Source: Chthoniobacteraceae bacterium
GTDB taxonomy: Bacteria; Verrucomicrobiota; Verrucomicrobiia; Chthoniobacterales; Chthoniobacteraceae
DNA length: 64,000 nt
Direction: 5' to 3'
NCBI GenBank assembly: GCA_947476045.1
Contig: CANJNZ010000003.1
Span: 44,931-108,930, forward strand
Part shown: piece after piece, positions 1 to 64,000 of the stretch
Layout of the letters: the number at the start of each line of letters is the position of its first letter
Numbering within the stretch: position 1 is the stretch's first letter
Program-made: the position numbers and the translations under genes
The notes under the pieces: model-generated
The model's input: the letters and a program-made list of their open reading frames with translations, nothing else
Told to the model about the DNA's origin: nothing
Database searches by the model: none

Positions 1-192
1 AATGGCGTCGAACGGACTGATGACGTAGGCGACTGCGGCAACGAGGATGGCCTTGGCCCATGCGGGCGTGTTGGGATCGGCAATGGCGATTGCCACAGCA
101 ACGAATTCAACGATCATCGGGAAGCGTGTGGCATTGCGGCGTATAAAGCCACGGAAGCCGGGAATTTCTTTGTCGAAGGATTGGGTGTTCAT
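1..192 (-). CDS. DUF1232/YkvA-like membrane protein (3' truncated by window edge)
   Basis: Reverse translation from ATG at 192: MNTQSFDKEIPGFRGFIRRNATRFPMIVEFVAVAIAIADPNTPAWAKAILVAAVAYVISPFDAI; the TPxWAKA...AYxISPxD core is typical of DUF1232. Missing from the ORF list because it runs off the edge. Confidence 0.75.
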   Translation of the reverse strand, partial: MNTQSFDKEIPGFRGFIRRNATRFPMIVEFVAVAIAIADPNTPAWAKAILVAAVAYVISPFDAI

Positions 193-202
193 ATTTTTAG
201 AT

Positions 203-325
203 CTACTTGGATTTCCTGCGTCCCTTACATTGAAATAGCGGCGCGATCATGAGGACGATCCCGAGCACCTCCATGGCCGTTTCCAGAACGCTTGTGAGTT
301 TATCTTTGGTTTCTTTGTTTTTCAT
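203..325 (-). CDS. small hydrophobic protein (40 aa), unknown
   Basis: MKNKETKDKLTSVLETAMEVLGIVLMIAPLFQCKGRRKSK stop; lies 10 nt upstream of the DUF1232 start on the same strand. Confidence 0.4.
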   Translation of the reverse strand: MKNKETKDKLTSVLETAMEVLGIVLMIAPLFQCKGRRKSK

Positions 326-371
326 GGTTTCTCCTTATTTGAGCACTGTGGCTCGTTTGCTTTCTTGGTTG

Positions 372-770
372 TCAGACTTTTGCCCTCGGAGAGAGCACCT
401 GTTTTAGTGAGTCGAATGCTGCTTCGAGCATGGGCACTTGGTTGTGCCCATGCTGAGTATTCGCGTCACACGGGCGGACTATCCTGGTATTCTCCAGTTC
501 CTGCCGTGCCTCGCGAAAAGTGATGCCCTTGCTGAATGCCGTGTCGAAGGCATCCATCGTTAGGCCGTCTGCGGGTTTGGTTGAGCGTCTGGGTTGCCGT
601 CTGGCTTTCATGCACCTGCGCCCCGCCTCGACAATGATTGGCAAGGCTATCGCGATCTTCATCGCGAGCCTTCCGATGTTTGGAATACGTTTTGTTATCA
701 TACCCTCTTGAAGGTGCGAGAAATCCCAATTTCCGGAAAATTTTCCTGATTCTTTTAGCGTAGTGTTCAT
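372..770 (-). CDS. hypothetical protein
   Basis: 132 aa ORF; ATGA overlap with the upstream 767..1000 ORF. Confidence 0.4.
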   Translation of the reverse strand: MNTTLKESGKFSGNWDFSHLQEGMITKRIPNIGRLAMKIAIALPIIVEAGRRCMKARRQPRRSTKPADGLTMDAFDTAFSKGITFREARQELENTRIVRPCDANTQHGHNQVPMLEAAFDSLKQVLSPRAKV

Positions 771-1000
771 TGCAGGTGCCGCTTGTAGTCCTCGTAGCGA
801 CGGACTGGGTCATACTCACGACTGGTCAGGTGGTAGCCGCCGCACCGGAAACAGTGATACGGCCTCATCATCGGCGCGTTGCAATCATCACCGAGGCTCG
901 CGACGAATTGCATCGCCTCGTTTGGCGACTTGAACATACGCTTGCCCGTGATTCCGCATCTGGGCACAGGGCGTCTGAGACGGCGGTCGGGCTTGCTCAT
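767..1000 (-). CDS. small zinc-ribbon-like protein
   Basis: 77 aa; C-x-I-T-G-K...PYHCFRCGGYHLTSRE cysteine pattern. Confidence 0.6.
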   Translation of the reverse strand: MSKPDRRLRRPVPRCGITGKRMFKSPNEAMQFVASLGDDCNAPMMRPYHCFRCGGYHLTSREYDPVRRYEDYKRHLQ

Positions 1001-1223
1001 GGTCGGTAGAGTTCGGTCGGAGTGCCGAAGTCAAGAGTGGTATGATTTTGTTTCATACCTGCTTGAAGGCGCAGAGATGACCTGTTTCCGAAAGAAAATG
1101 TGGCCGACTGAACTCTTGTGGATTCGGTCTATTCCGTCCGCACATCATCCTTGGGGCAACGAGGTGTCGCCGCCACGGAATCGGCGCCGTGCTATGCGGT
1201 TGTCTCAGCGCTTATTTGGCTGC

Positions 1224-4200
1224 TCAATTGTTACCGTGTTTCTCCACCATCTTTGCCAGACGCTCACATAACACATCCAACTCTAGATGATAATCCGAGA
1301 TGTCAGGATGCTTTTCAACCAGCCTCTTCCAGATTTCAACTGCGGTGTTGAATGCCGCTTCCGCGCTTGTGCAGTCCTGCTGTGCTTCGAATACCTCGGC
1401 CATGGACTGCCACGCCTCTGACAATATGCACTGGAAATGCCGAGGGGCGTTGGGCAGCGCGACCAGTTTCTGCAAGACGGCAATCGCGTCGGTGAACGCA
1501 ATCCGCGCACCGGTCCAATCTTGCCGCTCCACTCGGGCGTCAGCCAAGGAAAGCTGCGATACCGCCAGTCCGATCTGGTAAGTTGGCGAGTCAGGACGCT
1601 CCGCTAGCAGTTTCGCCCAGATCGCTTCCGCGTTCTTGAACGCCGTTTCCGCGCCTGCCCAGTCCTGCCGCGCTTTGCAAACGGCGGCCGAGTTTTCCCA
1701 AGCCATTGCAAACTTGATTTGAAAGTCCGGCGCGCTCGGATTCTCGTCAGCCAAATTCTTGCTGATCGCAATCTCATTCGTGACAGCCACCTCTGCGCCC
1801 GCTAAGTCCTTTTGCTCCAATCGCAGCGCGCACTGCTTTCCCCATGAGACCGCCAGCCCGGACTGATAATCGAGCACCTCGGGATAGTCATCCATTAGCT
1901 TTTTCAAAATCACCGTCCCGTTGGAAAGCGCTGCTTCTGCGCCCGCTAAGTCCTTTTGCTCCAATCGCAGCGCGCACTGCTTTCCCCATAGCGTCGCTAG
2001 TCCGGCGTGATAATTCGGAACATTAGGATGCTCTGCCACAAGCTTTACACAGATAGCTATTGAGTCATTGAAGTGACTTTCCGCTCCCACCCAATCCAGC
2101 AGCGCGAGCCGTGCGTCACCGACACAAAGCAGCGATACGGCTAGCCCGTTCTGGTAATGCGGATCACCCGGATGCGCCGCCACTAATCTCTCCCAAATCG
2201 CCTTTGAATTCCTGAACGCGGTTTCCGCGCCAGGCAAGTCCTGCCGCTCATTGCACACCTTCCCTACGCGTTCCCACGACACAGTCAACATCCACTGCAA
2301 ACGCTGATCGCCAGGATTTGCCGTAGCGAGCTTGTCCCTGACCATCATGGCCTCTTTGAATGCCACGTCTGCACCCGCCAAGTCCTGTTTTGCCAATCGC
2401 ACGTCGCCGAGGTGAATCCACGAAGTAGACAAATCCAAATGATAATCTGGGTCGCTGGGGTCCGCAGCAATTAGCTTTTGCCTGATCACCACGGCCGGGT
2501 GGAACGCCGCCTCCGCACCAACAAGGTCCTTCCTCGCTCTTCGGACGGCGCCGAGGCGATCCCATGACGCCGCCGAGCAACGGAGAGTTGGGATTTCTGG
2601 GCGTGCAGCAGTCACTTGCTGAAAGCGGCGACAGACAGCCATCCACGCAGTTTCCTTAAGCACTAACACACCGTGAGGCTCAGCATGGTCTTCCAAAAAA
2701 TCCGTCCAGGCTCGACACAACGCGTCGGTGGATTCCGCATTAGGTCCATATTCATTCGCAAGCTGTGAAGCCTCCAATTCGCAAAGCCAATGATCGAAGT
2801 GCGCCGCCTGAGCGGTGCGCTTGGCGAGCCAAACGGCGTTTCGAAACCAGTCTATCGGGATAGGGGTCTTTAGAGCAGCGGTTTCAGCGTGGCAGAGCGT
2901 GGCCAGAGCGGAGGAGCGTCTTTCCGGAAGTTGCTCGCGCCAGAGCGCACGGGCGAGCGCGGCGGCGAGTGAGTGGACGGGGTAGGCGTTCCGCTTTTCG
3001 TCGAGGACGGCAAGTCGCAGGCTGAGCAACTCACGACGGGCTGCGAAGAATTGGCGTTGCTGCGTTCGTTGCGCGGTATCCAACTCGGCGGCGAGCGCCC
3101 AGAGGTCCTCCGGCGCACCGTGGGCCGGATGAAAGGCGCTTAGGGTAGCGAAGAGGCGCCGCGCGGTGGCGGCGAGAGCGGGCTGGATGCGTGTGAGCGA
3201 ACTTTCGAGGAATCGGCGGGCATTGTCGCGTCGATCGGAATTGGCGAATTCGGTCAGGGGATCGGCTTGGGTCTCCCTCGCGATCTGTTGGATTTCCTTC
3301 GCGATCTGGGTGGAAGTCGCCGGGTTATTGTGGCCGATGGCGCGGCCGGCCCAGACAAGGAACTGAGGGATGAACTCGGCATGATGTGCGATCGAATCAA
3401 GCCCGGCGCTTGCCGCGTCATTCAGCGTGGTCGGGTCGAGGCCCGCGTGGTGGCAGAGCAATTCGCGGCTATCCTTCAGAGTGAGCGGCCCCACCTCATG
3501 CGTGGGGCGCCCGTCAAGACCCTGCACGCCGGGATTGGGCTTGCCTCGGGTAAGCCAGGCGATGTGCGTATTGCCGCCCAGCGGTTCCATGAATTCGCCA
3601 ATGTAGGACTCGGGCACATTCTCCGCGCCCTCGAGCACGACGAGCACGCTTCGCCTAGCGAGGAGGTCACGTGCTTGCGTCTTAAGCTTGGGAAGGTCCT
3701 CGAACGGCACTTTGCCAAGTCCAGAGACAATGTCCGTGAGCATGGCCTCTTGAAGCCAGTTTAGAACCCAATCAGAGACCCATGAATTGAAATGCTGCGG
3801 GGGATACTTGAACGGAGGTGCCGACTCGCCCGAGGAGTTCCACGGGGGGTTGCAGACGAGCGGCATACGTTTGTTTAAGTCAATGTAAAGCCTCCCGCCG
3901 GGAAAAGCGCCTTCGCTTTTCTCGACAAGACGCCGGACGGCTTCGATCACGAATGCCGACTTGCCGATGCCCGCCTGGCCATGGACAACGACTACTCCCG
4001 GTTGGCGAAGGGAATCCATGAGCGCCTCCACTTTTCCAGCGCCCACGTAATGCCCTGCGCGTAAGGTGAGAGGGATCGTGTCAGGCACGCTCTCGCTCTT
4101 GATCCGATCGACGATGAGCCGGACGAGCGTAGGCACGTTCGGCGCGAGCATTGCGCCTGGGGCCATGCCTTCGCGGTGGGTCTCGGGAAAGATAAGTGTG

Positions 4201-6044
4201 AGATTGGCGAGATGGCGTTCGAGGGCATCGAGCTTCGGTTGCTCGGCGGCGCCGAGTTCCTGCAACGGCCCGTGCTCGGGCAGTGTCGGCAGCACCAACA
4301 GCGGGAGCAGCGTGATGACCTTGCTCCGAATATCTGCATCGATTGCCGCGCCTTCGCGCGCCCGCTGCCCAAGGTAGACCAACCCGATGAGAAACGCCGC
4401 ACCCGCGCTGCGCCCGTGCAGCGGGGCGCCTGGTTTCCACGGTTCGGTTTCGGCGGTGGAAACGTCACTGCGCGAGTAAGCGTCGTCTTCATTCACCAAT
4501 TCGACGCGCCAGCGCACGTCGGCACTTTTCGGAATCGAAAAACGGTGCTCCTCCGCATGGCCGAGAGCCGCCGTGATCGCCCCGTCCCAAGTGGCATCCG
4601 TGAAGATGCCGCCGACAATTCCCTTGTCGTCCATGGAGCCGGCCATATTCTGATGAGGATAGAGGCTGCCGGTGCAACCGTCGTCTTCTATCCATTCCAT
4701 CTTGAGGCGGGCAAGTCGCCCTTTATCGGTGACATCCACGAGCACTAGCGGAGGCGTGACGCAGCGCAAAGCCGCCCGTGGGTTCCCTCTCTGTTGCAGC
4801 GCCAACAGGTCGGCAACAAGACCCGTGGGCAACTGCGGCTGCGGCGGTTGCCAGGTTGCGGCAAATTTCGAGAGCCCTTCGATGGCTTTGGCCAGCGAGT
4901 CCGGCTGCAACTCTTTCAGGTGCATCTGTGCATCAACGACAAACAGTGGGTCGTAGATGGGATGAATATTGGACGGCGTGGCTGTGAGTGAGTGGCGATC
5001 CGTATCGGCTTCATTGTGACGAACGACCGCAACTTTTCCCTCCCGAAGCAGAGCGACGGCATCTTTCCAAGGCAGGTCGATTTCGATCACCGCCGTCCAG
5101 CGCCGGGAATTCTCACGAAACAAACCCGTCTTGCTAGGGCTGTCCAACCACGAAACAACGACGGCCGATGGCAGTCGACTTCCCTGCTGCACCGGGCAGG
5201 AAAAGTTAAGCACGGTAGCTTCGCCCGGCTTGGAGACCGACTCATGTGCAAATCCCGTAAACCCAGGCAGCAGGTGCGAAACGTCAATCTGCTTGGGCAA
5301 ATTAGATTCGCCTGCCGCAAATGCACCTTTGAGGTCAGGCTGGAGCAAGGACAATCCAAGCCAGCCAAATACACGCTCGCCAAAGGGCACCGAGGATGGC
5401 TCCAGCCGCACAGCCTCGTCCGAAATTGCCGCTGACTCGGTCAGATCTTCGAGCACAGTTGCCATGAGCGGCTGCAGGTTTGTCGCAAGATTCGCGTGGA
5501 AAATGTAACCGGGATCCTCGGGGTGCGTGAAAGGGCGCCCCGTTTTCAGCAACGGTGGAAATGCGGGTGCCGTTTCGTCATCCTCCGCCTCCATCCACGC
5601 GGCGAAGTCCGCGAGTCGATCAAACCACTCGTCGGGCAGGACGCCTTCGCAGCGGTCTAGTTCCTTGCTGGTGAGCGTGAATTCGCAACCGCAGGCCACC
5701 GCCGCTTCGTAGCCGAAGACTTCGCGTGGAAAGATGGCGTCCTCGACGCCACAGTAGCGGATGTCCGCCAGGACCGGTGCTGCGCGAAAAACGGCATGTT
5801 CCCCTGCGGGTTCCTCCTGTCGCCTGAGGATGATCACGGTGGAACAATGTGGGTTGGTGCGAGAGTAGTCTTGATCCTCTGTCTGCTGGTTGTTTTCAAC
5901 GACTCGCCATATTTCGCCGGGTGCGGCGAGGTTCGGCGGGCACTTGGACGGTGGTTCCAATGCCCCTGTTGGCGGAGGGCTATCCTCCAGCGATTTCAGC
6001 AGGTCGCCGAGGCCGGGAATTTTAAGTAGTTCTTTACGTGTCAT
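1224..6044 (-). CDS. STAND-type NTPase with C-terminal TPR array
   Basis: Walker A GQAGIGKSAF; downstream LVVLEGAEN Walker B-like segment; C-terminal ~48 aa repeats (xDLAGAExAxxxAIxIxxKL). Start chosen at MTRKELLKIPG (6044), 20 nt after the upstream gene's stop; the longer ORF start would overlap that gene. Confidence 0.8.
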   Translation of the reverse strand: MTRKELLKIPGLGDLLKSLEDSPPPTGALEPPSKCPPNLAAPGEIWRVVENNQQTEDQDYSRTNPHCSTVIILRRQEEPAGEHAVFRAAPVLADIRYCGVEDAIFPREVFGYEAAVACGCEFTLTSKELDRCEGVLPDEWFDRLADFAAWMEAEDDETAPAFPPLLKTGRPFTHPEDPGYIFHANLATNLQPLMATVLEDLTESAAISDEAVRLEPSSVPFGERVFGWLGLSLLQPDLKGAFAAGESNLPKQIDVSHLLPGFTGFAHESVSKPGEATVLNFSCPVQQGSRLPSAVVVSWLDSPSKTGLFRENSRRWTAVIEIDLPWKDAVALLREGKVAVVRHNEADTDRHSLTATPSNIHPIYDPLFVVDAQMHLKELQPDSLAKAIEGLSKFAATWQPPQPQLPTGLVADLLALQQRGNPRAALRCVTPPLVLVDVTDKGRLARLKMEWIEDDGCTGSLYPHQNMAGSMDDKGIVGGIFTDATWDGAITAALGHAEEHRFSIPKSADVRWRVELVNEDDAYSRSDVSTAETEPWKPGAPLHGRSAGAAFLIGLVYLGQRAREGAAIDADIRSKVITLLPLLVLPTLPEHGPLQELGAAEQPKLDALERHLANLTLIFPETHREGMAPGAMLAPNVPTLVRLIVDRIKSESVPDTIPLTLRAGHYVGAGKVEALMDSLRQPGVVVVHGQAGIGKSAFVIEAVRRLVEKSEGAFPGGRLYIDLNKRMPLVCNPPWNSSGESAPPFKYPPQHFNSWVSDWVLNWLQEAMLTDIVSGLGKVPFEDLPKLKTQARDLLARRSVLVVLEGAENVPESYIGEFMEPLGGNTHIAWLTRGKPNPGVQGLDGRPTHEVGPLTLKDSRELLCHHAGLDPTTLNDAASAGLDSIAHHAEFIPQFLVWAGRAIGHNNPATSTQIAKEIQQIARETQADPLTEFANSDRRDNARRFLESSLTRIQPALAATARRLFATLSAFHPAHGAPEDLWALAAELDTAQRTQQRQFFAARRELLSLRLAVLDEKRNAYPVHSLAAALARALWREQLPERRSSALATLCHAETAALKTPIPIDWFRNAVWLAKRTAQAAHFDHWLCELEASQLANEYGPNAESTDALCRAWTDFLEDHAEPHGVLVLKETAWMAVCRRFQQVTAARPEIPTLRCSAASWDRLGAVRRARKDLVGAEAAFHPAVVIRQKLIAADPSDPDYHLDLSTSWIHLGDVRLAKQDLAGADVAFKEAMMVRDKLATANPGDQRLQWMLTVSWERVGKVCNERQDLPGAETAFRNSKAIWERLVAAHPGDPHYQNGLAVSLLCVGDARLALLDWVGAESHFNDSIAICVKLVAEHPNVPNYHAGLATLWGKQCALRLEQKDLAGAEAALSNGTVILKKLMDDYPEVLDYQSGLAVSWGKQCALRLEQKDLAGAEVAVTNEIAISKNLADENPSAPDFQIKFAMAWENSAAVCKARQDWAGAETAFKNAEAIWAKLLAERPDSPTYQIGLAVSQLSLADARVERQDWTGARIAFTDAIAVLQKLVALPNAPRHFQCILSEAWQSMAEVFEAQQDCTSAEAAFNTAVEIWKRLVEKHPDISDYHLELDVLCERLAKMVEKHGNN

Positions 6045-6063
6045 GGCTCGTTGCCCGTTCGGG

Positions 6064-7386
6064 TCATTCTTGTTTGAAGGCGCCGGAATCCGGATTTTCC
6101 GGATCAAAATTACAGAATTCCACAGAGTGGGCCAGACAGCGCAGGACTTCGGTCCACAGCTTGTCGTGCCAGTCGGAAATCTCTGAGTAGGCATCCAGAA
6201 ATTCGTCCGCCATGAGCACCTTCTTGAGAATCGCCAACGCCTGTTTCTTTTTGTCAAACACTGTTGAGTGAGCCCCGAATTCTTCAAGGTTTGCCTTCCT
6301 TTCAAGCAACTCCTTGGCGAGCAGGTATTGGCAGGTGATGGTGGTCAAATTGTCTGCCCGAAGCGCGTCCCACCCCTGTTTTGCGAGCTTTAAAACGAGT
6401 TCCCAAAAAGCATCTTCCGTCGGAGGGTGACGCAGTCCCATTTTGTTTTTCGAAGATTGGTGCTTCGCAGCTTGTTGATCTACAAACTCATTTTGATCCT
6501 CGTCATCGGCGGTGGACTCAGGCTCGAAGATCATCTCCAGCAAATGCACATGCTCGCAAAACTTGGCGAGCAAGTTGTCGAACCTGACCCAACCGTCGGC
6601 ACAATCCAGCAGCATGACGGCGAGTTTTTCTGCATCCTTTGGTGCTATCACCCTCGGATGAGATGCGTGCCAACGGTTCGCCCGTGGCGGATAGAAATGC
6701 GGGAGAGAGTCAGCCTTCTTAAAAAAGGCAACGAGATCCGCCGCCGGCGGCTTCCCATCATGCGCGTTGGTGACGCTCAAGGTAGCCCATTCCGTGAATT
6801 TTGTGTTGGTTCGCTGATCCACACGCACGCCCCGGCCTGTTCCTCCGAGACACTTCGCATGACCCCGTTTCTCCAACTCCCACAAAGCTTCGCTCAGGAG
6901 TTGCCTAAGTTCCGCCCAAGCGGGATCAAGCTCCTGTTTGAGCACACGGTTCATGTGGGTCACGAGGCCGCTTTTCTGACGTGGCACTGGACAGGGGTAG
7001 TGCTTTCGTTCCAGTTTGATCAGGGTCAGATAATCGGACGCGAGATCCTCGATTTCGGAGCCAGGGAAGCCCGCCGCGAGTCCCCTTGCGCAGCCTTCGC
7101 AACACGTCCATAAGAAAAGAATCAAGCGGCACTCCTCCTCTTCCGACATGTCTTCAAGACGACCATCAAGCCACACACGCATGGCTTTGCTGATTTCAGA
7201 TTCGGGGCGGTCGTTTGGCATAACGGGTTTCAGTATTGCGACCGTCGGTTCCTGTTCCGCTGCTCCCTCCACCAACGCGGGCATTTTGCAGCGCACTGAT
7301 GAGCTTCTGTTAAGTATTGCTTTGGCAACATCCCACAGTAACTCGGGCCTCCAAGGCATGATGCCGAAACTATCTGATCTTCGCAC
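6064..7386 (-). CDS. unknown protein, probable partner of the STAND-TPR NTPase
   Basis: 440 aa ORF, same strand, 19 nt between its stop and the STAND start; start codon uncertain. Confidence 0.65.
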   Translation of the reverse strand: MRRSDSFGIMPWRPELLWDVAKAILNRSSSVRCKMPALVEGAAEQEPTVAILKPVMPNDRPESEISKAMRVWLDGRLEDMSEEEECRLILFLWTCCEGCARGLAAGFPGSEIEDLASDYLTLIKLERKHYPCPVPRQKSGLVTHMNRVLKQELDPAWAELRQLLSEALWELEKRGHAKCLGGTGRGVRVDQRTNTKFTEWATLSVTNAHDGKPPAADLVAFFKKADSLPHFYPPRANRWHASHPRVIAPKDAEKLAVMLLDCADGWVRFDNLLAKFCEHVHLLEMIFEPESTADDEDQNEFVDQQAAKHQSSKNKMGLRHPPTEDAFWELVLKLAKQGWDALRADNLTTITCQYLLAKELLERKANLEEFGAHSTVFDKKKQALAILKKVLMADEFLDAYSEISDWHDKLWTEVLRCLAHSVEFCNFDPENPDSGAFKQE

Positions 7387-7758
7387 ACGATGAATACGCC
7401 CTCCGCGGAAAAGCGAAACGACCGGTGTTCTTCAGTTCGCGTTCCTTGAGGCGTTAAAAACGCAACCCCCGACCGAATGTAGTGCTGGTTCCTGGCAATT
7501 TTCGTAGTGCGCGGGCAGATTCTGAGATTCGGTTTTAACCCCCGTATTTCACATATCTTTCCGCTTACCATGCAAGGCCTGAGCTTAGGATTCCGCCAAA
7601 ATTCGCCGCCGCTAAACTCATAAAAATGGATCGCGCCAAAAGCGTGCATGAAGCATGCTGAGAGTCGGCGAACGGATCAGTCAACGATGGATTGTTCGCG
7701 GAAAGTGCTAAAACTCTCGAAAATCCATTCACACATACGGCAGACAAGATGTATTCCC

Positions 7759-7782
7759 GCGTTCATCCAGTTTGATGAACGC
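7759..7782. promoter_or_regulatory. perfect 9-bp inverted repeat (GCGTTCATC-cagttt-GATGAACGC)
   Basis: Read directly; lies in the ORF-poor gap between the STAND operon and the WYL gene. Confidence 0.5.
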
Positions 7783-8061
7783 TAACCCAGATTCAGCGAA
7801 CTGTAGTTGCCCGCAAACCGGAATTACTTGAAGGGATTCGCTGCGCCGAGCGTGTGCGAAACTGGAATTCGCTTTGCCGGAGCGGAGCTATTTCATCACG
7901 GCAGAGGTAAGCAATGAGGCGGGTGATCGTTTTGAGCAGGAATTTCATGGTCTTCGTTTTGTGTGCGCACGTAGGAAAACACACCTACTTGGACAAAAGC
8001 TGTCCGACCCTTGAACGAATGTTCTTGAGAAGCATCCACGGGCATCCATACACATCTGCGT

Positions 8062-9069
8062 ATGTCGCGCTTGAAATCCCCGGTTCGTCTTCCCAAAGCC
8101 TCGCAATTTTCGCGTCCACCGCTGGAGCGGATGATGCGGCTGCACAAGAAGCTGATCGCCGGCGATTTTCCGAACTGCCGCAAACTGGCCGATGAAATGG
8201 AGGTCTCCACCAAGACCATCCAGCGTGACATTGATTTCATGCGGGATCGACTCGGTCTGCCGATTGAATACGACCAGCTACATTTTGGATTCTTTTACAC
8301 CGAACCCGTCACACACTTCCCGAGCGTGGAGGTTTCCGAGGGCGAAGTGGTGGCGCTCTTCGTCGCGCAGAAGGCGCTGGAACAGTATCGCGGCACGTCT
8401 TTTGAAAAGCCGCTGCGCACCGCCTTTGAGAAAATCACGGACGGCCTCAAGGAGCGGATCGGATTTCAGTGGGGTGATGTGGACTCGGCGATTTCTTTCA
8501 AGGGACTTGGCACCAGCGTGGCAGACCTTGAACTATTCGAGACGGTGAGCCGGGCGACCCTCGACTCCCACGAACTCGCATTTGAATACAAGAAGCTGCG
8601 CGGTTCGCAACATGAGGAGCGACGCATCCAGCCCTACCATCTCGGCTGCATCGAGAATCAGTGGTATGTGTTCGGATTCGATCTGGCGCGGCAGCAATTG
8701 CGCACATTCGCCCTGCCACGGATGCGCAAGGTGCGCGACACGCGGGCGAAATTCCGGCGCCCGGCAGATTTCTCGATTTCAAACCACCTCAGCGACAGCT
8801 TCGGCGTATTCAAGGGAAAGGCAAAACACCATGTGGTGATTCGTTTTGATGAGTTCGCGGCCCGTCTTGTGTGCGAGCGCCAGTGGCATCCATCGCAAAA
8901 GATCAAACGGCTCGCTGGTGGCGAGGTGGAGCTGAGCATGACGCTCGGCAGCCTGGAGGAAATCGAGCGCTGGGTGTTGAGCTGGGCCGAACATTCAAAA
9001 GTGCTAGAACCGATGGAATTGAAACGGCGCATCCGCAAGGCGGCCTCGGCGATTCTGGCGGGGACGTGA
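8062..9069 (+). CDS. WYL-domain transcriptional regulator (HTH + WYL)
   Basis: N-terminal HTH (RKLADEMEVSTKTIQRDIDFMRDRLGLPIEYD), WYL-like region (RRIQPYHLGCIENQWYVFGFDLARQQLRTFALPRM). Confidence 0.85.
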   Translation: MSRLKSPVRLPKASQFSRPPLERMMRLHKKLIAGDFPNCRKLADEMEVSTKTIQRDIDFMRDRLGLPIEYDQLHFGFFYTEPVTHFPSVEVSEGEVVALFVAQKALEQYRGTSFEKPLRTAFEKITDGLKERIGFQWGDVDSAISFKGLGTSVADLELFETVSRATLDSHELAFEYKKLRGSQHEERRIQPYHLGCIENQWYVFGFDLARQQLRTFALPRMRKVRDTRAKFRRPADFSISNHLSDSFGVFKGKAKHHVVIRFDEFAARLVCERQWHPSQKIKRLAGGEVELSMTLGSLEEIERWVLSWAEHSKVLEPMELKRRIRKAASAILAGT

Positions 9070-9144
9070 CCCGGCACATTCGTATTTCACCTGTAGGACA
9101 GTCTTTGTCTGTCTCCGGCCATATCATTTGGAGCAAACACCGCT

Positions 9145-10680
9145 ATGTCCCACAACTTCACGCCCACGCTTTCCAAATCCAAACTCATCGCATTCCGCCA
9201 GTGCCCGAAGCGTCTGTGGCTGGAAGTGCACCGGCCTGACCTGCGCGAGGACTCTCCCCAGACTCAGGCAAGATTTGAAGTCGGCTATCAGGTGGGTGAC
9301 ATCGCGAAGCGCATTTATGATCCGGAGGGAATCGGCGCGGTCATTGATTTCAAAACCGAAGGATTCAAAGGCGCATTTGATCGCACGAAGGTGCTGGTGG
9401 AGAATTTCCGCCAGCCGGTGTTTGAGGCGGGATTCAAGGCGGCGGGTGCCCTGGCTTTTGCGGATGTGTTGTTGCCGGATTCGGAAAACGGACAGCCCGT
9501 CTGGCGGATGGTCGAGGTGAAATCTGCGACCGGTGTTCATGACTATCATCGTGACGACATTGCGGTGCAGACTTTCGTTGCGAAGGAGGCTGGCGTGCCA
9601 TTGAAGTCCGTCGCGCTCGCCCACATTGACAGCTCATGGGTTTATCCAGGCGATGGAGATTATCGCGGATTGCTGACCGAGGCCGACCTCACCGCAGAGG
9701 CCTTTGCGCGATTGGGGGAAGTCAGGGAGTGGATTACCGACGCGCAGAAGATCGTGGCCCTGCCCGATGAGCCCACGGTGGCCGTCGGCCCGCAGTGCCA
9801 TGATCCGTTTGATTGCGCCTTTTGCACCTACTGCAACAAAGACATCCCGCAGCCGGAATACCCGGTTGACTGGCTGCCGCGACTTTCACCGTCCCAACGC
9901 ACGCAACTCGCCGAAAAGGGCGTCAACGATTTGCGCCATGTGCCCGATGAACTGCTCGGCGACACGCAGATGATGGTGAAGGAGCACACGCTGGCCGGGA
10001 CGGTGCGCTTTGATGCCGCCGGAGCCGCAGAGGACCTCGCTCCCTACGGATTGCCCGCATACTTCCTCGACTTCGAGAGCGTGCAGTTCGCCGTGCCGAT
10101 TTGGAAAGGCACACGCCCTTACCAGCAAATCGTTTTTCAATTCAGCCTCCACAAACTCGATAAGTCCGGAGACCTGATCCAAATCGGCTGCCTCAATCTC
10201 TCCGGCGAAGACCCTTCCGAAGCAATCGCCAAGGCTTTAATCAAAGTCTGCGGCAAGAAAGGACCGGTGTTCGTTTATCATGCAGGATTTGAAACGGCCC
10301 GCATCCGCGAGCTTGCCGATCGCTTCCCCGATTTGGCAAAGCCACTGCTGGCCATCAACGAAAGAGTGGTGGATCTCCTGCCCATCGCCCGCAACCGCTA
10401 CTACCACCACAGCCAGCAAGGAAGCTGGAGCATCAAAGCCGTGCTGCCCGCCATAGCTCCGGAACTCAGCTACGACACACTGGATGGCGTTGTGGATGGC
10501 GGCACTGCCATGAGTGCATTCTGCGAGGCAATCCAGCCCGTCACCACGCCGGAGCGCAAACGTGAAATCGAAAAGCAGCTCCTCGCCTATTGCCGCATGG
10601 ACACACTGGCGATGGTCCGGATCTGGGAGTTTTTCACCGGGCGCAAAGGAAAGACTGATGCGCCTTCTGGTCCGCGTTGA
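9145..10680 (+). CDS. DUF2779 / RecB-like + RNase H-fold predicted nuclease
   Basis: LSKSKLIAFRQCPKRLWLEVHRPDL N-terminus, VEVKSATGVHDYHRDDIAVQTF PD-(D/E)XK-like, central Cys cluster, YFLDFESVQFAVPIWKGTRPYQQIVFQFSLH exonuclease-like motif. Confidence 0.8.
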   Translation: MSHNFTPTLSKSKLIAFRQCPKRLWLEVHRPDLREDSPQTQARFEVGYQVGDIAKRIYDPEGIGAVIDFKTEGFKGAFDRTKVLVENFRQPVFEAGFKAAGALAFADVLLPDSENGQPVWRMVEVKSATGVHDYHRDDIAVQTFVAKEAGVPLKSVALAHIDSSWVYPGDGDYRGLLTEADLTAEAFARLGEVREWITDAQKIVALPDEPTVAVGPQCHDPFDCAFCTYCNKDIPQPEYPVDWLPRLSPSQRTQLAEKGVNDLRHVPDELLGDTQMMVKEHTLAGTVRFDAAGAAEDLAPYGLPAYFLDFESVQFAVPIWKGTRPYQQIVFQFSLHKLDKSGDLIQIGCLNLSGEDPSEAIAKALIKVCGKKGPVFVYHAGFETARIRELADRFPDLAKPLLAINERVVDLLPIARNRYYHHSQQGSWSIKAVLPAIAPELSYDTLDGVVDGGTAMSAFCEAIQPVTTPERKREIEKQLLAYCRMDTLAMVRIWEFFTGRKGKTDAPSGPR

Positions 10681-10736
10681 TCACGCAGAGGCAGCCGCGC
10701 CAATCATTCCGCACCTGTGGGATGCTGGTGCTTTGC

Positions 10737-12029
10737 TTAGTTCAGGCTCGCCAAAGTATGGTCGAGCGCTGCGCGCAGAATCCATGCACGCTGGCGGGCG
10801 GACTTCTCCGCACGCGCCTCCCTGAGTGCTTTGGCCAGCATCTTGCGCGAGGACTCAGGGACGCTGCTCATGCTTCGCAGTGCCTCAGCCGTGACTTCGT
10901 AAAGTGCTGCGCACCCTGCCGCATCGCCGTTGTTGAAGATCGGCACGCCGCGTTCGATCGCCAGTTCGATCAGCCCGTCTGACTTCAGTGGCCCGGTTTC
11001 CGTGGCAGGCGGAACCAGAACTTGATCGATTACGTGAATAACTCCGTTGGACGCCGCGATGTCGGCCTTGAGAAGAGCCGCAGCTCCAACGCGAACTTTG
11101 CCATCCTCGAACTTGAAGGAAACTTTGGACCCTTGCAGCGACACCCCCTCACGCGCCTCCAGCGCTTTGGCCAAAGTCACGCGGCCGGCAATCACATGGT
11201 TTTTAAGGATCGCTACGAGTTGTTCCCGGTTCTCGGGCTTGAGCAATGTCTCCACCGTCCCGGATGGCAACTTGGCAAAGGCCTCATCCGTCGGCGCGAG
11301 CACCGTCAATGGTCCTTCGCCAGACAGCACCCCGACGAGGTCCGCGGCGGTAGCTGCGGCCAGCAGGGTCTTGAAACCACCAGCTCCTTTAGCCACATCC
11401 ACCAGAGTTTTGCCACTCTTGACCAGTTCGGCGTCCGCTTCTCCCGCGGCGGCTTTCACCACCTCGATCTCAAGGGAGAAAGGTCCCGCCTTTTTGTCTG
11501 CCAGAGTGAATCCGACGGAGGCCACTTTGGCCGTATTGATCGCCTTCAGCGGAAGATCGCGACCGAAAGCCTGAAGCTTGAAATCAGCGAACGGGATCCG
11601 TGTTTCCTGCCACTCCCCCGCTGTGGTCGGCAGGTAGGCCCGGTAGGAACTGGCGCTCATCTGGTCGTTCACCCGCAGGTCCACCCAGTAAGTCCTGCCA
11701 TCGCCCTTCGCCTTCACAACCAGAGCGGACATGCCATCAAGCCCGAGCGCGCTTGGTTTCATGCGGATGGAGGCAAAGCCTCCTCTATTCTCCAACGAGA
11801 GATCGCCTGTGAAAAGCAGCGTCCCCTGTTCGGTGCGCTTGAACCCGCCCTTGGAAACCCCGCCCATCACGCCGTCATTCACGGAGGTCCAGTCTTTCAA
11901 AGACTCCTCCGTCTCAAAAGAGGCAACGTTCTTTTCTGCGGCGGAGAGAGGAGAATTGGTGAAAAGCGCGGCGAGGGCAAAGGCGCCTATCCAAGCACGG
12001 GTCTTAAAGAATGCGGTGATAGTATTCAT
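10737..12029 (-). CDS. secreted CIA30-like + fasciclin (FAS1) domain protein
   Basis: Signal peptide (MNTITAFFKTRAWIGAFALAALF...), NDGVMGGVSKG CIA30 signature, FAS1 motifs GPLTVLAPTDEAFAKLP and NGVIHVIDQVLVP. Confidence 0.8.
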   Translation of the reverse strand: MNTITAFFKTRAWIGAFALAALFTNSPLSAAEKNVASFETEESLKDWTSVNDGVMGGVSKGGFKRTEQGTLLFTGDLSLENRGGFASIRMKPSALGLDGMSALVVKAKGDGRTYWVDLRVNDQMSASSYRAYLPTTAGEWQETRIPFADFKLQAFGRDLPLKAINTAKVASVGFTLADKKAGPFSLEIEVVKAAAGEADAELVKSGKTLVDVAKGAGGFKTLLAAATAADLVGVLSGEGPLTVLAPTDEAFAKLPSGTVETLLKPENREQLVAILKNHVIAGRVTLAKALEAREGVSLQGSKVSFKFEDGKVRVGAAALLKADIAASNGVIHVIDQVLVPPATETGPLKSDGLIELAIERGVPIFNNGDAAGCAALYEVTAEALRSMSSVPESSRKMLAKALREARAEKSARQRAWILRAALDHTLASLN

Positions 12030-12338
12030 GGGTCTGTGTATGGTTAGTCGTGGTGAGTCTGGAAGTCGGGATTTTGAAGTCACCGTTTATACGCTGCAAA
12101 TCACGAATCGGATTCAAGAATCGCTCGGAGCAAAAAGTTCGCAGTCGAATACGCTTCCTCCGCCTCTTCCGTCATAGGGTCAAAGACAGTGTTCGCAGCC
12201 TGCGCTGAAGCAGCGCCTGCATGAGTCGCTGCAAGGAAATCGCTATCGCGCCCGCTACGCATCTAAGGTTTATTTCTAGGGTGGGACAGCCAATGTCTCG
12301 TCGGCCTGATTGAGTGTGGTTTTCAACTACCACTACCG

Positions 12339-12834
12339 ATGAACAAGATAATCGCACCGCTGGTTAAATTTCTTGAGTCCCTGGAATGCCACTATGAGAT
12401 CGACCGCGCCAAAGGGGATTCTGCATTCCGGTCTTGAGAACAAAAATACCATGTGGAGATGGCTCGCCCATCAGGATGATGAGGGACGTTTTGCGATGGT
12501 GTCATTGCTCCCGCTCAAGGCATCCGAGATGCGGCAGAACGCATGTGCGGAGTTGCTTGTGCGAATCAACGTGAAGCTCGGGCTTGGCCATTTTGATCTC
12601 GATTTCAGCGACGGTCAGATTGCCTTTCGCACAGTGGTCCCGGTGTCGCCAAAGAGCAGGCTCCGGATGAGCGTCATCGAACACGTGATTCGGGGACACC
12701 ACGCGCTTGTTGACCAGTATCTGCCTGCAATCAGCACGGTGCTGTTCACCGGCCAGACTCCCGTAGAAGCGCTTGCCGCCGCAGTGGAGCGTGAAAAAGA
12801 GGCTGCCATGAAACCACGGTTCAGCCTGAATTGA
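12339..12834 (+). pseudogene. YbjN-like protein with an apparent +1 frameshift
   Basis: ATG frame gives MNKIIAPLVKFLESLECHYEIDRAKG..., then stops; the +1 frame continues ILHSGLENKNTMWRWLAHQDDEGRFAMVSLLP...LVRINVKLGLGHFDLDFSDGQIAFRTVV (YbjN-like). Junction at GGGG 12414-12417. Confidence 0.55.
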
Positions 12835-12842
12835 TCTGAATT

Positions 12843-13377
12843 ATGCCGGACGGCTTTACACACTCTCTGATTGATATAGCCCGCGAGTTGAAACGATCGG
12901 TCATCTATCTGCGCGGCCTGCAAACGCGCTTCGATCTGCCCGAGCTTGAAGGCGCTGGCTTATTCTGATGCCTACCTCGAATTTCTGACGAAGCTGGCGC
13001 ATCTGCGCGCCCTCTCCATCCCTGAGGAAGCCCTGCGCAATCTCTGGCACATCGAAAAGAAACTGCTGCTACTGCTTCATGCCGATACCAACGGCTCCCC
13101 GACGTGGTTTCTGGACGCGTGCGGCGCGACCAGCCACCCCGAGCAGCGACTGCTCCTCTCCAACTACGACATCGGCGTGGAAATCCCGTCAAAAACCCTG
13201 CAACTCGGGCTCAATTTCTCGGACAAACTGCCGGAGCTTTTCACCGGCCGGCAAATGGGCGAGGACGGCCTGCGCGTGCTCCACGACTACCTCCAGCTTT
13301 GCACCCGGATTCACTCCGACATCCGTGCGGAACTCCCGCTCATCCGCGCCGCCATCCGCAGGGGAAGACAGCTCTGA
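12843..13377 (+). pseudogene. hypothetical protein with a second apparent +1 frameshift
   Basis: MPDGFTHSLIDIARELKRSVIYLRGLQTRFDLPEL... (12843-12968) appears to continue in the 12946-13377 frame (LKALAYSDAYLEFLTKLAHLRALSI...), which on its own would need a TTG start. Confidence 0.45.
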
Positions 13378-13449
13378 GTAGCGAAATATATTTTTTGGGA
13401 AAAAAACGGTAGGACTACGGATGTCCCAGGTGGTGTATAAAATGGAGGC

Positions 13450-14397
13450 ATGAATGCAAAACACATCACCGTCACCGGCCCGTTCACACATGAAAACCTC
13501 AGCATCTTTCTCCTGCGCGGCAGCGATACGCTGGACGGCAGCCGCTTCATCCCGCTCGATCAGGCGTTGGAGCAGAAATTCGTCACCGTTCACGAGACCG
13601 GGACCGTCGGACAACTGGAGGTCGAAAACCTGTCCGACTCGCTCGACCTCTACATCCAGGCTGGCGATGTGGTGAAGGGCGGACGTCAGGATCGCACGCT
13701 CGGTGTTGATTTTGTCCTGCCTGCAAAATCCGGGCGCGTGCCAATCCCGTCGTTCTGCGTGGAAAGCGGGCGCTGGCACCGGCGTGCAGAAGAGGATGCG
13801 GGATCATTTTCCAGCGCCAAATCATCCCTCAGCAATAAATCCCTCCGCATGGCCGCCAAGATGAGCAAGTGCCAGGGCGAAGTGTGGGCCAAGGTCGCCG
13901 AAGCGCAGGACAAATTGAGCGAGAGCCTGGACAAAAACATCAAGGCCTGCGCCTCACCGAGCAGCTATCTGCTTTCCGTCGAGGACGACGACCTGCTCAA
14001 GCGCAAGGACGGCTATCGCGCAGCACTGGCAAAAATCATTGATGATGCGCCCGACGCCGTGGGCTACGCCTTCGCAATCAACGGCGAAATCAACACCGCC
14101 GACAGCTACGGCTCCGGCATTCTGTTTCGCAAACTCTGGAGCAAGCTGCTCGACGCCGCAGTGCTGGAAGCCATCTCCGAATCCCGTCGCAACACGAAAA
14201 AGAAAACAGCCCCCGTCACGGCGGATTCAATTCGACAATGGTTCGGCGAGGCAGACCTGAGCCAGATCTTCGAACGAAACGAAGTCCCGCCCCGCGTCCG
14301 CGTGGACACCCGGCGCAACGAAAAGACCTACGTATTCGACACCTGCGACCACGCCTTCAACGACGCAGTGCTGCACAAGAATCTCGTTTCGTGCTGA
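13450..14397 (+). CDS. ARPP-1-like domain protein
   Basis: FTHENLSIFLLRG...IPLDQALEQKFVTVHETGTVGQLEVENLSD...YIQAGDVVKGGRQDRTLGVDFVLPAKSGRVPIPSFCVESGRW is characteristic of ARPP-1/DUF6569-like proteins. Confidence 0.65.
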   Translation: MNAKHITVTGPFTHENLSIFLLRGSDTLDGSRFIPLDQALEQKFVTVHETGTVGQLEVENLSDSLDLYIQAGDVVKGGRQDRTLGVDFVLPAKSGRVPIPSFCVESGRWHRRAEEDAGSFSSAKSSLSNKSLRMAAKMSKCQGEVWAKVAEAQDKLSESLDKNIKACASPSSYLLSVEDDDLLKRKDGYRAALAKIIDDAPDAVGYAFAINGEINTADSYGSGILFRKLWSKLLDAAVLEAISESRRNTKKKTAPVTADSIRQWFGEADLSQIFERNEVPPRVRVDTRRNEKTYVFDTCDHAFNDAVLHKNLVSC

Positions 14398-14429
14398 GGT
14401 CGGACAGCATACGCGAGTTCGAAACAGCA

Positions 14430-17400
14430 GTGTTGCCTCGCATAAGTTATCCAATTATTCAACCGCTCGTGGCCGGAGCACCTACAACCCCCATCGAAAC
14501 AGACACCGTTGAATCCGCGGCTCCTGAGCCCGGACAGGTGGTGCGTGCGCGCACGCGCACTTGGCTCGTCGAGGAGGTTGAACCGCGGCGCGATGGCGGC
14601 GGATACACGGTCGTCCATCTCGCGTGTGTCGATGATGATGCACAGGGCCAAATGCTCGAAGTAATTTGGGAGCACGAACTCGACGCTCGCATCCTGAATG
14701 AAGAAGCGTGGAGCAGCATCGGCGAGCGCGGGTTCGATGACGCGCGACCGTTCAGCGCGTTCCTCCACACGCTGCGGTGGAACTGCGTCACGGCCACCGA
14801 TCCCTCGCTTTTCCAAGCGCCGTTCCGCGCGGGCATCCGAATTGACGCCTACCAGCTTGAGCCGCTTCGCAAGGCGCTGCGCCTGCCGCGCGTGAATCTT
14901 TTCATCGCGGACGACGTGGGCCTCGGAAAAACTATCGAGGCTGGACTCATCGCCACGGAGTTGCTGTTGCGCCGTCGCGTGCGCGAAATCGTCGTCGCTG
15001 CGCCGCCTTCGATGTTGCTCCAGTGGAAAGAGGAACTCGAAAGCCGCTTCGGCCTCGTCTTTGAAATTCTCGACCGCGCTTACATTGAGCGCGTGCGCCG
15101 CGAACGCGGTTACAGCGTGAATCCGTGGGAAACATTCCCGCGCTTCCTCGTCTCGCACAAGCTGCTCATCGACGAGACCTACTCCGGTCCGATGCGCAAC
15201 TGGCTCGACAACCTCCGCCCCGGCTCACTGCTCATTCTGGACGAAGCGCATCACGCCGCGCCTGCCAGTGGCTCGCGCTACGCGATTGATTCGCGCTTCA
15301 CTCGCGCCATCCGTGACCTCGCCGCGCGCTTCGAGCACCGCTTGTTTCTCTCCGCGACGCCGCACAACGGCCACTCGAACAGCTTCAGTGCGCTGCTCGA
15401 ATTGCTCGACCCGCAGCGATTCCTGCGCGGGGTGAAAGTGCTCAAGAGCAATCTCGACGCAGTGATGGTCCGCCGGCTGAAAGACGACTTGCGCGAAGTG
15501 CTCGGTGAAGGATTCGCCATCCGCAAAGTGGTGCAGGTGGACATCAAGGGGCTGCCTGCCGACGCGCCGGAACTACGCCTCTCGCGACTGCTCGACGAAT
15601 ACCGCGAAACGCGCCAGCTCCGCCTCGCCGGTGCCTCCAAGCGCGAGCAAGCCGAGGCGATGCTCGTCGTCTCGCACCTTCAGCAGCGGCTTCTTTCCTC
15701 CATCGAAGCCTTCGCACGCACGCTGGCAGTCCATCGCCGCACGATGGAGCGAGTGTGGGAAAAGAGCGCCGGTGCGACAAAAGCCAACGCCACGGCACAG
15801 CTCGACGAATTCGACTCGGACGACGAACGCTCCGCGCTCTCCGAGGACGAGCAGCAGCAGCTTCACGAGCGCGCCGTCGAAGCCGCGACCGCCGCATCCT
15901 CCGGCGACGCCGCCCGCGCGGACATTGCAAAAGAGCGTGCGTTGCTCGACGAACTCGCCGGCATCGCCGACGCCGCGCGCAGTCAGCCGGATGCGCGGAT
16001 GCGTTATCTCATCGGGTGGATTCGGGAGCACATGTGCCCCGGTGGAAAATGGAACGACCTGCGCGTGCTCATCTTCACCGAATACGACGACTCGCGCCGC
16101 TATCTCGTGAATATGCTCCGCGATGCGCTCGCGAACACCGACCACATCGAGGCGCGCATCGAGGTCTTCCACGGCCCGACTCCGATGGAGAAGCGCGAGG
16201 AAATCAAACGCGCGTTCAATGAGCCGACCGACCGCCATCCGCTGCGCATCCTCGTCGCCACCGATGCCGCGCGCGAGGGCATCAATCTCCAGGCGCAGTG
16301 CTGGAACCTTTTCCATTTCGACGTGCCGTGGAATCCGTCGCGCCTCGAACAGCGCAACGGCCGCATCGACCGCAAGCTCCAGCCCTCGCCCGAGGTCTTC
16401 TGCCACTACTTCGTCTATGAGCAGCGCCCGGAGGACGCCGTGCTGAAGGCGCTCGTGCGCAAAACGGACACCATCCGCAAGGAACTCGGAAGCCTCGCCC
16501 AAGTCCTCGAACACCGGCTCTCCGACACGCTGCGCCACGGCATCTCGCACAAAGCCGCCGCGCAAATCCGGGCGAGCATTGAGGGCGAGGCACTCGACGA
16601 AAACCAGCGCGCCGTCGCCGAGGAAGAACTTGAAGCCACGCGCGAGCGCCACGACGCGCTCCGCAAGCAAGTCGAGACCCTGCGCAACCGCATCAATGAC
16701 GCCCGTGCGTGGATTGGCCTCGACCACGACCAGCTCCGCGACGCCCTCTCATGCTCGCTCGAGATGCTCCGCGCCGCGCCGCTCACGTCCGTCGCCGCGC
16801 CCGCTGGCGAGCCTGCGCGCTTCGCCTTCCCGCGCCTGGAGAGCACCCACATCGGCGGCGCATCGTGGACGCCCACGCTCGACACACTCCGCGCACCGCC
16901 ACGCGAAGGGCCGCGCGATTTCCAGTGGCGACGCGAAGCACCAATCCGCCCCGTCATCTTCGACCCGCCGCGCGGCGTGGACGACACCGTGGTGCAACTC
17001 CATCTCTCGCACCGCGTCGTCCAGCGCCTGCTCGGTCGCTTCCTCGCGCAAGGCTTCGTCCATCACGACCTTTCCCGCGCATGCTTCGCGCAGACACGCG
17101 ATGCCGTGCCGCGCGTCATCCTGCTGGGCCGACTCGCGCTTTACGGTGCGGGCGCGGTGCGGTTGCACGAGGAAATCCTCGCCGTCAGCGCCGCCTGGCA
17201 GCCAGCAGATGCGCGCAAAAATCCGCTCAAGCCCTATGCCCGCGCCGCCGACACGAAGACGCGCGAACTGCTCGAAGACGCGCTTCGCACCGGCAGAGGC
17301 GCACCGCTGTCGGAGAAAGTTCAGGCGCAGCTTCTCGCCAGCGTGCAAGCCGACATCCGGGACCTGCTGCCGCACCTGCACACGCGCGGCGACGAAGCCC

Positions 17401-17708
17401 GCGCCGATGCGGAAAAGATGCTCACCGAGCGTGGCCGCATCGAGGCCGACGAACTCACGCGAATCCTTGAACAGCAGCGCCGCCGTGTGCTTGAGGAAAT
17501 GGGCCGCGCCGACGCCTTCCAGCTCGAACTCAAACTCGACGACGAGCGCAAGCAGCACGAGTCCAACCGCCGCTACTGGCAGCAATGGCTCGACAACATC
17601 GCCGGCGACCTCGACCGCGAGCCCGCACGCATCCGCGATTTCTACGCCGTCACGACCTCACGCGTGGAGCCGGTCGGCATCGCCTACCTTTGGCCCGTCA
17701 CGGGATAA
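14430..17708 (+). CDS. drmD: DISARM SNF2-like helicase DrmD
   Basis: DDVGLGKTIEAGLIATELLLRRR, LILDEAHHAAP, LFLSATPHNGHSNSFSALLELLDPQRF, TDAAREGINLQAQCWNLFHFDVPWNPSRLEQRNGRIDR; followed by drmMI. Start approximate (GTG 14430); the upstream ORF extension overlaps the ARPP-1-like gene out of frame. Confidence 0.88.
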   Translation: MLPRISYPIIQPLVAGAPTTPIETDTVESAAPEPGQVVRARTRTWLVEEVEPRRDGGGYTVVHLACVDDDAQGQMLEVIWEHELDARILNEEAWSSIGERGFDDARPFSAFLHTLRWNCVTATDPSLFQAPFRAGIRIDAYQLEPLRKALRLPRVNLFIADDVGLGKTIEAGLIATELLLRRRVREIVVAAPPSMLLQWKEELESRFGLVFEILDRAYIERVRRERGYSVNPWETFPRFLVSHKLLIDETYSGPMRNWLDNLRPGSLLILDEAHHAAPASGSRYAIDSRFTRAIRDLAARFEHRLFLSATPHNGHSNSFSALLELLDPQRFLRGVKVLKSNLDAVMVRRLKDDLREVLGEGFAIRKVVQVDIKGLPADAPELRLSRLLDEYRETRQLRLAGASKREQAEAMLVVSHLQQRLLSSIEAFARTLAVHRRTMERVWEKSAGATKANATAQLDEFDSDDERSALSEDEQQQLHERAVEAATAASSGDAARADIAKERALLDELAGIADAARSQPDARMRYLIGWIREHMCPGGKWNDLRVLIFTEYDDSRRYLVNMLRDALANTDHIEARIEVFHGPTPMEKREEIKRAFNEPTDRHPLRILVATDAAREGINLQAQCWNLFHFDVPWNPSRLEQRNGRIDRKLQPSPEVFCHYFVYEQRPEDAVLKALVRKTDTIRKELGSLAQVLEHRLSDTLRHGISHKAAAQIRASIEGEALDENQRAVAEEELEATRERHDALRKQVETLRNRINDARAWIGLDHDQLRDALSCSLEMLRAAPLTSVAAPAGEPARFAFPRLESTHIGGASWTPTLDTLRAPPREGPRDFQWRREAPIRPVIFDPPRGVDDTVVQLHLSHRVVQRLLGRFLAQGFVHHDLSRACFAQTRDAVPRVILLGRLALYGAGAVRLHEEILAVSAAWQPADARKNPLKPYARAADTKTRELLEDALRTGRGAPLSEKVQAQLLASVQADIRDLLPHLHTRGDEARADAEKMLTERGRIEADELTRILEQQRRRVLEEMGRADAFQLELKLDDERKQHESNRRYWQQWLDNIAGDLDREPARIRDFYAVTTSRVEPVGIAYLWPVTG

Positions 17709-20700
17709 ATGAGCCACAATCCCGCCATCGACGACCACCAAGCCTGGCTCGGATACCTCCAGCCGGACGGCCTCGTCGTATCCGCGGCGGCGCTCGTGGA
17801 CGCGCAGGCGATTCTTAATCGCGGGGAGTTCATCGCATTGCAGGAAAAGTTCACGCCGTTCGTCGGGCACGTTGCGCCGAAGTTCGGCGAGGACAAACCG
17901 CTCCCCGCCATCACCGACCTCCCGGCGTTCCTATGTGGATTCCTCGACTGGCCGGACGACTGCCTTGCTGCCGACATCCCCGAGTCGCTCAAGCTCGCGC
18001 TCGCCGAAGGCGAAACGCTCGCGCCCGACTTCACCTTCCGTGAGCCGAAGCCCGCCGACCCCGCGCGCCCGTGGCTCCTGCTCATCCAGCAGCTCCCGCC
18101 CGGCACCGACTTCGACGCGCGCACCTCCGCCGACGCCCGTTCGTGGGCCGCGTCCCCGGCGCAACGATTCGAGCGACTGCTACGCGGGGTCGAGGTGCCC
18201 ATCGGCCTGCTCAGCAACGCCACGCATCTACGCCTCATCTACGCCCCTCGCGGCGAAAACTCCGGCTCGCTCACGTTCCCCGTCGCCGCGATGGCCGAGA
18301 TCGCCGGGCGGCCCATTCTCGCCGCGCTGCACATGCTCCTCGGGCGCTACCGGCTGCTCGCGGCACCGCGCGAGAGCCGCCTCGCGGGGCTGCTCCAGCG
18401 CAGCCGCGATTACCAGTCCAGCGTCTCCACCGCGCTCGCCCGGCAGGTGCTCGATGCCCTTTACGAACTTCTCCGCGGCTTCGAGCACGCCCACGCGCAG
18501 ACCGGCGCCACGCTCCTGCGCGAAGTCCTCGAGAAAAACCCCGACGACATCTACGCCGGCCTCCTCAGCGTCCTCATGCGCCTCGTCTTCCTGCTCTATG
18601 CGGAAGACCGCGGCCTGCTCCCGGCCTCCGAGCTTTACGCCCGCGGTTACAGCATCCACGGCCTTTTCGAGCGGTTGCGCGAGGATGCGGAAAAATACCC
18701 CGACACCCTCGATCTCCGCTACGGCGCGTGGGCTCAGCTCTGCGTCCTCTTCCGGCTCATTCACGGCGGCTGCAAACACCCGCGCATGGCCATGCCCCCG
18801 CGGCGCGGCCACCTCTTCGACCCCGACCGCTATCCCTTTCTCGAAGGCCGGCCCACGCAGAGCGCCGCCATCAATCAGCAGCTTCCGCTCGTCAGCGACG
18901 GCACGCTCCACCGCGTCCTCTCGCGCCTGCTCATCCTCGATGGCGAACGCCTCAGCTACCGCACCCTCGACGTCGAGCAAATCGGCTCCGTCTATGAGAC
19001 CATGATGGGCTTCCGCATGGAAATCGCCCGCGGCCCGAGCATCGCGCTGCGTCCGGCAAAAAGCCACGGCGCACCCGTCGCCATCCCGCTCGACCAGCTC
19101 CTCGCCGAAAAGCCCGCAGAGCGCGCGAAGTGGCTCCGCGAGCGCACCGACCTGAAAATCGAAGGCCCCGCCGCCACGCGACTGCGCGACGCCGCCAGCC
19201 TCGAAGACCTCCTCGCGGCGCTGCAAAACCGCCTCGCGAAAAACGCGACGCCCGCGCTCGTCGCCCCCGGCGGCCTCCTGCTCCAGCCCAGCGACGAACG
19301 CCGCCGCTCCGGCTCCCACTACACGCCGCGCGCCCTCACCGGACCCATCGTGCGAAAGGCCCTCGCGCCCATTTTGGCAAAGCTATGCGGCGGCGACGTT
19401 CATTGGACGAAATGGGATGCTCCAGTGCCGCAGATGCCGGCCATCCCAAAACCAGAGGAAATCCTCGCCCTCAAAATCTGCGACCCCGCCATCGGCTCCG
19501 GCGCATTCGTCGTCGAGACCTGCCGCCAGCTTGCCGAGGCGCTCGTCGCCGCGTGGCGCGTCCACGGCGGCACGCCGCCGATTCCGCCGGATGAAGACGA
19601 ACTCCTCCTCGCCCGTCGCCTCGTCGCCCAGCGCTGCCTCTATGGCGTGGACCGCAACCCCATGGCCGTGGACCTCGCCAAGCTCTCCCTCTGGCTCGCC
19701 ACCCTCGCCCGCGACCACCCCTTCACCTTCCTCGACCACGCCATCCGCCCCGGCGACAGCCTCGTCGGCCTCAGCCGTGCCCAACTCCTCCGCTTCCACT
19801 GGCAGCCCCAGGCCCAGCTCTTCGCAGGAAGCAAAGAACTCATCACCGCCATCGAGAGCGCCACACGCGAACGCCGCGACATCCTCGCCATGACCGCGGA
19901 TGATCCCTACTCAGTCGAACTCAAGCGCGCGAAGCTCGCCAACGCCGACAGCGCCTTGGATTCAATCCGCCGCGCCGGCGACCTCTGCCTCGCCGCCTTC
20001 TTCATGGAGGAAAAAGACCGCGCCCGCGTGAATCGGCGCGACGACCACCTCCAGCGCCTCCTCGCCGCGCGCAGTGGCGATGTCGCCGAAATGCAGCGCA
20101 TCGTGCAAATCCTCCGCGAACTCCGCAGCGGCCCGCACCCCATCACCCCGTTTCATTGGGAAATCGAATACCCCGAAGTCTTCGACCGCGAGAATCCCGG
20201 CTTCGATGGCTTCGTCGGCAATCCGCCGTTCTTGGGTGGCCTCCGTGTCTCAAACATGCTCGGCATGCAGTTCTTTGGATACCTCATCGAAGCCTATCCT
20301 GGAGCTGGCCATCTGTGCGACCTAGTCGCCTACTTTTTCAGGCGAGTTTTTGCGTTACTCCGAGACCGGGGAACTTTCGGGTTAGTGGCAACCAACTCAA
20401 TCGCGCAGGGTGATACGCGCACCGGCGGATTGGCGTGGATATGCAGCCACGGGGGCCACATCTACCATGCGCACCGTCGGCAACGCTGGCCGGGTGAAGC
20501 GGCTGTGATGGTCTCATTCATTCACGTCTCCAAAGGCGAACCAGGTGAGCCAGTCATACTCGACGAGAAAGTTGTTCCGCGAATCACCGCTTACCTGTTC
20601 ACAAGTGGCGGCAACGCAGACCCATCTCGATTGGCAGGAATGAACGACCTCTTCTCACAAGGCACGAACATCCGAAGTTCGGGATTTCTCATTGGAGATG

Positions 20701-21755
20701 ACGATGAGGCGACTACGACGGACGAAATGAGGAGCCTTATTGCCGCCTCGCCTGCGAGTGAGTCACGTATTTTTCCATATTTGGGTGGCGAAGAAATCAA
20801 CAGCAGTCCTAACCAGCTACCGCGCCGGTTCGTAATCTACCTGAGCGACCTTCGGGAAGAGTCACAATTGCAAGCGTGGCCTGAGCTTACCGAAATCGTC
20901 CGAAAGAAGGTCAAACCAGAGCGAGACGCGCTTGGTGACAACCCGAACAATATTCCCCTGAAACGGCGCTGGTGGGCCTACCACGCTGACCGGCTTAGCT
21001 TCTACGCCGACCTCAAACGGGTGCTGGTGATGTCACAGGTGAGTGGTCACTTGGCTTTTACTTTTCAACCAACGAATCGGGTGTTCGGAAACACTCTCAA
21101 TATGTTTCGGATCGAGAAGGATGAAGGGTTTGCTGTGCTCCAGTCGCGCGTTCACGAGTCATGGGCGCGCTTTTTCGCCAGCACGATGAAGGACGACATG
21201 CGCTACACGCCGAGCGACTGCTTCGAGACCTTCCCATTCCCCGAGGGCTGGGCGAGCGACGGCGAACTGGAGGCGGCGGGGCGCGAATACTACGAAGCGC
21301 GCGCCGCGCTGATGGCGCGCACCGGCCAGGGCCTCACCGCCACCTACAACCGCTTCCACGACCCCGACTTTCAAAACGACCCCGACATCCGAAAGCTGCA
21401 CGAACTTCACGCCCGCATGGACGCCGCCGTCCTCCGCGCCTACCGCTGGCCCGACCTCCTCGACCGCTGCACCTGCGAATTCCTCCTCGAATACGAAGAC
21501 GACGAGGACGAATCCGAGACCGACGGCAAACCCCGCCGCCGCAAAAAGCCCTACCGCTACCGCTGGCCCGACCTCGTCCGCGACGAAGTCCTAGCCCGCC
21601 TCCTAGCCCTCAACGCCACCCGCGCCGAACAGGAACGCCTCACCGGAGCCACCGCCGAAGCCGGCAAAGCGAAAGGCAAGCGTCCCAAGAAATCCGCCAC
21701 GGCCCCCGCACAAACCGACCTCATCCCGCCACCACAGCGAGATTTGTTCGTATGA
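17709..21755 (+). CDS. drmMI: DISARM class 1 adenine DNA methylase DrmMI
   Basis: 1348 aa; motif I-like LKICDPAIGSGAFVVETCRQLAEAL, catalytic GNPPFLGG; position immediately after drmD. Confidence 0.88.
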   Translation: MSHNPAIDDHQAWLGYLQPDGLVVSAAALVDAQAILNRGEFIALQEKFTPFVGHVAPKFGEDKPLPAITDLPAFLCGFLDWPDDCLAADIPESLKLALAEGETLAPDFTFREPKPADPARPWLLLIQQLPPGTDFDARTSADARSWAASPAQRFERLLRGVEVPIGLLSNATHLRLIYAPRGENSGSLTFPVAAMAEIAGRPILAALHMLLGRYRLLAAPRESRLAGLLQRSRDYQSSVSTALARQVLDALYELLRGFEHAHAQTGATLLREVLEKNPDDIYAGLLSVLMRLVFLLYAEDRGLLPASELYARGYSIHGLFERLREDAEKYPDTLDLRYGAWAQLCVLFRLIHGGCKHPRMAMPPRRGHLFDPDRYPFLEGRPTQSAAINQQLPLVSDGTLHRVLSRLLILDGERLSYRTLDVEQIGSVYETMMGFRMEIARGPSIALRPAKSHGAPVAIPLDQLLAEKPAERAKWLRERTDLKIEGPAATRLRDAASLEDLLAALQNRLAKNATPALVAPGGLLLQPSDERRRSGSHYTPRALTGPIVRKALAPILAKLCGGDVHWTKWDAPVPQMPAIPKPEEILALKICDPAIGSGAFVVETCRQLAEALVAAWRVHGGTPPIPPDEDELLLARRLVAQRCLYGVDRNPMAVDLAKLSLWLATLARDHPFTFLDHAIRPGDSLVGLSRAQLLRFHWQPQAQLFAGSKELITAIESATRERRDILAMTADDPYSVELKRAKLANADSALDSIRRAGDLCLAAFFMEEKDRARVNRRDDHLQRLLAARSGDVAEMQRIVQILRELRSGPHPITPFHWEIEYPEVFDRENPGFDGFVGNPPFLGGLRVSNMLGMQFFGYLIEAYPGAGHLCDLVAYFFRRVFALLRDRGTFGLVATNSIAQGDTRTGGLAWICSHGGHIYHAHRRQRWPGEAAVMVSFIHVSKGEPGEPVILDEKVVPRITAYLFTSGGNADPSRLAGMNDLFSQGTNIRSSGFLIGDDDEATTTDEMRSLIAASPASESRIFPYLGGEEINSSPNQLPRRFVIYLSDLREESQLQAWPELTEIVRKKVKPERDALGDNPNNIPLKRRWWAYHADRLSFYADLKRVLVMSQVSGHLAFTFQPTNRVFGNTLNMFRIEKDEGFAVLQSRVHESWARFFASTMKDDMRYTPSDCFETFPFPEGWASDGELEAAGREYYEARAALMARTGQGLTATYNRFHDPDFQNDPDIRKLHELHARMDAAVLRAYRWPDLLDRCTCEFLLEYEDDEDESETDGKPRRRKKPYRYRWPDLVRDEVLARLLALNATRAEQERLTGATAEAGKAKGKRPKKSATAPAQTDLIPPPQRDLFV

Positions 21756-21816
21756 TATTTAAGCGTATTTTCCGCAAAAACATTGCCATGTCTAATTTCT
21801 TGACGATATTCGGAGC

Positions 21817-23154
21817 ATGATTCTGCAATTTTCAGTCTCAAACTTTCGTGCGTTTCGCAAGATGCAGACGCTGAATCTGGCCGCAAGCAACTACGACAAG
21901 ACGCTGCCGCAAAACTGCATCACGCCGGACCTACCCGGCCTGAAAGGTCGCCGGTGGGTCAAAGGAGCGGCGATTTACGGCCCCAACGCGAGCGGCAAGA
22001 GCAGTGTGCTCGAAGCGCTGCGGGCAATGGTGAATCTGGTGCGCAATTCGGCCAAAACGACAGACCCGAAGGAGCCCATCGCTGGCATCGAGCCGTTTGC
22101 CTTTGCGCCGGAAGCACTCACGGAACCAACTGGGTTCGGCCTCGTCTTCGTGAACGCTGGAGTGCGTTACGAATACCGGGTGGCGGCGACGCTCGATCGC
22201 GTCTGGCACGAGTCACTGCGGGCGTTCCCGGACAAATGGGAGCAGACTTGGTTCTGCCGGAACTGGAACCCGGAGACGGCGAGCTACGATTGGACTCCCG
22301 AGAAGCCATCCGGCTACAAGCGCGACCCGAAGCGCGAGGAATACACGCTGCCGAATGTGCTGTATCTCTCGAAGGCGGTGAGCCTCGGCGACACCCAGCT
22401 AGAGCCGGTGTTCGGCTGGTTCCGGGAGCGGCTTCGGTTTCTGGACTTGAGCGCAGGCGCGGGTTTCCACGGCTCATTTTCCATGGAGCAACTCGTGAAG
22501 CGGAGCCCGCTGGCACCGCGCATCATCGAGATGTTGCGCCATGCCGACCTCGGCGTCGCCGATGCGCGAGTGAAAGAGGTGGAAATGGCCAATCAAATCG
22601 CGGAGCAGGTATTGCTACAGTTGCCGGAACCGGCGCGTGCGCAGGCGGCCACGAACAAGTGGGTGCAGCCTGAATTGCTGCACAACGTCCCCGGCACGGA
22701 ACCGATGCCGCTGCCGTGGGAGCGCGAGTCCGTCGGCACGCAGCGCTATTTTGATCTCGCTGGCCCCTGGCTGGACATCATGGCGAAGGGCTTCGTGGTG
22801 TGCATTGACGAACTGGAGACCTCAATGCACCCGCTGATGGTGCGTGAACTACTGCGGCTGATGTTCAGTGCGGAGGAAAATGCGAGCGGCGCGCAGCTCA
22901 TTTTCACTACGCACAACCCGCTGCTGCTCGACCCAACGCTGTTGCGGCGTGATCAGGTGTGGTTTACGGACAAGGACGAGAAGAGCGAAGCTTACGTGTA
23001 TGCTCTCGCAGACTATGCGCCGCGCAAGGGCGAGTCGCTGGTGCGCGGCTATCTCGCCGGGCGTTACGGTGCGGTGCCGTTCATCCCGGAGGGGTTGCTC
23101 GGTTCTTTTCCAGCGATCGAGGAGGCAACGAAAGGAGGCGGCGATGAGCATTGA
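21817..23154 (+). CDS. RloA / AbiLi-like AAA ATPase (ABC/SMC-type)
   Basis: MILQFSVSNFRAFRKMQTLNLAAS, Walker A AIYGPNASGKSSVLEAL, FVVCIDELETSMHP, LIFTTHNPLLLDP. Confidence 0.85.
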   Translation: MILQFSVSNFRAFRKMQTLNLAASNYDKTLPQNCITPDLPGLKGRRWVKGAAIYGPNASGKSSVLEALRAMVNLVRNSAKTTDPKEPIAGIEPFAFAPEALTEPTGFGLVFVNAGVRYEYRVAATLDRVWHESLRAFPDKWEQTWFCRNWNPETASYDWTPEKPSGYKRDPKREEYTLPNVLYLSKAVSLGDTQLEPVFGWFRERLRFLDLSAGAGFHGSFSMEQLVKRSPLAPRIIEMLRHADLGVADARVKEVEMANQIAEQVLLQLPEPARAQAATNKWVQPELLHNVPGTEPMPLPWERESVGTQRYFDLAGPWLDIMAKGFVVCIDELETSMHPLMVRELLRLMFSAEENASGAQLIFTTHNPLLLDPTLLRRDQVWFTDKDEKSEAYVYALADYAPRKGESLVRGYLAGRYGAVPFIPEGLLGSFPAIEEATKGGGDEH

Positions 23155-23887
23155 GGGGGGCTACGACAAGGACTGGTGGAAAGCGGCGAAGGCGATGAGC
23201 CTCGAACGCGCCGCACACGCGAAAGCCGCGGCAAGTGGAGTCAATGCGGGCGATGCCTTTCTCGTGGTGACCGAGGGCACGGTAACTGAGCCGGTCTATT
23301 TTGAACTGCTGCGCACGGACCTCCAATTGGCAGCAGTGCGGATTCGCATCGAGCCGGGCAAGCACTCGGACCCACGCCATGTGATTGAGACGGCGGCGGG
23401 CGAAGTGAAAGAGCAAGCGCGCCGGGCGAGGAAAGGTCTGCTCGGCAACACGGAGCCGGCGAAGTTCGACCACGTATGGGCGGTGATTGATACGGATGTC
23501 GCTGTGCGTAACGGATTCTGGAACGAAGTCGAAACGCTGGCCCGCACTCGCAAGGTGAAGCTGGCCCATTCGACGCCGTGCTTCGAGTATTGGCTGCTGC
23601 TGCACATCCAGGGGCTGACGACGCGAGGCGACCTCGTGAATGGGGACGCAGCGAAGAGCGCGGTAAAACACGAGCTTGGACAAGACTACTCGACCAACGA
23701 GGAGACGGCACGGGCGGTGATGCCGCTGTTCGTTCCCAAATGGCCGGAAGCAGTGGTGCATGGTGAAACGGTGCGGACATACCACGCCGCGGCTGCGACT
23801 CCGAAACCAGCGAATCCCTCGACCGAAGTGTGCGCGCTGGTGCGCGCTTTGAACGACAGTGCGCCGGCACATTTGCGAAAACTGTAA
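23144..23887 (+). CDS. RloB family protein (AbiLii-like)
   Basis: FLVVTEGTVTEPVYFELLR, FDHVWAVIDTDV, STPCFEYWLLLHI; overlaps the RloA stop. Confidence 0.82.
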   Translation: MSIEGGYDKDWWKAAKAMSLERAAHAKAAASGVNAGDAFLVVTEGTVTEPVYFELLRTDLQLAAVRIRIEPGKHSDPRHVIETAAGEVKEQARRARKGLLGNTEPAKFDHVWAVIDTDVAVRNGFWNEVETLARTRKVKLAHSTPCFEYWLLLHIQGLTTRGDLVNGDAAKSAVKHELGQDYSTNEETARAVMPLFVPKWPEAVVHGETVRTYHAAAATPKPANPSTEVCALVRALNDSAPAHLRKL

Positions 23888-23893
23888 TTGACC

Positions 23894-26017
23894 ATGGACG
23901 AACCGAAACCGCTCGACAGCCTCTTTAAGGAAAAAATTTTCCGCATCCCGGATTACCAGCGAGGCTACGCCTGGCAACGGGAACAACTGAAGGCATTCTG
24001 GGAAGACCTCGTGAATCTTTCCGACGGCCGCTCGCACTACACCGGCGTGCTCACGCTGACGGGGATTCCTCGGGTGCCGGAGACCGAAAAAGAATTCTGG
24101 CTCGAGGAAGACCACAACTACCGCGTGTATCACATCGTGGACGGCCAGCAGCGGCTCACCACGTTCATCATCTTCGTGCAGGCGTTCGTGGAATTCGTGA
24201 AGGCGCTGCCGGAGAATGCGGGCAAGACGGACGAGGCGATTTACCTCACCGACACGCAGAATGTGGCCGACGTGCAGCGGCGGTTTCTTTTCAAGGTGAA
24301 ACCCACGGGCGACCAGTTCCGCACCTACAAGTTTGGCTACACCGAGGACAATCCGAGCTACGACTATCTCCGGCACCGAATCCTCGGCGAGCCCGGCGGC
24401 GCATCGGTGCAGGAGACGTTTTACACGTTGAATCTGAGCAACGCGAAACGCTACTTCGCCGAACAACTCGCGGAAATGCACGCGCAGGAGGGCGTGCCGG
24501 GCATTCAGGACATCTACAAGAAGCTGACCAAGCGCTTTCTCTTCAACGAATACATCATCAAGGACGAGTTCGACGTGTTCGTGGCCTTTGAGACCATGAA
24601 CAACCGGGGCAAGAAGCTCTCCGACCTCGAGCTGCTGAAGAATCGTCTCATTTACCTCACCACGCTCTACTCGGACGACGAGCTGGACGCCGCCTCGCGG
24701 CAGAACCTGCGGGAAACCATCAACGATGCGTGGAAGGAGGTTTATAAGCAGCTCGGTCGAAACAAGAGCGCGCCGCTGAACGACGACGATTTCCTGCGGG
24801 CGCACTGGATTCTCTACTACAAATACTCCCGCAAGACCGGTCAGGACTACATCCGGTATCTGCTGGATGAGCAGTTCACGCCGCAGCGCGTGCATAAAAA
24901 GGTCGAGCGCGAAGTGACGCTGGAAACGCCGGAGGAATCGCGCGACGAAACGGAGTTGGAGGAGGAGGCTGAGGACGTGGCGGAAGGCGAGACTGTCACT
25001 GTCGCGCGAGCGGACCTCTCGCCGACGGAGATTCGCGACTACGTGTTGAGCCTCAAGACCTGTGCGGTTCACTGGTTCAACTCGTTCTTCCCGGCCCTGT
25101 CCGAGGAACTGAACGCCGAGGAACAGCGTTGGGTTGAATCCCTCAACCGCATCGGCATCGCCTATTTCCGCCCGCTGGTGATGGCCATCCTCAAGAGCGA
25201 CCTGCCAAGCGCCGAGCGAGTCCGGGCCGTGCAGGCCATCGAACGGTTCATCTTCATCGTGTTTCGGATGAACAAGGAACCGGCGAACTACGGCAGCAGC
25301 GAATTTTACCGGATGGTGCGGACATTCGACCGCGGCGAGTCGGGCGTTGATGAACTGCTCGCGGAACTCGAATCGCGGATGGCCTACACATTCGATGGAG
25401 CAACCGGCGTCTTTAACAACCGGACGTTCTTCGCGAGGTCGGAAAAACGATTGAAGGGCGGCGGCGGGTATTACTGGTGGCCAGCCCTGCGCTACTTCCT
25501 CTTTGAATACGAAATCAGCCTGCTCGCAGGCAGCAGGCAGGCGAAGGTGAGCTGGGACGAATTGAAAAAGAGCGAGCGAGACATGCTCTCGATTGAACAC
25601 ATTTTCCCACAGACGCCCACGCCCGGCTGGGAAGCCGCTTTCAACAGCGTGCCGCCGGAATGTTGGGTGAACTACCAGACTGCGCTCGGCAACCTCCTGG
25701 TCCTCTCGCACTCGATTAACTCCTCGCTGCAAAACGATGACTTTGCAGACAAGAAGCAGCCGAAACACGACGCCGACGGAAATAAGACCCGCAACGGCTA
25801 CGCAGACGGCTCTCATTCCGAGATCGAAGTAGCCGCCAACGCAACTTGGGGACCTGACGAAATCCGCGACCGCAGCCTGAAGCTGCTGAAGTTTCTCGAA
25901 GAACGCTGGGACATTGATTTCGGCGCCGATGAGACACGCCTCAAACTTTCGTTCCTTTGGTTTGAGGAACCCACCGCTGCCCAGCCGAGCGAGCAGCCAC
26001 CGGCAAACTCCCAGTGA
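23894..26017 (+). CDS. DUF262/DUF1524 protein (GmrSD/type IV-like endonuclease)
   Basis: FRIPDYQRGYAWQREQLKAFWEDL, YHIVDGQQRLTT (DGQQR), SIEHIFPQTPTPGWE HNH-like, NYQTALGNLLVLSHSINSSLQN. Confidence 0.88.
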   Translation: MDEPKPLDSLFKEKIFRIPDYQRGYAWQREQLKAFWEDLVNLSDGRSHYTGVLTLTGIPRVPETEKEFWLEEDHNYRVYHIVDGQQRLTTFIIFVQAFVEFVKALPENAGKTDEAIYLTDTQNVADVQRRFLFKVKPTGDQFRTYKFGYTEDNPSYDYLRHRILGEPGGASVQETFYTLNLSNAKRYFAEQLAEMHAQEGVPGIQDIYKKLTKRFLFNEYIIKDEFDVFVAFETMNNRGKKLSDLELLKNRLIYLTTLYSDDELDAASRQNLRETINDAWKEVYKQLGRNKSAPLNDDDFLRAHWILYYKYSRKTGQDYIRYLLDEQFTPQRVHKKVEREVTLETPEESRDETELEEEAEDVAEGETVTVARADLSPTEIRDYVLSLKTCAVHWFNSFFPALSEELNAEEQRWVESLNRIGIAYFRPLVMAILKSDLPSAERVRAVQAIERFIFIVFRMNKEPANYGSSEFYRMVRTFDRGESGVDELLAELESRMAYTFDGATGVFNNRTFFARSEKRLKGGGGYYWWPALRYFLFEYEISLLAGSRQAKVSWDELKKSERDMLSIEHIFPQTPTPGWEAAFNSVPPECWVNYQTALGNLLVLSHSINSSLQNDDFADKKQPKHDADGNKTRNGYADGSHSEIEVAANATWGPDEIRDRSLKLLKFLEERWDIDFGADETRLKLSFLWFEEPTAAQPSEQPPANSQ

Positions 26018-26325
26018 AGATACCACATTTAACCCATCCCGAGCGAAGCGAGTTCTATCCGGTCATCCGCGAAGCTCTTCAGGTGGCCGTTGGCCGCTGG
26101 CCAGTTACGATGAAGTTACGTAAAAAGGGTGGCTATGCCGCCTCAGCAACAGTGCGCATCGCGAATGTGACGGAGAAAGAATTCGATACAGACCGGGAAC
26201 TTCGTGATTTGACGCGCTTTCCTGCCCGAGTCCGGGCCGCCGTCACGGCGCTGCGGGATGGGGGCTGTGCCGGTTCGTTCAAAATCAGTCACGAGGACGG
26301 CACTCTAACCATTGTTCCAGTATGA
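26014..26325 (+). CDS. hypothetical protein (103 aa)
   Basis: GTGA overlap with the DUF262 stop; clean ORF. Confidence 0.55.
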   Translation: MKIPHLTHPERSEFYPVIREALQVAVGRWPVTMKLRKKGGYAASATVRIANVTEKEFDTDRELRDLTRFPARVRAAVTALRDGGCAGSFKISHEDGTLTIVPV

Positions 26326-26557
26326 TAAAGCGCACGCTTTCACACTCGCCAGGCGGTGACGTTTTCGGCTGATAGAACTCTCCACTTTTACCATGCTACA
26401 GGAACTTCCGCCTTGCTATCCTTGGAGCGCCGAGAGGCCGCTTTGCCCGGTGCTACAAGACTCCGCCGTTTGGCTGAAAGTTTTCGCTTCATCGCTCATG
26501 CGCCGCATGGCCAAGAAGTCGCTGCGCGCCTGCAAATACAATGGAGTAGTGCCCACG

Positions 26558-29500
26558 ATGAATCCGGAGAAATTCGGTAAACTCTTGCTTTGGATGATCG
26601 GCGACGAGCATCGGCGCACAGTGCTTGTAAATACTCTCAATAAGGAGAAGATAAATCCCCTCCATATCCAAATCTTTCGTGCGTTCTGGGTGGAAGATGA
26701 CGCTATGCAGAAGGCGTTACCGTTGGAGGATTTCTGCCTGCAAGGGAAAGATAAGGAGTGGTTCATGGTGGTCGAGCGATTCAAGACATGGTTGGCGGAA
26801 GAGCGATACGCGCCTGAACAAGCGCACTCGATCGCCGTGATCTCGTGCGCTTTTGCCATGCTCCAGCCGGAAGAGGCCACCAACATTCTCACGGCACTGC
26901 TCGAACACGATGCGGCTTACAGCCGCTGGTTGCTCCCCGACGTATCGGAGCCGACAGACATGGAAGAAAGTGATGTGCAGGATGCGGAACCGGTGCAGCC
27001 GGAGGAGGCTCCAAGCGAATGCGAACCGCCCGAAGAAGAGCTGGAGGTCGTTTTGCCGCCGCCGAGCACGGGCGGCGATCCGCTGGACTTGGCGGAACTG
27101 ATTCGTGGTAAAGGGTTACTTGGGAGCTTTCTCGAAACTCATCGGCAGATGCACGATGTGGTGAAACGCCTGCCGAGCAAACTGGACAACCTATCCACGT
27201 CAAACGCGGCAGCCGAACAGGACGTATTGGCGGAGATTTCCGATGCACTCACCCAAGCTCGCAGAGCGGAAGCGGCTGCCCAGACATGGCTGGCGGAGCT
27301 CTCGGCTGCCATGCAGCAAAACGGAGTTGCTGAAGCGGCAGCCATTGAGCCTGCTCTGGAAACGATGGGCGCTCACGTCGCTCAATCGCGTGAGACGCAC
27401 GATCTCCTGCGAAACGCCTGCGAGGAAATCGGCAAGCTGCTGCGTGAGCTTGGCGCGAACGCTGTGGCGCGCTCAGAGCGTCTTGCATCTGCACTTTCGG
27501 AAATCCGCGCAGTGGACACACTGGTTGGGCGCGCACACTATCAGCCGTCCCGTCCAATGCCGACGGCGAATCTCTTACATCAAATCCAATTGCTGATAGA
27601 GTTGGAGGCGCAGGCTCAGAGGGCGAAGGCAGAGCGCGACAGTTTCCTCCTCGAACGAAAACGCGAATTACAGGAGCAACTCGAAAAATTCGCAGGGCGC
27701 TACGATCTCGCCGTAATCGGACCGGACCTCGTGACACGAATCGAGTATTTGCGAAGCGAGATCCACGCGTGCGAGACACCTAAAGCCTTGGCGGAGGCGC
27801 AGCAGGCGGTGAACGAATTCGAGAGTTCACTTCGGCAGCATCCTGAAACACGTAACATTGACGATCTCGCGAGCGAAGCACTGCTTGGAAAGCCAGCCAC
27901 GCTGACTGTGCTTCCGATCGTTCAGTCTCTTAATGCCCGTGGACGCGCAAGCGAAGCACTCGCCCTCCTAAATTGCCTGCAAGCGACAACTGCTGTCGAA
28001 ACCGCAGGCCCGGACGACTTCTCTGCGTTGGTGGATGAATTGATGAGAGCCTCCGCGTTGCTGGCAGCAAGCAGTTCGTTTGTATGGATTGATGGAGTGT
28101 TTCAGCAAACTTGGGTGAGTATGCTCTCGCGTCAGGATGTGAAGAGCTATTCCACATGGCAGCGTCTGGCCGTAGCGTTCGTCGTGCAGCAGCACTTGCG
28201 CGGCACCGATCAGGAGTTGGACTTGTTCTTCAGCCTCGGTTTTCAAAATGATTGGCCTCGTGACCGTTTTCCGATGCTTGGTCGATGTCTCCAAGGCATC
28301 GCAACGCGACACCCAACAAAAGTCCTGACGGAAAAACCAGCATCGCAGCGCCGGACAGCCGAGGAACGCATCAGCCGTTTTTTTAGGAAAAACAACCGCG
28401 GTGGCTACATCGAGCAAGCCGCCCAAGGTGACGATTTCTACCGCATGGAGAAGTTTCATCTCTTTCCGAGATTGGAGAATATCGTTTCGGAGGTGCTAAA
28501 GCTTTGCGATCAAGGGAATTGGTCAGCCGCACGTCACAAAGCCGAGCAGAAGACGGATCGATTGCTAGTCGATGCCTGCCGAGTCGCAGGCATAGATTCA
28601 GGCGAGAGTGTCTATTACCGGCGCAAGGTGTTGGATCCGCATGATGGCTACCTGCCGAAGATTTCAGCGGAACTCGCGGCGCTGATTGATACGGCGGAAC
28701 AAGAGCATGGGAGCGACATAAACTACGTCATTGCTGATGACCTGCTGGTTGAAATCGCTCGTATAGCGAAGAATGAGCCGCACTTCGATGTATTTTGGGA
28801 AGCAATCAAAGTCTCGCTAACACAGCCCCCTGCGGCAGCTGCCGGCGTAAATTCAGGTGACGAGCTATTTTGGCTGCTAGCTCAGCATTTCGGGCCGGTA
28901 ATCACATTAGCGGCCGAGTATGTCGTCGCCAGATGTGAGACTGGGCCAGCGTGCAAACCGAGTGAAGAGACGCTTTCCCAGATGCTGAAACAGCTTGCGG
29001 TTCCTTCTGCCGATTTAGGGATCCTTCTCTTGCAAAGCAAGCAATGCTTCCGCCACGCGCTGCGGGTCATTGATCAAACCGAAATGCCGCCTTTCGAGTT
29101 TACGGCGCTTAGGACTGAGATCGCCAATCAACTTGAAAGGCTTGAGGCAACACTAGCCACACGTTGGGAAAGCCTCGCAAATAACCCGATCGCTGAGTTG
29201 AGATTAGTGGAGTATGAAACGACGGTGCACGAAGGCTGCTTCGGATTCCTCCAAAAACTGCTTGGAGAGGCAGATACACGGATCGCGCGAGCGGCGAATG
29301 ACACTCGCGATCAAGTGAGGATATGGCTGGATGCCCAAAGCGACCGCTTAAACGCAATCAAGCGAGCAGCAGCGGTCTCTGAAGTCTCAGAAGAATGGGT
29401 TGGCAAAGTTTTATCGCATTGTGCTAGCATAGATAAACTCTTACTGATGGGTGGACGGTATTCGTCTCAACACAAGCCGCTGGCTTTTCGGCAAGAGTTA

Positions 29501-31360
29501 TTGGAATCAGCACTCACGGCACTCAAGTTCATCGTCGATAGTGCTGCACACAGCTTCACAGAAGTGGACGGCTATCTTGCAGAGCTAACTCATCTCAATC
29601 TACCTGAGAAAGTCGTTTCGGTGAATACCGTCCTCATTACGGAAATTGCCACACCTTGGGAAGTGCTTAAATCTTTGTCGCGGCCAAGTCCACAGATGGT
29701 TGCCCACCGTTGGCAGGAACTGGCGCGTAACTTCTGTGCCGCTTGCAGACTTTACCATGATCTCCACCAAACCTTGAAGTTCGCTGCCGTAAAAGATTAT
29801 CGTTGGGGGCGCTACACGACTGCATTTCATGATCCCAGAAGTAGCTGGTTGGACCGAGAGGTGCGGATTTACCTCTGCTTTGCCGAAAAAACGCCAACCT
29901 CCGAATTGGAGCCGCTCATAGCGGAGTTGGAGAGCAATCGCGAGTGCTTGAATTTGGTGTTCGTGCCACAGGGATTGGAACGTCTTGGTCGGCTATGGAA
30001 ATACGATCCTTTTCACTCACCGTATCTGTTAATCGGTGATGAGCTACTAGCAAAGATCAGCGCTGCCCAAGACGCGGAAGGCCAGCCACGCCACGATGTT
30101 CCACTCCGACAAGCTCTGCATCAGACTGCGGAACATCTTACGGCGGTCGGCCTTTTCAAATCAGAGGGGTATGTTCACCTACGGAAGAACATCTTCGTGG
30201 GCCGGCGCGATGCGCTACAGCAACTCCGCCAGCAGCCAGCTTCTGTGATTTGGGGCGGACGCCGCACGGGTAAAACATCCTTACTTCAAGCCCTAGGCGA
30301 GAGTTTGCGGAGTTCGCGTTTGAGCGAAGGGCCATATGCGGTTGCACTCGTATATGGCGACAAAGCAACAGATGACCCCGATCTCGCTATCGCTCGATCC
30401 ATAACACAAGGCTTAGCCCTCCCAGAACCAAACACTCTTATCGATTTTGAGAGGCTCATCCGGGGTGCGTGTGCAGGGCAGCGTGTCGCTGTCTTAATCG
30501 ACGAAATGGACAGCTACATCGAACTTAGCCGCAAACTACACGGCCCATCCGCCTTTCCACTTGCGCGCACGCTGCGTGGGCTTTCGCAATGGGATTCTGC
30601 ACGCTTCAAGGTTGTTTATGCGGGCTTCAAGCAACTCTACTATGAAGTCCGTATGCGTCCGGGCGCTGATCCAAGCGACCCCTTTAAGAACATCGTGAAG
30701 CCAGTTGTGAAGGATTTCCGGGATCTCGATTTGAAGGAAGTGGAAGAACTGATGACTATCGGCTTCATCGAAATGCTAGGCATAGAGATGGAACCATCCG
30801 TTCCGCGCTTGGTCACGCGAAAGACATCCGGTCACCCAGCCTTCGTGCAGCGGTTTTGCGAACGCCTCCTCGCACGCGTCTCCAAACGTCGTCAATTCGA
30901 GTCACGACTCACACTCACCGGCGAGGATGTTGAGGATACCTACCTTGAACACACGCCTCCTGGGTCGGAAGACACGGCCTTTATCGACTATGTGAATGAA
31001 ACTCTAGGCTGGAATGTTTCTCACCTCGAGCGTGCCATCCTGCTTGCACTGAGCACAGATATTCGCTCATCAAATATCTCTGATGAAAAGGACTATTCGG
31101 AGGAGCAGATCATGAAGCAACTAAAGTTCTGGTGTGATGCGAATATCCCTCTACCTGAGCTACGTGATTTTCAGAATGCACTAACGATGCTTTCGATGAC
31201 CAAAATGTTGACTCCCCTTTCTACCGCCAGCGGACAGCGCTATCGCATAACGTATCCCGCCTACATCGACTTCATGAGCCGACTAGACCAAATTGGTAAA
31301 GTTGAGATCTTCAAGTCCCTGCAAGACTACCACGCGGAAGAGAAAGGAAGAATCAAATGA
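26558..31360 (+). CDS. giant P-loop ATPase (~1600 aa), N-terminal coiled-coil/helical, C-terminal AAA/STAND-like
   Basis: Walker A VIWGGRRTGKTSLLQALGE, Walker B VAVLIDEMDSYIEL, sensor-like FKVVYAGFKQLYYE, winged-helix-like TSGHPAFVQRFCERLL. ORF opens at 26393; start placed at MNPEKFGKLL (26558). Confidence 0.75.
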   Translation: MNPEKFGKLLLWMIGDEHRRTVLVNTLNKEKINPLHIQIFRAFWVEDDAMQKALPLEDFCLQGKDKEWFMVVERFKTWLAEERYAPEQAHSIAVISCAFAMLQPEEATNILTALLEHDAAYSRWLLPDVSEPTDMEESDVQDAEPVQPEEAPSECEPPEEELEVVLPPPSTGGDPLDLAELIRGKGLLGSFLETHRQMHDVVKRLPSKLDNLSTSNAAAEQDVLAEISDALTQARRAEAAAQTWLAELSAAMQQNGVAEAAAIEPALETMGAHVAQSRETHDLLRNACEEIGKLLRELGANAVARSERLASALSEIRAVDTLVGRAHYQPSRPMPTANLLHQIQLLIELEAQAQRAKAERDSFLLERKRELQEQLEKFAGRYDLAVIGPDLVTRIEYLRSEIHACETPKALAEAQQAVNEFESSLRQHPETRNIDDLASEALLGKPATLTVLPIVQSLNARGRASEALALLNCLQATTAVETAGPDDFSALVDELMRASALLAASSSFVWIDGVFQQTWVSMLSRQDVKSYSTWQRLAVAFVVQQHLRGTDQELDLFFSLGFQNDWPRDRFPMLGRCLQGIATRHPTKVLTEKPASQRRTAEERISRFFRKNNRGGYIEQAAQGDDFYRMEKFHLFPRLENIVSEVLKLCDQGNWSAARHKAEQKTDRLLVDACRVAGIDSGESVYYRRKVLDPHDGYLPKISAELAALIDTAEQEHGSDINYVIADDLLVEIARIAKNEPHFDVFWEAIKVSLTQPPAAAAGVNSGDELFWLLAQHFGPVITLAAEYVVARCETGPACKPSEETLSQMLKQLAVPSADLGILLLQSKQCFRHALRVIDQTEMPPFEFTALRTEIANQLERLEATLATRWESLANNPIAELRLVEYETTVHEGCFGFLQKLLGEADTRIARAANDTRDQVRIWLDAQSDRLNAIKRAAAVSEVSEEWVGKVLSHCASIDKLLLMGGRYSSQHKPLAFRQELLESALTALKFIVDSAAHSFTEVDGYLAELTHLNLPEKVVSVNTVLITEIATPWEVLKSLSRPSPQMVAHRWQELARNFCAACRLYHDLHQTLKFAAVKDYRWGRYTTAFHDPRSSWLDREVRIYLCFAEKTPTSELEPLIAELESNRECLNLVFVPQGLERLGRLWKYDPFHSPYLLIGDELLAKISAAQDAEGQPRHDVPLRQALHQTAEHLTAVGLFKSEGYVHLRKNIFVGRRDALQQLRQQPASVIWGGRRTGKTSLLQALGESLRSSRLSEGPYAVALVYGDKATDDPDLAIARSITQGLALPEPNTLIDFERLIRGACAGQRVAVLIDEMDSYIELSRKLHGPSAFPLARTLRGLSQWDSARFKVVYAGFKQLYYEVRMRPGADPSDPFKNIVKPVVKDFRDLDLKEVEELMTIGFIEMLGIEMEPSVPRLVTRKTSGHPAFVQRFCERLLARVSKRRQFESRLTLTGEDVEDTYLEHTPPGSEDTAFIDYVNETLGWNVSHLERAILLALSTDIRSSNISDEKDYSEEQIMKQLKFWCDANIPLPELRDFQNALTMLSMTKMLTPLSTASGQRYRITYPAYIDFMSRLDQIGKVEIFKSLQDYHAEEKGRIK

Positions 31361-32985
31361 ACGCACTAGTTTCCATTATCCAATCAGTTTCGGAAGGCAA
31401 AAGCGGGCACTGGGGCCTTGTTGCGTCTGTAGCCGTGGGCGGATTAGATGCAACTGCCGTCGAAAAACTGGCCGGTGGCCGCAATATCGCTTTTCTGCAC
31501 CTTGAGACTACATCGCATTTTGACCTCGTAGACAAGATTACGGGCGAAATCTGCAAAGTGACGGCGCTCGATGGCCGTCTCAGGCGTCTCCTTGAAGAGG
31601 CAAAGACCGACGATCGCGCAGTGGCCAGATGTCTTATCACCCGTTTTGGTGAGTTATCACTTGAAGACCAGTGCCTTGTCCTCCGCCAATCGCGCGCGGT
31701 TCGTGAGTCTGAGAACGATGCGAAACTTCAAACGATCCTCTGCGGAGCATGGAACTTATTCCGCGTGCAGGAATACTGGAGAACGAACCTTTCTAGTCTC
31801 TCGCCAGTTCCGGATCGCAAGCACGTTTTCTTTGAATGCAGCCTAGGATGTAATGCCGTGCTGGAAAAGCTTCGTGAGGCTGGGTGTGTGTCTCATCCAG
31901 CCAGCCGATTTGAGGAGGTCTGTGCCGAGGCGCTATCTGAGGTAACAGGCGGCGATAGTTTTCTTCTCGACTACGTCATCGGTGCGATCCGCGTTCAGAG
32001 GCAACGCCTTGAAGATTTTGAAACAATTATCGGCCATGTTGCGGAAGCGGGTGAGGTCACCGATGAAATTCGCAAACGTGCAGATCGGCTTACCCCTGGA
32101 GCTTGGGCGATACTCGATGCCGTTGTCCGACAACAGTTCATCACTAGGCCTGAGCGCGATACCGATGCTGAGGATCTGCGGCTAGGCGGGTTCGTCTCTG
32201 CCCGACCGATTGGCCAGAACAAATGCCTCTCCGTTGCGTCGCCACTAATCGAACAAGTCATTCGTCACCAATGGAGTTATTACCGACAGGGTTTGGGGGA
32301 GATTTACAAGGGAGTCGATCTGGCGCGACCGGTCCTTGCCTTGAATACGGCTGCATACCGAATAGTGGCCCAAATCGAGAACACATTGCGTAATTTGGTT
32401 GTGCTTGCACTAAACCACCCCGAAGTCGGTGACTGGACTAAGCGACTCGACGGTGTCAAAACTCTTGCATACGACGGAGGCGAAATCCCAAATGAACTAC
32501 TCGGCCTCGCTCGGCAAATTCGCGAACTTCTTCTTCCATTCACAGAAAGTCAGTGTCAGGAGCCAGCAAACGTGGAGTCCGTTAGCATTCCGGACGCTAC
32601 AACAGCTTCCAGGAAGCCTAAACAAAGCTCTCTCGTCGAAACCGCTCTAAGTTGGCGAGCACGGCAACAAGCCAACATTGCCTTGAGTCTGTCGCACGAG
32701 AGCCTGATCTACTTTTTTACCACGGAAGGTCTCATGAGTGTGCTCGTGAATGAGAAACAGGAAATATATCCAAAAGCAGTAAAGCCATATTTTCCAAATA
32801 AGCACGAACTGACAAACCTCCTCGAACAGTATGTTGCAATTCGCGCAGCCGTCGCGCATAATCAACCGATTAGCTTAGCGACGCTCAAACGTCTGGAAAC
32901 TTTACGTGACGATTTGGAAAAGCGTATCTGTCAGGCACAAATCGAGAGAGTAGAGTCGTGGAGCAACGGTGGTCACAATAAATGA
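31357..32985 (+). CDS. HEPN-domain-like protein (542 aa) with RX4H motif
   Basis: C-terminal half helical; AAYRIVAQIENTLRNLVVLAL and YVAIRAAVAHNQPI (R-AAVA-H = RX4H). ATGA overlap with the ATPase gene. Confidence 0.6.
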   Translation: MNALVSIIQSVSEGKSGHWGLVASVAVGGLDATAVEKLAGGRNIAFLHLETTSHFDLVDKITGEICKVTALDGRLRRLLEEAKTDDRAVARCLITRFGELSLEDQCLVLRQSRAVRESENDAKLQTILCGAWNLFRVQEYWRTNLSSLSPVPDRKHVFFECSLGCNAVLEKLREAGCVSHPASRFEEVCAEALSEVTGGDSFLLDYVIGAIRVQRQRLEDFETIIGHVAEAGEVTDEIRKRADRLTPGAWAILDAVVRQQFITRPERDTDAEDLRLGGFVSARPIGQNKCLSVASPLIEQVIRHQWSYYRQGLGEIYKGVDLARPVLALNTAAYRIVAQIENTLRNLVVLALNHPEVGDWTKRLDGVKTLAYDGGEIPNELLGLARQIRELLLPFTESQCQEPANVESVSIPDATTASRKPKQSSLVETALSWRARQQANIALSLSHESLIYFFTTEGLMSVLVNEKQEIYPKAVKPYFPNKHELTNLLEQYVAIRAAVAHNQPISLATLKRLETLRDDLEKRICQAQIERVESWSNGGHNK

Positions 32986-33572
32986 ATCACACCTTCCCCG
33001 TTCGCACTGTCCGACTACCCGTGATTTTTGAGAAGGGTGTATTCACCCTGCTCGACGGAAAGGCATTGCCAGCATTGCGCAATGGAATAATCGGAGATTT
33101 AATAGTAGACGCGGTCGACCTGGTGAACGAGAAGGATCGCGAGGAATGGACGAAAGAGAAGGTTGTGCCCTTTCTCCCATGCGGAACAGTCTTGTGGGCG
33201 AGCGTGAAGCAGGACGATGTGCCGCGCGAAATGCAAAAGCACGTTGTCGTAAAACTAGAACGACCCAGAGTGCCCATCCACGTCGTCGGCTTCGCGCTGA
33301 CCGCGGACCTCGAACTCGTGCTGCGTGCGGGGAAGAAGGCCGCCCTGACTCCGTGCCCGTGTCACATCGCCTCGCTCGATCTTGCGGTTCAAAGCGTGAA
33401 CGAGGCGTATGCAAAGATTTCCGTCGCCTTCGAGCCGAGCCGCCGTTCGCACACGGGCAACGTGTTCTTGCGCGTCTTCTACGAGGACAACGACTGCGTG
33501 CGCCGACTCGATGATTTGCGAGAGCGCGTGGAACTAAAAGGCGCGGGAGACCAAGACCGACCCAAGCAATGA
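32982..33572 (+). CDS. unknown protein (196 aa) coupled to drmA
   Basis: ATGA overlaps at both ends (32982-32985 and 33569-33572). Confidence 0.7.
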   Translation: MNHTFPVRTVRLPVIFEKGVFTLLDGKALPALRNGIIGDLIVDAVDLVNEKDREEWTKEKVVPFLPCGTVLWASVKQDDVPREMQKHVVVKLERPRVPIHVVGFALTADLELVLRAGKKAALTPCPCHIASLDLAVQSVNEAYAKISVAFEPSRRSHTGNVFLRVFYEDNDCVRRLDDLRERVELKGAGDQDRPKQ

Positions 33573-36500
33573 ACACGAACCCAAGCGCGCAAAATTCGAC
33601 TGAAATGCGGACTGAGCTTGTCGAAGCTCTTCGACTCGATCTCGTGGGGCCGGACAACACGCACGCGTTCGCCAAGGAACTGCTACCGGAGCCGCCGTCG
33701 CGTTGGTATCTCACGGGCTTTCTCGTGCCATGCGATGCGCCGCTGGCGCAAAAGACCGACCCGACCGCAGAGGACGAGATGGACGGGGCCGATGACAGCG
33801 GAGCCAGCGATGACGGAGTCGCACCCGATCGCGGCGCAGCGAGGCGCAGCATCCTACCGAGTTCACTGGGCGTGAGCGTGCTCGTAGCCGCGGGCGTCGA
33901 GCGAGTTGAAGCCATCGTGGAGTGGGGCGACTACGTGTGGGAAAGCCCGGACACGGAACCTGCCGAGGATGGTTCGCCAGCGGAAGCGCCGCCCGGCGAG
34001 GAAGCGTCCGCCTTGGTCGCCGAGGAACCACCGGCCAGCGCGCTTAAGATTCCCAAGGGCTACCGGCGCGATCCGCGCGAGGAGCGCGTGACTTTTGACC
34101 TGCCCGCACCCGGCGCGAAGCCGAAGGAATTCGTGGTGCCGAAAAGCGGCGGGCTGACGCTGCATGTGACCGTCCGTGCCGTGACGGCAATGACGACGCG
34201 ACTGCCCGCTGGCACGCGATCGATGTCCGTCTTCCTTGTGAATCGCCGACCGGCGCAGAAGCACCGCTATCGGAGCTTCGCTTTCCAAGCCACGTTGCGA
34301 CTGAAATGCGAGAAGCCGTTTGTGCCGCGCCCGGATTTGCGCGGCCCGACGGGCGGATCGCTCACGGATGAGTGGGATGAAAAGGTTGCCGATCTTCAGT
34401 ATCGCGATGTCTTCGAGTATGCCTGCGGGCATGGCGTCGCAGCGGAGGCGCCGTGTGGCGACGGGCATTGCCGCGAGGTCTGGACGACATGGATTCCCGC
34501 TGCCGAGGTCGAGCGCGTCGCACCCGCTCCGCTCGGCGGGATCGAATTGAAAATGGAGGCGCTCGGCGCGCTCACTGACGGTGCAGATGCCGCCGCTAAG
34601 CTCGGCGGACTCGTGGACCAATACCGCGTGTGGATCGGCAGTCAGCGTGGCGGGTTGAGCGGACTCGAAACTACGCAGGACAAGACCGCGCGCGACCTGC
34701 TCGGCCTGGCGGAATTTGCCGCCGACCGCATCGCAGCTGGCATCGCTGCGCTCGCAGATCCGCAAGTGCTCGAAGCCTTCCGCATCGCCAATCGCACGAT
34801 GGCCCGCGCGGCCCGCCAGCGTGACGCCGCTGCAAAGGACGTGACGCCAAATGCAGTGGACGCGCCGGCGTGGCGACCATTCCAGCTTGCGTTCATTTTG
34901 CTCACGCTGCGGAGCATCATCGAGCCGACGCACAACGACCGCGAACGCGTGGACCTGCTCTTTTTCCCCACGGGCGGCGGCAAGACGGAGGCGTATCTCG
35001 GCCTCGCGGCCTTCACGATGGTGTTGCGCCGACTGCGGCATCCCGGCCTGCGCGGCGCGGGCATGAGCGTGCTCATGCGCTACACGCTGCGGCTGCTGAC
35101 GCTCGACCAACTCGGACGCGCTGCCACGCTCATCTGCGCGCTGGAGTTGGAACGCGAGCAGAGCGGCGGCGCGCTCGGCGACTGGCAGTTTGAAATCGGC
35201 CTCTGGGTCGGTTCCGCGGCCACGCCGAATCGGATGGGGCATCGTGGCTATGAGGGGCCGGGCAAGGACGCGACAGCTTACATCAAGACGCAGCAGTTCA
35301 AGCGCAACAGCAAGCGCTACCCCGCGCCCATTCCCCTCGAGAACTGTCCGTGGTGCGGCACCAAATTCGATGCGAACTCGTTCCGCCTCGTGCCGAACGA
35401 TAAGAACCCGCTCGACCTGCGCGTGCATTGCGTGAATCACCAGTGCGACTTCGCCGGTGACCGTCCGCTGCCGATTCTTTCCGTGGACGAACCGATTTAC
35501 CGGCGGCTTCCGGCGTTCCTCATCGCGACCGTGGACAAGTTCGCCGCGCTGCCGTGGACGGGGCCGAGTGGCAAGCTCTTCGGCTTCGTGGACAGCGCGG
35601 ACAAAAACGGCTTCTACGGCCCGTGTGACAAGCAAACTGGTGTCGCGCTCGGCGGCCCGCTGCCACCACCGGAGTTGATCATTCAAGACGAGCTGCATCT
35701 CATTTCCGGCCCGCTCGGCACCATTGCCGGCGTGTATGAAACGGCGATTGACTGGCTCTCAAGCCGCCAGTCGGGCGAACACTGCTTGCGTCCGAAAATC
35801 ATCGCCAGCACTGCCACGGTGCGCCGCGCCGACCGGCAGATTCGTGCGCTCTTCGAGCGGCAACAGGTGGACATTTTTCCACCGCCTGGGCCGGACCGGC
35901 GCGATTCGTTTTTTGCGATAACGGTGCCGTCGTCCAAGTCGCCCGCGCGGCTCTACGTGGGCGTCGCGGCGCAGGGGCGCAGCTTGAAGGTGGTGCTGCT
36001 GCGCGCCAGCCTCGCGCTGCTCAGCCGCGGCGAGACGCTCTACGCTGCGGCAGGCGGAAAGAAGAATCACGACAACCCGGCCGATCCTTACATGACGCTG
36101 CTCGGCTATTTCAACAGCCTGCGCGAACTAGGTGGCAGCCGGCGCATCGTCGAGGACGAGGTGAGCAATCGGCTCGCACAGTATGCTCGACGGCGACGGC
36201 GCGAACCGGCTGAAGCGCTGTTTTCCGACCGGCAGATTGCGGAACCGCTGGAGCTGACATCCCGAGTGGCGACGAACGAAGTCGCGACCGCGAAACGGCG
36301 GCTGGCGGAACGTTTTGATTCCGGCGAGCGCGTGGACGTTGCGTTGGCGACAAACATGATTTCCGTGGGTCTCGACATCGTGCGCCTCGGTTTGATGGTC
36401 GTGCTCGGGCAGCCCAAGACGAGTGCGGAATACATTCAGGCGACCAGCCGTGTAGGCCGCGACCCTGAGCGCCCCGGCCTCGTGGTCACGTTACTGAACA

Positions 36501-37063
36501 TCCACAAGCCCCGCGACCGTTCGCACTACGAGCGTTTCGGCACTTACCACGCGACGTTTTATCGCGCCGTCGAAGCGACAAGCGTGACGCCATTTTCTCC
36601 GCGTGCGCTCGACCGCGCGCTCGCCGCTGCGCTGGTCGCGCTTTGCCGGCAGGGCCGCGCGGAACTGACGCCCGCGCTCGGCGCGAGTGAGATTTTGCGA
36701 ATGCGAACGCAACTCACGGATTTCGCCCTACGATTCGCAGCGCGTGCGGAGAATCACCGCAACGATTGGGCGAACGCCGCCGAGCGTCAGCTTCTCCGCG
36801 ACCATGTTTTGAATCGCGTGAACAGCCTGCTCGATGACTGGTTCACCATCGCGCAGGAATACGCGGCAACGAACACACGCCTCCAATATCAGCTGCACGA
36901 GGCAAGTCCCGCAAAGCGTCTGCTCTACGAATTCCTGCACCCAGACGTTCCTAACTTGAATGCGAAGCAGCGAAACTTCCGCGCGAACCGTTCGATGCGG
37001 GATGTTGAAACCAGCGTCGAGCTTGAGGTGAAACCGCTGCACGAATGGGGAGGCGGGAGATGA
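33569..37063 (+). CDS. drmA: DISARM helicase DrmA
   Basis: LLFFPTGGGKTEAYLGLAAF, CPWCGTKFD zinc finger, LIIQDELHLISGPLGTIAGVYE, IIASTATVRRA, ATSRVGRDPERPGLVVTLLN. Confidence 0.92.
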   Translation: MNTNPSAQNSTEMRTELVEALRLDLVGPDNTHAFAKELLPEPPSRWYLTGFLVPCDAPLAQKTDPTAEDEMDGADDSGASDDGVAPDRGAARRSILPSSLGVSVLVAAGVERVEAIVEWGDYVWESPDTEPAEDGSPAEAPPGEEASALVAEEPPASALKIPKGYRRDPREERVTFDLPAPGAKPKEFVVPKSGGLTLHVTVRAVTAMTTRLPAGTRSMSVFLVNRRPAQKHRYRSFAFQATLRLKCEKPFVPRPDLRGPTGGSLTDEWDEKVADLQYRDVFEYACGHGVAAEAPCGDGHCREVWTTWIPAAEVERVAPAPLGGIELKMEALGALTDGADAAAKLGGLVDQYRVWIGSQRGGLSGLETTQDKTARDLLGLAEFAADRIAAGIAALADPQVLEAFRIANRTMARAARQRDAAAKDVTPNAVDAPAWRPFQLAFILLTLRSIIEPTHNDRERVDLLFFPTGGGKTEAYLGLAAFTMVLRRLRHPGLRGAGMSVLMRYTLRLLTLDQLGRAATLICALELEREQSGGALGDWQFEIGLWVGSAATPNRMGHRGYEGPGKDATAYIKTQQFKRNSKRYPAPIPLENCPWCGTKFDANSFRLVPNDKNPLDLRVHCVNHQCDFAGDRPLPILSVDEPIYRRLPAFLIATVDKFAALPWTGPSGKLFGFVDSADKNGFYGPCDKQTGVALGGPLPPPELIIQDELHLISGPLGTIAGVYETAIDWLSSRQSGEHCLRPKIIASTATVRRADRQIRALFERQQVDIFPPPGPDRRDSFFAITVPSSKSPARLYVGVAAQGRSLKVVLLRASLALLSRGETLYAAAGGKKNHDNPADPYMTLLGYFNSLRELGGSRRIVEDEVSNRLAQYARRRRREPAEALFSDRQIAEPLELTSRVATNEVATAKRRLAERFDSGERVDVALATNMISVGLDIVRLGLMVVLGQPKTSAEYIQATSRVGRDPERPGLVVTLLNIHKPRDRSHYERFGTYHATFYRAVEATSVTPFSPRALDRALAAALVALCRQGRAELTPALGASEILRMRTQLTDFALRFAARAENHRNDWANAAERQLLRDHVLNRVNSLLDDWFTIAQEYAATNTRLQYQLHEASPAKRLLYEFLHPDVPNLNAKQRNFRANRSMRDVETSVELEVKPLHEWGGGR

Positions 37064-38853
37064 GCACTCCGAAGCTTCGCAGCAGTCAGGTCATCACGAC
37101 ATTCGGGCCAGGCTCGATGGTGGATTTGCCCGATGCTTCCGTGCTCATCGCCGGGCTGGATCACTGGAAGTATGAAGCGGGCCGCACGCCGCGCATCGAG
37201 GAACCGCGGCTCGTGCAGAAGCTGATGTTGCTGCTTGGTAAACCGGCGCTCGAACTTCGCCCGCCGCCGCCCGCCGCCGAGCAGGAGCACGGATTCCATC
37301 CGAACATTTGCGCGTGGCGTTTTCCGAACTGGTTCATCGTGCAGCACACCGTCATCACCAAGCTGGGCTTTCGCCGCCGTCGGTTGGTGCATGTGAATTC
37401 CCTCGATGGCGGAACCTGGCGCGATGAAACCCGGCAAAAACAGTCGGTCGTGCCCGTGCGTTTTGTCCGAGCCTGTCGTAAGGGCCATCTCGGCGACATC
37501 GAGTGGAAGGCGTTTGTTCATGGACACGGCGAACCATGCGGACGCGACCTGTGGATCGAGGAACGCGGGACGACCGGCGACTTGAACGAAGTGTGGATCG
37601 TTTGCGACTGCGGCAAGGAACGCCCGATGAGTCAGGCTGCCCGCTGGGAATTGCGTGCGCTTGGTCACTGCGATGGGGCGCGTCCGTGGCTGGGAGCGGG
37701 CACCAAGGAATCATGTGGCGAAAACAATCGCCTGCTGATCCGCAGCGCGAGCAACGCTTACTTTCCTCAACTCATGTCGGTCATCTCGATTCCCGATACG
37801 CGCAGCGCGCTGGATGAAGTGATTCGCTCGCTCTGGGCCGACTTTCTCTCCGATGTCGAAACGCCCGAGGAACTCGCGAAAGTTCGCAAGAAACCGACGC
37901 CCGCGGTGAAGCTGCAAGGTCTCGACGATGCGGCGGTTCTTGCAGCGATGGCGCGGATTCGTGACGGGGGCGACGCCTCGCTGCGTCCGGTGAAGGAGGT
38001 CGAGTTTGAGGCGCTCGCCGATGCGCGGGATGAACTCGGCAGCGACACGCCCGAGGGAGATTTCTTTGCACGCGCACTGCCGCGCGAACGATGGGATGCC
38101 GAGTGGATGAAGGCTGTCGATCGTGTGGTGCTCGTTCATCGTCTGCGCGAGGTTGTCGCGCAGGTTGGTTTCACTCGATTCGAGGCCGCTGGGCCAGACA
38201 CGCAGGGAGAACTGGAGCTGGATGTTCAGCGAGCTGCGATTGGCGTTGATGCGTCGTGGGTGCCGGCGGTGGAAAATCGCGGAGAGGGCATCTTTCTTGT
38301 CTTCAATGCGGCAACGATCCAGCAGTGGAGCCAGCGCGATGCGGTGCGCAACAGGGCGCGTGCTCTCGATGCCGGTTTTGCGATTTGGAAAAAGGAACAC
38401 GAAGGCAGCAAACGAGAGTTTCCCGGAATTCCGTATTTTCTCCTTCACTCCATCTCGCATCTGCTGCTGACCGCCATCTCGCTGGAATGTGGCTATCCCG
38501 CCTCGTCGCTCCGCGAGCGCATTTACGCCGCACCAGGTCGCTACGGCATCCTCATCTACACCGGCTCGTCTGATGCAGAAGGCACGCTCGGCGGCCTTGT
38601 GCTCGCCGGCCGTGACATCCGTGAGCACTTCCGCCGCGCGCTGGAACTCGGGAAGCTCTGCTCGAATGATCCTGTCTGCGCGCATCATGTGCCTGTGGAT
38701 CACGACCATCAACCACTGCTCGGAAGCGCCTGCCACGGCTGTCTCCTCGTCGCGGAAACGTCGTGCGAGCAACGCAACGATTTCCTCGACCGCGCTTTTG
38801 TCGTTCCGACTGTGGAATCGCTGGGCGCGGAGTTCTTCACGGGGATCGTTTGA
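37060..38853 (+). CDS. drmB: DISARM DUF1998 protein DrmB
   Basis: LRSSQVITTFGPGSMVDLPDASVLIAGLDHW; DUF1998 features LLHSISHLLLTAISLECGYPASSLRERIY...GTLGGLV...ACHGCLLVAETSCEQRN; ATGA overlap with drmA. Confidence 0.92.
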   Translation: MSTPKLRSSQVITTFGPGSMVDLPDASVLIAGLDHWKYEAGRTPRIEEPRLVQKLMLLLGKPALELRPPPPAAEQEHGFHPNICAWRFPNWFIVQHTVITKLGFRRRRLVHVNSLDGGTWRDETRQKQSVVPVRFVRACRKGHLGDIEWKAFVHGHGEPCGRDLWIEERGTTGDLNEVWIVCDCGKERPMSQAARWELRALGHCDGARPWLGAGTKESCGENNRLLIRSASNAYFPQLMSVISIPDTRSALDEVIRSLWADFLSDVETPEELAKVRKKPTPAVKLQGLDDAAVLAAMARIRDGGDASLRPVKEVEFEALADARDELGSDTPEGDFFARALPRERWDAEWMKAVDRVVLVHRLREVVAQVGFTRFEAAGPDTQGELELDVQRAAIGVDASWVPAVENRGEGIFLVFNAATIQQWSQRDAVRNRARALDAGFAIWKKEHEGSKREFPGIPYFLLHSISHLLLTAISLECGYPASSLRERIYAAPGRYGILIYTGSSDAEGTLGGLVLAGRDIREHFRRALELGKLCSNDPVCAHHVPVDHDHQPLLGSACHGCLLVAETSCEQRNDFLDRAFVVPTVESLGAEFFTGIV

Positions 38854-39644
38854 TGTTCGAGCCGCTCACAGAACTGCCGACGGCCGCGCTCAAATCGCTT
38901 GCGTCGTCGTTACGGCAGGGTGTTCTCGCGCGTGGCTCAAGCGATGCGGCGCTCAATCAAATAGCCGGGCCTCTCGCGGCAAGGGTGTGCGTCTGTCTGG
39001 ATGGGCTGGCTGCGCAAGGACTGACACCTGTTCAGACATCGCTGATCGTCGAAGCAGTGCTCGCGGAGCGCGTCAACGCTCCGGATCTTGCTGCGTTGTT
39101 CGATGTGGTTCTTTCCGGCCCCGAAATTTCCGGCGCGCCTACTGCCGATACCGGCGCCGCCATTGTCGGGTTGATTCAGGAAGCCCAACACGAGGTCGTG
39201 CTTGTCACCTATGTCTTGCACAACACGGAACAGATTTTCGGAGAAGTCGTGCAACGCTTGAAGCACTGCCCCAATCTCGCGGTGAAACTGTTCGTCCATA
39301 TCGCGCGACCGACAGGCGATACATCGCTGGAGAGCGAAATTGTGCGTCGCTTTGCAGCCGATTTCCGCAAACGTCATTGGCCTTGGTCAAATCCACCGAG
39401 CCTCTATTTCGATCCTCGTGGCTTGGCACAATCTGCCACCGAGCGGGCGAGTCTTCACGCAAAATGCGTCGTCGTTGATCGGCGCGCGGCACTCATCACC
39501 TCCGCAAATTTCACCGAAGCTGCGCGCACCAAGAACATCGAACTCGGCATAGTGACGCGGCACCCGCCCCTCGCACGACGGATAGCTGAACACTTCGACG
39601 CGTTGGTTGCAGCAGGCACACTGGAACAATGTGTTTTGTCCTGA
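38853..39644 (+). CDS. drmC: DISARM phospholipase D-like protein DrmC
   Basis: Single HxK motif SLHAKCVVVDRRAALITSANFTEAARTKNIELG; TGATG overlap with drmB stop. Confidence 0.9.
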   Translation: MFEPLTELPTAALKSLASSLRQGVLARGSSDAALNQIAGPLAARVCVCLDGLAAQGLTPVQTSLIVEAVLAERVNAPDLAALFDVVLSGPEISGAPTADTGAAIVGLIQEAQHEVVLVTYVLHNTEQIFGEVVQRLKHCPNLAVKLFVHIARPTGDTSLESEIVRRFAADFRKRHWPWSNPPSLYFDPRGLAQSATERASLHAKCVVVDRRAALITSANFTEAARTKNIELGIVTRHPPLARRIAEHFDALVAAGTLEQCVLS

Positions 39645-39691
39645 CGGTTCCGATTAAGGCTGCCCATTCTGCAACCACGTTAGGCGTGATA

Positions 39692-39898
39692 TCAGATGAG
39701 CCGCGCGTTGGTGAACATCCTGCGGGCCTCGACGAGGGTGTAGCCCATGTTTGTGAGGAAGCGCAGCACCTCGGAATTGTCAGCACAGATAGGCACGGAG
39801 GGATCAGGTCGATGGGAGAGCAGCGGCATATTCACCATGGCATCGTATCCGGGGAATCTGCGGATGAACTTCTGCTTTTGGTGCCTGGATCGTTTCAC
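39692..39898 (-). CDS. small hypothetical protein
   Basis: 68 aa ORF; 4-nt overlap with the upstream 39895..40134 ORF. Confidence 0.35.
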   Translation of the reverse strand: MKRSRHQKQKFIRRFPGYDAMVNMPLLSHRPDPSVPICADNSEVLRFLTNMGYTLVEARRMFTNARLI

Positions 39899-40173
39899 GG
39901 TTTTGGTTTTCTGATGGGTTTGCTCACAGCAGTAAACGCCTTTGCACCCTTACCATTTTGAAGCAGGGCGGTGGTTTCTGCACCCTCTCTGCACCGCATG
40001 AAAATAGTATCAGAATATCGCATTAATACGCTGGAACAACTCCTCGCCCGGTTGAAATGCCGGATGAGCGACATCTTTAACAATTCTAGGCGTTTCACCC
40101 AGAGAGAACTTGTTCGGCTATCGGCCACGAACATTGCGCTCGCACTGGAGGGTGTCTAATTTTCGGGTGCCAT

Positions 40174-40662
40174 ATGAAATTCACCATCGAGAAAAAAGCC
40201 CTGACCCGGCTGTTGAGAGCGATTGGCAGCGATCCTGCAAAAAAGTCGCACGATTCCGTTCTCCGACTGGCCGCACAGGACGGACAAATTATTCTCAACG
40301 CTTACGAAACCGAAGCGGGTTGCGAAGCCCTTGTGCTCGAAGAAGGTGTCTGTTTCTTCCGCATAGATCAGTTCCTCCCTATCGTGCGCAGCTACAAGTC
40401 GGCAAAAAATCTCACCATCGAAGTCACGCCCGACGGCATCCAAATCGGCAACACGAAAATCGGTCGAGAGCACTGGGAGGTGTCGCTTTTCGATAACCCT
40501 CGCACCGCGCCGATTACTGTTCCGAATCTTGAAAAAAGGTTGAATCAGTTGGCGGCAAAAGAAATAGCCGAAGCCCAGCCAATACCATTTTTTAACTCAG
40601 AAACAGCGGCGGAGACGTGGTTCACTGCTTCATTTTGGAAAACGCCGTGTGCGTCGGATTGA
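40174..40662 (+). CDS. single-domain sliding-clamp (DnaN N-terminal)-like protein
   Basis: MKFTIEKKALTRLLRAIGSDP...SVLRLAAQDGQIILNAYETEAGCEALVLEEGVCFFRIDQFLPIVRSYKSAKNLTIEVTPDGIQIGNTKI parallels DnaN domain I order (MKFTVEREHLLKPLQ...LLLQV.DGTLSLTGTDLE...VPARKFFDICRGL). Confidence 0.5.
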   Translation: MKFTIEKKALTRLLRAIGSDPAKKSHDSVLRLAAQDGQIILNAYETEAGCEALVLEEGVCFFRIDQFLPIVRSYKSAKNLTIEVTPDGIQIGNTKIGREHWEVSLFDNPRTAPITVPNLEKRLNQLAAKEIAEAQPIPFFNSETAAETWFTASFWKTPCASD

Positions 40663-40674
40663 AGACGCGAGCAA

Positions 40675-42072
40675 CTATGAGGTTTCCACTGCCGCCCCTG
40701 AAAGCAGAGTTCCGTTTTCTTCCAATAGATGTCCGCCGAGATCCGGTTGTCCCCGGAAGTCGCGGATTGGATAATTGGAACAGGGCTGCCCGCAATCCAA
40801 GCTCTCCTTCAATCGCAGCCACATTTTGTAGTGCTGGGCAGATACAGGCGCATGAGCCAGCAAAGTGGTTGCGATGTCCTTCCAGCCTTGACGCAGGGCC
40901 ATCCCGGCGGCGTTGAGGAAATAGGCTGCATCCTGCGGACTTTGGTCGCAGGCGCTCAGGAGGCATGCGAGTCCCTCTTTCGGTTGCCCTAGGTTTTCGA
41001 GGCAATGTCCCCGGATTTGCGTCAAGAGCGGGTGAGTGCGCCAGCAATCAGGAAGTGAATCGAGGATCTCCAGCGCGGTTTCAGGATCGCTTTTGTGAAG
41101 CAGGTGAGCGTGGCTCTGTTTCGAGAAGAAGTTTCGGTCTGAATCAATCATCCGCGAACATTCTTCAATCAGCGGAGCGAGTTCTTTGAGCGCTGCAAAA
41201 TCCCTGATTCGATACGGGTCGTTTGCCAGCGCCCACATGACGTGATGACGCACTGCACACAAGTCTCCGCGCTGCCATGTGGCCAGTGCGTATTGTGGCT
41301 GGGCATTGAGCACATGGTCCCACGCTATGCGGCGCGCACAATCGAAGTTATGCTGATTTGAAAACACTTCGCTTCGCGCCCAATTTTCAAACTGTTCGGC
41401 GAGTTTTGAAAAGGCCGGTGCTTTGCGGTAGTCGAGCACATAGGCTTCCCCATCGAGATCGAAACGCATGACGGCGCGCAGTTCGTCCGGCAAAGCGCTG
41501 TAATTGGCGGGATCGAGGGTCCATTTTGTGCCCGGCTCAGGCCGCCATTCACGCAGCGTATCGAACTCGCTCTCGTTGAGCCGGTGCGCTGTCTCCAATT
41601 CAAAATCCCCCTCAGCAAGTTTTGCCCACAGCATTTTGATGTCGCCATCGGTCCACGTCTTTTCCCTGTCGGAGCGAAAGGCCGGAAGGCTGATCAGCAG
41701 GTGGCGCACAGCCTCGTCGCTGTCACCCGCAGCCGAGAGAAAACATGCGAGTTGATAGGTTTTCCAAGAATTGCGCCTGTCTTCCCCCAATCTGATCAAC
41801 AAGGATGCGGCTTCCGAGGATTGCCCAAGATGGCGCAGTGCGAGAGCCGTGTGTTCATAGAGATGTGGGCACTCGAAGCCGCGCGCCAGAAGCTCTTTTC
41901 CGAGCGAGGCGGCGAGAGGGAAATTCGCTTCTTTGTAAGCGAGCTCTACGAGCAATGGGCGGAAAACCTCTTCATTGTAATCCGTGCGGAGGGCTTCCAG
42001 CACCAGTTCGCGGGCTTCTTCGATCATGCCAAGCGCTACATAGGCGTGGCTTTGTTCCAATAGGCTGTTCAT
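40675..42072 (-). CDS. TPR-repeat protein
   Basis: 465 aa, helical TPR-like units (HAYVALGMIEEARELVLEALRTDY; HTALALRHLGQSSEAASLLIRLGED). Confidence 0.65.
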   Translation of the reverse strand: MNSLLEQSHAYVALGMIEEARELVLEALRTDYNEEVFRPLLVELAYKEANFPLAASLGKELLARGFECPHLYEHTALALRHLGQSSEAASLLIRLGEDRRNSWKTYQLACFLSAAGDSDEAVRHLLISLPAFRSDREKTWTDGDIKMLWAKLAEGDFELETAHRLNESEFDTLREWRPEPGTKWTLDPANYSALPDELRAVMRFDLDGEAYVLDYRKAPAFSKLAEQFENWARSEVFSNQHNFDCARRIAWDHVLNAQPQYALATWQRGDLCAVRHHVMWALANDPYRIRDFAALKELAPLIEECSRMIDSDRNFFSKQSHAHLLHKSDPETALEILDSLPDCWRTHPLLTQIRGHCLENLGQPKEGLACLLSACDQSPQDAAYFLNAAGMALRQGWKDIATTLLAHAPVSAQHYKMWLRLKESLDCGQPCSNYPIRDFRGQPDLGGHLLEENGTLLSGAAVETS

Positions 42073-42668
42073 ATTAAGCCTCTACGGAGGCCACCTGTTT
42101 CCGTCAGCGGATTTTCCTGAGTATCTTCATCGAGCCAGCGCAGGCACAAACGCCGCCGAATCGCAGGGTCCGGCGTGAGCGACATCCAATCGCGCTCTTC
42201 TACCGTGGCTGGATTGGCTATAAAGAAGTCAAGTTCGTGCGCGCCGCAGTAACCATCGCCTACGACGACACAGTCCTCACCGAATGAATACCATAGCGAA
42301 CGCAGTTCTTCGGCTGAGCATCCGGGCGAACGCTGCTCTTCGAGCGAATCGCGAGTGCGCCGTCTGGCATACTCACGAGCCAGTTCACGCGTAGCAAAGC
42401 CGTCCACTTCGATCTCTTCCTCCTCGTCCATGTAGTGGAACATATCGAGAACACGGACATAAAAGTTTCCAGGGCGCCACTTGGGCTTTGCCGCCTCGGC
42501 AGCGGCATAAGCGGCAATTGCTGCATCCAACATCGCGCAGTCCGTCGGCGCGAAGTTCCGCCGGCAATAAAGGCAGTCGGTGCGTATCCTCGGGCGCACT
42601 TTTTTTACATCAAATGCGCGTGAGCAGAAGATGCATTCGACATGCTCCAACTCGCCGGGCGCATTCAT
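42069..42668 (-). CDS. zinc-ribbon hypothetical protein
   Basis: VECIFCSRAFDVKKVRPRIRTDCLYCRRNF; ATGA overlap with the TPR gene. Confidence 0.6.
   Translation of the reverse strand: MNAPGELEHVECIFCSRAFDVKKVRPRIRTDCLYCRRNFAPTDCAMLDAAIAAYAAAEAAKPKWRPGNFYVRVLDMFHYMDEEEEIEVDGFATRELAREYARRRTRDSLEEQRSPGCSAEELRSLWYSFGEDCVVVGDGYCGAHELDFFIANPATVEERDWMSLTPDPAIRRRLCLRWLDEDTQENPLTETGGLRRGLI
42083..42110 (-). promoter_or_regulatory. shared element copy 1: CCGCTGACG-N16-GTA
   Basis: CCGCTGACGGAAACAGGTGGCCTCCGTA then 10 nt to the ATG of the TPR gene (42072). Confidence 0.7.
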
Positions 42669-43714
42669 GATGCCGCCTCCCCGATTCCAAGCGGCTTTGA
42701 TTCCACCCACGCGAATTTTTCGAGATTCACTTCGCTTTCACCATCCCAGCGGTAGGCGGCAAGCAGACCGCCGGTCTTGCTCGCGACGCTGTAATCCACG
42801 CACACCGCATTCTTCGCGAGCAGGCTCGGCGCAGCGGGCGGTAGCCAGTAGTGACCGAAGACCACCAGCGGCTCATCTTCCGCGTAGTGTGAAAGTCCAG
42901 CGAGCAACTCGGCAGGAACTTCGATGGGAGGCGGCTCTTCGCTCGCTGGAAAAACCAGTTCTCGATACGTGACGCTTTCCCTATGACGGAGACCGAACCA
43001 TCGCGCACGGATGTCCTCGTGAGCGTGCCCCTCTTTATCGGTGAAATCGATGCCTGTCGGCAACAGGGTTTCGGGTCCGTTGAGCAGTGTTTTTACGGCG
43101 GCGTTCTCCGGGGTGCCTTCCGTGCTGGCCGCGAGAAGGAATGCGTCATCCGCAAAGCGACGCTCGCCTACCGTTGCCGTTGCCTTTTTGCACCAGGCCG
43201 CGTGGACAATGCGCACTCCACCGAGGTCGAGATAAAGCGGCACCGTCTTGAACCATGCGAGCCAGTCTTTCCACTCTTCGGGGTGGGGAACGGCAATTTG
43301 TTCCAGCGTGGCGCTGTGTTGCTTTTCGTTTTTGGCAGTGTGCGGGCGAAGCGGGGCTCCATCAGGGCCGCAGGTGTGGTAGCGCAGAGCGTTCCACTCG
43401 TGATTGCCGAGCACCGCAAATGCGTTGCCGCTGTCGGTCATTGCCCGGACAGTTTTCAGCGTTTCGAGAATCTTTGGACCGCGATCTATGAAGTCGCCGA
43501 CGAAAATCACCTTTCGATCCGCAGGATGCCGCCAGATTCCATTGACCTTTTCGTAGTCGAGTTTGTGAAGCAGGGCGTCGAGCGCATCCGCGTGTCCGTG
43601 GATGTCTCCGATGATGTCGTATTTGGTGTGGTTTGTTTTCATAAATTCTGTGCGGCACTCGGTGCCCGCAATCCTGCCACCGGCGTTTTTTGGAGCCTCG
43701 GGTCGAGTGTTCAT
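42665..43714 (-). CDS. calcineurin-like metallophosphoesterase (PrpE / ApaH-like)
   Basis: YDIIGDIHGHADAL, VIFVGDFIDRGP, AVLGNHEWNAL. Start 43714 chosen because the shared upstream element sits 14 nt before it (alternative start 43642). Confidence 0.85.
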   Translation of the reverse strand: MNTRPEAPKNAGGRIAGTECRTEFMKTNHTKYDIIGDIHGHADALDALLHKLDYEKVNGIWRHPADRKVIFVGDFIDRGPKILETLKTVRAMTDSGNAFAVLGNHEWNALRYHTCGPDGAPLRPHTAKNEKQHSATLEQIAVPHPEEWKDWLAWFKTVPLYLDLGGVRIVHAAWCKKATATVGERRFADDAFLLAASTEGTPENAAVKTLLNGPETLLPTGIDFTDKEGHAHEDIRARWFGLRHRESVTYRELVFPASEEPPPIEVPAELLAGLSHYAEDEPLVVFGHYWLPPAAPSLLAKNAVCVDYSVASKTGGLLAAYRWDGESEVNLEKFAWVESKPLGIGEAAS

Positions 43715-43728
43715 CTGCAATATACCCT

Positions 43729-43756
43729 TACGTTTTGGGTGCCGTGGCGTCAGCGG
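43729..43756 (-). promoter_or_regulatory. shared element copy 2: CCGCTGACG-N16-GTA
   Basis: CCGCTGACGCCACGGCACCCAAAACGTA then 14 nt to ATG 43714 (phosphoesterase). Confidence 0.7.
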
Positions 43757-43883
43757 GTTCCTGCAAGCAGGGAGAGGTTTTTCCGGGATGTGAAAACCTG
43801 CGCCGGCGTCTGGCTTGTTGCGGTTTGGTTTTCTTTCTTTCATGCCGCGAAACTAGCCGGCGTCTGAAAACTTGCAAAGTGTT

Positions 43884-43914
43884 ATGACTGTATATAGCCT
43901 TACTGCACAGTCAT
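43884..43914. promoter_or_regulatory. 8-bp inverted repeat ATGACTGT-N15-ACAGTCAT, probable LysR operator
   Basis: Read directly; overlaps the start of the LysR-type ORF. Confidence 0.55.
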
Positions 43915-44812
43915 GTATCAATCCATCCTCTCGCAATCGGGGTTTTCAATGGAACGGCTCGGCAATTTCTGTTCCGTGGCGGATGCGGGATCGATTGTTG
44001 GCGCGGCCAAAGGCGACACGGTCCGGCAGTCACTCATCAGCCGGCAGATCCGCGAGCTGGAATCCTTCTTCGGCGTGGAACTGATTCGCAGACGGGGGCG
44101 CGGATTGGAACTTACCGATGCCGGACGCGAGCTCGCCGCCGTGGGGCGCGAGAATTTCAAGGGACTTGCCGACTACGCTGCGCGGTGCCGTGGTGCCGCG
44201 TGGACGGTGCGAATGGTCGCGTCCAATAGCGTCGCCACCTGGTTGCTGCTGCCACGGCTCAAGTCGCTGGAAAAAACAAACGCGAACGTGCGCTATGAAA
44301 TCCACCATGAGCAGACCCGCGAGATCGTCACCGCCACACGAGAGGGAATCTATGACATCGCATTCGTCCGCAAAGACGCCCTCGGGGCGGGATTAAGGCA
44401 CGCCACCCTCGGTGAAATCGGACACTCCCTGCTGGTCCCGAAAGCTCTTTTGCGAGCCAAGCCCCAAGATATAGCAACAGTGCTGGGAACGGTGCCGATG
44501 GCGCTGCCGGTGGGTGGAAAAATGCGCGAGACCATCGAGAAAATGGCCGAGAAGGCCAAGGTGAGGATGAATGTTGCCGTGGGATGCTCCTCCTACTTGC
44601 AGGCGGCGCAAGTGCTTCAATCCGGCATGTGCGCAGCGGTGCTCCCCGACACCGCATTGTGCGACATGAAAACCTCTAGTCTCCATCGTCTGCCATTACG
44701 CGAACGCTACACGCTGTGCCTCGCATGGAGCGCACGAAATGCCGACACCCGTCCGGCCCTCGCAGAACTCATTCAGCAAATGGCCGACAAGATGAAATGG
44801 GACGACTGTTGA
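43913..44812 (+). CDS. LysR-type transcriptional regulator
   Basis: N-terminal HTH ERLGNFCSVADAGSIVGAAKGDTVRQSLISRQIRELESFFGVELIRRRGRGLELTDAGREL. Confidence 0.88.
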   Translation: MYQSILSQSGFSMERLGNFCSVADAGSIVGAAKGDTVRQSLISRQIRELESFFGVELIRRRGRGLELTDAGRELAAVGRENFKGLADYAARCRGAAWTVRMVASNSVATWLLLPRLKSLEKTNANVRYEIHHEQTREIVTATREGIYDIAFVRKDALGAGLRHATLGEIGHSLLVPKALLRAKPQDIATVLGTVPMALPVGGKMRETIEKMAEKAKVRMNVAVGCSSYLQAAQVLQSGMCAAVLPDTALCDMKTSSLHRLPLRERYTLCLAWSARNADTRPALAELIQQMADKMKWDDC

Positions 44813-44831
44813 GCAGACGGCTTTGCTCAAC
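44808..44831 (+). terminator. 8-bp hairpin GTTGAGCA-N8-TGCTCAAC at end of LysR gene
   Basis: Perfect inverted repeat overlapping the stop codon; no strong T-tract. Confidence 0.4.
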
Positions 44832-44852
44832 GGCTGTGTATTTTCGAGATAT

Positions 44853-44880
44853 CCGCTGACGCAGAGCAGACTGATCCGTA
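44853..44880 (+). promoter_or_regulatory. shared element copy 3: CCGCTGACG-N16-GTA
   Basis: CCGCTGACGCAGAGCAGACTGATCCGTA then 11 nt to ATG 44892. Confidence 0.7.
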
Positions 44881-44891
44881 TCGGATGGTAT

Positions 44892-45089
44892 ATGTCGCGC
44901 AGACCAATGGTAATCGGAATCGAAATGGCGGAATTCATGGCGGGGGTGCCGCTCTTGGAGGACGAAAAAAGGGAAATTCTCCGGCTGTCACAAATCCAGC
45001 TACAAGCGGAAAAGGCAAAGGAGGAATTGGTGAACCTGATCAAATTGCGGGCGGCGATAGCGACTGCGCCGCATTGCGAGCGGAACTAA
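44892..45089 (+). CDS. small hypothetical protein (65 aa)
   Basis: MSRRPMVIGIEMAEFMAGVPLLEDEKREILRLSQIQLQAEKAKEELVNLIKLRAAIATAPHCERN; start supported by position relative to the shared element. Confidence 0.5.
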   Translation: MSRRPMVIGIEMAEFMAGVPLLEDEKREILRLSQIQLQAEKAKEELVNLIKLRAAIATAPHCERN

Positions 45090-45128
45090 CGGAATCGATC
45101 AAAGAAACAACGTAAGAGCGGCAATAAT

Positions 45129-45156
45129 CCGCTGACGAAGTCCGGTTGCTACCGTA
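45129..45156 (+). promoter_or_regulatory. shared element copy 4: CCGCTGACG-N16-GTA
   Basis: CCGCTGACGAAGTCCGGTTGCTACCGTA then 11 nt to ATG 45168. Confidence 0.7.
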
Positions 45157-45167
45157 TAGTATAGGTG

Positions 45168-45401
45168 ATGAGACACGACCACGAAATGACGCCGGAAATG
45201 CTCGCCCGGAGCAAGGACGAGAACGGGAAGCCCTACGGGAAATGCCCGATAACGGGGCGACCGGTGGACAAGAACGGATTCTCAATCAGGCCGGTGCGCC
45301 CAAGGGTAGTGCGGAGCGTGCCGAGGCCGGACTTCGCGGGGAATATGGTGAGGGCGGTGAAGGCTCACGCAGCGGACAGGATAGCGCGGGGCGGGCGCTA
45401 A
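45168..45401 (+). CDS. small hypothetical protein (77 aa)
   Basis: MRHDHEMTPEMLARSKDENGKPYGKCPITGRPVDKNGFSIRP...; preferred over the overlapping 45146..45601 frame because of the shared element spacing. Confidence 0.5.
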   Translation: MRHDHEMTPEMLARSKDENGKPYGKCPITGRPVDKNGFSIRPVRPRVVRSVPRPDFAGNMVRAVKAHAADRIARGGR

Positions 45402-45466
45402 GGACGCGCCTCGGGATCGAAGGACTCGCGACCAGCACGGAGCGGATCGACATTTTCGCAAATAAT

Positions 45467-45494
45467 CCGCTGACGGAGACGCCGGCGAAAAGTA
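45467..45494 (+). promoter_or_regulatory. shared element copy 5: CCGCTGACG-N16-GTA
   Basis: CCGCTGACGGAGACGCCGGCGAAAAGTA then 9 nt to ATG 45504. Confidence 0.7.
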
Positions 45495-45503
45495 AAGGAA
45501 CCC

Positions 45504-45845
45504 ATGAGCAAACCACAAAACCCACCACCAGCGCCAAACCACGACGAAACAAACCGGCTATTGGCGACAATTATGCAGAACTATTCTTGGACGGCCTTTA
45601 AGCCAATCCTGTATTCACCGGACAAACTCCGGGCGTGGATTCTGGAAAAGCTGACACCGGATCCGGAGGATCTGGAACTGCACCCGGACGACCCGAGAGT
45701 GGCGGAAATGTCGGAATCAAACGTGGAGAACGAGGATCAGGCGGGGGAGTTTTGGGGGGAACTGACCAAGGAGGAACAGGAAATGTTTCGAGCGGCGTTC
45801 GTGGAGATTTGGGGCAGAGCGGGGAAAGCAGCCCTGCCGTCATAG
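45504..45845 (+). CDS. hypothetical protein (113 aa)
   Basis: MSKPQNPPPAPNHDETNRLLATIMQNYSWTAFKPILYSPDKLRAWILEKL...; downstream of element copy 5. Confidence 0.6.
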   Translation: MSKPQNPPPAPNHDETNRLLATIMQNYSWTAFKPILYSPDKLRAWILEKLTPDPEDLELHPDDPRVAEMSESNVENEDQAGEFWGELTKEEQEMFRAAFVEIWGRAGKAALPS

Positions 45846-45973
45846 ACCGCAGGAGGCCGTCGTTCGCCCTCCTCGTGGCAGTTTCGCAGGTTTTGCAGGT
45901 CACTTCCGTGAAAGATTCTGCGATTCACAATTTGAAGCGTGCTCCGAATCAAGGCGGCTATTTCGGCAAAAAT

Positions 45974-46001
45974 CCGCTGACGAGTTGCAAGCACGAACGT
46001 A
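45974..46001 (+). promoter_or_regulatory. shared element copy 6: CCGCTGACG-N16-GTA
   Basis: CCGCTGACGAGTTGCAAGCACGAACGTA then 14 nt to ATG 46016. Confidence 0.7.
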
Positions 46002-46015
46002 TGTAGTCGCTAAAT

Positions 46016-46561
46016 ATGAATACTCAAAGACCTGACTCATGCGGCACAGTTGTCTTCAACCACGGTAAGGAGAGCGGGCCTCGGGGAGGTAAGATCACGA
46101 AACTTGCCGGGGTCGCAAAAGAGTGCGGATTCGCAGTGGAGAGCATTGATTACCAAGACCTGCCGGATGCCGACCCGAGGGTAGAACGGCTACTCCAATC
46201 CGAGGCCGGAAAAGCGAAGGGGCTGATTCTGGTCGGCTCCAGCATGGGCGGCTACGTTGCAACTGTGGCTTCGTCCATCTTGAAGCCCGATGGGCTTTTT
46301 CTGATTGCGCCAGCCTTTTACATCCCCGGCTACCCCGAGCAAAACCCCATCCCAAATGCGAGAGCAGTGAGCGTTGTCCACGGTTGGAGCGACGAAGTGA
46401 TCCCAGTGGAGCACAGCATTCGATTTACCCGGAAGTTCAGTGCGACGACGCGCATGGAGTTGCATCTAATCGAGGACGATCACCGGATTTCCGCTGAGTT
46501 GGAATTCGTGGCGACGCTGTTCGAGCGTTTCCTGAAACGCTTTCGTGCTTCCAATTTGTAG
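46016..46561 (+). CDS. alpha/beta-hydrolase (YqiA/RBBP9-like)
   Basis: VVFNHGKESGPRGGK, ILVGSSMGGYVATVAS (GxSxG), VVHGWSDEVIPVEHS, LIEDDHRI. Confidence 0.82.
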   Translation: MNTQRPDSCGTVVFNHGKESGPRGGKITKLAGVAKECGFAVESIDYQDLPDADPRVERLLQSEAGKAKGLILVGSSMGGYVATVASSILKPDGLFLIAPAFYIPGYPEQNPIPNARAVSVVHGWSDEVIPVEHSIRFTRKFSATTRMELHLIEDDHRISAELEFVATLFERFLKRFRASNL

Positions 46562-46958
46562 CTCCTCCTCAAAAAAAACTGCGGAATTGCGAAACGGAAT
46601 TCTTGTTCCGAAAAGCACACTCGATCGGCCACTCAATAAGCAAGGCGGGGAGTTACTCTCGCATTCACGTGCGCGAGGGTTAGCATTCTGCCGCACCCGC
46701 GCCTATAAATTCAATCTGCATACCAAGGCTGGTCAGTTCCCGTTTCTTCTTGTCCATAGAAACGGTGAACTGCTTCTCGTAATCCTGTCGTGAGGGATGT
46801 TCACTCTGGCGGAGTTGTGATTGGAACTGTTCCTTCCGATCCTCTGCATCCGACATATTTGAAGCGGACGATGAATATCTGGACTTTGGCGGAAGTGGTC
46901 TTACCTATGGTCTTACCTTACTCATAATTAAACCGTAAATACCTGATAATCAGATAAG

Positions 46959-47359
46959 TGGAGGCGAGGGGAGTTGAACCCCTGTCCTGGCTGACATCCT
47001 CACAAGCTTCTACATGCTTAGCACCGTCATTGCTTTAGCCCCTGCGCCGCGAACGGGCACGCTGCGCAAGGCCGATTGTCCACGGGTTCTCTCATCCGCA
47101 GCGGCGGCCAATCCCGCTACGAACCAGCCTCTGGTATTGACTCCCGGCGTAGAGGCGTCTGCCGGAAACCACTGGTCCGTTGAAGGACACTCCCGCAGTT
47201 TAGGCTGCGAGGGCGAACTGAGGCTCGAAAGCGTCAGTTGCATCGACAACATTGCTGTTGGCGTTTGTGTTGTTTGCCCAGAGGATTTAACGCGGCCAAC
47301 CAGGCTTCCGCGGCATGCGACCGGTGTTTCAATCAGTCAGTCGAAACCAGTGCGCCCCC
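46959..47359 (-). ncRNA. ssrA: transfer-messenger RNA
   Basis: 5' GGGGGCGCACTGGTTTCGACTG; 3' GGGGTTCAACTCCCCTCGCCTCCA; acceptor arms pair; tag frame ...ANSNVVDATDAFEPQFALAA followed by TAA. Confidence 0.93.
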
Positions 47360-47515
47360 TTTTTGGGGTGCAAGGAAAGTAACCACCTCCCCCGTTTTGG
47401 CAAGGACTCAGAATTACCGGGCACGGCTGTGTGTTTGCGATGTCATGAAAAGCTCTTTGCTGTGCACACAGTTTCATCGCATTGTTTCCTCACCAATTTC
47501 ACCCGACTCTGAACG

Positions 47516-48604
47516 ATGAAAAAACTACTCCTGCTCATTACGCTCTGTGCGCTGCCCGTGCTGGCTTCGGCGCAAACACTGGCTGACTCCCAGCGCAAAG
47601 CCGCCACAAAATATCCCGAACTCTCGAAGGCGGGCAGCCCGCTGAATACGAAGTTCCTCGCGCTGGTGAACGAGGCGAAACAGATCAACCCCGCGTCTCT
47701 GAATGACCCGAACTGGCCGTTGACTATCGCCGATCGCGCAGCCGGAATGGCGAGCCAGCATAAAGTGGTTTTGCCGAAAAAACTCCCCGAAATCCAGGCC
47801 ATGGCTGACAAGGGCTATGCACCTGCTCAGGCCGCTCTTGGTGTGATGTATCGTGATGGCCAGGGTTTTACCAAGGATGATGCCGAGGCGCTGAAATGGT
47901 TCCGCAAGGCGGCGGAGCAAGGCGATGTGGAATCATTTTATAACATAGGCGTAGCTCTGCGTGATGGAACGGGTGCTGAAAAAGATGCGGAGGGAGCGGT
48001 GAAATCCTTCCTGAAAGCTGCAGAGGCCGGAGACGGCAAAGCGCAACTGGCGCTGGGTGTGATCTATGAAGAAGGTCAGTTCCAGCAGCGGAATGACGAT
48101 GAGGCAACGAAGTGGTTTCGCAAAGCGGCGGAGTCGGGACTTTATGATGCGATGAGCAAACTGGCGATGATGTATCTCGAGGGTCGAGGCGTGAAGAAAG
48201 ATGGCAACGAAGCCGCGAAGTGGATTCGTAAAGTTGCCGACAGGGGTGATATGAAAGCGCAATACGATCTCGGAGTTCTCTATCGCGATGGACAGGCGGT
48301 GACAAAGAACGAAACCGAGGCTGCGAAGTGGCTTAAAAAATCCGCAGAGCAAGGTGACTCTAGAGCTCAGTTTGCACTGGGAGACATGTATCGAACCGGA
48401 GCAGGCGTTCCGAAGGATATCGTGGAGGCTTACAAGTGGCTGCTCATCGCCAACGGACAGGGAAATAGTGACGCACAGAATAACACTTCCGCAATTGAGC
48501 GGCGTGAGTTAACGCCAGCGCAAAAGTCCGACGGACAGCGCAGGGCCAATGAGTTCAAACCGAAAAAGACAACGCCGCCTCCAGACGCGACAACTGCGCA
48601 CTAA
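47516..48604 (+). CDS. secreted Sel1-like repeat protein
   Basis: Signal peptide; repeats such as AQAALGVMYRDGQGFTKDDAEALKWFRKAAEQGD. Confidence 0.88.
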   Translation: MKKLLLLITLCALPVLASAQTLADSQRKAATKYPELSKAGSPLNTKFLALVNEAKQINPASLNDPNWPLTIADRAAGMASQHKVVLPKKLPEIQAMADKGYAPAQAALGVMYRDGQGFTKDDAEALKWFRKAAEQGDVESFYNIGVALRDGTGAEKDAEGAVKSFLKAAEAGDGKAQLALGVIYEEGQFQQRNDDEATKWFRKAAESGLYDAMSKLAMMYLEGRGVKKDGNEAAKWIRKVADRGDMKAQYDLGVLYRDGQAVTKNETEAAKWLKKSAEQGDSRAQFALGDMYRTGAGVPKDIVEAYKWLLIANGQGNSDAQNNTSAIERRELTPAQKSDGQRRANEFKPKKTTPPPDATTAH

Positions 48605-48651
48605 AAGCAAATAGGCCTGGCCGGAGTTGCAGGCAGTGACGCAGGCAGGGC

Positions 48652-49701
48652 CTACTTCAAACGCACGATGCCAGTGCCGCGCTCGATTTTTCCGATCACG
48701 CGGGCTTTGAGTTTGGCTTGAACGGCTTTCGCGTCGCGAGGGGCGACTACGATGGTCATGCCGATACCCATGTTGAAAACCTGGAACATTTCCGCGTGAT
48801 CCACGCCGCCGCCGCTTTCGATGTGTTTGTAGATGGCGGGGATTTTCCAGCTCGCGGTGTCCACGATGGCGTCGCAATTTTTTGGAAGCACGCGCGGGAA
48901 GTTGTCCACGAGGCCGCCGCCGGTGATGTGTGCGAGACCTTTCACTACGCCAGCGGGGAGCGTGGCGAGGAGAGGCTGGTAGTTTTTGTGAACGCGCAGC
49001 AACTCGTCGCCGAGTGTGCCGGTGACGCCTTCGAGTTTGGCGGAAAGTTTGAGGCCCATTTGCTCGAAGAGAACCTTGCGGGCGAGTGTGTAGCCGTTGG
49101 TGTGAAGGCCGTTCGATGCGAGACCGAGGATGATGTCGCCGGGGCGTATGCCCGAGCCGTCAATCATGCGCGGGCGATCCACGACGCCGACGATAGTGCC
49201 GACGAGGTCATACTCGCCGGGCTGATACATGCCGGGCATCTGCGCTGTTTCGCCGCCGATGATGGCGCACTTCGCGGCTTTGCAGGCTTTTGAAAAACCT
49301 TTGAGGAGCTGCTGAAAAACTTTGGGTTCGAGTTTTTCCGCGCCGATGTAGTCGAGGAAGAAGAGCGGCTTTGCTCCGATGACGGCGATGTCGTTGATGC
49401 AGTGATTAACGAGGCACTGGCCGACGGTGTCGTGGCGGCCGGTCATGAATGCGAGTTTCAGCTTTGTGCCGACGCCGTCCACGCTGGAGACGAGCACGGG
49501 GTCTTTCATGCCGCGAAAGTTCGGGCGAAAAAGTCCGCCGAAGCCGCCGATTTTGCCGAGCACTTCGGGGCCGTGCGTTCCTTTTACGAGCGCCTGAATG
49601 CCGCTCTTGACGCGGTTGCCGAGGTCCACGTCCACACCAGCGGAGGCGTAGGCTTTTTTCGATTTCGGATTTCGGATTTCGGATTTCGGATTTGCGGACA
49701 T
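48652..49701 (-). CDS. purM: phosphoribosylformylglycinamidine cyclo-ligase
   Basis: YASAGVDVDLGNRVKSGIQALVKGTHGPEVLGKIGGFGGLF, DPVLVSSVDGVGTKLKLAF, GGETAQMPGMYQPGEYDLVGTIVGVVDR. Confidence 0.95.
   Translation of the reverse strand: MSANPKSEIRNPKSKKAYASAGVDVDLGNRVKSGIQALVKGTHGPEVLGKIGGFGGLFRPNFRGMKDPVLVSSVDGVGTKLKLAFMTGRHDTVGQCLVNHCINDIAVIGAKPLFFLDYIGAEKLEPKVFQQLLKGFSKACKAAKCAIIGGETAQMPGMYQPGEYDLVGTIVGVVDRPRMIDGSGIRPGDIILGLASNGLHTNGYTLARKVLFEQMGLKLSAKLEGVTGTLGDELLRVHKNYQPLLATLPAGVVKGLAHITGGGLVDNFPRVLPKNCDAIVDTASWKIPAIYKHIESGGGVDHAEMFQVFNMGIGMTIVVAPRDAKAVQAKLKARVIGKIERGTGIVRLK
49661..49693. repeat. 7-bp tandem repeat (GATTTCG) ~4.7 copies within purM 5' end
   Basis: gatttcggatttcggatttcggatttcggattt read directly. 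Confidence 0.9.
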
Positions 49702-49719
49702 TGGAAAAAAGATGAGGGG

Positions 49720-51171
49720 CTATTTGAGTTTGCCGAACATGTCTGTCTGCGGGCTGTTCTCCGGCACGAGACCGCGTTGTTTGCCCATGACGTATTTGCC
49801 CGCACCGTCTGGAACGGGCACCGGATACTCGCCGTTGAAGCACGCGAGGCAGAGTGAGCCGAGCGCCTGTTGCGTGGCTTTCACCATGCCATCGATGCTG
49901 AGGTAACCGACGCTGTCCGCGCCGAGGTAGCCGGCGATTTCTGCTGGCGTGTGCTGGTTGGCGAGGAGTTTTTTCGGGTCAGGAAAATCAATTCCGTAGT
50001 GGCAGGCGTGCTTGTGCGGGGGGCAGCTCACGCGGACGTGAACCTCGGTCGCGCCGGCTTCGCGGAGGTGATTGACGCGCGCGAGCGCCGTGGTGCCGCG
50101 CACGATGCTGTCGTCCACGACGACGACGCGTTTTCCTTCGACGAGTTCGCGGATGAGGTTGAGCTTCACGCGCACGTTGAAGTCGCGGATGAGCTGCGAG
50201 GGCTGGAGAAATGTGCGCCCGATGTAGTGATTGCGGACGAACGCCTGCACGTAGGGAATGTTCATCTCCTCGCCAAATCCCATCGCTGCGTAGATGCCGC
50301 TGTCCGGCACGGGGATGACGAGGTCGGCTTCGACGCCGGTTTCGCGAGCGAGCTGGCGGCCCATTTCGGTGCGGACGCGGGCGACGTTGATGTCGTTGAG
50401 CATCGAATCCGGGCGCGCAAAATAGACGTATTCAAACACGCAGAACGACTGGCGTGTTTTATTGAAAGGATGTTCAGAGCGGATGCCTTCGTTATTGATG
50501 ATGACGACTTCGCCCGGCTCGATGTCGCGGATAAATTGCGCGCCGATGAGATCGAATGCGCACGTTTCGCTCGCAAGCACGTAGGCCCCGTCGAGCATCC
50601 CGAGCGAAAGCGGGCGAAAGCCGTTCGGGTCGCGCACGCCGATGATTTCCGACTCGGTCATGATCACGAGCGAGAACGCGCCATGCACGCGGCGCAGGGC
50701 CGAGAGGACGTTGCCCGCTTCGTTCGGCTGCGCGAGAAGGTGGAGGATGATCTCGCTGTCCACCGTCGTTGCGAAAATGGAACCCCTCGCCTCCAACTCC
50801 GCACGGAGCAGGCCCGCGTTCACGAGATTGCCGTTGTGGCCGATGGCAATCTGCCCGCGTGCGCAATCCACCATGAGCGGCTGCGCATTTCCGAGCACGC
50901 TGCTTCCGGTCGTCGAATAGCGGACGTGGCCGATGGCGCGGGTGCCTTTCAACTTTTCCAAGTCGTCCGGCTTGATGGCCTGCGAGACGAGGCCCATGTC
51001 CACGTGTTTTTGAAAAATCGTGCCCGGTCCGTTGGCGGTGACGATGCCCGCGCTCTCCTGACCGCGATGCTGCAAAGCGAACAGACCGTAGTAGGTCAGT
51101 AACGCAGCGTTTGGATGTCCGTGGACGGCGAAAACGCCGCACTCGTCTTTCGGGCGATGGTGTTGATTCAC
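49720..51171 (-). CDS. purF: amidophosphoribosyltransferase
   Basis: DECGVFAVHGHPNAALLTYYGLFALQHRGQESAGIVT; VVVDDSIVRGTT PRPP motif. Confidence 0.96.
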   Translation of the reverse strand: MNQHHRPKDECGVFAVHGHPNAALLTYYGLFALQHRGQESAGIVTANGPGTIFQKHVDMGLVSQAIKPDDLEKLKGTRAIGHVRYSTTGSSVLGNAQPLMVDCARGQIAIGHNGNLVNAGLLRAELEARGSIFATTVDSEIILHLLAQPNEAGNVLSALRRVHGAFSLVIMTESEIIGVRDPNGFRPLSLGMLDGAYVLASETCAFDLIGAQFIRDIEPGEVVIINNEGIRSEHPFNKTRQSFCVFEYVYFARPDSMLNDINVARVRTEMGRQLARETGVEADLVIPVPDSGIYAAMGFGEEMNIPYVQAFVRNHYIGRTFLQPSQLIRDFNVRVKLNLIRELVEGKRVVVVDDSIVRGTTALARVNHLREAGATEVHVRVSCPPHKHACHYGIDFPDPKKLLANQHTPAEIAGYLGADSVGYLSIDGMVKATQQALGSLCLACFNGEYPVPVPDGAGKYVMGKQRGLVPENSPQTDMFGKLK

Positions 51172-51258
51172 GCGAGGAAAGCGGAGATACGTGGCGGGCG
51201 AGCGAGCGTCAAGCGATGCCGCGAAAATCGCACGGATTCCTGAAAAAATAATTCCATT

Positions 51259-51627
51259 TTAGTATTCATCCGGCGGCGGTGGGCCCTCGTATTCATCACG
51301 CAGCGCCGCACTCAGACTGCCCTCGAAGAACATAAAGCGCTTCGTGACAAAGAGCGGATCCTTCTGCTCGGTCTGGTTGAGATATTTCTCGATGAGTTCC
51401 TCCAGCGACAGCTCCTCGTGCTCCTCCAGCGGCTTTTTCCAAAACGCATCCTTGAACGCCACGCGATGCGTCGCCTCCAGACACGTCAGCGCCAGCTCGA
51501 AATCCAGATCATCGAACTCGTCATTGAACAATTCTGCGATCGTCGTCCCCGAATCACAGTGCAGCAGGTCATCGCTGACGTAGTGGAGGATTTCAATGAG
51601 TGCGCTGACGTAGAAACTCGTGGACAT
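51259..51627 (-). CDS. hypothetical protein
   Basis: 122 aa ORF, acidic, proline-rich tail. Confidence 0.6.
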   Translation of the reverse strand: MSTSFYVSALIEILHYVSDDLLHCDSGTTIAELFNDEFDDLDFELALTCLEATHRVAFKDAFWKKPLEEHEELSLEELIEKYLNQTEQKDPLFVTKRFMFFEGSLSAALRDEYEGPPPPDEY

Positions 51628-51645
51628 CGCAGTGAAAGTTTCGTC

Positions 51646-52170
51646 CTACTTCTTCGTCGCGCCCTTCACCATCGCGATGAACGCCTCGCGACTCTCCTTC
51701 ACCAGCGCTGCCGGTCCAGTCATCTTCGCAAAAACCGGCCCCTCCGCGTGCTCCAGAATCGCACCCAGCAGACCAAACCCCGGCTGCTCCTCCGCCACAC
51801 CCGAAATCGGGCTCGCCTTCATCGTCCCCTCCGTCGAGACCAGCGTCACTTTCACTCCGCCGAAATCCTGCGGCTCCACCTTCTGCGCACCCTCCGCCGA
51901 AGTGAACTGCCCCAGCCACCGCTGCACATTCGCCTGCACATCGCCGCCCTGTCCGCCGCCAAAAAAGAAAAACACCACCTCCGCCGGCTTCCCACCGTCC
52001 TTCGCGGGCACCTCCAGTTGCGCCTTGCGCATCGGCGACTTCGGCTGCGCCTGCTTCCACGCCGCCGGGCGCGTGAAAGTGAACGCGCTCACCGCAAACG
52101 TCGCCGCATCCTCCGCAAAAAGAGTGGCGGCAGTGGCGAGCGAGCAGAAAAGAATGGCGAAACGTTTCAT
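51646..52170 (-). CDS. secreted hypothetical protein
   Basis: MKRFAILFCSLATAATLFAEDA signal peptide. Confidence 0.65.
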   Translation of the reverse strand: MKRFAILFCSLATAATLFAEDAATFAVSAFTFTRPAAWKQAQPKSPMRKAQLEVPAKDGGKPAEVVFFFFGGGQGGDVQANVQRWLGQFTSAEGAQKVEPQDFGGVKVTLVSTEGTMKASPISGVAEEQPGFGLLGAILEHAEGPVFAKMTGPAALVKESREAFIAMVKGATKK

Positions 52171-52420
52171 AATCACCGCGTCCTTACCCGCCCGTCGCAG
52201 CGTGCGCAAGCGCGTCAACGCTCTGGCAGCGTCCTATTTTGAATTTGGAAGCCAAGAAGCCATGAAAGGAAAGTTGTCGCACCCATGGGATGTGCCGATT
52301 TTCAAATCCCTCATGGTTTCATGGCTTCCAAATCAAGACACCACCCACATTCTCACGCCGTGCGCAACGTCCGTGCGTGTCATTCTTGCGAGGGTTGTAA
52401 ATGGAGGGAAACCGCAGGCG

Positions 52421-52792
52421 TTAGCTGCGTGTAACGGCTGTGATGGTGCTCGCCACAGTCGGTTTCAGGGAGCTGGATTTTACTGAAACGCGCATTCCTT
52501 TTTGGAGCTGGCCGATTTTTACCTGCTGGCCATTCACAAAAATCAGGGTGTCCCCGTCGGTCTGGTAGGTCTTCGCTCCTACGGTGACTGCGTTGCCGGA
52601 AATATTCGAGATGGCGGTGCGTGCGCTGCCGTCAATGTTTTTGCCCTTCATGAAAGTCATCATGTTGCCGCCGCCGGAGATTCCACCGGAGCGCTGGCAG
52701 TTGCCGTTGGGGCAACCAGCCGAGGCGGTGTGTGCGGCGAGGAGGGTGAGGATGGCGACGGGAAGGAGGAACGCGGTGGGTGCTTTGTTCAT
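52421..52792 (-). CDS. secreted hypothetical protein
   Basis: MNKAPTAFLLPVAILTLLAAHTASAGCPNGNC signal peptide. Confidence 0.6.
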   Translation of the reverse strand: MNKAPTAFLLPVAILTLLAAHTASAGCPNGNCQRSGGISGGGNMMTFMKGKNIDGSARTAISNISGNAVTVGAKTYQTDGDTLIFVNGQQVKIGQLQKGMRVSVKSSSLKPTVASTITAVTRS

Positions 52793-52834
52793 GGCGCGTA
52801 TGTATGCCGTTTAAAACACTCCGTGCAATCCCAA

Positions 52835-53245
52835 TCACCCGTGTGCGGCGGCCATTTCGCGGATGCGGGCGCGGACGGCGGCGAGGCCGTTGAGGCGCGT
52901 GGGCGTCACCATTCTTGTGAAGCCCAGCTCGTCGAAAATCGTCGGCTCCACCGCGAGAGCGTCGGCGGGTGTGGCGCCGTCATAGACTTCGCAGAGGAGG
53001 GCGACGAGGCCCTTCACCATTGGCGCGTCACATTCCATGCACAGGCGCAAAACGCCTTCCTCCAGCGTGCCTGTCACCCACACGCGCGACTGGCAGCCTT
53101 GGACGCGATTGGCGTCGGTGAGCTGATCGGCGGGCGGTGCGGGCCATTTCTTTGCGCGCGACATGAGCGCGGCGAGACGCTCCTGCGGGTCTTCGATGAT
53201 GCCCAGCCTCGCGACGAGCTGGCTTTGCTTTTCAGCGACGCTCAC
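52835..53245 (-). CDS. SufE-like Fe-S assembly protein
   Basis: LADANRVQGCQSRVWVTGTLEEGVLRLCMECDAPMVKGLVALL-type sequence; GTGA overlap with the upstream gene. Confidence 0.85.
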   Translation of the reverse strand: MSVAEKQSQLVARLGIIEDPQERLAALMSRAKKWPAPPADQLTDANRVQGCQSRVWVTGTLEEGVLRLCMECDAPMVKGLVALLCEVYDGATPADALAVEPTIFDELGFTRMVTPTRLNGLAAVRARIREMAAAHG

Positions 53246-53790
53246 TTCTTCGCCAGCGCGTCCTCGATGGCCTTGGTCACTTTCGCGTCGTCCGGCTTCA
53301 CGCCCGGCTCGAAGCGCGCCGCCACGCTCCCATCGCGCGCGATGAGGAACTTCCCGAAATTCCACTTCACATCGCCGGGGAACGCCGCGCCCTCGCCCGT
53401 CAGCGCCTTATACAGCGGGTGCTGCTCGGGGCCTTTCACGTGCAGCTTGTCCATCATCGGGAAAGTCACCTTGTATTTCGTCGAGCAAAACTCCTTCACC
53501 TCCGCATTCGAGCCCGGCTCCTGCGCGCCGAAGTCATTGCACGGAAAACCGACCACCACGAGGCCCTGCTCCTTGTATTTCTCGAACAGCGCCTGCAAGC
53601 CCGAGTATTGCGGCGTGTTCCCGCAGCGCGACGCCACATTCACCGCCAGCACCACCTTGCCCGCAAACGCCTTCAGCGAAGTCTCCTTCCCATCAATGTC
53701 CTTGAGCGGGATGGATTGAAGTTTTGCATCCTCCGCGTGCAAAGCAGTGGCGGTGAAAGCGAGGGCGGCGGCGAGCAGTGTGGTTTTCAT
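53242..53790 (-). CDS. glutathione peroxidase family protein
   Basis: VVLAVNVASRCGNTPQYSGLQALFEKYKEQGLVVVGFPCNDFGAQEPGSNAEVKEFC, KWNFGKFLI. Confidence 0.93.
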   Translation of the reverse strand: MKTTLLAAALAFTATALHAEDAKLQSIPLKDIDGKETSLKAFAGKVVLAVNVASRCGNTPQYSGLQALFEKYKEQGLVVVGFPCNDFGAQEPGSNAEVKEFCSTKYKVTFPMMDKLHVKGPEQHPLYKALTGEGAAFPGDVKWNFGKFLIARDGSVAARFEPGVKPDDAKVTKAIEDALAKK

Positions 53791-53981
53791 GATTTGGAAA
53801 TGTTGGAGCGCACGAGTAGCAGGCGGCGCTGAGGAGTTCAATGACTCACATGCGGAGGAGTTTTTTCGCAGATGCCGCCGATGTGCAAAGAATCTGTCCC
53901 TACTTCCCCTCGCGCAAAGGCGCGAAGGGGCTGAAAAGGGCGTTCTTCAGAGAAAATGGGCATTTCGCTGCCTTCCCGGAC

Positions 53982-54022
53982 TGTGTCGCTGAGGGCGGGG
54001 ATTGTGTCGCTGAGGGCGGGGA
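53982..54022. repeat. two 20-bp direct repeats (TGTGTCGCTGAGGGCGGGGA)
   Basis: Read directly at 53982-54001 and 54003-54022. Confidence 0.85.
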
Positions 54023-54235
54023 CTGGGTGGGATACGTGTGCGACTCGGTGGGATACCTATGCCGTTGAATATGGGAGGGGCGGCGGATGGCTGTCTGCCC
54101 GGCAATCTTTCGCCCCTGCCGGGGCTTTGGTCATTTTACGCGTGGACCGGTGGCTGACGCCGACCGGCTTGTCCGGCTGTCCCTCCGGGACAACCACGCC
54201 GCTCCCCAGCCACCTCGCCCGTTCCATCGCGCTTG

Positions 54236-54303
54236 CTGGGAAGTAGAGGCAGATTATCGCCAGATTACATTCACGCGCCGAGGAGTTTTTCGTAGATGCA
54301 GCC
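54236..54303. repeat. partial extra copy of the mpl 3' end (pairs with 54648-54715)
   Basis: 68-nt imperfect direct repeat including an exact 32-bp match (54268-54299 = 54680-54711). Confidence 0.85.
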
Positions 54304-54353
54304 GTGGTGAAGATGATCTGACTGTCCCTAGTTTCACGATCTGCTCCTATTTC

Positions 54354-54617
54354 CTACTTAAAAGTTTCCTCTCCAAACCCATCCATGCTATAGAAGATAG
54401 TTCTCTCTATAAGAATAGGAATCCGAGCTTTCCCCTTGTGCCCCATCGACCAGCCGATTCGATGAGCGATTAAATGGAACTGTTCTGGGTAGATCAACGG
54501 CCCGCGTGGATCGTAGTAGCCAAATATTCCAGAAAATACCGGCGTTAACAGATAGATGCCAATTAGAGAGATTATCATCACTCTTTTCTTAGTGCACACA
54601 GTTCGCGTGTTGGACAT
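54354..54617 (-). CDS. small hypothetical membrane protein
   Basis: 87 aa, one hydrophobic segment; lies between the two mpl 3'-end copies. Confidence 0.4.
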   Translation of the reverse strand: MSNTRTVCTKKRVMIISLIGIYLLTPVFSGIFGYYDPRGPLIYPEQFHLIAHRIGWSMGHKGKARIPILIERTIFYSMDGFGEETFK

Positions 54618-54682
54618 GGGCTAAAATATAATAATGGGAGGTAGGGACTGGGAAGCAGGGACAATTTATCGCCTGACTGCAT

Positions 54683-56065
54683 TCACGCGCCGAGGAGTTT
54701 TTCGTAGATGCCGCCGAAGCCGCCGGAGCTGAAGACGGCGATGACGTCGCCGGAACGGGTGGTTTCGCGGATGCGGGAGACGATGGCGGGCACGTCAGGC
54801 TCGGCGAAGACGGGGCGGCCTTTTGCGGTGAGTTCGGTGGCGAGCTTGGCGGGCTCGAGTGCTTCGCCGGGCTGGAAGCGCTCGGGGCGATCAATCGGGC
54901 CGATGAGTGCGCCGTGGGCGAAGCTGAGGGCTTCGGCGAGCGGGGCGTGCGTTTCGGCGCGGCACATGGTGTTGGCTTTCGGGTCCACGACGGCCCAGAT
55001 GCGTGCGCCGGGGAATCGCTGCGCGAGTGCCTTGAGTGTTTCGCGGATGTTGGTGGGGTGTTTGCCGAAGTCCTCGATGACTTTCACGCCGTCGCGCTCG
55101 CCGCGCAGAATCTGCCGGCGACGCACGCCTTTAAATGTGGCGACGGCGTTTTCGATGTCGGAAAGTGCGACGCCGTAGTGATGCGCGGCGGCGATGGCCA
55201 TGGCGGCGTTGCGCACGTTGAAGTCGCCGAAGAGCGGGAGCGCGAAGCGGGTGTTGAAGAGTGTGAAGACGCTGCCGTGCGGGCCGACTTCGACATGCGT
55301 GGCGCGGACGGTGGCGTGTTCGCCGAGGCCGACGGCGAGGCGCGTGGCGGTGCGCGATTGCGCGGCGACTTCGCGGGTGTCGGCGCAGTCGGCGTTGAAA
55401 AGGAGGACGCCGTTTGCGGGGAGCACGCGCAGCAGGAGGCCGAAGGCGCGTTTCACTGCGGCGAGGTCGGGGTAGATGTCCATCTGGTCCAGCTCGACGG
55501 CGTTGAGGATGGCCAGCTCGGGCAGGTAGTGCGCGAACTTCGGGCCTTTGTCGAAGAAGCAGGTGTCGTATTCATCGCCCTCGATGACGACGTGCTCTGC
55601 GTCGTGCAGGCTCGCGCCTTGTTCGAGGTCCTCGGCGATGCCGCCAATCATCCATGCGGGATTTAATTTCCCCACGCGCAGAATGTGTGTGAGCAACGCG
55701 GCGGTGGTCGTTTTCCCATGCGTGCCGGCGACGACGAGATTGCGCCGTCCGCGCAGGAAGAAGTGACGCAGCGTCTCGGGCAGCGAGGCGTAGGGCAGGC
55801 GTCGATCCAGCACGGCTTCCAATTCCACGTTGCCGCGACCGATGGCGTTGCCGACGACGACGAGGTCGGGCGAGGTGAGATTTTCCGCGCGGAATCCCTC
55901 GGCGATGGCGATGCCGCGCTCGCGCAGAAAGTCGGACATGGGCGGGAAGACGTTCGCATCCGAGCCGGTGACGGTGTAGCCCTGCTGCTGCATGGCGGCG
56001 GCGACTGCGCCCATCGCAGTGCCGCAAATACCGAGGAAGTGGACGTGCCGGATGTCGTGTTTCAT
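54683..56065 (-). CDS. mpl: UDP-N-acetylmuramate:L-alanyl-gamma-D-glutamyl-meso-diaminopimelate ligase
   Basis: HVHFLGICGTAMGAVAAAMQQQGYTVTGSDANVFPPMSDFLRERGI, VVAGTHGKTTTAALLTHIL, EGDEYDTCFFDKGPKF. Confidence 0.93.
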   Translation of the reverse strand: MKHDIRHVHFLGICGTAMGAVAAAMQQQGYTVTGSDANVFPPMSDFLRERGIAIAEGFRAENLTSPDLVVVGNAIGRGNVELEAVLDRRLPYASLPETLRHFFLRGRRNLVVAGTHGKTTTAALLTHILRVGKLNPAWMIGGIAEDLEQGASLHDAEHVVIEGDEYDTCFFDKGPKFAHYLPELAILNAVELDQMDIYPDLAAVKRAFGLLLRVLPANGVLLFNADCADTREVAAQSRTATRLAVGLGEHATVRATHVEVGPHGSVFTLFNTRFALPLFGDFNVRNAAMAIAAAHHYGVALSDIENAVATFKGVRRRQILRGERDGVKVIEDFGKHPTNIRETLKALAQRFPGARIWAVVDPKANTMCRAETHAPLAEALSFAHGALIGPIDRPERFQPGEALEPAKLATELTAKGRPVFAEPDVPAIVSRIRETTRSGDVIAVFSSGGFGGIYEKLLGA

Positions 56066-56129
56066 TTCGAGAAAGCGCGGAAGCTAGCGAGCGAGGGATG
56101 CGCGTGTCGAGAATGCTGGCTTCTCACAC

Positions 56130-57011
56130 TCAGTGTTTCGGTGCGCGCACGGTGTTTTCGTCCATGTCGCGCTGGCGGCGGGAGACGATCTTGTCGGCGA
56201 TTTCGCCGGCCATTTGCTCGATGAGTAAACGAAGGTGCCCGCCAGCGCGGTAGTCGGCGGGTGCGATGTGGCGGACGCGATCCGCAGGGCCGACGAGCTG
56301 GTAGCTTTTGCGGAAACTGGTGCGCGATGCGTCGCTGGGATTATAGACGGCGATGGCGTGTCCGCCTTGCTGTCGCACGACGGTGAAGCACGGCACGTCG
56401 GTGGGGCCGTCGCCGATGTAAATCATGTGCTCGAACGGCACGGGGCGAAGGTCGGCGGGCATGTGGTCGTTCACGTCCTGCGTGTAATCGAGCAGGCCTT
56501 TGTTGATGCGGAAAAGGAACTGCGTCTTTTGCGTGTGGCTGATGACGCGGCGCGGAAATGTAATGCGTCCTTCGCGATCCTCCGCAAATTCACAGCCAAA
56601 CACCGCGCGCACGTAGGGCGCGAGTCGCGAGCCATCAATGAGCGCCTTCAGCCCGCTACTGATGATGTAGTGCTCGACCTTGATGCCAAGTGCTTCGTGC
56701 TCCGGGCGGAGAAGACACGTTTTGAATTCCTCAAACATCTCCGGCAGGCCGGGAAAAAAATTCAGCCCTGCACCGAGTTCGCGCAGACGTTTGTTGGTGG
56801 GGCGATCGAGTTCGAGGTAGTCGAGCAGCGCTTTCAGGTAGGCGAGTTCGCTGTCGTATTGATCATCGCGCACGAGTGCCTGGCAGCGCTGCCAGAACTT
56901 CGCCGAATCAATGCCGAAAGCGGGGAAGAGCACTTCATCCTGCATGTAGTTCGGCGAGAGCGTCTGGTCGTAGTCATAGACGAGAGCGATGGTGTTTTGT
57001 GGGACGGACAT
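56130..57011 (-). CDS. HAD-family hydrolase
   Basis: [16 protein letters not shown] (DxDxT), [27 protein letters not shown]. Confidence 0.88.
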
Positions 57012-57074
57012 GGCGGCGTTGTAGCTTGGTTTACTCGGGCTTGGAAACTTGTTTTGCGCTTCTGGATTTTGGTG

Positions 57075-57950
57075 TCAGTGAACGATTTCGTTCAGTGCCG
57101 GAATGAGTTCCGGAAAACGAAAACCAAATCCGTGCTCTGTCGCGACTGCGGGGAGCACGCGTTTGCTCGAGAGAAGTTCGGCGGAAAATTCACGGAGCAC
57201 GAGGCGCAGCGCCCACGACGGTGCGTGGAAAAACGCGGGGCGATGGAGTGCGCGTGCGAACGCTTTGGTGAAGTCGGCGTTGCGCGCGGGCCACGGTGCG
57301 GTGGCGTTGAGCGGACCGCGCACGTCGAGATTTCCGATGGCGAAAAGGAGCATCTCGGCGAGGTCTTCAACGTGAATCCACGGCATCCACTGACGCCCAT
57401 TTCCCAAGCGTCCGCCAAGGCAGAGGCGGAAAAGTGGGCGCATGAGTCCGAGCATCCCGCCATCGCCGAGCACGTGTCCGATGCGTGGGTTCACGACGCG
57501 GCAGAGTGGCGTTGCTGATTCGCGTTCCCACGCGAGGCAGGTCTCGGCCAGAAAGTCCGTGCCCGGCAGTGATTGCTCGGTGAGTTCTTTGTCGCCGCAA
57601 TCGCCATAGTATCCAATGGCGCTCGCGCTCACGAAAACTTCGGGTGGCTGTTTGAGTGCAACGATACCCTCGACGACTCGCCTGGTTCCCTGCACGCGAC
57701 TGTCGCGGATGCGTTGCATTTTTCCACGAGTCCAAAGTCCGGCGACATTTTCGCCGGCGAGATGGATGACAGCTTCGCATCCATTCAAGTCGAGCGGTGC
57801 ATCGTGAGAAAAGCGGCGCGTCTCCACGCAATCACCGACGCTGCGCGAAGGATCGCGCGAAAACGCGATGACTTCGTAGCCGCGCCGGACTGCTGCTTTG
57901 ATGACGTGCCGTCCGACAAAACCCGAGGCACCTGTGAGAGCGAGTATCAC
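57075..57950 (-). CDS. TIGR01777-type NAD-dependent epimerase
   Basis: LALTGASGFVGRHVIKAAVRRGYEVIAFSRDP, AVIHLAGENVAGLWT, SASAIGYYGDCGDKELTE. Confidence 0.92.
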   Translation of the reverse strand: MILALTGASGFVGRHVIKAAVRRGYEVIAFSRDPSRSVGDCVETRRFSHDAPLDLNGCEAVIHLAGENVAGLWTRGKMQRIRDSRVQGTRRVVEGIVALKQPPEVFVSASAIGYYGDCGDKELTEQSLPGTDFLAETCLAWERESATPLCRVVNPRIGHVLGDGGMLGLMRPLFRLCLGGRLGNGRQWMPWIHVEDLAEMLLFAIGNLDVRGPLNATAPWPARNADFTKAFARALHRPAFFHAPSWALRLVLREFSAELLSSKRVLPAVATEHGFGFRFPELIPALNEIVH

Positions 57951-57959
57951 GCGAGTGCG

Positions 57960-58910
57960 CTAAAATTTCCCATACAGCCAGCGGAACGGGAAATCGTCGC
58001 CGGGGCAGTCGGTGGGCCATTGTGGTGGATTGATGTCGCGATGCGCTTTGACGACGGCCTGCTGTCCGCCGATGCGCCCTACGCGACGGCGCGTGTATTT
58101 GATCAATTCCTCCAGCGAATCGAGTTGCGCCTGCGTGGGTTTGCCGTTGTTGAAATCGCCAACAAGGCAGATGCCGATGGCGATGTTGTTGAGGTAGTCG
58201 CTATGAACGTGTCCGCCTTGAAGCTGTGCGTGCCAACGATTGCCGATTTCAATGGCGCCGTTCTTCGATGAAGTGCCATTTCCGATGACGAAGTGATACG
58301 CCATGCCGTTGACCATTTTACGAACGTAGCGGTGGTAATGCTCGAAAGCAGCGGCGTTGCCCTGGCGCGTGCCGCTGTTGTGGACGACGATGTAGCGCCA
58401 GCGGCCTTTGGTGACGGAAGCACGATCAATGGCGCGGCGTATCGAGGGAGTGAGGTATGTGTAATTCCCGCCGCCACCGCCGAAGATGCGCGACCAAATG
58501 CTCTCTTTTACTTTCGGCGGCTCGGGTTCGTCATCCGCTTTTCCCACTCCGCTGTCGTGAACGACGATGCTGGCTTGCGGTTCCACCGGGCGCAAGGGCA
58601 CGGGTGGTGGTGTGTTTTTCACCGGCGCAGGCGTGGGGCGCGGCGTCTCCACGAGCGGCCGCGGTGGCTCTACAACCGACCGCGGAGTGGCGATGTGTGG
58701 CGGCGGCTTGATCGCTGGCGGAGTCGGCGCGGTGCGCGGCTTCGGCTTTGGCGTGGTCGCCGTGGGCGGTGGTGAATACGGGATTGTGGTCATCTCTTCC
58801 CGCGCCCTTAGAAACATGCGCTTCTTTTCCTCATCCGACGGCGATTGCTGCGCAGGGATGCGGAATGAAGCGACGAGGAAAAGGAAAGCGAGCAGAGCAA
58901 GGCGGCGCAC
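57960..58910 (-). CDS. N-acetylmuramoyl-L-alanine amidase / PGRP domain protein
   Basis: WRYIVVHNSGTRQGNAAAFEHYHR, GMAYHFVIGNGTSSKNGAIEIGNRWHAQLQGGHV, AVVKAHRDINPPQWPTDCPGDDFPF; start (GTG 58910) approximate. Confidence 0.85.
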   Translation of the reverse strand: MRRLALLAFLFLVASFRIPAQQSPSDEEKKRMFLRAREEMTTIPYSPPPTATTPKPKPRTAPTPPAIKPPPHIATPRSVVEPPRPLVETPRPTPAPVKNTPPPVPLRPVEPQASIVVHDSGVGKADDEPEPPKVKESIWSRIFGGGGGNYTYLTPSIRRAIDRASVTKGRWRYIVVHNSGTRQGNAAAFEHYHRYVRKMVNGMAYHFVIGNGTSSKNGAIEIGNRWHAQLQGGHVHSDYLNNIAIGICLVGDFNNGKPTQAQLDSLEELIKYTRRRVGRIGGQQAVVKAHRDINPPQWPTDCPGDDFPFRWLYGKF

Positions 58911-59027
58911 GACCAGATGTGTAGCGGTTGCGTTTGCGCACGGCAAGAAGACGCGTGGAAAATGTGTGATAGACAAATGCTGAAAGCGCTTTGCCCCCCC
59001 TGCCCTGCCTGCGTAGGATCGCGCCAA

Positions 59028-59681
59028 ATGAGCATCGCCCTGCCTGCCGGCCGAGTCGCAGTAAAGATTTGCGGCATCACCAACGAAGAAGACGCGCGAG
59101 CAGCCATCGAGGCTGGGGCGGACTTGCTTGGCTTCAACACCTGGCCCGGCACCAAACGCCACATCATTCTCGAAAATCACGCTACATGGATCGCCACGTT
59201 ACCCGTGATAAAAGTCGCACTGCTCGTAAATGCGTCACCCGCCGAAACCTCGACCACCGCTGCACTGCCATACATAGACGCCCTGCAACTCCACGGCGAC
59301 GAAGACACCGGCGAATGCGCCCGCGCCGCCGCGTTTGGCAAGCCGCTGGTGAAAGCGATCCGTGCTCGCGATGCGGCGTCTTTTGCAAATGCGGATGCAT
59401 ATTCCACCAGTCACATCCTGCTCGATGCACACGTTCCCGGAGAATTCGGCGGAACGGGCGCGCGGGTGGACTACACATTGGTGCACGAGTTTCAAACCCG
59501 GCATCCGCAACTCACACTCTGGCTTGCTGGAGGGCTCAATCCGGCGAATGTGGCCGATGCCGTGCGCGCTGTTCGTCCGCACGTGGTGGATGTTTCGAGC
59601 GGCGTCGAAAATTCTCCGGGGCGAAAGGATTTCGCAAAGATGCGCGCATTTGTCGCTGCCGTGAGAGACGCGGCTTCCTGA
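59028..59681 (+). CDS. trpF: phosphoribosylanthranilate isomerase
   Basis: VAVKICGITNEEDARAAIEAGADLLGFNTWPGTKRHI, LQLHGDED, LAGGLNPANVADAV, VDVSSGVENSPGRKD. Confidence 0.93.
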   Translation: MSIALPAGRVAVKICGITNEEDARAAIEAGADLLGFNTWPGTKRHIILENHATWIATLPVIKVALLVNASPAETSTTAALPYIDALQLHGDEDTGECARAAAFGKPLVKAIRARDAASFANADAYSTSHILLDAHVPGEFGGTGARVDYTLVHEFQTRHPQLTLWLAGGLNPANVADAVRAVRPHVVDVSSGVENSPGRKDFAKMRAFVAAVRDAAS

Positions 59682-59804
59682 TATAGGAACTGCTCAATGA
59701 AAGATTTTTATCGCAATTCACCCTTGTCTTTAGAAGCAGCGTAGAAGTTCGCAGCAGCCAAAAGGGAAAGTTGGCCCACGTCATGCTGAGTAGCACCCGT
59801 CACC

Positions 59805-62758
<2,954 letters not shown>

Positions 62759-62893
62759 CAACCAGTAAAATCTTTTTGGAAATTCCTTCGCGGCTTTCGC
62801 ATGACGCTCTTTCCTGCGCGGCATGCTAGAAACAGTCGCATGCCGCATTTGCCACGTGCGTCCGTCAAACGGCGCGGACTCGCACCATGGTTG

Positions 62894-63556
62894 TCATTGA
62901 TTAGAAGGCGTGACCGTTTTCCACTCACGTGTCAGCAATTGCGCCTCGGCAATCTGCACAGGTGTCATTGACTTCGCGAGTTCATCGCGGGCTTTTGCGG
63001 ATTCCGGGATGGTTGCCGAGGCGAGGCTGAAATAAATATAAGCGAGCGTCACGTCCTTGGTCACCCCCTCACCCTTCTCATACATCTCGCCGACATTGTT
63101 CAGCGCATCCGCATCGCCCTGCTCGGCGGCTTTGCCCCACCACTTTACAGCCTGGGCTGCGTCACTGGGCATCCCCTCGCCTTTGTAATACATCCATCCG
63201 AGATTTGACTGCGCACCTGCAAGACCCAGATCCGCGGCTGCGCGATACCACTTCGCTGCTTCACTCATATCCCTCGGCGCACCCTCTCCCTTGTAATACA
63301 TCTCACCCACATTGTTCATTGCGATAGCATTCCCCTTCTCAGCCGCCGCTCGCCACCACTTCAGCGCTTCCGAGACATTCCTCGGAACACCCTCCCCCTT
63401 GTAATACAGCGACCCAAGCTGGCACTGTGCCGCAGCAGTTCCCTTCTCCGCTTCCACTATTAAATCACTGACGGGATTTTATTTGGCGCGATACCACGCG
63501 AACAAACCAATCATCGCGAATGGTAATGCCAGATAAAGGAAGGAACGTTGTTTCAT
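62894..63556 (-). pseudogene. Sel1-repeat protein interrupted by an in-frame TAA after its N-terminal signal/anchor
   Basis: MKQRSFLYLALPFAMIGLFAWYRAK-stop-NPVSDLIVEAEKGTAAAQCQLGSLYYKGEGVPRN...; same frame from ATG 63556, TAA at 63481-63479. The downstream ORF alone starts at GTG 63457. Confidence 0.65.
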
Positions 63557-63926
63557 GCAAAATTCTCAGCAGAAGACGCGCAGACACTCAAGCCTGAAGC
63601 CATCTTCCGCACGAATTCAGCGTGAATTTCTCGCACAAAATCACACGGCAAAGATCCTCATCAACCAACGCTTGCCACGCTGATGCTTCACCCTCCGCTC
63701 CTCATTGTGTGGTTCCTGTGCCGGGCGCGCAAGGATCTCGAAAATGACGCTCTCTTCTTCGCAACAGATGATTATTTGAAGGCCCGGTCCGCACGATCTG
63801 TTAGGCGGCTTCGAGTTTTTGTTGAAGACGACCGTGACGCCGGCATCCCTCATTATCCTCTCAAACAACTGCCAGTCCACTTGCAGTTCGAAACTACGGA
63901 TGTAATTCGTCCCTCAGACCGAGGCA

Positions 63927-64000
63927 TGCACTCGGAGGGATTCGAACCCTCAACCCTCGGTTTCGAAGACCGATGCTCTATCCAATTGAGCTACAAGTGC
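63927..64000 (-). tRNA. tRNA-Arg (anticodon TCG)
   Basis: GCACTTGTAGCTCAATTGGATAGAGCATCGGTCTTCGAAACCGAGGGTTGAGGGTTCGAATCCCTCCGAGTGCA folds as a cloverleaf; loop CTTCGAA gives anticodon TCG. Confidence 0.92.

Follow-up and report, generated by a model that had tools for sequence, protein, structure and literature searches.

A 28-nt promoter-like element precedes unrelated accessory genes beside tmRNA in a Chthoniobacteraceae bacterium

Single accessory genes that travel with signals of their own are known from several systems. Phage morons are autonomous units made of a promoter, a gene and a terminator. In arrays of integron gene cassettes, small unrelated ORFs alternate with a short repeated element. 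Promoters of ECF sigma factors are bipartite, with a rigid gap of 15-17 nt, a -10 of the CGT[CA] type and few targets; that of ECF41, for example, is TGTCACA-N16-CGTC (PMC3426412). Leaderless genes with a TANNNT -10 element beside the start codon are known in phyla other than the one considered here. In Deinococcus-Thermus and mycobacteria, the TA of such promoters lies 12-13 nt before ATG and a Shine-Dalgarno sequence is little needed (PMC12340547, PMC3898074). Below we compare with these systems an array of short elements in a Chthoniobacteraceae genome (G000). The window is the whole stretch of DNA analysed, 64,000 nucleotides long.

The array contains six 28-nt elements, whose coordinates and strands in the initial annotation proved exact on recheck (Table 1). 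The 9-mer CCGCTGACG is found six times in the 64 kb (1.33 expected; at most 4 in 100 shuffles). All six occurrences belong to elements, and all six show the exact 16-nt gap to GTA that had been described. Five elements end in CGTA, again as described, and the remaining one in AGTA. The full motif matches six times in the window and 0.00 times in shuffles. From GTA to the next in-frame ATG there are 10, 14, 11, 11, 9 and 14 nt (elements 1-6), which agrees with the range of 9-14 nt given earlier. Since the genes that follow are unrelated (TPR protein, calcineurin-like phosphoesterase, proteins of 65, 77 and 113 aa, alpha/beta hydrolase) and both strands are used, the array did not arise by tandem duplication, and this part of the initial annotation stands as well.

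Table 1. Elements and genes of the array and its neighbours (window coordinates)
Feature	Position	Strand	Remarks
Element 1	42083..42110	-	exact motif; 5' of TPR gene
Element 2	43729..43756	-	exact motif; 5' of phosphoesterase with N-terminal extension
Element 3	44853..44880	+	exact motif; 5' of 65-aa protein gene
Element 4	45129..45156	+	exact motif; 5' of 77-aa protein gene
Element 5	45467..45494	+	exact motif, AGTA variant; 5' of 113-aa protein gene
Element 6	45974..46001	+	exact motif; 5' of alpha/beta hydrolase gene
TPR protein gene, 465 aa	40675..42072	-	Pfam TPR_14 above cut-off
Calcineurin-like phosphoesterase gene	42665..43714	-	Pfam PF00149; counted from ATG 14 nt behind element 2
LysR-type regulator gene	43913..44812	+	Pfam PF00126/PF03466; between leftward and rightward elements
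65-aa protein gene	44892..45089	+	homolog in L223; no Pfam or PHROG match
77-aa protein gene	45168..45401	+	ORF; no Pfam match above cut-off
113-aa protein gene	45504..45845	+	homolog, 68% identical, behind element in G009:C7
Alpha/beta hydrolase gene	46016..46561	+	Pfam PF12146
tmRNA gene	46956..47359	-	ARAGORN and Rfam RF00023; borders array

Gene starts were read from the sequence and are backed by homology where a homolog exists. The ATG behind element 2 gives the phosphoesterase an in-frame N-terminal extension of about 75 nt, the core of the protein beginning at 43641 (MKTNH...). A Pfam search with the three small proteins (65, 77 and 113 aa) gave nothing above cut-off, and the 113-aa protein was not found in phage records. 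No duplicate of the tmRNA attachment site is present in the window.

How widely is the element distributed? An exact scan of the 4.37-Mb genome gave eight matches: the six of the window, a real copy on contig C27 and a chance match inside a long ORF on C22. A relaxed scan added one more real copy, on C71, which makes eight true copies in this genome. With six of the eight exact matches in the window and few elsewhere, the motif is clustered and has no regulon-wide spread; the dedicated genome-wide regulon proposed initially is therefore not supported. With the LysR gene as a probe, homologous loci were found in G001, G002, G005 and G008, four further genomes of the same genus. The genus is represented by fragmented genomes, in which several contigs break off within the repeated LysR gene. 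Contig C385 of G005 has four copies of the element and its C689 one; a single copy lies on C111 of G001, and five lie on C7 of G009. With the eight of G000, 19 copies from four genomes of one genus could be aligned. Orthologs of individual elements have diverged: that of element 1 in its spacer (G005:C385 / L184:1496), while those of elements 2, 3 and 5 read CCGATGACG (L184:438), CGGATGACG (L223:12063) and CCGGTGACG (L223:11300). Among 213 genomes of the order, the strict motif was found in none outside the genus. The matches listed for AAT plus the motif in public genomes form no second cluster, and none of those listed has a start codon at the expected spacing; on inspection, several turn out to be ribosomal RNA or coding sequence.

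The consensus of the 19 copies consists of an A-tract at -6 to -2, CCGCTGACG, N15, CGTA, W, G/A and G. CGTA is present in 18 copies, and the spacer between TGACG and CGTA is 15 nt long in all 19. TGACG and CGTA show little or no variation, whereas the spacer has 0.1-0.9 bit. The same contrast is seen in nine pairs of related copies, where identity is 88% in the 9-mer and 97% in CGTA, against 59% in the spacer and 32% in the upstream flank. Conserved ends around a variable spacer suggest two contact zones separated by unconstrained sequence, which fits the needs of a sigma factor. A weight matrix scores the 19 copies at least 21 bits and every other site in 454 kb at most 13.4, a gap that is partly by construction since the matrix was made from the same copies. 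Whatever strand it is on, the element always lies in sense orientation 5' of an ATG.

The distance to that ATG is nearly constant. It is 9-15 nt from CGTA in 18 of 19 copies (19 nt in the remaining one), with a mode of 11 nt that places the TA of the element at -13/-12. Should this TA serve as the -12/-11 pair of a -10 element, the transcript would be expected to begin with the A of ATG or a few bases from it. Among 285 other genes of this genus, TANNNT is found before the start codon seven times at -12 and three times at -13, against 1.2 per position. The sample was drawn from loci fetched for this analysis and is not random; the peak is modest, but it coincides with the position of the element's TA. 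Shine-Dalgarno cores show a weak excess in the same genes. About half of the copies have purine-rich, Shine-Dalgarno-like bases right after CGTA and several have none, the mean anti-Shine-Dalgarno energy behind CGTA being -4.1 versus -2.5 to -2.9 for random sequence. Such bases count against the leaderless reading, as they would be absent from any transcript that starts at ATG. A start codon so near the putative promoter would leave the leader absent or very short, as had been suggested.

We consider it probable (roughly 0.6) that the element is a sigma-type promoter from which accessory single-gene units, spreading together with it, are transcribed as leaderless or near-leaderless mRNAs. This reading is the best one since it accounts for two short zones, a rigid gap, an A-tract and a near-constant distance to ATG. 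If correct, an alternative sigma-type factor, perhaps answering to a particular physiological signal, would read an UP-like A-tract, CCGCTGACG as the -35 and CGTAWGG as the -10, with exactly N15 from TGACG to CGTA. Transcription would begin at ATG or a few nucleotides off. Each copy would serve one accessory gene, or one gene and a coupled neighbour, and promoter and gene would spread jointly as moron-like units into the hypervariable locus beside tmRNA and into an integrative element of a sister species. The array of unrelated accessory genes, each with its own promoter-like element, would thus be of the one-gene-one-promoter kind first proposed. The small number of copies per genome counts against this reading.

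Which sigma factor might be involved? The element was initially likened to an ECF-type promoter. The bipartite layout and fixed spacing bear this out: the -10 is of the CGTC/CGTA type, the gap falls within the rigid 15-17 nt of ECF promoters, the geometry fits that of ECF41 and the targets are likewise few. The -35 region does not. TGACG stands where the AAC core is expected, and GCTGACG is neither TGTCACA (three of seven bases match) nor GGAAC-like, nor does it follow another known group consensus. In addition, an ECF promoter would be expected to have a linked, autoregulated sigma factor gene, and among the genes downstream of the elements (Pfam for most, homology or reading for the rest) no sigma factor was found. 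Without the usual core and a linked sigma gene the ECF label is not earned, and the targets differ too, being unrelated accessory genes of a mobile locus. The housekeeping TATAAT is no better match, since its final T is absent from the -10. The TA 12-13 nt before ATG, and what may be a modest need for Shine-Dalgarno sequences, recall TANNNT leaderless promoters; compared with these, the element has a sequence-specific -35 and CGTAWGG and is confined to few accessory genes.

Several comparisons indicate that genes and elements usually move together, with gain or loss of the element also possible. G000:C71 and G001:C111 share a unit with a 54-aa gene: between unrelated flanks lies a block of 231 bp with 91% identity, which spans from about 17 nt 5' of the element through the first base beyond the stop codon. 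Here a gene and its promoter-like element form one block between unrelated neighbours, as in phage morons, from which the units of the window differ in lying outside any recognised phage genome and in all using one promoter type. As a candidate for the terminator that moron units carry, a palindrome, AAACGTCC.GACGTTT, is present at the stop codon of one unit type only. In the window and in G005:C385 the element precedes the TPR gene, and homology of these units begins at the A-tract 5' of the element; in G001 and G006 the gene overlaps the phosphoesterase upstream and has no element. Upstream of the phosphoesterase, the element is present in G000 and G005:C385 and missing in G001, G002 and G008. 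The alpha/beta hydrolase homolog in G005:C484 has no element and instead a GGAGG Shine-Dalgarno sequence. On G009:C7, genes for an integrase, a primase-like protein and an AAA ATPase lie 5' of the copies, which points to an integrative element.

Such sharp borders make a recombination site the main rival. The element would then be the recombination site or boundary of integron-like single-gene cassettes handled by some other recombinase, and expression would be secondary. The borders of the 54-aa and TPR units, the way elements divide consecutive genes as cassette borders do, and the weak dyad formed by ACGG and CCGT half-sites would all suit this suggestion. Strand exchange, however, would require identity in the spacer, which varies freely; a site of this kind would have no need to keep closely to one distance from ATG; no recombinase gene is seen beside the array of the window; and the units carry no repeat at their 3' ends. 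On balance we regard a recombination site as unlikely. Terminal inverted repeats, or pairing of 5' and 3' ends, were tried and rejected: among 17 units, only that of the alpha/beta hydrolase (p=0.01) pairs better than cross pairs do.

An integron cassette array was tested directly and rejected. The region shares with integrons an array in which small unrelated ORFs alternate with a short repeat, but the element is 5' of the start codon, the units are oriented both ways and there is no integrase nearby, the integron integrases of G000 being on other contigs (C95 and C38). The genuine attC sites of this genus, located in G004:C117, are 115-124 nt long and unlike the element, and a search for attC (RYYYAAC...GTTRRRY hairpin) found none at 40000-47500 of the window. 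The cassette idea of the initial annotation thus holds loosely, in that gene and element co-move, and fails for integrons proper.

Could the element instead be an operator, bound by LysR or another dimeric regulator and placed over an ordinary promoter? The imperfect dyad, ACGG-N13-CCGT, and the position of the LysR gene between the two arms of the array would agree with that. LysR boxes have the form T-N11-A. The element does not have this form, and a separate promoter of the usual kind is not visible between it and ATG. Moreover, G009 has five elements and no close LysR homolog, while in G002 this otherwise conserved neighbour is present without elements nearby. Control by LysR is disfavoured, and an operator of any sort seems quite improbable to us.

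It is highly improbable that the motif is conserved as a peptide (N-P-L-T-x5-R) belonging to the C-terminal tails, or to polyprotein linkers, of the proteins encoded upstream: most copies can be read in frame as NPLT-x5-R and several upstream ORFs traverse the element, but third codon positions are near-invariant (G 19/19, G 18/19, G 18/19, T 19/19), first positions vary (CCG/TCG/ACG, CTG/ATG/GTG) and synonymous variants are almost absent, as befits a DNA motif, while several readings stop at once and two copies are antisense to the surrounding ORF. An RNA hairpin around the element was also rejected, as the spacers have no shared complementarity and a perfect stem is formed (by eye) only in the two identical copies of G009.

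Returning to the promoter reading, one may speculate further that the system is specific to the genus, with a sigma factor of an undescribed type, and that its strict leaderless element acts as a portable expression tag: any gene landing behind it in an accessory locus would join the regulon, and might recombine there. This suggestion is doubtful as it stands. If the element is a promoter, a single short signal would bring unrelated, horizontally moving genes of the genus under common control, and it would define a class of leaderless promoters in a lineage with little promoter data. The element provides a simple sequence-based handle for finding accessory single-gene units, some of them perhaps related to defence, and offers a testable example of regulatory DNA that moves with genes.

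The DISARM core genes drmA, drmB and drmC lie consecutively (PADLOC E-values 7e-278, 3e-80 and 1e-63) and immediately adjoin the left side of the array, the six unrelated genes headed by the promoter-like element. A stretch of about 110 bp in the window has 89% identical copies elsewhere in this genome, on the three contigs C6, C64 and C111.

Distinct from the element is a second short repeat, TTTTCNGAAATCTTGCGCGGTCNGGTTGACC, which flanks the TPR gene on both sides in G005, a genome of the same genus. Ahead of the TPR start it reads TGACC-N15-CGTT, the same geometry as that of the element.

Two other genomes of the genus carry an integrative element and an integron, respectively. The integrative element of G009 encodes a tyrosine integrase, primase-like and AAA proteins, and it contains an 847-aa open frame overlapping four or five small genes that occupy other reading frames and the opposite strand. 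In G004 there is an integron with several attC sites (GCCTAACGACCCCAAGCTCAGCGAC...GTTCGCTGCAGCGCATGGTTAGGC), adjoined by an integron integrase with an above-cut-off match.

Coordinates of the features discussed
Feature	Location	Genome or contig
drmA, drmB, drmC	33569-39644	window
Repeat of about 110 bp	39800-39912	window
Phosphoesterase/LysR module	42665-44812	window
Second repeat, TPR gene	L227:703-742	G005:C497
Second repeat, TPR gene	L227:2739-2777	G005:C497
Second repeat, contig end	L186:4514-4548	G008
Phosphatase-metallopeptidase fusion	L183:1297-2763	G001
Integrative element	L223:3573-12246	G009:C7
Integron	L242:3986-8119	G004:C117

The G001 array includes a histidine phosphatase fused to an IrrE-like metallopeptidase domain. 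The phosphoesterase and LysR genes form a divergent pair, and single contigs of G001 and G008 (L183 and L186) bear two or three copies of this module, truncated LysR copies among them. The repeated locus is a hot spot of rearrangement.
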